From contig JALWPO010000331.1 in NCBI GenBank assembly GCA_026994965.1, positions 1 to 38,389 on the forward strand: a stretch of DNA of 38,389 bases. Direction: 5' to 3'. Positions 1-38,389 of this stretch are shown piece by piece (position 1 is the stretch's first letter; every line of letters starts with the position of its first letter). Under the pieces are notes generated by a model. It was not told the origin of the DNA, made no database searches, and saw only the letters and a program-made list of their open reading frames with translations. A program made the translations under genes and the position numbers. The DNA is from Mariprofundaceae bacterium. Its GTDB lineage: Bacteria; Pseudomonadota; Zetaproteobacteria; Mariprofundales; Mariprofundaceae.

Positions 1-1
1 T

Positions 2-193
2 GCGCTGATTATGGGCGTGGATCGCCTGCTGGATATGATACGTACCGCTGTCAATGTTACAGGCGATGCCGCCATTACAACCATAGTTGCACGCAGTGAA
101 GACAATATTGATATGGATGTATTCAATGATCCTGATGCAGGGAGCATCCAAGAAATTCACCTCACTGAAATGCAACCTTCAAGAGCCCAATAA
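2..193 (+). CDS. Dicarboxylate/amino acid:cation symporter (DAACS family), C-terminal fragment truncated by window edge
   Basis: Open frame from the window edge (ALIMGVDRLLDMIRTAVNVTGDAAITTIVARSE) matches the conserved C-terminus of GltP/DctA-type transporters. Confidence 0.8.
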   Translation, partial: ALIMGVDRLLDMIRTAVNVTGDAAITTIVARSEDNIDMDVFNDPDAGSIQEIHLTEMQPSRAQ

Positions 194-865
194 ATGGACA
201 TGGACTGGATAAAACATTTCCCTGAATTGACTAGCATTGATGATCAGGCATGGAAAAGCGTCTCTCATCAAGCCCAATATATGCAGGTCAAGCAAGGCAC
301 TGTTTTATTTCGTGATGGTGAACCCTGTAATGCTTATGTATTGGTGCTTTCAGGTTGTGTACGCGTTCAAAAAATGGATGCACAAGGGCATGAAATGGTG
401 CTATATCGTATTGAAGAAGGTCAGAATTGTATTTTAACCACCACTTGCATGCTTGGTAAACGTCCTTACCCCGCTGAAGGCATTGTAGAAACCGATGCGG
501 ATTTAATATTATTATCGCTCCAAGATTTCAATCATGCTTTGTCGCATTCCGATGGCTTTCGTCAATTTGTTATGGCATCCATTGGTGGGCGTGTTTGTGA
601 TTTAATGCTATTGCTTGAAGATGTGGCATTTGGACGCATGGATGCCCGCTTGGCAAATATGCTTATGAAACATGCCCACACGTCCAAATCATCTATCTTG
701 CATTATACGCATAGGCGTGTTGCCCTAGAGCTGGGTACTGCCCGCGAAGTGATTAGTCGATTACTCAAAGATTTTGAGCGCAAAGGGTTGGTTCAACTAA
801 GCCGTAACCAAATTGAAATTACCAATATAGAAAAATTACAACAACTTGCCACTACTGATAGATAA
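194..865 (+). CDS. Crp/Fnr family transcriptional regulator
   Basis: Cyclic-nucleotide-binding-like N-terminus plus C-terminal HTH (RRVALELGTAREVISRLLKDFERKGLV). Confidence 0.88.
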   Translation: MDMDWIKHFPELTSIDDQAWKSVSHQAQYMQVKQGTVLFRDGEPCNAYVLVLSGCVRVQKMDAQGHEMVLYRIEEGQNCILTTTCMLGKRPYPAEGIVETDADLILLSLQDFNHALSHSDGFRQFVMASIGGRVCDLMLLLEDVAFGRMDARLANMLMKHAHTSKSSILHYTHRRVALELGTAREVISRLLKDFERKGLVQLSRNQIEITNIEKLQQLATTDR

Positions 866-939
866 GTAACATTGTCACTGAAATAACTTTCACAACGGCA
901 TAGTCTTCGCTTACTTTATCAACAAAGGGGGAATGTAGA

Positions 940-1155
940 ATGAAAGCAAATGTAGGTGGAATCGATAGAATTTTGAGAGGTTTAATGGGTGTTGTGCTAT
1001 TGTCAGCGGGCTTTTTGGCAGGTCTTGCTTCACCTTGGAACTATGTTGCTATGGGTGTAGGCGCAGTCATGCTGGTCACAGCATTATTTCGTTTTTGCCC
1101 TCTATATCCTATTTTGGGTATCAGTAGCTGCAAAAAATGTGATAGTGAATCATAA
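940..1155 (+). CDS. DUF2892 (YgaP-like) small membrane protein
   Basis: 71 aa; MKANVGGIDRILRGLMGVVLL..FRFCPLYPILGISSCK typical of the family; RBS-like aaaggggg upstream. Confidence 0.82.
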   Translation: MKANVGGIDRILRGLMGVVLLSAGFLAGLASPWNYVAMGVGAVMLVTALFRFCPLYPILGISSCKKCDSES

Positions 1156-1167
1156 CATATCAACTTC

Positions 1168-1198
1168 AAAGGGTGTCTAAACGGACACCCTTTTTCTT
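1168..1198 (+). terminator. Rho-independent terminator
   Basis: aaagggtgtc-taaacg-gacacccttt stem followed by T-rich tract. Confidence 0.8.
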
Positions 1199-1213
1199 TG
1201 AACAGATTTGGAG

Positions 1214-1618
1214 ATGACGATGTATAAAATATTAAGTCTTACACTAGCTCTACTTTTTACACCACTATGGATAAGCGCATGCAGTGCTCATGACGATGAC
1301 AATATCATCAGCACCACAGAAGCTTATCAAATTTGGTCACAACAAGATAAATCTTCCTTTGTCTTTCTGGATGTGCGCACCCCTGATGAATATCAGGATG
1401 GGCATATACCTGGCGCTATCAATATGCCCATTCAAACTTTATCTGAACATTTGAAAAATGTGCCGAAAAACAAACCACTCTATCTCTATTGTGAATCAGG
1501 CGTACGCGCCAGTAGAGCCGCTTCATTATTACGCAGTGCTGGCTTTAAAGAAGTCTATAATTACGAAGCCAGCATGCGTGGCTGGAGAAAAGCCCATTAT
1601 CCCATTGCTACTCACTAA
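1214..1618 (+). CDS. Rhodanese-like domain lipoprotein
   Basis: Signal/lipobox (LWISAC) and rhodanese domain with active-site loop CESGVRAS; ATG at 1214 preferred over TTG at 1208. Confidence 0.82.
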   Translation: MTMYKILSLTLALLFTPLWISACSAHDDDNIISTTEAYQIWSQQDKSSFVFLDVRTPDEYQDGHIPGAINMPIQTLSEHLKNVPKNKPLYLYCESGVRASRAASLLRSAGFKEVYNYEASMRGWRKAHYPIATH

Positions 1619-1721
1619 AGCTTCCTTAAAAAGTCATGGATTTCCGTTTTAATGTGAATACCGTAGGCTGAGATTACACTTTAGGATAAGGCATTTCTTA
1701 TGATGTATATTTTTTTCCTAG

Positions 1722-1764
1722 CCCCCTCATCCCAACCTTCTCCCCCCTAAGAGGGAGAAGGAGC
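1722..1764. repeat. Dispersed repeat (family B: CCCTCAtCCCAACCtTCTCCC..GGGAGAAGG)
   Basis: Related sequence (reverse complement) recurs at 32569-32607; internal hairpin. Confidence 0.6.
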
Positions 1765-1895
1765 TTAGCAGATTTATGCTTCGTTTTTGGCTACACAAAA
1801 ATGAAAAAAAAAGCTTTCAGCGTAGTGCCCGCATACCCAATTCAGAGGCAGGCTTCTTATCTTTGGCTGTTCACCAAAGCACACATCCCATCCTT

Positions 1896-4739
1896 TTAAC
1901 TTTTCCCAATCACAATCAACTCCACAATACTATCACGATGCTGTAGCCATGATTGTCTGGATACAGGATTACCAAATGGATTAAGCACAATTTGAAACTG
2001 CCTTAAGCATGAAAAATCTTCTTCTCGCGGAAAGATTCTGCGAATTGTATCTTGGACAGGGTCAGACCAAATAAAACTATCCTTTAAGCGATATCCAATC
2101 CAAACATAACCTTGCGCGAGTAAACTTGCGAAAAGATTCTCTGCATTTTCAGGTAATACTTGCCCCACATGAAGCGCAAATAAATTCATATTATCACTTT
2201 CACCAACATCACCCATTAAATCATCAATACTATGCCTTAGCACACGCTGTAATTCATATGAACCTTCATTCTCTGATGCATACATATGAAAACTGGTATG
2301 TGCCAAATAGGTACCATAAAACTCATCAGGCACAGTAACATGAATCTCCCATGGAAAATCAAACCTCTCCAATTCTTGCTGCAACAAACGCGCTTGCTCT
2401 CGATCATCCATCACAGGGAAAATATCTGGATTACCATCTTGCTCATGAACAATCGTGACCAAATGCGAAAGTACTGTTGAAATGCCAGCATAGCCCTGTG
2501 CTTTAGCACGTAAAGGACGCGATAAAAGAATACGTTCTGCTTTTTGAACATACGGGCGTAAAAAATTCATATCTGTGAAATTCCAGCGTACAACTTCCGC
2601 TTGAATACGCTCAGAAGCGCCTGGGGTTTCTGCACACCGACGTTGTAGGTATGCCATCTGACTTTCCATCTCCTCCTGAGTTAAATCATCAATCAGCGTT
2701 ACATACACCATATCAAATTCATCTAATAAACGTTGGAGCAAGAGTGGTAAACTTCCTATCCAACCTGTAATCAGTAAATTCAATGATTTTCCATGTAATA
2801 ATGGCTTAATACCTGTGGTATCAAGATTATTCTTAGGCGCTTGCAATGCATGCAATTGTTTGATGGTGTAAAAGGTTTCAGCATGCAGAGCATTGGCGTT
2901 CATCGCTATACCAAGCAAGGATGGAACAACCATGGGTATATCCAATGCATCAAGGTCAGAGAGTGGATACACACTGCCTTTTTCATCCACCAATGCCACC
3001 AAAATAACGCCTCTAAGTAATAACCTTGATGCCAATGTGATAAGATTCATCTTTTGCGCTTGATCAGGTAACGATAATGTAAGTACCCCATCAGAGGATT
3101 CCAACACACCACCCCATTCAGCTACTTGTAATGATGATTCTTCGGTTCGCTCTGGAATCATCAAGCGCTCCATCACCTGATCAAAATCACGATATACCAG
3201 AATATTGCGAAATATATTAGCCCGCACATCGGCTTGGGAATGCACTACCGTTGGTTTATTATAAAAATCTTTGTTATCCCAACCAATTTGCAGCATATGA
3301 TGATGTGAATCCAAATGGGGATGCGCCATCCCTGGTGTTGCGTAATTAATATAAATATCTGGATTGACTTTACGAATCGCAATCAATGAAAATGTTGCCA
3401 ACGCGAGATTATCTGCACTGCTATGCCCATCAGGTATAGATACAATCGCTTGCCTTGCATGCTTTAAATTAACACGTTCCAAGGCTGACACCTCTTCCAA
3501 ATGTCCATACCGATAAGATACCCAAGAATGCTCAATAAGCTCTTTAGGCATTTCCTCTTGATTATGAAGAATCACCAGTTTCAGTTTGGAAAAACTTCTT
3601 TCAGATATAGTTTTTAATTGTGATAAAATAAATGGTGCTACTGATGACCAACCCAACATGACCATATGATTAGTGATATTCAAACGCTCATTACGCAATT
3701 TTGCCATCAATCCAGATACAATACTGGCACCAATACCAATAAAAAATGCAAAAATAAATACGCCTGTGATAACAGCAACAACAGAGAAAATAGCGATTTC
3801 TGTATTTTCTGGATAAAAGATAGAGTTGCCAGGATCTGTGAATAAGCGAAATGAAAACCAAATCGGCGCCAACATACCTTTATCTGCTGCATCAATACCA
3901 CCATTCTGGTCATAATCAAAGGAGCCCATAGTGTAATGTCCAAACACTCCACCACCAATGGATAATACTGCTAACAGTAATACAATCAGGTTAATTTCTT
4001 GCATAAACTGACCTTCTCGCATCACTTCTTTTAAGTTACGAATAATCACCATCCAAGGTCTGAGTAGGCGAATCAATCGTAACATACGCAATGCGCCGCC
4101 ATATGGAATCACAGCAAAGGCAGGAACCATCACAATGGTAGCAATCAAATCAATGCCCCAAAATATCCATTCAGATATTTTATCTTTTTTACTTTCAAAT
4201 TGAATATTTCGCATAATCAAAAAGCGAATCGCCAATTCCACACTGAAGAAAATAATCGCAATCCACATCAATGTATCTTGCGCAAAGAAGGAAAGTAAAA
4301 TAATCAATGATATAAGCATGCCATAGGTGGGTGAATACATGGCACTTTGCAAATCTATATAACGGAACATGCGCAAGGTACGCAATAAATATACAGCTCG
4401 AATCAAGCGTGCTGCAGCCAAATTTTCGCCATCCAGTGGAATATTAAAAATAGTAATCAATAATGATGCAATACCAATCATATCAAGCACTAAAAACAAA
4501 GCGTCAATTTTTTGATTTAATGATGAGCGATAAGGATTGGTTCGCCGCTTATTGAGCATAATCGCAAGTCGTAACCCCAGTTCCATACAAAAGAATAAAA
4601 ACAATGCTGCTGCCAAAATACGATTATGCGTAAAGGATAAAGCAATCAAGCCCATCATCATAAAGCCAAACCGTGGATGCATCAGCACCCATTCCATATG
4701 ATGATAAAACAATGCGCGATCACTAAAAACAGATTTCAT
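1896..4739 (-). CDS. CASTOR/POLLUX-like ion channel with two N-terminal voltage-sensor-like domains, EF-hand turret and cytosolic RCK-like region
   Basis: Two S4-like arginine repeats; pore TDPGN resembling CASTOR/POLLUX ADxGN; NHMVMLGWSS resembling NHTLILGWSD at start of the cytosolic domain; 947 aa. Confidence 0.75.
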   Translation of the reverse strand: MKSVFSDRALFYHHMEWVLMHPRFGFMMMGLIALSFTHNRILAAALFLFFCMELGLRLAIMLNKRRTNPYRSSLNQKIDALFLVLDMIGIASLLITIFNIPLDGENLAAARLIRAVYLLRTLRMFRYIDLQSAMYSPTYGMLISLIILLSFFAQDTLMWIAIIFFSVELAIRFLIMRNIQFESKKDKISEWIFWGIDLIATIVMVPAFAVIPYGGALRMLRLIRLLRPWMVIIRNLKEVMREGQFMQEINLIVLLLAVLSIGGGVFGHYTMGSFDYDQNGGIDAADKGMLAPIWFSFRLFTDPGNSIFYPENTEIAIFSVVAVITGVFIFAFFIGIGASIVSGLMAKLRNERLNITNHMVMLGWSSVAPFILSQLKTISERSFSKLKLVILHNQEEMPKELIEHSWVSYRYGHLEEVSALERVNLKHARQAIVSIPDGHSSADNLALATFSLIAIRKVNPDIYINYATPGMAHPHLDSHHHMLQIGWDNKDFYNKPTVVHSQADVRANIFRNILVYRDFDQVMERLMIPERTEESSLQVAEWGGVLESSDGVLTLSLPDQAQKMNLITLASRLLLRGVILVALVDEKGSVYPLSDLDALDIPMVVPSLLGIAMNANALHAETFYTIKQLHALQAPKNNLDTTGIKPLLHGKSLNLLITGWIGSLPLLLQRLLDEFDMVYVTLIDDLTQEEMESQMAYLQRRCAETPGASERIQAEVVRWNFTDMNFLRPYVQKAERILLSRPLRAKAQGYAGISTVLSHLVTIVHEQDGNPDIFPVMDDREQARLLQQELERFDFPWEIHVTVPDEFYGTYLAHTSFHMYASENEGSYELQRVLRHSIDDLMGDVGESDNMNLFALHVGQVLPENAENLFASLLAQGYVWIGYRLKDSFIWSDPVQDTIRRIFPREEDFSCLRQFQIVLNPFGNPVSRQSWLQHRDSIVELIVIGKS

Positions 4740-4865
4740 ACAAGCCCCAATATCCCATAAATTATCTTTATGGGGTTTGTAGCAGGATTAATGCCATATC
4801 AATTGAGCAAGTAAGGGTATTTCTTAGTAATACGGATTGCAGAATAAAGCATTGAAAAATAAAGG

Positions 4866-5771
4866 TTAACTGTGCTCGGTTGTTTTGATAAGTATATCAC
4901 CTAACAAACGAAACTCATCAGCACGTGCAGAGCCTTTGCGCCAAGCAAGCCCAATTTGACGGTGCATATGTTGGGGAAGTTTTAGAAGTGATATATTGGA
5001 ATCTTTTACCATCAAGGAATTTTTTGCCATTTCAGGAATAAAAGTGACGCCCAAATCACTAGCTACCATTTGTAATAACGTCTGCAGGCTGGTGGCAGCA
5101 AAGCGACTGATTTGCTCTAAAGAGCGCAACTGACATGCCTCTAAAGCATGATCCCGCAAGCAATGCCCATCATCCAGCAGCAGAAGACTTTCTTTAGGCA
5201 GATTTTGAATATCAAATGCATTCACATCACCTTGAAACCATTTGGAATGATGATGATATGCCAATAAAAATGCATCCTCAAAGAGTGTGATGCTTTCCAC
5301 ACCCTTTAAATCAAAAGGCAAAGCAACCAAAATAACATCCAGCCTTCCCGCTAAAAGCTGCTCATGCACAACATGGGTTTTATCCTCACGCAAATAAAGC
5401 TGTAAATTGGGGTGCTCCCGTAGCAATTTAGGCATAAATTCAGGCAATACAAAAGGCGCAATACTGGGAATCACCCCCAAAGTGATTTTGCCACTCAACG
5501 GCTCTTGGCTACCTGAAGCTAATTGCATCAAGCTATCCAATTCAGATGTACAAAGCCTAGCTTGGCGCACAATAGATAATCCAATATCTGTGAACACCAC
5601 TTGTTTATTGGTTCTATCCACCAATTGTACGCGTAGTTTATTTTCCAGCTCTTTAATAGCTGTGCTGAATGCCGATTGTGAGATATGACAGGCTTTGGCA
5701 GCTTGCCCAAAATGTTTATATTCATCCAACATAATAAGGCATTGTAATTGTTTTATGGTAGGGTATAGCAT
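4866..5771 (-). CDS. oxyR: OxyR-type LysR family hydrogen peroxide regulator
   Basis: LysR HTH (FGQAAKACHISQSAFSTAIKELE) and GHCLRDHALEAC with the 9-residue C199/C208 spacing; start chosen at MLYPTIKQLQ. Confidence 0.85.
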   Translation of the reverse strand: MLYPTIKQLQCLIMLDEYKHFGQAAKACHISQSAFSTAIKELENKLRVQLVDRTNKQVVFTDIGLSIVRQARLCTSELDSLMQLASGSQEPLSGKITLGVIPSIAPFVLPEFMPKLLREHPNLQLYLREDKTHVVHEQLLAGRLDVILVALPFDLKGVESITLFEDAFLLAYHHHSKWFQGDVNAFDIQNLPKESLLLLDDGHCLRDHALEACQLRSLEQISRFAATSLQTLLQMVASDLGVTFIPEMAKNSLMVKDSNISLLKLPQHMHRQIGLAWRKGSARADEFRLLGDILIKTTEHS

Positions 5772-5931
5772 CCAACATACCCTAAACTTATCATCTATAA
5801 AATCAATTATTACCATCTAAACAATCAATTTTATATTCTATCATACTCAAACTATACTTCGCCACATTCAAGCCATGTATACCAAGTGGATTGCATGCTT
5901 GATATACAAATCATTAACCTAAAAGGAGCTT

Positions 5932-6915
5932 ATGATGAAGAAAATAATCGGGCTAATATGTTTGTCTTTCCTAGGAATACATACAACTCATGCAGCCAAT
6001 ATTCCAGAAGGTATGGGTGTGCTTCCAACGCAAGTGCCTGTACCAGCAGACAATCCCATGAGCACAGAAAAAGTCGAATTGGGTAAAAAACTATATTTTG
6101 AAACCGCTATTTCCAAAAGTGGACATTTTTCTTGTAATTCATGCCACAATCTAGCGACTTGGGGCGTAGATAATCAGCCATTCTCGATTGGACACAAATG
6201 GCAACGTGGTGGTCGCAATGCACCCACTGTATTAAACTCTGGGTTTTGGAGTAAACAATTCTGGGATGGTCGTGCGCCATTGCTGGAAGATCAAGCCAAA
6301 GGTCCGCCATTAAACCCAGTTGAAATGGCATCCGATAGTGAAGCGGCTGTGATCGAACGTCTCAAAGATGCAGGCTATACACCTTTGTTTGATAAAGTTT
6401 TTGGTCCACATTCATTAAATTATGATAATATGGCAAAAGCCATTGCAGCATTTGAGCGAACATTGAATACACCCAATGCACCTTTTGATAAATTTGTACA
6501 AGGCAAGGGCGATATTTCTAAGGCTGCCAAACGCGGTATGCATAAAGTGGCTGAAATTGGCTGTACCTCTTGTCATTCAGGGCCTTTATTTACCTCAAAT
6601 GAATTTGTGAATTTCCAGTATGGTCAAGATACAGGTCTAAAATCGGTAACAGGTAAAGATGAAGATGATCATGTGTTTCGCGTTCAATCTTGGCGCAATG
6701 TGGCAATGACCGCGCCCTATTTCCATGATGGCTCTGCCAAAACATTGGAAGAAGCCGTGAAAATCATGGCAAAAGTACAATTGGATACCGAACTATCAAA
6801 ACAAGATGTGTCCGATATTGTTGCATTCTTGAATACATTAACAGGTGAAGCACCTAAAATCACTTTACCTATACTCCCCCGCCCTACAGGCAAAGCCTTG
6901 GATTGGGCTGAATAA
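5932..6915 (+). CDS. Di-heme cytochrome c peroxidase (periplasmic)
   Basis: Signal peptide, two CXXCH motifs (CNSCH, CTSCH), RNAPTVLNSGFWSKQFWDGRA conserved block. Confidence 0.92.
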   Translation: MMKKIIGLICLSFLGIHTTHAANIPEGMGVLPTQVPVPADNPMSTEKVELGKKLYFETAISKSGHFSCNSCHNLATWGVDNQPFSIGHKWQRGGRNAPTVLNSGFWSKQFWDGRAPLLEDQAKGPPLNPVEMASDSEAAVIERLKDAGYTPLFDKVFGPHSLNYDNMAKAIAAFERTLNTPNAPFDKFVQGKGDISKAAKRGMHKVAEIGCTSCHSGPLFTSNEFVNFQYGQDTGLKSVTGKDEDDHVFRVQSWRNVAMTAPYFHDGSAKTLEEAVKIMAKVQLDTELSKQDVSDIVAFLNTLTGEAPKITLPILPRPTGKALDWAE

Positions 6916-6935
6916 GCAATGTAACAGTAAAAAAA

Positions 6936-6976
6936 TAAACACCGTGGTAAGGATAGGCTTATCACGGTGTTTTATT
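6936..6976. terminator. Bidirectional terminator between convergent genes
   Basis: aaacaccgtggtaa...ttatcacggtgttt hairpin flanked by A-rich and T-rich tracts. Confidence 0.7.
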
Positions 6977-6981
6977 TACCA

Positions 6982-7395
6982 TCACAAACCCAATGCACCA
7001 CGTAAAAGCATAACACGCTCTTCCAATTCTACTGGATGATAATCCTTACTCGGAGCAAAGCCCCACACGGGTGCTGGCCACGCTATATCTTGTTTATAGC
7101 GAACCACATGATGAATATGTAATTGCGGCACCATATTTCCCAGTGCCGCAACATTGATTTTATCTGCATGGAAGCATGCAACAAGTGCGCGCGAAACCTG
7201 TGAGGATTCACGCATCAGCTGCTGCTGATCCACCTCACTTAATTGGTAAATCTCAGAAATATTTTCACGTTGTGGCACAAGAATAAGCCAAGGATAATTA
7301 GCATCTTTCATTAACAATACCGCACATAAATCCAATTGCCCCAACACCACGCAGTCTTTCTTCAATTGCACATGTAAAATCATGAGCTTACCCAA
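6982..7395 (-). CDS. HIT family hydrolase
   Basis: PQLHIHHVVRYKQDIAWPAPVWG HIT motif region. Confidence 0.85.
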   Translation of the reverse strand: MGKLMILHVQLKKDCVVLGQLDLCAVLLMKDANYPWLILVPQRENISEIYQLSEVDQQQLMRESSQVSRALVACFHADKINVAALGNMVPQLHIHHVVRYKQDIAWPAPVWGFAPSKDYHPVELEERVMLLRGALGL

Positions 7396-8060
7396 TCACG
7401 ATTGGCACGTATCACATCTTTGGGGCGACCAATATCAAACCATTGTCCGCGATGCCGCCATGCCTTACACTTATCCTTCTTGATTAATGCATGCATTACT
7501 TGCAGCAATGAAAATGGTGTGCCACAAGCATAAGATTGAAACACCTCTTCATCCCAAACCGACACACCAGCAAAGGTATACATAGGCTCACCTTGCAAGC
7601 GAATAAAGCCATGCTCAATAGCAAAGTCACCTTGTGGGTGATGCCTAGGATTATCTACCAAAGCCAAAGCACAACCTTGATACGGGCACAAATCCGCTAA
7701 AGTGTGCACATCCACATCTGCAATCACATCCGCATTATGAACGACAAATCCCCCTTCGCCTGGTAGATATTGCAGTGCGGTACGCACTCCACCTCCTGAA
7801 TCCAATAGTATCTCTTCATGACTAAACCATAGATTTACGCCCCAACGTTCTCCATTACCCAAAAATGTCTGCAATATTTCGGCATGGTGATGGGTATTGA
7901 TAACGATTTGATGAATACCCTGTTTTGCCAATTGCCGAATCACATGCACAATCGCTGCCTCACCCTGAATATTCATCAACGCCTTAGGCTTATGGCGTGT
8001 CATCCACTTTAAACGTGTGCCTAATCCTGCTGCTAAAATCACTGCGCGTTCCACCTGCAT
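7380..8060 (-). CDS. Nucleotidyltransferase, MurU-like (N-acetylmuramate-1-phosphate uridylyltransferase family)
   Basis: ILAAGLGTRLKWMTRHKPKALMNI nucleotidyltransferase signature. Confidence 0.8.
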   Translation of the reverse strand: MQVERAVILAAGLGTRLKWMTRHKPKALMNIQGEAAIVHVIRQLAKQGIHQIVINTHHHAEILQTFLGNGERWGVNLWFSHEEILLDSGGGVRTALQYLPGEGGFVVHNADVIADVDVHTLADLCPYQGCALALVDNPRHHPQGDFAIEHGFIRLQGEPMYTFAGVSVWDEEVFQSYACGTPFSLLQVMHALIKKDKCKAWRHRGQWFDIGRPKDVIRANRDWVSS

Positions 8061-8172
8061 CTAGCACCCTCTCAATATAGAATCTAAACTCACACATCAA
8101 CATCATGGTATCCAAACTTCATTTAAATATGTATCATGTTAATGTGCGACTAGTCCATCATAAGGGGTAAGT

Positions 8173-10464
8173 ATGTCAGATAGCAAGCAAACCGACGAAC
8201 AAAAGAAATCATTATTGCGCCAAGATGCATTGGATTACCACCGTTTACCAAGCCCTGGTAAAATCAGTGTTCGCGCTAGCAAACCATGCATTACCCAACG
8301 TGATTTATCTTTAGCCTACACACCAGGTGTGGCAGAGCCTTGCCTTGCCATTGAGAAAAAACCAGAGCTTGCTGATGAATACACCTCTCGTGCCAATTTA
8401 GTAGGCGTGATTAGTAATGGCACTGCCGTTTTGGGCTTGGGCAATATCGGTGCGTTGGCTGGCAAGCCTGTGATGGAAGGTAAAGGTGTATTATTCAAGC
8501 GCTTTGCTGATATTGACGTCTTCGATTTAGAAGTGGATGAGCTTGATCCTATGGCATTTGTAGAAACTGTTGAACGCTTGGAACCAACCTTCGGTGGCAT
8601 CAACTTAGAAGATATTAAAGCGCCTGAATGCTTTATTATTGAAGAAGAATTAAAAAAACGTATGAATATCCCTGTATTGCATGATGATCAACATGGCACT
8701 GCTGTGATTATGGCGGCAGCTTTTATCAATGCATTGAAATTGCAGGGTAAAAATATTGAAAATGTGAAAATTGTTTGTTTGGGTGCAGGTGCTGCTGGTT
8801 TTGCGTGCATGAAATTAATTGAACAGCTTGGTGCCAAACATGACAATATTTTCTTCCTTGATAGAAAAGGCGTGATACATCATAACCGCGAAGAAGATTT
8901 ACCTCCCCATAAAGCTTATTTTGCCAATGGTAATCAAGCACAAAGCCTTGAAGACGTTATGGTGGATGCCGATGTCTTTGTGGGTCTATCACAGGGCAAT
9001 GTAGTACAGCCTGAAATGCTTAAAAGTATGGCAGATAAGCCGATTATATTTGCCATGGCAAACCCTAATCCAGAGATTGATTATGATTTAGCTATGCAAA
9101 CCCGTTCAGATTTAATCATGGCAACAGGTCGCTCGGATCACCCCAATCAAGTCAATAATGTATTAGGCTTTCCATTTTTGTTCCGTGGTGCTTTAGATGT
9201 TCGCGCCACCACGTTCAATGAAGAAATGAAAATGGCTGCTGTTTATGCGCTGGCTGAGTTGGCGCGCGAAGAAGTACCTGTTTCTGTACTGCAAGCCTAT
9301 GGTGAAAAAGAACTTCGATTTGGTGCAAAATATATTTTACCCAAGCCTTTTGACCCCCGTTTGATTGAGGTTGTGCCTACTGCCGTAGCTAAAGCAGCCT
9401 GTGAAACAGGTGTAGCTCGTAAACCCATTAAAGATTATGCAGCTTACGCCGAAAGCTTGGGTGATCGCATTGATCAATCACGTACATTTATGCGCATCAT
9501 TGTTGAAAAGGCCAAACACCAAGCCTTAAAACTTGTGCTTCCTGAAGGCGAGGATGAAACCATCATTCGTGCAGCAATGATGATGCGTGATGAAGGTGTT
9601 GCTAAACCCATATTGATGGGCAATCCCGAACATATTCAAAGCCAAATTGATGCCATGCATTTAAACTTGGATGGTATTGAAGTGGTTGATCCAGATTTAG
9701 AAGATTCTCGTTTTGAAAGTCTTGCAGATGCATGGTATTTTGATCGAAAACGTCATGGCGTATTACGCCATGATGCAGCACAAACCCTACGCCATGATAG
9801 AAATACATTTGCAGCCATGATGGTACGCCAAGGCTTTGCTGATGGTATGTTATCAGGCAGAACGGCGCATTATCCCGATGTATTACGGCCTGTATTACAA
9901 GTTTTAGGGCATGATACCACCACAGGAAAACGTCATCATGTGTATGGTATGTACATGATGATGATGGAAGACCGTGCTTATTTTATGGCTGATTGCACAG
10001 TGAATGTGGATATGAATGCAGAGCAATTGGCTGAATTGGCAGTGCTCACATCCAACACCGCCACATCATTGGGCTGCGATGCCAATATTGCCATGCTTTC
10101 ATTTTCCAATTTTGGTAGCACCCAACATCCCGAGGCGCAAAAAGTGGCAGATGCTGTACGTATTTTACATCGTGAGCATCCCAATTTGGCAGTCGATGGA
10201 GAAATGCAAGCCGATACAGCTGTCAATGCAGCCATTCTTAATCACTATCCATTTTCACGCCTAAAAGGAGCAGCCAATATTTTAATATTTCCAACCATGC
10301 AAGCTGGAAATATTGCTTATAAACTATTAAAAGAACTGGGGAATGGTACAGCGATTGGACCTATTCTTATTGGACTTCCTCAACAAGTTCATGTATTACA
10401 AACAGGCGCTTCTGCTGAGGATATTGTGAATATCGCAGCGATTGCATCCGCGCGCTCAACCTAA
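8173..10464 (+). CDS. maeB: NADP-dependent malic enzyme with C-terminal phosphotransacetylase-like domain
   Basis: Malic enzyme domain (AYTPGVAEPC, NDQHGTA-like HDDQHGTAVI) followed by PTA_PTB domain; 763 aa. Confidence 0.95.
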   Translation: MSDSKQTDEQKKSLLRQDALDYHRLPSPGKISVRASKPCITQRDLSLAYTPGVAEPCLAIEKKPELADEYTSRANLVGVISNGTAVLGLGNIGALAGKPVMEGKGVLFKRFADIDVFDLEVDELDPMAFVETVERLEPTFGGINLEDIKAPECFIIEEELKKRMNIPVLHDDQHGTAVIMAAAFINALKLQGKNIENVKIVCLGAGAAGFACMKLIEQLGAKHDNIFFLDRKGVIHHNREEDLPPHKAYFANGNQAQSLEDVMVDADVFVGLSQGNVVQPEMLKSMADKPIIFAMANPNPEIDYDLAMQTRSDLIMATGRSDHPNQVNNVLGFPFLFRGALDVRATTFNEEMKMAAVYALAELAREEVPVSVLQAYGEKELRFGAKYILPKPFDPRLIEVVPTAVAKAACETGVARKPIKDYAAYAESLGDRIDQSRTFMRIIVEKAKHQALKLVLPEGEDETIIRAAMMMRDEGVAKPILMGNPEHIQSQIDAMHLNLDGIEVVDPDLEDSRFESLADAWYFDRKRHGVLRHDAAQTLRHDRNTFAAMMVRQGFADGMLSGRTAHYPDVLRPVLQVLGHDTTTGKRHHVYGMYMMMMEDRAYFMADCTVNVDMNAEQLAELAVLTSNTATSLGCDANIAMLSFSNFGSTQHPEAQKVADAVRILHREHPNLAVDGEMQADTAVNAAILNHYPFSRLKGAANILIFPTMQAGNIAYKLLKELGNGTAIGPILIGLPQQVHVLQTGASAEDIVNIAAIASARST

Positions 10465-10503
10465 GGTAAGGCTTTACGCTTCTTGTTGAATGAAAGTATA
10501 GAA

Positions 10504-11436
10504 CTAAACCCGGGGTAAAAAATTGACTGGGTTCAATGTCTTGCCAAAGCGGTGTACTTCAAAATGTAGATGTGGTCCTGTGGAATGACCTGTTGAACCC
10601 ACACGACCCAACAATTGATTATCTTTGACTTCATCACCAACTTTCACTGCAATACTGGAAAGATGCCCGTAACGGGTGCGATAACCATAACCATGATCCA
10701 CTTCTACTAAATTACCATACCCATGCATTTTACCTGCATAAACCACCACGCCACGGCTGGATGCTAACACAGCTGCACCCAAACGGTTCGCAATATCTAC
10801 CCCTTTATGCATGGCTCTTCGTCCATTAAATGGATCAATACGCATACCATAACGTGAACTTAGATAGCCGCCTTCACTAGGCCACGCATGCGGTCTAGCA
10901 GTTCTCACATCTCTATCACCCTGCAACATCATATCAATGGCAGATAATTGTGTATCTAAATGTGATAATTGGTGATCCATTTGGCGCATTTGATCATCTA
11001 AATCTAAATCCATCACTGGTGATGGTGACAATCTAGGGCCACCCAATGCAGGTTTAACACCAAAATCAAATTCATTTTTATTCAGTTTTGATACTGAAAC
11101 CAAACGCTCTCCCAATGCATCCAAACGCAAAACGCGTGCCTGCATTTGACCAAGCTTACGTGCATACACAGCCAATTTCTCTTTTTCCGCATCTACTTTT
11201 TGCTGCATATCTGCATAGGTATGGCTTTGTTGCTGACGTGCCATGCTCAGCATCTGTTGCGATGCATTCAATGCGCTCATGGCTTGTTTGGCTTGATACG
11301 CGCTGTACACACCCCAAACACCAAAAGAAATAAATGTAAACAGTGTAAGTGCCCCTATCCACACAGCACGAGCGCTGATTCGATAGTTACGAACTTGTCC
11401 TACATCTGGCACCAACATCAATGAAAAGTGTCTCAA
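10504..11436 (-). CDS. M23 family metallopeptidase (murein hydrolase)
   Basis: C-terminal HKGVDIANRLGAAVLASSRGVVVYAG...GHSTGPHLHFEV; N-terminal TM and coiled coil. Confidence 0.92.
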   Translation of the reverse strand: MRHFSLMLVPDVGQVRNYRISARAVWIGALTLFTFISFGVWGVYSAYQAKQAMSALNASQQMLSMARQQQSHTYADMQQKVDAEKEKLAVYARKLGQMQARVLRLDALGERLVSVSKLNKNEFDFGVKPALGGPRLSPSPVMDLDLDDQMRQMDHQLSHLDTQLSAIDMMLQGDRDVRTARPHAWPSEGGYLSSRYGMRIDPFNGRRAMHKGVDIANRLGAAVLASSRGVVVYAGKMHGYGNLVEVDHGYGYRTRYGHLSSIAVKVGDEVKDNQLLGRVGSTGHSTGPHLHFEVHRFGKTLNPVNFLPRV

Positions 11437-11578
11437 TGTATCTAACCCCTTGCCCCGATAAAGCGGCTTGCTATGCTTTTCTTATATTTCAGTCAAGCCT
11501 TATACAACACTGGCTTTTCCACTAAAAGCATACCCACGGTCAACGATTTTCACATTTGACCCGCATAGCCCTTAGCCT

Positions 11579-12022
11579 ATGCTTCGCCACATGCAAGCAG
11601 CCAACCACACCCCTTTATGTATCGCACGTCACACCATTCAGTTTATTTGGAATATTTCTTCACAAGAAAATAGCATGGGTTTATTGGGTAGAAGAAACAA
11701 TCTATCTATTGATTCTGTAACAACTATTTCATCATATGATAGCCAAGATATCGCACCTATCGCCGCCCAATGGCAAAAAGAAAATATTGCATTGTGTGGT
11801 ATATTTCATAACCAACCCATGGATACAATTCAAATGCAAAACCATGAAGTCATGCTTCAAATCCATTTCAAAGACCACACAGATACACCTTTTATTCACC
11901 TTCAAATTATTTCTGACACCAAAGGCTGTCTAGAATCCCAAGCGTGGATATTAGAAGATGAACAAGCTGTAAAAGTCCCATTGCTTTTGCTTGAGGATGG
12001 ACAGCATCAACAGATAAGCTAG
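11579..12022 (+). CDS. Degenerate JAMM/MPN (M67-like) domain protein, putative pseudoenzyme
   Basis: SMGLLGRR, ALCGIFHNQP and AWILEDEQAVKVPLLL align by eye with ACGLLxGR, xIxHSHP and AWxI..VxEVPL blocks of M67 proteins, without the metal ligands. Confidence 0.5.
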   Translation: MLRHMQAANHTPLCIARHTIQFIWNISSQENSMGLLGRRNNLSIDSVTTISSYDSQDIAPIAAQWQKENIALCGIFHNQPMDTIQMQNHEVMLQIHFKDHTDTPFIHLQIISDTKGCLESQAWILEDEQAVKVPLLLLEDGQHQQIS

Positions 12023-12031
12023 GTTTGCCCG

Positions 12032-13342
12032 ATGCGTATTTGTCATGTTGGTTTAAACCATAAAACAGCGCCTGTAGAGCTGCGCGAACGTCTCGCTGTA
12101 CCTGAGCAAGATATTGCCGGCATTTTACAATCTCAAATTGCCCAACCCGCAATTCGTGAAGCTTCGTTGCTCTCCACTTGCAACCGTGTAGAAATGACTG
12201 TGGTAACCCATGATCCTGATGCTGCTATCGCACTGATTCATGAATGGTTTGCTGATAAAGCACAGATGAGTTTGGATCAAGTTTGTCCTCACCTTTATTC
12301 CCATACCACCAACGATGCCGTGAAGCATTTATATGCTGTAGCATCAGGTTTAGATTCTTTGGTATTGGGAGAACCTCAAATTTTCGGGCAGGTGAAGGCA
12401 TCTTATGAACAGGCTCTATCTGCTGGTACAGCTGGGCATATTTTACATAGACTATACCAATCTACTTTTGCAGCTGCCAAACGTGCGCGCAGTGAAACCG
12501 CTATTGGAAAACAATCCGTTAATATTTCATCTTGTGCTGTAGAATTGGCCAAACGTATTTTTGATGACTTAACAGGCAAGACAGTGATGTTGATTGGCGC
12601 AGGTGAAATGGCTGAGTTGGCAGCACGGCATTTGCGTGGCAATGGTTGTAGTAATATTTTGGTCGCCAATCGCACCTTAACCCGCGCACAGAACCTTGCT
12701 ATTGAATTTGAAGGTCATGCCTTAACTTTGGACCAACTTCCTGATTATTTGGATGCTGCTGATATTATTATTTCCAGCACAGGCGCAAACACCTACGTAT
12801 TATTACCTGATGTAGTCCAACAAGCCATGGAAAAGCGCGGCGGCAGCCCCATGTTCTTGGTCGATATTGCTGTGCCGCGCGATATTGACCCGCGTATTGG
12901 TGATATTGCAGGTGCTTATGTGTATGACATTGATGATTTGCAACAAGTGGTGCAAGGCAATCGTGAAAATCGTGAAAAAGAATCCAAGCAAGCGCGTGAA
13001 TTACTTGCCCAAGAAGAAAAAGCTTTTTTACTGTGGTTGAAATCATTGGAATCTGTGCCCTTGATTCGCACCATACAACAACAAGTTGAAAGTATGCGTC
13101 AAGATGAGCTCACTAAAGCACAACGTTACTTAAAAGGCTTGGATAAAACACAAACTGAAGCGGTTGAACGTTTAAGTAAAGCACTGATGAAACGCTTTTT
13201 ACATCCCAGCCTGCGTACATTGAAAAGTCTTCCTGATGATATGGAAGGTGATTTATTGATGGGTGCAGCACGTAAATTATTTGATGCTGAAATCAAGGCT
13301 GTAGAAAATCAGAAGGAGTCCGATGAACACACGTCTGGATGA
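12032..13342 (+). CDS. hemA: Glutamyl-tRNA reductase
   Basis: [35 protein letters not shown]. Confidence 0.97.
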
Positions 13343-14396
13343 TATTCTACACAAGTATGAAGATCTTACTGTCATGCTTTCTGACCCTGAAATCACATCA
13401 AATCAAAAACGCTACACCGAGCTTTCTCGCGAATTTTCGGAGCTCGAACCTGTAGCAGAAAAAGCCAAAGCATACCAAGCACTGGAGCAACAACTTCAAG
13501 ACAATCAAGAATTGATTGCAGATAGCGATTGCGATGCGGAGCTTAAAGAAATCGCTCAAGAAGAAATTCAAGCGCTTAAAAAAGCCATTGAAGCTTGCAA
13601 TGATGAATTAACGTTATTGTTATTGCCCAAAGATCCCAATGATAATCGCAATATTATTTTAGAGATTAGGGCTGGCACAGGTGGCGATGAAGCTGCTCTT
13701 TTTGCAGCTGATTTATTTCGTATGTACAGTCGCTATGCTGAAATCAAAGGCTTTAAGGTAGAAGTATTATCCAGCAATAGTATTGGCATTGGTGGCTATA
13801 AAGAAATCGTCGCTCAAATTACAGGTACAGGTGTGTTTTCCACATTCAAATTTGAATCTGGTACACATCGCGTGCAGCGCATTCCCACCACAGAATCAGG
13901 CGGTCGTATTCATACTTCTGCATGCACTGTCGCGGTATTGCCTGAAGCCAAAGAGGTGGATATTGATATTCGCCCCGATGATTTACGCATTGATGTATAT
14001 CGTGCATCTGGTGCGGGTGGTCAGCATGTGAATAAAACCGAGTCTGCGGTGCGTATCACCCATATTCCTTCAGGCACAGTGGTACAATGCCAAGATCAAG
14101 CCAGCCAACATAAAAACAAAGCCCAAGCCATGAAAGTATTGCAAGCACGCATCCTTGCCAAAGAGCAAGAAACTGCACATAGCGAACGCGCTGAAGCGCG
14201 TAAGGATATGGTTGGCTCGGGCGATAGATCCGAGCGCATTCGCACATACAATTATCCGCAAGGGCGGATTACAGACCATAGAATCAATTTAACTTTGTAT
14301 AAATTGGAACAAATTTTGGGTGGTGATATGGATGAATTGATTGAAGCCCTGCTTACCCATCATCAGGCGGAACTGCTCGCAGCCCAAGGCGCTTAA
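13323..14396 (+). CDS. prfA: Peptide chain release factor 1
   Basis: GGQ motif ([22 protein letters not shown]). Confidence 0.97.
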
Positions 14397-14400
14397 TCGC

Positions 14401-15240
14401 ATGTTGGCAGACCAACACCTGCGAGAAGCCATCAAAAAGCTGGAACACGTAGGTTGTGCATCGCCACGTTTGGATGCCGAATGCCTGCTGATGCACGCTT
14501 GGGGCATACAACGCACAGCTTTGATGATTCAAGCCAAATCGCCATTGCCCAAACAGGTGTTGCATCATTTCGAAACCATGATTGCCCGCCGCTGCAAGCG
14601 TGAACCTGTAGCATATATTGTGGGCAGTAAAGAATTCTGGTCGCGTGATTTTATGGTCACACCTGATGTATTGATTCCACGCCCTGAAACCGAGCACTTA
14701 ATCGAAGAATTACTCAAACTCTATCCCGATAACCAAGCACCCTACCGCTTCGCCGATATAGGCACAGGCTCTGGCTGCATTGCCATCACCATAGCTGCCG
14801 AATATCCCAATGCTACTATAATTGCGACCGATATTTCCGAGAAATCACTCACCATTGCACGCAGCAATGCGGAAAAGCATAATGTGTTAACGCGTATACA
14901 ATTCAAGTGTGGTGACTTATACCAAGCCTTGGATGCAGCTATGCCAAAGTTTGATGCTATTGTTTCCAATCCACCGTATGTATCTGCCGATAAAATGCAG
15001 TATTTGGAGCAAGAATTACATCATGAGCCTGCTCATGCTCTCACTGATAAAAAAGATGGTTTAAGTTTATTACGCACACTTCTCTGGCAAGCTCCGCAAC
15101 ACCTCAAACAAGGTGGCTATCTATTGCTTGAAACTGGTCTTTGCGGCTTACCTGAAACACCTGATACCATGACCATGCTACATACTTACAACGATTTAGC
15201 AGGGTATTTACGTGGTGGCGTTTATCAATATCAGCACTAA
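14401..15240 (+). CDS. prmC: Release factor glutamine methyltransferase
   Basis: NPPY motif (IVSNPPYVS), SAM-binding DIGTGSGCIAI; follows prfA. Confidence 0.95.
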   Translation: MLADQHLREAIKKLEHVGCASPRLDAECLLMHAWGIQRTALMIQAKSPLPKQVLHHFETMIARRCKREPVAYIVGSKEFWSRDFMVTPDVLIPRPETEHLIEELLKLYPDNQAPYRFADIGTGSGCIAITIAAEYPNATIIATDISEKSLTIARSNAEKHNVLTRIQFKCGDLYQALDAAMPKFDAIVSNPPYVSADKMQYLEQELHHEPAHALTDKKDGLSLLRTLLWQAPQHLKQGGYLLLETGLCGLPETPDTMTMLHTYNDLAGYLRGGVYQYQH

Positions 15241-15341
15241 AATGAGTTTTTATATATATTTGCCATCACAACCACACACGTTAGCTTCTCCCCATCCTTA
15301 AAAGACGGTACTGGCAACAGACCGAAGCGGAAAAGGTGAAT

Positions 15342-16130
15342 ATGACACAACTCAAAAAACGTACCACAGCAAGTACATTGCTGGCGGACAAACAAGCCCA
15401 GCGTAAACAAGTATGGCTGACTGCCTACGACACCCCCTCTGCCACATTAGCTGAAATAGCTGGTGTTGATGTGATTTTAGTAGGTGACTCTTTGGGCATG
15501 GTCTCTTTAGGGTTTGATTCCACTATTCCTGTTTCCCTTGAAGATATGATGCATCATACCGCCGCTGTAGTGCGTGGGCGCGACAAAGCATGGGTGGTCT
15601 GTGACCTTCCTTTTGGTAGCTATCAACAATCGCCCGAACAAGCCTTTGAAGCGGCTGCAAAAGTATTGCAACAAACAGGGTGCGATGCTGTGAAAATCGA
15701 AGGTGGGCAGCATATGGCTGCTACGATTGCATTTTTAAGTGAGCGCGGTATTGCTGTGGTAGCACATATTGGTTTAACACCACAATCGGTGAAAAAATTT
15801 GGCGGTTTCAAAAAACAAGGTGGCAACCCCAAAGCCGCAGAAGTAATATTCCAAGATGCGATGAGCGTATCCCAAACTGGGGCAGTGGCAGTCGTACTGG
15901 AATGTATCCCCGATGATTTGGCAGCACGCATCACCGCAGCCATTGAAATTCCCACCATAGGCATTGGCGCTGGCAAAGATTGCGATGGGCAGGTCTTGGT
16001 CTGGCATGATTTGCTTGGGCTATCAGAGAAAAATCCGCCCTTTGCCCCTGCTTATGCCAATTTACGTGAACAAATCACAAACGCGATTGGTCAGTGGAGT
16101 GAGGATGTGCGCACAGGCAAACAGCCATGA
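15342..16130 (+). CDS. panB: 3-methyl-2-oxobutanoate hydroxymethyltransferase
   Basis: VGDSLGMVSLGFDSTIPVSLEDMMHHTAAV; panBCD order. Confidence 0.97.
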   Translation: MTQLKKRTTASTLLADKQAQRKQVWLTAYDTPSATLAEIAGVDVILVGDSLGMVSLGFDSTIPVSLEDMMHHTAAVVRGRDKAWVVCDLPFGSYQQSPEQAFEAAAKVLQQTGCDAVKIEGGQHMAATIAFLSERGIAVVAHIGLTPQSVKKFGGFKKQGGNPKAAEVIFQDAMSVSQTGAVAVVLECIPDDLAARITAAIEIPTIGIGAGKDCDGQVLVWHDLLGLSEKNPPFAPAYANLREQITNAIGQWSEDVRTGKQP

Positions 16131-16969
16131 TGATTGCGAAAACGCCAAGTGATTTGCGACATTATCTTGGCACCATCAAACAAGAGCGCATTGCACTTGT
16201 GCCCACCATGGGTTGTTTGCATGCAGGGCATATCAGCCTGATTCGTAAAGCCAAACGCCTTGCCGATATTGTGGTGGTGAGTATTTATGTGAACCCGCTG
16301 CAATTTGGTGAGAATGAAGATTTTGGTCAATATCCGCGAGTATTTGAAGATGATGCTGCCATTTGCAAGGCAGAGGGTGTGGATTGCATCTTTCATCCGC
16401 ACAACCTCTATACTGATGATGGCGCTAAAATCACGCTTCAAGTGCATAATTTGGACAAGCCACTTTGCGGCGCATCAAGAATGGGACATTTTGATGGTGT
16501 TGTTACTGTGGTGAATATCTTATTCAATGTGGTGCAGCCCAATATTGCTGTGTTTGGCGAAAAAGATTGGCAGCAACTTGCTATTATTCATCGTATGGTG
16601 AGTGATTTACATATGCCCATTGAAATTGTTGGCAGTGAAATTATCCGTGAAGATGATGGCTTGGCGATGAGCAGCCGAAATCGCTATCTTAATAAGCAAG
16701 AACGCGCTCTCGCGCCCAAGCTTTATAATACATTACAAAGCATGCAAAGCTTTGCCAGCCAAACCCATCATATTGAAAATATTCTGCAACATGGCTTAGC
16801 ACAATTAGAGCCACACCCTATTGCAGTAGAATATTTAGATATTCGTGATGAGCGTAGCTTGCAATCAGTGCGTCGTATGGATGAAAATATACAGCCACGT
16901 ATTTTTATTGCTGCCAAGATTGGCAACACACGCCTGCTTGATAATGCCCCCCTATTCCCCAAAATTTAA
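16127..16969 (+). CDS. panC: Pantothenate synthetase
   Basis: [29 protein letters not shown]. Confidence 0.97.
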
Positions 16970-16985
16970 CCGAGAAGGACATACT

Positions 16986-17363
16986 ATGAAATTAACACTG
17001 CTTAAATCCAAACTTCACCGTGCAACAGTCACCCATGCCGAACTTGATTACGAAGGGTCTTGTGCCATTGATCAAGATTTATTGGATGCAGCCAATATTC
17101 TGCCCTTTGAACAATTGCATATTTACAATGTTGCCAACGGTGAGCGCTTTACAACCTATGCCATTGCTGCACCACGCAGCTCAGGCACAATTGGTGTGAA
17201 TGGTGCTGCCGCCCATAAAGCAAAAGAAGGTGACTTACTGATTATTTGTACCTACGCTGAGTTTCAAGCGAATGAAGCCGTGCATTTTAAACCTGCACTG
17301 ATTTATTTGAATCAGGATAATGCCATCACGCATACCAGTCATGGTCATTTAGGGGGATGCTGA
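16986..17363 (+). CDS. panD: Aspartate 1-decarboxylase
   Basis: [24 protein letters not shown] with the GS pyruvoyl cleavage site. Confidence 0.95.
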
Positions 17364-17551
17364 TTGATTGCTATCCTGCAATAAATCAGTAACGAAAGGC
17401 AAAAATGTGATTTTGACCTTTCTTACAAATCAAAGACTTACATCGTTGATTTGGCAAGCCATCCATGGCTCGCACGAAAGCGCTGCTTTAATCAGCGCTT
17501 CCCTAGCTACCGTATAAACACTTAGCTCCATTAAATTAATCCACCGTAGCA

Positions 17552-17580
17552 CTTGAAAAGAAAAGCTACCAACCCCATAA
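17552..17580 (+). promoter_or_regulatory. Sigma32 (RpoH)-type heat-shock promoter of htpG
   Basis: CTTGAAA (17552-17558), 14-nt spacer, CCCCATAA (17573-17580); htpG ATG at 17642. Confidence 0.75.
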
Positions 17581-17641
17581 AGCAGCTATCCAATTAAACA
17601 CATGAATCAATCATGTAAAATCAGCAATTAGAGGAATATTT

Positions 17642-19561
17642 ATGTCAAACAATGCAAGCAAAGAAACCCATGCGTTTCAAACCGAGGTAAAACAACTTCT
17701 GGATTTGATGATTCACTCGCTTTATTCCAATAAGGAAATCTTCTTACGTGAGTTAATCTCCAATGCATCCGATGCTGCGGATAAATTACGCTTTGAAGCC
17801 ACCACAGATGACGCTTTGTATGAAGGCGACTCTGATTTGCATGTGTATATCGAGGCCAATAAAGATGAGCGAACTATTACTATTCGTGATAATGGCATTG
17901 GCATGGATAGAGAAGAAGTGATTGCCAATATCGGTACGATTGCACGCTCTGGCACCAAAGAGTTTTTTGGTCAGCTATCTGGCGATGAAGAAAAAGACGC
18001 ACATTTGATTGGTCAGTTTGGGGTGGGTTTTTATTCATCCTTTTTGGTGGCCGATAAAGTGACTGTGCACACCCGCCGTGCAGGTCTAGAAAAAGAGCAT
18101 GGTGTACGTTGGGAATCTTCTGGTGATGGTCAATATGATATTGAAACCATTGAAAAAGAAATGCGTGGCACAGAAATTATCTTACATTTGCGTGAAGATG
18201 CTGATGAGTTTCTTGAGCCTTATCGCCTCAAATCCATTATTCATAAATATGCAGATCATATCCCCTTTCCTATTCGCATGCTGGGCACACCTATCCCAGC
18301 GGCGGAAGGTGAAGAAGAAAAACCAGCAGAGATTGAAACCATCAACCAAGCCTCTGCATTATGGACACGTCCAAAATCAGAAATATCTGATGAGGAATAC
18401 AATAATTTCTACAAACATATTGGTCATGATTTTGAAGATCCATTGGCACGATTACATCAGAAGCTTGAAGGAAAATATGAATACACGCTGCTTTTGTATT
18501 TGCCCAAGCGCGCACCTTTTGATTTATGGCAGGCTGAGTCCAAGCATGGTGTAAAACTGTATGTACGCCGTGTATTTATCATGGAAGCGACTGAAGATTT
18601 GTTGCCACGCTATTTACGTTTTGTACGCGGTGTTATGGACACCAATGATTTGCCATTGAACGTATCGCGTGAAATCTTGCAGCAAAGTCCAGCCATGGAT
18701 GCCATGAAAAAAGGCGCAACCAAACGTGTACTTGCTTTGCTTGAAGATATGGCGAAAAAAGAAAAAGCTGATGGCGATGATAAAAATACAGATTATGCTG
18801 ATTTTTACAGCCAATTTGGTAACTGCTTAAAAGAAGGCGTTATTGAAGACCATGCCAATCAAGAACGCATCGCTAAACTATTGCGCTTCTCTAGCACCGT
18901 TAGCGATGAACAGAGCGTCTCGCTTGAAGATTATGTCTCTCGTATGGTGAAAAATCAGGATACCATTTACTACATCACTGCGGAAACTCTGGCAGCAGCC
19001 AAGCATAGTCCACACCTGGAAGTCTTCCGCAAGAAAGGCATTGAAGTATTACTATTATCCGATCGCATTGATGAATGGCTTACTTCTCACCTCACAGAAT
19101 TTGATGGTAAGAAGCTGCAATCCATCGCCAAAGGTGAGTTGGATTTATCAAACGTTGGTGAACATGCTGAAGAAGAGAAAAAAGAGCATGAAGAAGCTGT
19201 GAAATCTGCTGAACCTGCGATTAAAAAGCTCAAAGAATCTTTGGGCGATAAGGTGAAAGATGTTCGTACTACAGATAGGCTGACCGAATCGCCAGCTTGC
19301 TTGGTATCCGATCAGTTTGATATGACAGGCAATATGGAGCGCATACTCAAACAAGCTGGGCAAGATGTGCCTTCGGTAATACCTATTCTGGAAATCAATC
19401 CAGAGCATGATTTAATCAAGCGTTTGGCAAAAATGCGTTCCAAAGAAAAAATTGCCGATTTCTCGGATATTTTGTTCGACCAAGCAATTTTGGCTGAAGG
19501 CGCGTTGCCTGATGATCCTGCTGGTTTTGTACGCAAAATCAATGCATTGCTTATTCAATAA
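17642..19561 (+). CDS. htpG: Molecular chaperone HtpG (Hsp90)
   Basis: [35 protein letters not shown]. Confidence 0.97.
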
Positions 19562-19571
19562 TGACAAATCC

Positions 19572-19599
19572 ATAGGGGCGGTTTACCGCCCCTATTTTG
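19572..19599 (+). terminator. Rho-independent terminator after htpG
   Basis: ataggggcgg-ttta-ccgcccctat followed by T-rich tract. Confidence 0.85.
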
Positions 19600-19693
19600 G
19601 TTTATCAAATAAATAGAAACCTATTGAACCACGGATAGAACATGGAATTCCACTAACGCGGAAATGACACTCAATATTTTAAAAATATTCCAA

Positions 19694-20302
19694 TCATATT
19701 TTTTGTAGTGCCAGCGTTAGCTCTTTGATTGTAGTAGGTATATTTGATGTTTTTAATAATGATGTTGCTCGCGTATCTAAAGCTTTTGCTGTTGCCAATG
19801 GCTCATCACCACCAGCCTCACGCAACATTGCCGCATCTGCCGCAAAGCGCAGCGCTACAAACTGGCTACAATCCGATGGTTTTTCAGTAGAAAATGCATC
19901 CAACAGATTAAATACACTTTCACCAGCATCATGCAAAGCAATATGTACCTTCATTTCTGATGACATTTTGTCACCATCCATCTTCTTCATCGCCATACCA
20001 CCATTGGTATCTGGTTTCATGCTCATCATACTATGAATTTTCGCCATTTCAGCACCGCCCATAGCACGCCTATCTTGCGCAGCCGCTGCATGAATCAATA
20101 AGCTACGCTCCCCTCCTTTGGTGCACCCAACCTGAGCAGCCATCAAAGCTGATTGTTTGATCAGCACACGAATCGTATCCAATTGCGTTTCTATAGTATG
20201 ACTAAATTGTGTTTGTTGGCAGCCAGCAAGCCCCAAATACAGCATCGCCAATCCAAATAATATTATCTTTTTCAACAGCACACTCCTTTCAAATTCACTC
20301 AC
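19694..20302 (-). CDS. Hypothetical lipoprotein
   Basis: Lipobox LGLAGC near N-terminus; coding-like 202 aa ORF; exact start uncertain. Confidence 0.6.
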   Translation of the reverse strand: MSEFERSVLLKKIILFGLAMLYLGLAGCQQTQFSHTIETQLDTIRVLIKQSALMAAQVGCTKGGERSLLIHAAAAQDRRAMGGAEMAKIHSMMSMKPDTNGGMAMKKMDGDKMSSEMKVHIALHDAGESVFNLLDAFSTEKPSDCSQFVALRFAADAAMLREAGGDEPLATAKALDTRATSLLKTSNIPTTIKELTLALQKI

Positions 20303-20321
20303 TAGAGTTTAGTCAGTACGC

Positions 20322-20460
20322 AACTATTCAGCATGTTGTCTTTTAAGCAGTCATTCCGAGCGAAGCCGAGGAATCTTTCGTTGGCATTGTACTCAAAGAT
20401 GTCTCAACTACGTTCGACATGACACATTAGCGGTTGATTCAGTACACATGCTGAATAGTT
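20322..20460. repeat. MITE-like palindromic element with nested inverted repeats
   Basis: Perfect 15-bp terminal inverted repeats AACTATTCAGCATGT (20322-20336) / ACATGCTGAATAGTT (20446-20460), enclosing a second imperfect 27-bp inverted pair. Confidence 0.65.
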
Positions 20461-20474
20461 AAACCAGCATTCCC

Positions 20475-21752
20475 TTAAATATCATTTACCATACCTGCAT
20501 ATTTTTCAGACAATAACACCAATAAGCGCACAGTCTCACCTTTCATCGATTGCTTTAACACCCGCCCATGCTGATAACACCATGAAATCACTCTTCCGTC
20601 TGATACGTGCACTTGCACAGAACATTGTACACTGTCTTTTTCCATCCAAGTGCGCAAAAGCAATGATAATTCATCCATACCTTGCCCAGTTAAGGCAGAG
20701 ACCGCCACACGGCTGCCATCCAGTGTATCTAAAATGGATGATTGAACTTCGGGTGCTTGATCAATTTTATTGAGGATTTCCACAATCGGTGGTGCGTGAT
20801 CGCCCTCTAAGCCCAATTGTTCCAGCGTCTCTTCCACCACTTTTTTATGCATGGGTGATTCAGGATCAGAGGCATCACGCACATGCAAAATCAAATCGGC
20901 TTCAATCACTTCTTCCAATGTGGCACGAAATGCATTCACCAATTCATGTGGCAAATCTTGTACAAACCCCACTGTGTCCGAAAGCATAATTGTATCACCG
21001 CCAGGCAACTCCAATTTACGCAATGTGGGGTCAAGCGTGGCAAAGAGTTGGTCTGCGGCATACACCTCAGCCTCGGTTAAACGATTAAATAAAGTGGATT
21101 TTCCTGCATTGGTATAACCCACCAAAGCCACCGTTGGTATTTCATTGCGTTGACGGCCTGTGCGCTGGGTAGCACGCATGCGTTGCACCTGTGCCAATTC
21201 TGTTTCAAGACGTTTAATATGATCACGAATCATACGTCTATCCAACTCAATCTGACGCTCACCAGGCCCACCCAAGAAACCATGCCCACCACGTTGCCTT
21301 TCCAAATGCGTCCATGAACGAACGAGCCGACCCAGTTGATAATTTAAACTTGCCAAGTCCACTTGCAATACACCCTCGCGTGTGCGCGCTCTTGCACCAA
21401 AAATCTCAAGAATCAAACCTGTTCTATCCACCACTTTGGCATCCCAAGCTGTTTCCAAATTCTTTTGCTGAACAGGCGTGAGATTATGGTCCACAAACAC
21501 CACATCGGCTTCGTGCTCTTCCACCAAATCAGCAATCATGTCCGCTTGCCCTGAACCCATTAAACTGGCTGGCACAGCCTTACGAATCGCCACCTCTTCT
21601 GAGCCCACCAATTCACAATCACAGGATAACACCAATTGCTCAAACTCGCGAAAACGTGATGCACTGGCATGCTCGCCCCAACGCTTTTCTGCCAAACGTG
21701 GGTGCACAGCAAATGCACGACTGGTACCTTCATCAGTCTCTATCATATCCAT
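20475..21752 (-). CDS. hflX: GTPase HflX
   Basis: GYTNAGKSTLFNRLT, DTVGFVQDLPHELVNAFRATLEE, GGPGERQIELDRR. Confidence 0.95.
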   Translation of the reverse strand: MDMIETDEGTSRAFAVHPRLAEKRWGEHASASRFREFEQLVLSCDCELVGSEEVAIRKAVPASLMGSGQADMIADLVEEHEADVVFVDHNLTPVQQKNLETAWDAKVVDRTGLILEIFGARARTREGVLQVDLASLNYQLGRLVRSWTHLERQRGGHGFLGGPGERQIELDRRMIRDHIKRLETELAQVQRMRATQRTGRQRNEIPTVALVGYTNAGKSTLFNRLTEAEVYAADQLFATLDPTLRKLELPGGDTIMLSDTVGFVQDLPHELVNAFRATLEEVIEADLILHVRDASDPESPMHKKVVEETLEQLGLEGDHAPPIVEILNKIDQAPEVQSSILDTLDGSRVAVSALTGQGMDELSLLLRTWMEKDSVQCSVQVHVSDGRVISWCYQHGRVLKQSMKGETVRLLVLLSEKYAGMVNDI

Positions 21753-22678
21753 TGTTTATATTGCTCCAATATAGCTGCTTTTATCGTTGCGCTATCGCCT
21801 TGTACTGCATTAGGTGTTTGATTGCGAAACCATGTAACCTGCCGTTTGGCGTATTTTCGTGATGCTGTAATCGCATCTGCAATCGCCTGCTCCAAACTGC
21901 ATTCTCCATGAATATATGCCAATAATTGCCTATAACCTACAGCTCTTAATACGGGGTGCATCGCATCGACATCTTGCTTATCTAACCATACCACCTCATC
22001 CAACCAGCCTGCATCCATCATCATGCTAATACGCATTGCTAGACGTTCACGAAGCTCTGGGCGAGGCATATCCAACACAAATACAGGGCAATCAATACTT
22101 TTTTCTTGGGTTTGTTGCTCAGCTTGCCATGTAGAAAGCGGCACATTTGTACTCTTATAAATGCACAAGCCACGCATAATACGTTGCGTATCAGTGGGAT
22201 GTAAGCGTTCCGCTAAGATTGAATCGCAATCTTTGAGTAAGCCATGTAAATAAGGCGTACCAAACTCATTTTGTAAACCTACAAAATAATCACGCACCCC
22301 TTCTTTTTCTTCAGGAATTTTGGCAAAGCCTTCAATCAAGGCTCGCAAATACATGCCTGTTCCCCCCACAATCAAGGGAATCCGACCATCACTATTTTCA
22401 GCTTTGATGATTGCCAATGCCGCATCTGCCCAGCGCTGAGCAGACCAAACTTCAGAAATATCCGCACAATCCACCAAATAATGCGGCACTAAAGCTTGCT
22501 CCGCTTGGTTCACTTTAGCTGTACCAATATCCAAGCCACGATACAATTGCATGGAATCACATGAGATAATGGAAGTGTTCAGCTTTTGTGCAATATCCAA
22601 TGCCAATGCTGATTTGCCTGTACCTGTTGCGCCCATCAATGCCATCGCACGACAAGGCTTTTGCGATAATCGCGTCAA
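21743..22678 (-). CDS. miaA: tRNA dimethylallyltransferase
   Basis: GATGTGKSALALDIA, SCDSMQLYRGLDIGTAK. Confidence 0.95.
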   Translation of the reverse strand: MTRLSQKPCRAMALMGATGTGKSALALDIAQKLNTSIISCDSMQLYRGLDIGTAKVNQAEQALVPHYLVDCADISEVWSAQRWADAALAIIKAENSDGRIPLIVGGTGMYLRALIEGFAKIPEEKEGVRDYFVGLQNEFGTPYLHGLLKDCDSILAERLHPTDTQRIMRGLCIYKSTNVPLSTWQAEQQTQEKSIDCPVFVLDMPRPELRERLAMRISMMMDAGWLDEVVWLDKQDVDAMHPVLRAVGYRQLLAYIHGECSLEQAIADAITASRKYAKRQVTWFRNQTPNAVQGDSATIKAAILEQYKQWI

Positions 22679-23904
22679 TCAGAACTCCGCGCTTTTTCCA
22701 ATTTTTGCATCATCTCTTTGATTTCAGCATCCAATGCCTTATCTGCTATCATTTGCGTATCTTCACGGACAAATTGACGCACAGCAACCATCCACAATGG
22801 ACTAAGCATAAGCGAAAATGCAATCACCACGATTGCCATTTGATGCCCTTCATCCGTGAGCACACCCATCACCACACCAAGCGATGCCAACAAAAAAGAT
22901 AATTCGCCGATTTGTGATAATAACCCGCCAGTGAGCAAAGACATGCTCCATGTTTCACCCAATATGCGTAAAACCAATGCATTGATACCCGAGTTAAGGA
23001 AAAATATAGCCAAGGTCACCAAGGCTACAAAACCAAAATTGTCAACCACGAAATGTAAATCCACCAACATGCCTACGGATAAAAAGAACATCGCCACAAA
23101 TACCACATACAATGAATGTAAATGTTCTTCCACCCACTCGGATTGATCCGAAGCCTTTAAAATCATGCCCGCTAAAAATGCGCCAAAAGGTGCAGACAAA
23201 CCAATCTTTGCAGTCAGTGCCGCTGCTGCAAAACATAATAGAAGCCCCATCATCAAACGATTGTCTACCGTTTTCCTCAGACTTTCAGGAATATGCCAAT
23301 GCGGGCGCTTCAACAGCCAAATGACCAGTGCAATCAGTGCCATGCCACCCACCACTTGTAATGTGATTTCACTCACCGACATCTGACGCTCACCCATAGC
23401 AGATAAAATAATCATAATCGGCACAATGGCTAAATCCTGCATCAACAATACACCCAGTGCATTCTGCCCAAAAGGGGTTTCCAATTCACCAGAATCTTTT
23501 AACAATGTTAACACCACAGCCGTTGAGCTCATGCTGATAATAAATCCAAATAACAAGCCCGCCTGCCAAGTCCAATTCAGCACCCAAGCTCCCAACGAAC
23601 AAATCGCTACAGATAATAGCATTTGTGCAGTCGTACCCAACACAGCCACGCGCCATTTGGCAATCAAACGTGGCAGGGATACTTCCATGCCGATAAAAAA
23701 CATCAGCATAATTACGCCCAGCTCTCCCAAATGATTCAGTAACTCTTTATCATAAATCAACCCCAAGCCTGAAGGTCCAACCACCACACCTGTAATAATA
23801 TACGCCACAGCCGCAGGAATATTGTACATCCGTAACACATAGGCGAACAAAAAGGCGCAACCAAGCACACCCACAATAGAAAATAATACGTTATTTATTT
23901 CCAT
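22675..23904 (-). CDS. CPA2 family monovalent cation:proton antiporter (KefB-like membrane domain)
   Basis: Multi-TM; AAVAYIITGVVVGPSGLGLI, STAVVLTLLKDSGELETPFG. Confidence 0.88.
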   Translation of the reverse strand: MEINNVLFSIVGVLGCAFLFAYVLRMYNIPAAVAYIITGVVVGPSGLGLIYDKELLNHLGELGVIMLMFFIGMEVSLPRLIAKWRVAVLGTTAQMLLSVAICSLGAWVLNWTWQAGLLFGFIISMSSTAVVLTLLKDSGELETPFGQNALGVLLMQDLAIVPIMIILSAMGERQMSVSEITLQVVGGMALIALVIWLLKRPHWHIPESLRKTVDNRLMMGLLLCFAAAALTAKIGLSAPFGAFLAGMILKASDQSEWVEEHLHSLYVVFVAMFFLSVGMLVDLHFVVDNFGFVALVTLAIFFLNSGINALVLRILGETWSMSLLTGGLLSQIGELSFLLASLGVVMGVLTDEGHQMAIVVIAFSLMLSPLWMVAVRQFVREDTQMIADKALDAEIKEMMQKLEKARSSD

Positions 23905-23913
23905 GAAATCGCC

Positions 23914-24213
23914 TTAACGACGCAAATCATCCAATGCCAAGTTTTGCACTATATCTTTGTATTCAGCTTTGCATTTAAAACGCAACTTGGTCAAAAACAA
24001 TGCCAAGGCTTGAAGCTTAATCAGCGCCCAAACAATCAATAACGATGAACCTGCTTCAAACCAAATAAAATTGGCATATTTTGAATCTGCCAATCCTGAA
24101 TAACTAAAGAAATACACCACCAGTGTGATGGCCAATATTGTACCCAGTGTGAGCGCAATATTCTCATGTGTTTTCTTAATTCTTTCCAATTTTTCTTGTT
24201 GATTTTCAAGCAT
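23914..24213 (-). CDS. Hypothetical two-TM membrane protein
   Basis: 99 aa ORF with two hydrophobic segments between mutL and antiporter, same strand. Confidence 0.55.
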   Translation of the reverse strand: MLENQQEKLERIKKTHENIALTLGTILAITLVVYFFSYSGLADSKYANFIWFEAGSSLLIVWALIKLQALALFLTKLRFKCKAEYKDIVQNLALDDLRR

Positions 24214-24225
24214 GATAATCCACCT

Positions 24226-26016
24226 TTATTCTTTACGCCCAAACAAACGTTCCAACTCATGCAAGGATAAACGCACATAGGTTGGTCTGCCATGGTTGCA
24301 TTGCGCGATATTCGGCGTTTTCTCCATTTCACGCAACAAGTTCTCTTGCTCTTCAGGCAGCAATGCCCGTCCAGACTTAATCGAACCCTTACAAGCACGA
24401 TTACCCAACCAGCGCTCCAACACGCGCCCATACCCCTCTGCTTCTATACCCATCAACATACAAGCTTCAATCAATTCCAACACCAATGATACTGGTGATT
24501 CCTGTGATAATAGCGCTGGTACACTGCGAATAAAAAACATCTCATCCCCAACCTGCTCCAATTCCACAGCAAAAACATCAAGCTTATCTACCATATCACA
24601 CAACCACGCCGCCTGCTCACTTGAAACATCCAAACGAACAGGTGTAAGCAGCATTTGAGCCTTCACCTGTTGCTGCTGCAACTGTTTCTTAAGCGCCTCA
24701 TAACGAATGCGTTCGTGGGCTGCATGCTGATCCACCAATACAATACCTGTATCGGTTTGTGCAACAATATAACAACGATGCAGTTGCGCTACAGGCACTC
24801 CCAAATCCAAGCCTTCGGATAACAATGGATGCACAGTATAATCATGGGATGATTCACTCACTTGCATGGGTGCTTTAAATAGCAATTGACGCAATTGTGC
24901 ATCACCAGTGCCGCGCAAGCTCACCCCATGATTGGAAGTAAAATCAGGCATGCTGCTGTATGAACTAGCTTTAGGTTGCATGGCATCCAATGCCTGATGT
25001 GTGGTTATCGTTGCCACAGCTTGACCCATTTGCTCAATAGCAGCACGAACACAGGCTACAATGGCAGCGCGCACCACTTGTGGCGATTGAAAGCGCACCT
25101 CACGCTTGGCAGGGTGTACATTCACATCCACAGCCGCAGGGTCGATTTCCAAACGTATCAGTGCCACAGGGTATCTATCATGAAACATCACATCCCTATA
25201 ACCCGCACGCAAGGCAGCAATCAATGCCTTGTCTCGAATCACACGCCCATTCACAAGAAATAACATCTTGGTGGAATCTCGATGATGAAAGGTGGGCAAC
25301 CCCAAATGCGCAGAGACTTGTATACCCTCATGTTCAATACGTTGTGTAATGCTGTTATCTGAAAAATCTTTACCCATCATCGCCAACACGCGATCATGCT
25401 CAGATTGCGCATGAAAATCGAAGCGTTTGCGCTCATCAAAAAACAATGCCATTGCCACATGCGGGTGCGCCAATGCCAAGGCTTTGAACACTTCCACAAT
25501 CGCCGCTTCTTCTGTTTTGTCCGTACGCATAAAATTCAAACGCGCAGGTGTATTCAAGAATAAATCAAGCACCTCAATTTTTGTGCCTTTGCGCGGTGGT
25601 GCAGGGCGTGTGTTTATTTCACCACCACCATCCACACGTACATCAATGGCTTCTGTGGCATCACGCAAACAAGTTTGCATACGAAAACGTGATACCGAGG
25701 CAATAGAGGGCAATGCTTCGCCACGAAATCCGTGAGAAGCAATACAATGTAAATCATCTGCGGTTTCAATTTTACTGGTGGCATGACGTTGTAGCGCCAA
25801 CTCCGCATCAGTTGCCGACATACCACAGCCATCATCATCCACTTCAATGCGTTTTTTGCCCGCACCAACAATGCGAACACTCACTTGGGATGCACCAGCA
25901 TCCAAACTATTTTCCACCAGCTCTTTGACCACAGAAGCGGGACGTTCCACCACCTCACCCGCAGCAATTTGATTTGCCACTTGCGGCGATAAAACATGAA
26001 TATAATTTTTAATCAT
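24226..26016 (-). CDS. mutL: DNA mismatch repair protein MutL
   Basis: IAAGEVVERPASVVKELVENSLDAGA, GFRGEALPSIASVS. Confidence 0.97.
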   Translation of the reverse strand: MIKNYIHVLSPQVANQIAAGEVVERPASVVKELVENSLDAGASQVSVRIVGAGKKRIEVDDDGCGMSATDAELALQRHATSKIETADDLHCIASHGFRGEALPSIASVSRFRMQTCLRDATEAIDVRVDGGGEINTRPAPPRKGTKIEVLDLFLNTPARLNFMRTDKTEEAAIVEVFKALALAHPHVAMALFFDERKRFDFHAQSEHDRVLAMMGKDFSDNSITQRIEHEGIQVSAHLGLPTFHHRDSTKMLFLVNGRVIRDKALIAALRAGYRDVMFHDRYPVALIRLEIDPAAVDVNVHPAKREVRFQSPQVVRAAIVACVRAAIEQMGQAVATITTHQALDAMQPKASSYSSMPDFTSNHGVSLRGTGDAQLRQLLFKAPMQVSESSHDYTVHPLLSEGLDLGVPVAQLHRCYIVAQTDTGIVLVDQHAAHERIRYEALKKQLQQQQVKAQMLLTPVRLDVSSEQAAWLCDMVDKLDVFAVELEQVGDEMFFIRSVPALLSQESPVSLVLELIEACMLMGIEAEGYGRVLERWLGNRACKGSIKSGRALLPEEQENLLREMEKTPNIAQCNHGRPTYVRLSLHELERLFGRKE

Positions 26017-26031
26017 GCTAAACCCATACCC

Positions 26032-27258
26032 TTAACTGATTTGTTTGGGTACAGGCAAACTCAAACCTGTAGAATTTTTCATCAGTAATGATTTGATTAC
26101 ACCAGCATTACCAATAGCTTTCATACCCAAGCCACGCAATGTGGGCAATCCGGGGAATTGGCTGGTAAATATGCGATGCAAACCTTCCATAGAACCCATC
26201 ACACTTAATATATCAGGCATACGCAATCTCATATAGCGCTTGAGTACAGATAACTCACCCCAATCTTCACCATATTTTTTAGCATCCACAATTTCTTGCG
26301 CCAACACCATAGCATCACGCAAACCCAAATTGACACCCAAGCCTGCAAGCGGGTGAATGGTATGCGCAGCATCTCCAATCAATGCCAAGCGTGGGCGAAC
26401 CACATGCATGGCAAGTTGCGCTTTTAATGCAAAGGCAGCACGTTCTCCCACTTCTTCAATGCGCCCCAATACAGGGCCAAAGGTAAGGTTGAGCTCTTCA
26501 AGAAAACCAATATCATCCAAGCCCATCAACCGCTCCACATCATCGTTGAATTGGCTCCACACAATAGAGCATAAATCATCGTTCATGGGCAACACAGCCA
26601 ATGGCCCTGATGCAGTAAAGCGCTGAAAGGCTGTGCCATGATGAGGCAGCATAGGGCGCACATTCGCCACAATGCCTTGCTGTTTGTAATCCCGCGTATA
26701 CACCCCAATATCAGCTTGTTCACGCAACCAAGAGCGACCACCATCTGCACCCACAATCAGCGGCGCGGATAAAGCATGCCCATCTTCAAGCTGAATATAT
26801 ACCGCATCATTTAACCATTCCACCGTCTTAATCGTTGCAGGGCATAGCATCTCTACATTGTCATAGGCAAGCAGCGTTTTCTTTAATGCCTGTTGCAAAT
26901 GTGAATTCTGAACCAAATAACCCAAGACATCAGGTATGCTTCCACCTGTTGCAATTTCATCCACATCAAAGCGAATGCCACCAGGATTTTGATTGTCCCA
27001 AATCTTCATGCTGCGCATCGCCTCAGCATCATGCTGTAAATGTTCCCAAACACCCAAACCTTTTAGTATCTGTTGGTTGCCAAGCACAATCGCAGATACT
27101 CGGCAGTCCATACCCAAGGATTCAAACACAGGCGGTTCACCACGTTCAATCACAACAATATGCAAGCCTGAATCTTTTAATGCGCAGGCAAAAGCCAACC
27201 CCACCATACCCCCACCAACCACCAAAACATCGACCTGCTCTGCGATGCGCTGTGTCAT
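26032..27258 (-). CDS. UbiH/UbiF/COQ6 family FAD-dependent monooxygenase
   Basis: VLVVGGGMVGLAFACAL, GADGGRSWLRE, LIGDAAHTIHPLAGLGVNLGLRD; ATG at 27258 overlaps preceding stop. Confidence 0.9.
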   Translation of the reverse strand: MTQRIAEQVDVLVVGGGMVGLAFACALKDSGLHIVVIERGEPPVFESLGMDCRVSAIVLGNQQILKGLGVWEHLQHDAEAMRSMKIWDNQNPGGIRFDVDEIATGGSIPDVLGYLVQNSHLQQALKKTLLAYDNVEMLCPATIKTVEWLNDAVYIQLEDGHALSAPLIVGADGGRSWLREQADIGVYTRDYKQQGIVANVRPMLPHHGTAFQRFTASGPLAVLPMNDDLCSIVWSQFNDDVERLMGLDDIGFLEELNLTFGPVLGRIEEVGERAAFALKAQLAMHVVRPRLALIGDAAHTIHPLAGLGVNLGLRDAMVLAQEIVDAKKYGEDWGELSVLKRYMRLRMPDILSVMGSMEGLHRIFTSQFPGLPTLRGLGMKAIGNAGVIKSLLMKNSTGLSLPVPKQIS

Positions 27259-28466
27259 GCTTTGCCTCCAAATGTGGTGAGACCTGCTGCATGTTTCACC
27301 AAAGTATCCCGCAAGGGATGCAAAATTTGAAAAGCATTCAATGCCTGCCCTCGTAACCATTTTAAAGGCGGAATATCAGGTGCGAATGTGGCAAGCATGG
27401 ATTCAGTAAACGCGCTCACAGCCAACACATCTATGGCTCTAGCTTCAGCATAGCTTTGCAATACCATTGCATTGCCCACATCTTCTTTTGCCAATGAACT
27501 GGATAGAGCATCCACCAACCCCATCACATCACGCAAACCTAAATTCATGCCCTGCCCCGCCACAGGATGCAATGTGTGTGCAGCATTACCAATCAGTGCC
27601 ACACGCGAGGTCGTATAAGCTTTGGCAACCCGCCATTCCAATGGGAAACACGCGCGTTGACTCACGCCAATAAACTTGCCTGAGCGCGGTAGCACCGATT
27701 CATCTGCTGCACGTTGCAAGCGCTTTAGAAACATTTTATCAGGTAAACTCATCATGCGATATACCTCTTGGGGCGCAAGCGCCCATACAATAGAAAAACG
27801 ATTATCTGCCAACGGTAAAAAAGCCAATGGCCCTGATGCTCGGAAACATTCATAAGCCGTTTCCGCATGCCCGCGCTCACACGCCACTGAAGCCACCAAA
27901 CCAAAGCGATTATGATCCCAGCCTTGTGTACCTATGCCTACCATTCGGCGAATTTGAGAATTTGTGCCATCTGCGCCCACCAAAAGCGATGTGTTCATAC
28001 ATTCAAGCTTATCAGCTTGGAATATGGATAGTTGAATAGCATCTTTTTTATAGACCAATGATTGTACACGGGCTGGACGAAACCATGTCACCTTACCTTC
28101 CAATGCCTCATAAATAGGCTGCACCACATCTGCGATTTCGACCACATAACCCAAGGCATCCACATCCGCTTCACCCGCTTGAAGTTGTGAAAAACCATGG
28201 TTTCCTGATTCCCGCACTTCGATATGACGAATATCACCCACGCCAGCAGCCACTACGCTTGACCAAAGACCAAGACTCTCCAAATAACAGCGCGAACCAT
28301 GCGATAAAGCGACAACACGTTCTGGATTTGTTTTTTCAAAAGGCATGTTAGCCGCTTCAATCATCGCAATGCGATAGCCCAATGCCGATAATTTCAGCGC
28401 CAAAACCCCACCAATAACACCACCACCCACAATGGTTATATCAAAATCTTTTTGTGATGGATTCAT
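27255..28466 (-). CDS. UbiH/UbiF/COQ6 family FAD-dependent monooxygenase (second copy)
   Basis: ITIVGGGVIGGVLALKL, GADGTNSQIRRM, LIGNAAHTLHPVAGQGMNLGLRD. Confidence 0.9.
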   Translation of the reverse strand: MNPSQKDFDITIVGGGVIGGVLALKLSALGYRIAMIEAANMPFEKTNPERVVALSHGSRCYLESLGLWSSVVAAGVGDIRHIEVRESGNHGFSQLQAGEADVDALGYVVEIADVVQPIYEALEGKVTWFRPARVQSLVYKKDAIQLSIFQADKLECMNTSLLVGADGTNSQIRRMVGIGTQGWDHNRFGLVASVACERGHAETAYECFRASGPLAFLPLADNRFSIVWALAPQEVYRMMSLPDKMFLKRLQRAADESVLPRSGKFIGVSQRACFPLEWRVAKAYTTSRVALIGNAAHTLHPVAGQGMNLGLRDVMGLVDALSSSLAKEDVGNAMVLQSYAEARAIDVLAVSAFTESMLATFAPDIPPLKWLRGQALNAFQILHPLRDTLVKHAAGLTTFGGKA

Positions 28467-28582
28467 ATCCGCATTTTGCATAGGTGCAATACTGATAGAT
28501 TCAAAGCAGTTCACAAGCCTTGACAGTAAAAAAACACATGACAAAGTTCGCCGCGTCTTACCAACACTGTTTTTTGTAATAT

Positions 28583-28667
28583 GCCGGGGTGGTGAAATTG
28601 GTAGACACGCTGGATTCAAAATCCAGTGACTTCGGTCGTGCCGGTTCGACTCCGGCCCTCGGTACCA
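28583..28667 (+). tRNA. tRNA-Leu(CAA)
   Basis: 85-nt class II cloverleaf with encoded CCA; anticodon loop TTCAAAA; T-arm GCCGGTTCGACTCCGGC. Confidence 0.93.
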
Positions 28668-28673
28668 TCAAAT

Positions 28674-28710
28674 AAAGCCTGTAAACAATTTCTGTTTACA
28701 GGCTTTTTTA
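28674..28710 (+). terminator. Rho-independent terminator after tRNA-Leu
   Basis: aaagcctgtaaaca-atttc-tgtttacaggcttt then T run. Confidence 0.88.
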
Positions 28711-28741
28711 TCACCTCTATTCCCCTAAAATGGAAGGTTAA

Positions 28742-29281
28742 TCACTTCTTTTTCGCATACTTCGGGCGGAAGATTTTACATTGACTTGCATCTACTTCCA
28801 AATAAGGACCTTCAAGCAAATCAATACAATACGGCACGGCAGGGAATACAGCATTCAAGCAATCATCAATAGCAGAAGGTTTACCTGGCAAGTTGATGAT
28901 TAAAGCCTTGCCACGAATACCTGCTGTTTGTCGGGATAAAATCGCGGTCGGCACAAATTTTAATGATTCTTGACGCATCAACTCGCCAAAACCCGGCATC
29001 ATCTTTTTACACACAGCTTCAGTGGCTTCAGGGGTCACATCACGCACCGCGGGGCCTGTGCCCCCTGTGGTGACAATCAAACAGCAACCCTCATCATCAG
29101 CAAGTGCTTTGAGTGTATCTTCTATACCAGCCTGCTCATCAGGAATCACCCGAGATACCAATTCCCATTTCGATGATAAAACACGTTCAAACCATGCCAA
29201 CATGGCAGGGCCACCTAGGTCTTCATACTCACCACGGCTTGCTCTGTCTGATACCGTTACAAATCCAATTTTCGCTTTCAT
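28742..29281 (-). CDS. mog: MogA/MoaB family molybdenum cofactor biosynthesis protein
   Basis: FVTVSDRASRGEYEDLGGPAM, TTGGTGPAVRDVTPEA; start at MKAKIGFV, since the longer ORF runs into a repeat. Confidence 0.9.
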   Translation of the reverse strand: MKAKIGFVTVSDRASRGEYEDLGGPAMLAWFERVLSSKWELVSRVIPDEQAGIEDTLKALADDEGCCLIVTTGGTGPAVRDVTPEATEAVCKKMMPGFGELMRQESLKFVPTAILSRQTAGIRGKALIINLPGKPSAIDDCLNAVFPAVPYCIDLLEGPYLEVDASQCKIFRPKYAKKK

Positions 29282-29296
29282 ATTTACCCTTCTTGC

Positions 29297-29360
29297 GTCA
29301 TTCCCGCGAAGGCGGGAATCCATCATTGAAGTCGTGGATACCCGTCTGCACGGGTATGAC
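29297..29360. repeat. REPIN-like repeat doublet (family A), one arm diverged
   Basis: GTCATTCCCGCGAAGGCGGGAATCCA (29297-29322) and inverted TGGATACCCGTCTGCACGGGTATGAC (29335-29360). Confidence 0.8.
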
Positions 29361-29368
29361 AGAATTAT

Positions 29369-30613
29369 TTACCCAAAACTCTCATTTTGAAAATTCATAC
29401 CCTGCAATAATTGCACCTGCACTTCATCGCCTGCTTTTAACCCTTCTGACTGCTCAGGCACAGCCACAAAACCTTCTGCAACAGCCATACTCATCAACAC
29501 ACCACTGCCCTGCGTGCCTGTGGAAGTGACCGTGTAACCTTGCTCACCCTGACCCAACACAACCCGAACAAAATGGGCTCTGCCTGCCCTATCTTTGATG
29601 TCATGGGTAAGCTTTGCGCTGATGGTTCTGCGATGCAGTTTTTGAAAACCCATCATCCGCCTAAGCGCAGGTGAGACAAACTGCTCAAAACATACCATGC
29701 TGGATACAGGGTTACCCGGCAGCCCAAACACCGCACAACCTGATTCACTCGTACCAAAGGCCAGCGGATGCCCTGGGCGCATGGCCACACGCCAAAAGTG
29801 CATGGTAATACCCAAAGTTTCTAAAGTTGGGCGTACAAAATCATGATGCCCCACCGATACGCCACCACTGGCAAGCAGCACATCATATTTCAGCCCTTCA
29901 GCCAGCTTCGCTTTCAATTCAATCGGATTATCCCGCGCAATGCCCAGCAGTTTGGCTTCAATGCCCAAAGCTTTGCACTGCGCATACAGGGCATGGGAAT
30001 TGGCATCAGGGATTTTATGCGCGTCCACAGCCTCATCCAATCCTTCAAGCTCATCACCCGTGGACAAAATCGCCACGCTGGGTTTGGCAAACACTGGCAC
30101 TTGCTTTTGCTTCACCATCGCCAAAATCGCCAGCACCCCTGGCGTAATCGCCGTGCCCTTGGAAAGCACGGTTTTACCATCCATCAGGTTTTCACCCAAA
30201 GGCCTGATATTTGCACCTTGCTTGGGTGGCGTGAGGATTAAAACGCCATCCCCATCTTCTTGGGTATCTTCCACCCGAATCACCGTATCCACGCCCTGCG
30301 GCGTTGGCGCACCCGTCATGATTCTAGCCGCCCTTCCCTGCAACACCTTAATCGTTGGCATTTGCCCAGCGCGAATATCATCCACCACTTTCAGTCGCAC
30401 TGGGTTTTCAGAGCTGGCATCCTGAATATCGGCAAAGCGCACGGCATAACCATCCATTGCCGAGACATCATACGGCGGATGATTGCGATTTGCCGCCACA
30501 TCTTCAGCCAACACGCGGTTAAGTGAATCATGCAAAGCCACATGCTCAACATCTTTGGTTTGAACATGTTTTAGCACCTCTGCCAAAGCATCGGGGACTG
30601 ATAAATAATTCAT
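29369..30613 (-). CDS. moeA: Molybdopterin molybdenumtransferase MoeA
   Basis: DVSAMDGYAVR, RIMTGAPTPQGVDTVIRVED, SGGVSVGHHDFV. Confidence 0.95.
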   Translation of the reverse strand: MNYLSVPDALAEVLKHVQTKDVEHVALHDSLNRVLAEDVAANRNHPPYDVSAMDGYAVRFADIQDASSENPVRLKVVDDIRAGQMPTIKVLQGRAARIMTGAPTPQGVDTVIRVEDTQEDGDGVLILTPPKQGANIRPLGENLMDGKTVLSKGTAITPGVLAILAMVKQKQVPVFAKPSVAILSTGDELEGLDEAVDAHKIPDANSHALYAQCKALGIEAKLLGIARDNPIELKAKLAEGLKYDVLLASGGVSVGHHDFVRPTLETLGITMHFWRVAMRPGHPLAFGTSESGCAVFGLPGNPVSSMVCFEQFVSPALRRMMGFQKLHRRTISAKLTHDIKDRAGRAHFVRVVLGQGEQGYTVTSTGTQGSGVLMSMAVAEGFVAVPEQSEGLKAGDEVQVQLLQGMNFQNESFG

Positions 30614-31206
30614 GACTTGCTCCATTGCTGCACATCCGCAGTCGTATTTAAGCTGACCAAACTACGCAGCTCGGCATCATACAAACGCGCTTCTTGTTCG
30701 GGAATCAAATATGTATTCAGCGTTTCCAACAAGCATTTCAAACTTCGCTTATCTTGCTTAATATGCTGTTGCATCGCAGGCAAGGTTTGGCGATGATAAA
30801 AGCAACACAAAGGTTGCGCCATACCACCCACATGCAAAGCCACAGCATCATACCCTGCTCGATGTTTCGCCATATGTTTCAGCAAATCCGCTGAAATAAA
30901 CGGCATATCCACACCCACCACAAACAACCAATCCGTATCCACAGCTTCAAATGCGGCAACAATGCCCATCATGGGCGCTCTATGCTCGCTATCATCCAAC
31001 ACTTGCGGCAATAGCGTATCATCTCGCTTTTGTCGTGTACTCACCACCACATGCTCAAACAGCGGCGTTAAGCGTTGCTCTGCCCTGGCCAAAAGCGTTT
31101 GCCCTTCAAATATCACTGAAGCCTTATCCTGCCCCATGCGTTTGGACTGCCCACCTGCAAGTATCACTGCGGCGCAATGTTGGATACAAGTATTATGCTG
31201 ATTCAT
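30610..31206 (-). CDS. mobA: Molybdenum cofactor guanylyltransferase MobA
   Basis: AVILAGGQSKRMGQDKA; ATG at 31206. Confidence 0.92.
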   Translation of the reverse strand: MNQHNTCIQHCAAVILAGGQSKRMGQDKASVIFEGQTLLARAEQRLTPLFEHVVVSTRQKRDDTLLPQVLDDSEHRAPMMGIVAAFEAVDTDWLFVVGVDMPFISADLLKHMAKHRAGYDAVALHVGGMAQPLCCFYHRQTLPAMQQHIKQDKRSLKCLLETLNTYLIPEQEARLYDAELRSLVSLNTTADVQQWSKS

Positions 31207-31231
31207 TATCAAAGCACAGGATAGAAAACAC

Positions 31232-31528
31232 TCAATGCAAAGTTTCCCATAAATCCTGCCAATTAACATTTTCTTTTTCAATCAAGTTGATTTTCCACGC
31301 CCTATTCCATTTCTTCATTTGTTTTTCACGCAAAATAGCCGACTCCATACTCTCATGCATCTCATAATACACCAACTTATGCACATGATACTTATCCGTA
31401 AAACCACGAACCAAACCTTGCTTATGCTGCCATATACGTTGAATCAAGTGGCTAGTCACACCAATATATAATGTACCTCTTTTTCGGCTTGCAAGTATAT
31501 ACACACAGGGTTGTTTAGTTCTGGTCAT
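31232..31528 (-). CDS. GIY-YIG nuclease superfamily protein
   Basis: VYILASRKRGTLYIGVTSHLIQRIWQHK..REKQMKKWNRAWKINLIE. Confidence 0.9.
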   Translation of the reverse strand: MTRTKQPCVYILASRKRGTLYIGVTSHLIQRIWQHKQGLVRGFTDKYHVHKLVYYEMHESMESAILREKQMKKWNRAWKINLIEKENVNWQDLWETLH

Positions 31529-31535
31529 ATTATGA

Positions 31536-31633
31536 TGGATTCCCGCCTTCGCGGGAATGACATATGATGTACATGGTTAATCTGATAAACATGAGCGGTA
31601 ACAACTCGTCATTCCCGCGAAGGCGGGAATCCA
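31536..31633. repeat. REPIN-like repeat doublet (family A), perfect inverted arms
   Basis: TGGATTCCCGCCTTCGCGGGAATGAC (31536-31561) and GTCATTCCCGCGAAGGCGGGAATCCA (31608-31633). Confidence 0.88.
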
Positions 31634-31637
31634 TGAT

Positions 31638-32144
31638 TTACAATACTTTATCACGCTTTAACCAATCCAGTATAAAAGTTGCGACTTGCTGCATATCATT
31701 CAAATCAAGCTTGGGTATATTCACATGCAAATCTTGCATATCCGTAACCACAGCAAGCAGTTCAGATGGGTTACATCTCATATCCGCCGAGCGTGCTTCT
31801 CGCACCACTTCAATCTTAGCGCAAGGCATAGACGCGTAACCTTCCACCAACACCAAATCGGCATGAGGGAAATACGCATCTGCCATCTCTTGTGGGCTTA
31901 ATGGCTTTTGAACATTCGCCACCATCAATAACTGTTCAGGGCCAACCAGAAGCGAGCCTTTAGCCCCTGCATGTTTATGTCGCCAGCTATCCTTGCCCGG
32001 TGTATCCATCTCAGGTTGATGGTGCGAATGTTTAATGGTGCAAACATCCAAACCCTCTACCGAAAGGGCTGCAATTAGCTTTTCCATCAGCATGGTTTTA
32101 CCCGAATTGGAAAAGCCGACAATGGCTAAAACTGGAGCACTCAT
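31638..32144 (-). CDS. mobB: Molybdopterin-guanine dinucleotide biosynthesis protein MobB
   Basis: AIVGFSNSGKTMLMEKLI P-loop, TIKHSHHQPEMDTPGKDSWRHKHAGA; start at MSAPVLAI. Confidence 0.92.
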   Translation of the reverse strand: MSAPVLAIVGFSNSGKTMLMEKLIAALSVEGLDVCTIKHSHHQPEMDTPGKDSWRHKHAGAKGSLLVGPEQLLMVANVQKPLSPQEMADAYFPHADLVLVEGYASMPCAKIEVVREARSADMRCNPSELLAVVTDMQDLHVNIPKLDLNDMQQVATFILDWLKRDKVL

Positions 32145-32623
32145 GGGTGCTGTGTCACCCAAGCATCACCATCAGGGGTCACTTCTTTTTTCCAGATAGG
32201 TACATGCTGTTTTAACGTATCAATAATCCACTCACACGCTTCAAATGCAGGTTTACGGTGCTCAGCCCCCACCACAATCAACACAATCTGGTCGCCTGCA
32301 TGTACCGTGGTGACACGGTGAACGATTCGCACATCTATAATATCGAATGCTTTCAAAGCCTCATCACGCAAACTTTGCATAGCAGCTTCCGCCATCCCTG
32401 CATATTGCTCAAATTCAATCGAAAACACATCACGGCCTTCTGAGAAATCACGCGCGCAACCCAAAAAGGTCACAATACCGCCCATACGCTGCGAAGTTTT
32501 CCGAAGTGCAGTCACTTCTTCTTCCACAGAAAAATCTTGCTCCTGAATACGAACCGCATCCCTATTTCCTCCTCGCCCTTTTAAGGGAGAGGGTTGGGGT
32601 GAGGGTGTTGCCATGTCACTCAT
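32141..32623 (-). CDS. moaE: Molybdopterin synthase catalytic subunit MoaE, with repeat-derived N-terminal segment
   Basis: GGIVTFLGCARD, EHRKPAFEACEWIIDTLKQHVPIWKKE. Confidence 0.93.
   Translation of the reverse strand: MSDMATPSPQPSPLKGRGGNRDAVRIQEQDFSVEEEVTALRKTSQRMGGIVTFLGCARDFSEGRDVFSIEFEQYAGMAEAAMQSLRDEALKAFDIIDVRIVHRVTTVHAGDQIVLIVVGAEHRKPAFEACEWIIDTLKQHVPIWKKEVTPDGDAWVTQHP
32569..32607. repeat. Dispersed repeat (family B) inside the moaE 5' coding region
   Basis: cctcgcccttttaagggagagggttggggtgagggtg; encodes TPSPQPSPLKGRGG in frame. Confidence 0.75.
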
Positions 32624-32625
32624 AT

Positions 32626-32847
32626 TTACCCACCTGAAAACGGCGGCATCATCGCCACTTCATCGTCACCTTGCACAATATAATCCATATCCTGAATCTG
32701 CTCTTGGTTCACCGCCACCAATAAAGGCTGAATATCCGCGCATCCAAGCTGCGCAATTAATTCCTCCAGAGAAAGACCTGCCTGAGCATCAACACTGCGT
32801 TTACCGAGCTTATCTGCTACTGCACCGAAAAAGAGAACTTTAACCAT
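32626..32847 (-). CDS. moaD: Molybdopterin synthase sulfur carrier subunit MoaD
   Basis: Small ubiquitin-like protein with C-terminal FSGG; adjacent to moaE. Confidence 0.9.
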   Translation of the reverse strand: MVKVLFFGAVADKLGKRSVDAQAGLSLEELIAQLGCADIQPLLVAVNQEQIQDMDYIVQGDDEVAMMPPFSGG

Positions 32848-32853
32848 GCCCTT

Positions 32854-33024
32854 TTAAACCTTACGCCCTTGTCGCATTTCTCGCACATCATCATAAACAT
32901 CTTGCTGTTTACCTGCCCAAATACCAAAGAAATCATCTTTTGCGCAGTCTTTCAATGTTTCTACTGATTCCCTTGCCTGCTTATTATTTTCAGCTTTTCT
33001 TAATAGATTTTCTGTTTCATCCAT
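32854..33024 (-). CDS. Small antitoxin-like protein downstream of VapC
   Basis: 56 aa from ATG 33024, four bases after vapC stop; acidic tail DDFFGIWAGKQQDVYDDVREMRQGRKV. Confidence 0.45.
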   Translation of the reverse strand: MDETENLLRKAENNKQARESVETLKDCAKDDFFGIWAGKQQDVYDDVREMRQGRKV

Positions 33025-33028
33025 ATAC

Positions 33029-33421
33029 CTAAAACCAATCCTCAAGCACAAGTCCTTGCACCCGTGAAAACTCTTTCGTGTTATGTGTGACCAATACACC
33101 TTGGTTGGCAAGAGAAGTGCCTGCAATCAGGGTATCCATTGCGCCAATCGGCGTGCCTTTTGTTTCTAAGGTAGCGCGAATATTTGCTGCGGCTTTGGCT
33201 TCTTTTATGCCCATAGGTAATACCGTCAACAAGGCTATAAAATCATCCAATTGTTTGCGGCGTTTGCTGGTATCGTTTGACTTGGCAAGTCCAACTTCTA
33301 ATTCGTACAACACAACAGCAGGAATCGCTATATCTCGGGGTGCTGTCTGCAACAGCTTATCGGCGACATTGCCCATGCCTTTGAAATAGTAAATCAGCGT
33401 ATTGGTGTCGAGAACATACAT
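33029..33421 (-). CDS. vapC: VapC-type PIN domain ribonuclease toxin
   Basis: MYVLDTNTLIYYFKG...ELEVGL...GAMDTLIAG PIN acidic residues. Confidence 0.9.
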   Translation of the reverse strand: MYVLDTNTLIYYFKGMGNVADKLLQTAPRDIAIPAVVLYELEVGLAKSNDTSKRRKQLDDFIALLTVLPMGIKEAKAAANIRATLETKGTPIGAMDTLIAGTSLANQGVLVTHNTKEFSRVQGLVLEDWF

Positions 33422-33649
33422 TTAAAACGATTCACGTTGGCTATCTGCCACAGTTTGGCGAATATCTTCTGCCATCGGTAAATCTTGCCATTTGCCCGCC
33501 AACGCTTTGGCCTCTTGCGGCCATTCAGTACCTGCTTTTTCACGAATCACTTGCGCCACCCATTTGCTTTTGGAAACACCCGATGCCCTCACAGCGGCAT
33601 TCATATTCGCTTCTGTTTCATTATCAATATAAATCGTGACTTGACCCAT
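33422..33649 (-). CDS. VapB-like ribbon-helix-helix antitoxin
   Basis: MGQVTIYIDNETEANMNAAVRASGVSKSKWVAQVIREKA; adjacent to vapC. Confidence 0.8.
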   Translation of the reverse strand: MGQVTIYIDNETEANMNAAVRASGVSKSKWVAQVIREKAGTEWPQEAKALAGKWQDLPMAEDIRQTVADSQRESF

Positions 33650-33726
33650 GATACACCTCACTAATAACTAAAGTATATGTGCAAATATACTTGATTGTCA
33701 ATCTCATTACAGGCAAAGCCATGCCA

Positions 33727-33982
33727 TTATCCCTTATTTTTACGCGAGCCAGCAACCTTATACACATCACCATCTGCCCGCTTGCCAATCGTAATCACCC
33801 ACCCTTAATTTGCGTAAGCCCGCTAAACCCTTGCGCAACGGTGCGCCAAAGCTTTCAGGCTCGGTGACCAGTTTTTCATCAATCGCCTTGATAGCTCTTT
33901 TTGCCCTGCTTTTACCAATCCGCCTTAAATCCTTATCCACCTCTGGATGATACAAAACCTTCCATGTTTGCTTCATTCGCAA
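33727..33982 (-). pseudogene. RelE/ParE family toxin, frameshifted by internal deletion
   Basis: N-terminal RelE frame ends LRVGDYDWQAGRW*; another frame continues VITIGKRADGDVYKVAGSRKNKG*, a RelE-like C-terminus. Confidence 0.65.
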
Positions 33983-33983
33983 C

Positions 33984-34265
33984 TCATCCGTACTTACGCT
34001 TCATGTCCTCATGCACAGTCGCGGTCGCTGGGTCAAAGCTTTCCAACCTTTCACCAGCTATTTTTGCCAGTTGTAAATCTTCAATATCTTCTAACAGTGA
34101 TTCGTAAGCAGACAAAGACAGCAGCACAGCATTGGGCTGATTATTACGAACAATAACAAATTTATCATGCTTTCGCTCAGACAATTCGGTAAGGATTGAG
34201 CTAGTTTTTTTGGATAAGTCCGTTGCCGAAAGCATTTCACTGGGTGTAAATCTTGCAGTATTCAT
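33984..34265 (-). CDS. Type II antitoxin, Phd/YefM-RelB-like
   Basis: MNTARFTPSEMLSATDLSKKTSSILTELSERKHDKFVIVRNNQPNAVLLSLSAYESL. Confidence 0.85.
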   Translation of the reverse strand: MNTARFTPSEMLSATDLSKKTSSILTELSERKHDKFVIVRNNQPNAVLLSLSAYESLLEDIEDLQLAKIAGERLESFDPATATVHEDMKRKYG

Positions 34266-34277
34266 CGACATTCTCCT

Positions 34278-34296
34278 ATTATTATCCGATAATAAT
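34278..34296. promoter_or_regulatory. Palindromic operator candidate for the antitoxin operon
   Basis: ATTATTATC-C-GATAATAAT, perfect 9+1+9 palindrome just upstream of the antitoxin start. Confidence 0.6.
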
Positions 34297-34332
34297 CGTT
34301 TTATTAACGGAAAGTCAATGGTAAAATGAACA

Positions 34333-34806
34333 CTACCTCTTGAAGTCTCCCGACTTACCACCCGCCTTTTCTTCAAGTTGAATGTTAGTCAAACACATGC
34401 CTTTATCCACAGCTTTGCACATATCATAGATGGTGAGAAGCGCTGCACTAACGGCAGTTAAAGCTTCCATTTCCACGCCTGTTTTACCTTTGCATTTGAC
34501 TGATACTTCAACTTTTAAGCCACAGGTTTCCCTCAATTCTGAAAAGGACACATCAATACCCGACAGCATCAAAGGATGGCACATGGGAATCAAATCAGGT
34601 GTTTTTTTCGCGCCTATAATCGCTGCCACATCGGCAATAGCGAGCACATCACCTTTTTTAAGTTTACCTTGTTGGATATGCTGCAACGTGTTTTCTAGCA
34701 TATGAATTTCACCGCTAGCCATGGCAATACGCGTGGTGATTTCCTTGTCCGACACATCCACCATGCGCCCACACCCTGCTTGATTGAAATGGGTTAACTC
34801 ACTCAT
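34333..34806 (-). CDS. moaC: Cyclic pyranopterin monophosphate synthase MoaC
   Basis: [57 protein letters not shown]. Confidence 0.96.
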
Positions 34807-34822
34807 ACTTATTCACTCCTAA

Positions 34823-34881
34823 CCACGGATAAACACCGATAAACGCGGATATCACCTATGTTCATCTGCGTGCATCTGTGG
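34823..34881. repeat. Dispersed repeat (family D: CCACGGATAAACACCGATAAACGCGGAT...ATCTGCGTGCATCTGTGG)
   Basis: Imperfect inverted arms; overlaps 3' end of modC. Confidence 0.6.
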
Positions 34882-35527
34882 CGAACACTTTTGTGCTTGC
34901 GACGCTATTCATCAACTTTCCTTCACGCATACGCCAATGCTGCTGCGCCAATACTTTGGCATCCTCTGCATCATGGCTGACCATCAATACAGGAATATCC
35001 AAAGTTTGTTGTAAATCCTTTAATGCTTGCCGCAACCGCAATCGAATATCTGGGGCTTGGGCTGAAAAGGGCTCATCCAACAACAATAATGAAGGTTTGA
35101 TATACAATGCTCTAGCCAATGCTACCCGCTGCGCTTCACCTGTGGAAAGCATAGCTGGCTTGCGTTTAAGCAATGGACTGACTTCCAAAGCTTCACACAC
35201 TTGATTGAACCAAGCCGCATCACCATCCTTCACACCCAATGTGATATTGGCTTGTGCGTCCAACCACGGCAAAAGCACGGCATCACTCCACACAAAACCA
35301 ATGTTTCGCTGTTCAGTGGGCTTTACAAATCCAGCCGCACTATCCAGCCAAACATCACCAGCTATCTGCAATTGACCTTGGCAAGCTTCTAAACCTGCAA
35401 GACAACGCAACAAAGTGGTTTTGCCCGCGCCGTTCTCTCCTGAAATCACAATCACTTCATGGGCAAAATCAGCTTGTACGTCTAGGTTCAAACTGCCTAG
35501 CTTAGTTGTGATGCGAATATGATTCAT
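34862..35527 (-). CDS. modC: Molybdate ABC transporter ATP-binding protein ModC (short form)
   Basis: GENGAGKTTLLRCLAG, LSTGEAQRVALARAL, LLLDEPFS; 221 aa, follows modB. Confidence 0.9.
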   Translation of the reverse strand: MNHIRITTKLGSLNLDVQADFAHEVIVISGENGAGKTTLLRCLAGLEACQGQLQIAGDVWLDSAAGFVKPTEQRNIGFVWSDAVLLPWLDAQANITLGVKDGDAAWFNQVCEALEVSPLLKRKPAMLSTGEAQRVALARALYIKPSLLLLDEPFSAQAPDIRLRLRQALKDLQQTLDIPVLMVSHDAEDAKVLAQQHWRMREGKLMNSVASTKVFATDARR

Positions 35528-36189
35528 GAGCCAGCCACCAAGGGTTTACGATTGATGCTATACACCACGGATAACATGACGAATGATACAGCCAACAATA
35601 TCAAAGCAAGTTGCGCGGCTTCTTGTTGCTGCTGCATTTCCACCAGTTCAAACAGAGCAATGCTTGCCACTTTGGTTTCACCTGGAATCGAACCACCCAC
35701 CATCAGCACCACACCAAACTCACCCATGGTATGCGCAAATGAAAGTGCTGCGGCAACCAGCACACCACCCTTGGATGCGGGCAGGATGATATGACGCAGC
35801 ATTGGTTTGATACTCATACCCCGTGTTTTACCAAGTTCTAACCATGATTTCGGCACAGCACGAAATGCTTGCTGCATGGGCTGCACGGCAAAGGGCAACG
35901 AATACAACACCGAAGCAATCACCATGCCTGAGAATGAAAATGCCAACGAACTATCAAATACAGAAGCCCAAGCTGAACCCAGCCAAGAATCAGGAGCTAT
36001 CATCAAGAGTACATAATAACCCAATACCGTAGGCGGCAAAACCAAAGGTAGTGCGACAATCACTTCCAATACCGTACGCCCTTTAAACGAGACAAATGCC
36101 AACACATACGCCAAAGGCAAAGCTATCAGCAATAAAAGTAGTGTAGTGGTGAGCGCGAGTTGTAAAGATATGATTAAAGCATCAAGCAT
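35524..36189 (-). CDS. modB: Molybdate ABC transporter permease ModB
   Basis: LPLVLPPTVLGYYVLL, AHTMGEFGVVLMVGGSIPGET. Confidence 0.95.
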   Translation of the reverse strand: MLDALIISLQLALTTTLLLLLIALPLAYVLAFVSFKGRTVLEVIVALPLVLPPTVLGYYVLLMIAPDSWLGSAWASVFDSSLAFSFSGMVIASVLYSLPFAVQPMQQAFRAVPKSWLELGKTRGMSIKPMLRHIILPASKGGVLVAAALSFAHTMGEFGVVLMVGGSIPGETKVASIALFELVEMQQQQEAAQLALILLAVSFVMLSVVYSINRKPLVAGS

Positions 36190-36194
36190 AACTA

Positions 36195-36950
36195 TTACCT
36201 GTCATTCCCGCGAAGGCGGGAATCCAGTGATAAGGTAGTGTGGGATGTGGATTCCCGCCTTCGCGGGAATGACGCTGCTGGTAGTGGTGTATAAAAGTCT
36301 TTTGCTATGACTGTGTTTGATAGCAGAAAGACGGTGTACGGAATACGCGTTATGACAGCTTGCGCTGCTTGCACAGGCACAAACCCAGCATCCACCAAAC
36401 CTTGATTCACCATCATGGAAGCTTGCATGGCATTTTGCGCATACACAAGTTTAGGTGTGAGCTTTTCCCATAAACCAGCTTGCGCTAATACTTGCTTAGC
36501 AGCAGCACCAAAGGGTGCGGTTTGCGGATTGGCAATAGCGATTTTATGAATGTTAGGTTGCAGAAGCTCTTGCAAATCAGTGGTGAAACGATTACCAAAC
36601 TGAATCCCCAAATAACCATAACCCATAGCTTTGTTCGGATTATCCAAATCTATATGTTGTGAGCCTGCGGCAATGAATATATCAAACGGTGCACCTTGTT
36701 TGATTTGATTATATAAACGACCTGTAGAGCCTGATACCAAGCGCACAACATCATCATGCTTGGCTTCAAATTGCTTGCTGTATTGCATGGCTTGGGGATA
36801 AAAGCTGGATGCTACGGCGACTGTTAAAGTCTCGCTGGAAAAAGCAGGAAAACCACAGAGACACAGAGACACAAAGAACAGTATTGTTTTGATTTTTCTT
36901 TGTGCCTTGGTGTCTTGGTGGTGAATATTTACAGCCAATTTAGCCGCCAA
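36195..36950 (-). CDS. modA: Molybdate ABC transporter substrate-binding protein ModA, with repeat-derived N- and C-terminal ends
   Basis: LTVAVASSFYPQAMQYSKQFEAKHDDVVRLVSGSTGRLYNQIKQGAPFDIFIAAG; upstream of modBC. Confidence 0.85.
   Translation of the reverse strand: MAAKLAVNIHHQDTKAQRKIKTILFFVSLCLCGFPAFSSETLTVAVASSFYPQAMQYSKQFEAKHDDVVRLVSGSTGRLYNQIKQGAPFDIFIAAGSQHIDLDNPNKAMGYGYLGIQFGNRFTTDLQELLQPNIHKIAIANPQTAPFGAAAKQVLAQAGLWEKLTPKLVYAQNAMQASMMVNQGLVDAGFVPVQAAQAVITRIPYTVFLLSNTVIAKDFYTPLPAASFPRRRESTSHTTLSLDSRLRGNDR
36201..36273. repeat. REPIN-like repeat doublet (family A), perfect inverted arms
   Basis: GTCATTCCCGCGAAGGCGGGAATCCA (36201-36226) and TGGATTCCCGCCTTCGCGGGAATGAC (36248-36273), 21-bp loop. 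Confidence 0.9.
36853..36921. repeat. Dispersed palindromic repeat (family C: CCACAGAGACACAGAGACACAAAGAA...TTCTTTGTGCCTTGGTGTCTTGGTGG)
   Basis: Two 26-bp arms in inverted orientation with 5 mismatches; overlaps modA 5' coding region. Confidence 0.75.
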
Positions 36951-37974
36951 TATGAATCATGGAGCGTTTATCGGCATCAGCAGCAAAGGCATACGTACCG
37001 ATTTCAGGTTTGATGAGTGCCGAGCGGAGGAACACCGCACAAATATCATCATCGCTACCACCACGGCGAATCACATCACGTAAGTTCATATGCTTATCCT
37101 CTGGCAAACATGAACGAAGACCCCCGTCTGCCGTTAAACGCAGACGATTACAGCCTTCACAAAACCTGTCCGACATGGGCATGATAAACCCAACTTCACC
37201 TTTGCCATGTTTGAGCGGCAAATATCGCGCTGCCGTGTTACCAGTTTGCATGGGAGATATATCCACTCGCGCTTGCACATCATCTTGCGCCAACACATCC
37301 GCAATCGAAATATAATGTTTACCCCAATCCAAACCCTGCTTCATGGGCATCAGCTCAATAAATCGAATCGTTGCGCCCATAGCCGAAGCAAAATCAATCA
37401 ACGCAGCGACCTCATCATTGTTGATACCTTTCATCAACACGGTATTCAGTTTGATAGGAAAAAGACCTGCATCTTTAGCTGCTTGAATACCATCCAACAC
37501 AGGCTGAATATCGCTACCTGTGAGCTTCTTAAAACGCAAAGGATTGAGCGTATCCAAGCTGATATTGATGCGATTTAAGCCTGCATCTTTGAATGCTTCT
37601 GCATACTTTGCCAAGTAAGCCGCATTACTGGTCATCGCCAAATCGGTGATGCCATCTATGGCTGATAATTGCGCGACCAAATCAGGCAAATCTTTACGCA
37701 CCAAAGGCTCACCACCTGTAATCCGCACCTTGTTCACACCCAAGGATACGGCAACCTTCACAATGCGCGCAATCTCTTCAAAGCTTAAAATATGGGAGCG
37801 TGGCTCAGCTTGATAGGCATCGGCAGATGGCCTGCAATAATCACAACGCATATTGCATCTATCGGTGACTGAAATGCGCAAATAATTGAGCTTGCGCCCA
37901 AAAGAATCATGCAATTCTTGGCGTTTATTCAACGCTTTGCTTTGCGGATAAAACTTAATGGGCTGGGCGTTCAT
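36940..37974 (-). CDS. moaA: GTP 3',8-cyclase MoaA (radical SAM)
   Basis: LRISVTDRCNMRCDYCRP, TGGEPLVRKDL, C-terminal CxxC..C cluster; ATG at 37974 overlaps upstream stop. Confidence 0.96.
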   Translation of the reverse strand: MNAQPIKFYPQSKALNKRQELHDSFGRKLNYLRISVTDRCNMRCDYCRPSADAYQAEPRSHILSFEEIARIVKVAVSLGVNKVRITGGEPLVRKDLPDLVAQLSAIDGITDLAMTSNAAYLAKYAEAFKDAGLNRINISLDTLNPLRFKKLTGSDIQPVLDGIQAAKDAGLFPIKLNTVLMKGINNDEVAALIDFASAMGATIRFIELMPMKQGLDWGKHYISIADVLAQDDVQARVDISPMQTGNTAARYLPLKHGKGEVGFIMPMSDRFCEGCNRLRLTADGGLRSCLPEDKHMNLRDVIRRGGSDDDICAVFLRSALIKPEIGTYAFAADADKRSMIHIGG

Positions 37975-38389
37975 GAGCCAGACAATAGTCTTTTCATCTC
38001 CGGTATGCACGAGCCACATCCCGTACCTGCCATCGTACAACTTTTTAATTTTTCAATGGAATCTGAACCCGCCTCAATCGCAGCCTTAAGTTCAAGCTCT
38101 CCAACATTATTACAAGCACAAATCATCTTGCCCTTGGTATCATGTTTATCGATTGGCCCGCCTGGAGCGAGCAAATAAGGGCGCAATTCACCCACATCAC
38201 GACCTTCAAGCATGAGTTTACGAAGCCACTTCGCCTCATCCATATCACCGCCCACCCAACGCACGGCAACCAAGCGACCATCATTTAACCATGCCTTGCG
38301 ATAAATACCATGTTTGCGGTCAGCAAAGGTGAGCGTTTCAAACTGTTTACCCTGTTCCAACATTTGATCCAAACGTTTGTACTGTGCAT
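37971..38389 (-). CDS. C-terminal fragment of a molybdopterin nitrate reductase (NasA/NasC-like) with BFD-like [2Fe-2S] domain
   Basis: Frame open to window edge; MICACNNVGELELKAAIEAGSDSIEKLKSCTMAGTGCGSCIPEMKRLL with BFD-type cysteines. Confidence 0.7.
   Translation of the reverse strand, partial: AQYKRLDQMLEQGKQFETLTFADRKHGIYRKAWLNDGRLVAVRWVGGDMDEAKWLRKLMLEGRDVGELRPYLLAPGGPIDKHDTKGKMICACNNVGELELKAAIEAGSDSIEKLKSCTMAGTGCGSCIPEMKRLLSGS

Follow-up and report, generated by a model that had tools for sequence, protein, structure and literature searches.

A predicted family of ion channels with two voltage-sensor-like domains and a single pore, associated with flagellar and chemotaxis genes in Zetaproteobacteria

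A contig of 38,389 nucleotides from a Mariprofundaceae bacterium (JALWPO010000331.1; hereafter the window, meaning this whole stretch) encodes a membrane protein, P0001, that appears to carry two voltage-sensor-like domains ahead of one pore, which raises the questions of whether the subunit is really built in this way and what it does for the cell. An earlier note on this DNA had flagged positions 3600-4739, which cover only residues 1-380, the N-terminal part of the open reading frame (Table 1); all of the peptides it quoted are present in that frame. Each part of the channel is of a kind already known, and it is the combination that appears to be new; a literature search, which left many journals uncovered, returned neither a channel with two sensors and one pore nor any mention of this gene. 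Beyond what had been noted before, we describe a turret loop, a near restriction to one class, a flagellar and chemotaxis context, and a paralogous family. A subunit with two sensors could reveal whether both act, in series or in parallel, or whether one serves as a scaffold.

Architecture of the P0001 subunit

The anatomy of the channel, namely two sensors, a pore, and a gating ring, is near-certain as far as structure prediction and homology can make it so. An AlphaFold2 model that took a 76-sequence alignment as input (pLDDT 85.7, pTM 0.83) contains, in order, four helices, another four helices, S5, a pore helix, S6, and a long cytosolic double-RCK part, in agreement with the 4+4+2 layout, with the pore after the sensors, that the earlier note had inferred. 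That proposal would have failed had one block not adopted the four-helix fold; in the model, block 1 comprises helices at residues 22-34, 40-67, 74-97, and 107-127, and block 2 at residues 137-150, 156-178, 184-204, and 214-242. Together with S5 and S6, which flank the pore helix (residues 290-301), ten transmembrane helices and two sensors are predicted per subunit.

Table 1. Features of the channel gene in the window, and the family-B copy of the same genome (window positions unless a contig is named)
Feature	Position	Strand	Evidence or remark
Whole channel gene, P0001	1896..4739	-	947-residue ORF, stop codon included; tandem-VSD / pore / double-RCK
Voltage-sensor-like domain 1 (residues 22-127)	4359..4676	-	AlphaFold2 four helices; Nav/Kv profiles; invariant F50, E53, R57, D86
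S4-like helix, domain 1	4362..4409	-	R111, R114, R120, R123, R126; Y117 within series
Voltage-sensor-like domain 2 (residues 137-242)	4014..4331	-	AlphaFold2 four helices; bacterial Nav profile; PF00520 in two relatives
S4-like helix, domain 2	4059..4088	-	R218, R221, R224, R227
S5 (residues 245-270)	3930..4007	-	AlphaFold2
EF-hand/dockerin-like loop DYDQNGGIDAAD (residues 275-286), S5-pore turret	3882..3917	-	Residue pattern
Pore helix and filter TDPGN (residues 290-305)	3825..3872	-	Alignment with DPG/DAG filter of bacterial CASTOR/POLLUX proteins
S6 (residues 313-349)	3693..3803	-	AlphaFold2
RCK1 half of gating ring (residues 356-640)	2820..3674	-	hmmsearch to DMI1 and BK; PF22614; Foldseek
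RCK2 half of gating ring (residues 650-947)	1899..2792	-	AlphaFold2, Foldseek, profile comparison with bacterial PF06241 proteins
Family-B copy of the window's genome (L045/L129)	G000:C20:2234-5722		Core chemotaxis operon

Pfam and NCBIfam searches with P0001 alone returned almost nothing, and PF00520 (Ion_trans) was not listed at E 1. This family matched 5 of 36 relatives (best E 1.1e-9), and two relatives have matches above the cut-off that run from block 2 into the pore (E 1.7e-11 and 4.2e-11). A weak match of P0001 to SRP54 in the PDB was dismissed as chance. In hhalign profile comparisons the two blocks are homologous to each other (E 2e-12), and E is 0.08-0.23 when either is compared with the pore region. 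Independent profiles of bacterial Nav and Kv channels match block 1 at E 8.5e-6 and 5.6e-6, respectively, and block 2 at E 2e-5 and 8e-4, with reversed-profile controls at E 1.3e-4 to 0.03. Both profiles were built in-house; these E-values derive from small alignments and are rough, and because the controls reach 1.3e-4 the comparison of block 2 with Kv is not decisive by itself.

The residue pattern is stronger evidence for putative sensors than these E-values. The motif F-x2-E-x3-R in S2, an aspartate in S3, and the arginines of S4 are the charge-transfer residues of canonical voltage sensors. Block 1 has F50/E53/R57 in S2 and D86 in S3, block 2 has the corresponding F165/E168/R172 and D197, and each S4 carries arginines at every third position (Table 1). 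In family A, to which P0001 belongs, the sensor residues of both blocks are invariant in the 49-51 sequences with letters at those positions, the only exception being R227, which is lysine in two sequences; the S4 arginines of domain 1 are kept in 50 of 50 family-A and in nearly all family-B sequences (family B is the paralogue described below). Judged from the AlphaFold2 model, the profile comparisons, and this invariance, the predicted two-sensor pattern is far beyond chance, and the similar blocks and the S2, S3, and S4 residues to which the earlier note drew attention are borne out. With an S1-S4 sensor pattern followed by S5-P-S6, the protein fulfils the sequence and predicted-fold criteria of the voltage-gated ion channel superfamily, without current data.

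The remainder of the chain resembles CASTOR and POLLUX, as had been proposed, although only in part. Residues 241-947 align collinearly with bacterial PF06241 proteins over 547 columns (E 5e-17; reversed controls, E 0.05-0.6), with the DPG filter in register, and in Foldseek the ring superimposes on that of LjCASTOR with a TMt of 0.74 and an rmsd of 5.4. The RCK1 half also matches DMI1 and BK, and PF22614 (Slo-like_RCK) is found in 18 of the 36 relatives (best E 1.9e-4). The likeness to CASTOR/POLLUX stands for pore and ring, without a Pfam match: Castor_Poll_mid (PF06241) found no match in P0001, in the 36 relatives, or in the genome of the window (G000), and with the whole chain as Foldseek query Slo1 ranks first (E 3e-16). 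Because Castor_Poll_mid does not score and the whole chain is equally Slo1-like, the protein as modeled and aligned is best described as a sister architecture, Slo1-like as much as CASTOR-like, rather than as a member of CASTOR/POLLUX.

CASTOR, with the filter AD265(S/A)GNHA, is Ca2+-selective, and the mutation D265N abolishes its current (PMC6697748). Since the TD302PGN filter of P0001 resembles it, the pore is probably permeable to Ca2+ or to mixed cations, an inference by analogy without conduction data. D302-P303-G304-N305 is kept in most of family A, but one sub-clade (L039, L041, L042, L043, L071-L073, L085) has MAAGN in place of TDPGN, losing the filter aspartate, and is predicted to have altered selectivity or to be non-conducting. 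Most members of family B have lost the filter asparagine. Given these two changes, Ca2+ permeation need not extend to every paralogue. The DYDQNGGIDAAD loop, positioned after S5 and before the pore helix, fits the strict EF-hand/dockerin pattern D-x-[DNST]-x-[DNSG]-G-x5-[DE]. Among 51 family-A sequences, 37 show this pattern and 50 have the first aspartate of the loop, D275; among 24 family-B sequences, the pattern is found in 16 and the aspartate in all 24. In the other ORFs of the same loci the background is 3 occurrences in 208,267 residues. It is plausible that the loop faces the periplasmic side of the pore mouth and provides a Ca2+ input there; metal-binding data are lacking.

Distribution and genomic context

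A scan of genome contigs found close relatives only in the Zetaproteobacteria, a class of iron oxidizers from marine settings, in one uncultured proteobacterium, and on one contig labeled Deltaproteobacteria; those most similar to P0001, at up to 80% identity, come from Mariprofundus ferrooxydans and other Mariprofundaceae. The search with the family profile took in 399 Pseudomonadota genomes and 78 Zetaproteobacteria, with no other phyla covered, and a near restriction to the Zetaproteobacteria among sampled genomes, although apparent, is therefore not proven. Many further Nav- and Kv-type channels occur in this class besides the tandem-sensor family (L149-L155, L160, L168).

The link to motility is the best clue to function. 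Of 22 sampled family-A loci, 13 fall within a flagellar gene cluster, typically in the order fliF, fliG, fliH, fliI, fliJ, a motE-like gene, the channel, fliK, flgD, and flgE, and three more are near CheA or a methyl-accepting chemotaxis protein (MCP); the flagellar-operon form is the one found in Mariprofundus ferrooxydans PV-1, a member of the class whose genome has been sequenced. Of 78 Zetaproteobacterial genomes, 53 have both the channel and FliF and 20 have neither, so that the two agree in 73; three have FliF only and two the channel only (Fisher p 1.9e-13). The genomes are drafts of 56-100% completeness, and because congeneric genomes are related, some of the counts are not independent. 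The agreement holds inside genera, where none of 20,000 permutations reached it, and channel and flagella have been lost together repeatedly inside several genera. One genome (G168) with a broken channel remnant of 35 residues was scored as lacking the channel. The three genomes with FliF and no channel (G009, G044, and G100, of which the first two are single-contig) indicate that the channel is not required for flagella as such; they possibly have a different flagellar set-up.

Many genomes, including that of the window, also encode family B, a paralogue of about 1,100-1,670 residues with tandem-sensor, pore, and ring parts like those of family A. In all 18 loci its gene is preceded by one for an MCP, and in all 16 loci where sequence remains beyond it a receiver and CheA come next, succeeded by CheW, CheB, and CheR. 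Behind the ring, family B has a disordered linker and then a tail predicted, at moderate confidence, to form a helical hairpin and a short C-terminal helix (residues 1058-1090, 1096-1132, and 1153-1162); a DRVSQ-type DxxxQ motif is present in most tails with full sequence. The tail module occurs in one to several copies in relatives, with linkers such as EEVAEEVAEEVAE in L047. CheZ has a helical hairpin architecture and a DxxxQ motif (PMC7750401). If the moderate-confidence prediction holds, the two would be alike in their long hairpin, linker, and short C-terminal helix, and a DxxxQ motif and an operon with CheA and CheY-like receivers are also in common, but a sequence-profile match is absent: homology to CheZ by sequence was rejected, as hhalign gave E 0.21 against 0.02-0.03 for reversed controls. 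The similarity is one of predicted architecture and motif only. CheZ itself (PF04344) found no match above cut-off in 61 Zetaproteobacteria.

The copy in the window departs from this context. Its neighbors are convergent genes on one side and a LysR-type regulator on the other, at a distance from motility genes, and in the flagellar operon of its genome (contig C154) the motE-like gene adjoins the gene at the fliK position with no channel between them. In the tree, it falls among copies from the flagellar operons of another genus and shares 80% identity with one of these copies. One member of that genus has a channel 72% identical to the window copy, whereas its FliF and that of the window's genome share about 60% identity. 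The simplest reading of these comparisons is that the window copy was relocated, perhaps with lateral transfer. Its neighbors (a Crp/Fnr-type regulator, a rhodanese-like protein, the LysR regulator, and a di-haem peroxidase) were rejected as a clue to function, as relatives do not share them, and the neighbors of non-flagellar copies elsewhere, judged by eye, are mostly housekeeping-like, such as aminoacyl-tRNA synthetases, and give no functional lead. From the LysR-type gene to the channel gene (window 4740-4865) there is a short perfect inverted repeat, CCCATAAA...TTTATGGG, without a terminator in a consensus scan; no promoter- or terminator-like site was detected in window 4700-4900 by such a scan. 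By eye, translations of window 28742-38372 suggest a run of molybdenum-cofactor-like and molybdate-transport-like genes, within which toxin/antitoxin-like genes lie at 33029-33421 and 33984-34376.

Proposed function and its alternatives

We consider it most probable, at roughly 0.6, that family A is a tetrameric, two-sensor, voltage- and ligand-gated, probably Ca2+-permeable channel that serves flagellar motility. In each subunit, sensor 1 would precede sensor 2, which would adjoin the pore, and four subunits would form a cation channel with an acidic filter of the CASTOR type and a divalent-ion-binding loop at its periplasmic mouth. Opening would be set jointly by membrane potential and by a ligand that reaches the RCK ring from the cytosol, probably Ca2+ by analogy with CASTOR, with a possible contribution from periplasmic Ca2+, such that a change in membrane energization would produce a cation signal to the flagellar and chemotaxis machinery; in family B, the same sensor would be coupled directly to the CheA-CheY pathway through the tail. 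Residue conservation, the operon setting, and the shared occurrence with flagella are observed; the tetramer, conduction, ion selectivity, voltage and ligand gating, and the signaling step are inferred, with neither electrophysiology nor a tetramer model. Against a role in motility, the window copy is not beside motility genes, and the flagellar operon of its genome has no channel.

The setting of the window copy and the other non-flagellar contexts (L111, L121, L126-L128) would suit a cation channel, gated by voltage and ligand, whose task in motile cells is ion or osmotic homeostasis and which sends no signal, its operon position reflecting shared regulation, for example of cation supply or relief of hyperpolarization. 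NavBp offers a parallel to both readings: its role in motility and chemotaxis is a bacterial precedent for the motility channel, and it also serves pH homeostasis (Ito 2004, cited in PMC4225499). Repeated joint loss with flagella in several genera and the fixed position of the paralogue between MCP and receiver/CheA both speak against homeostasis alone, which we regard as unlikely. Less probable still is a non-conducting voltage sensor in which the channel fold is a transducer that shifts the conformation of ring or tail without ion flow: the MAAGN sub-clade without the filter aspartate could be of this type, as could family B, mostly without the filter asparagine and bearing a signaling-type tail, but retention of D302-P303-G304-N305 in most of family A, the window copy included, and the match of the pore to CASTOR/POLLUX speak against it.

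A further question, compatible with either the motility channel or the homeostasis alternative, is whether only one of the sensor-like blocks moves with voltage while the other is a scaffold, like S0 of BK but larger. Family B retains all charges of sensor 1 and has lost R224, R227, and F165 of sensor 2, and AlphaFold2 confidence is lower in the S4 of sensor 1 (pLDDT about 69-76); in family A, on the other hand, both sensors have all charge-transfer residues and four to five arginines, apart from the two R227K substitutions. Such a division of labor remains a serious possibility, to which we give rather less than even odds. Returning to the motility channel, its extension to a lineage-specific electrical input to swimming, with family A acting in the flagellar operon and the family-B tail acting on CheY, is speculative and somewhat unlikely. 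If true, membrane potential, and hence the energy yield of iron oxidation, would directly set flagellar behavior. The operon setting opens to testing an old question, namely whether bacteria steer by their own membrane energy through gated ion channels, and not through receptors alone.

Comparison with known channels

Among known systems, CASTOR/POLLUX/DMI1 and the bacterial PF06241 proteins share with the P0001 family a pore with a D-x-G filter (of the A/T-D-x-G-N type in CASTOR and P0001) and a double-RCK ring, in the same fold and order. They differ in the membrane part, as four transmembrane helices are predicted for CASTOR, in which no voltage sensor has been described (PMC6697748), whereas ten helices and two sensors are predicted for P0001. 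Outside the class, ORFs of about 685-747 residues score with both PF00520 and PF06241 (G034:C4:19740-21173, G041:C38:71957-73402, and G045:C11:126314-127750); apparently combining a single sensor with a CASTOR-type ring, they are possibly single-sensor cousins.

The Slo/BK channels (Slo1, Slo2.2), the top whole-chain Foldseek matches, likewise have a sensor, a pore, and two RCK domains per subunit. Slo1 has a single sensor plus S0, and a K+ filter, whereas P0001 is predicted to have two sensors, a CASTOR-type TDPGN filter in place of a TVGYG-type K+ filter, and an EF-hand-like turret loop. The voltage sensor is also shared with the bacterial Nav channels (NavBp, NaChBac), which form a separate family with a single sensor, another filter, and no RCK ring. 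More than one voltage sensor per chain is also found in two-pore channels and in four-domain Nav/Cav channels. In these, every sensor has its own pore unit, whereas in the P0001 family the two predicted sensors precede a single one.
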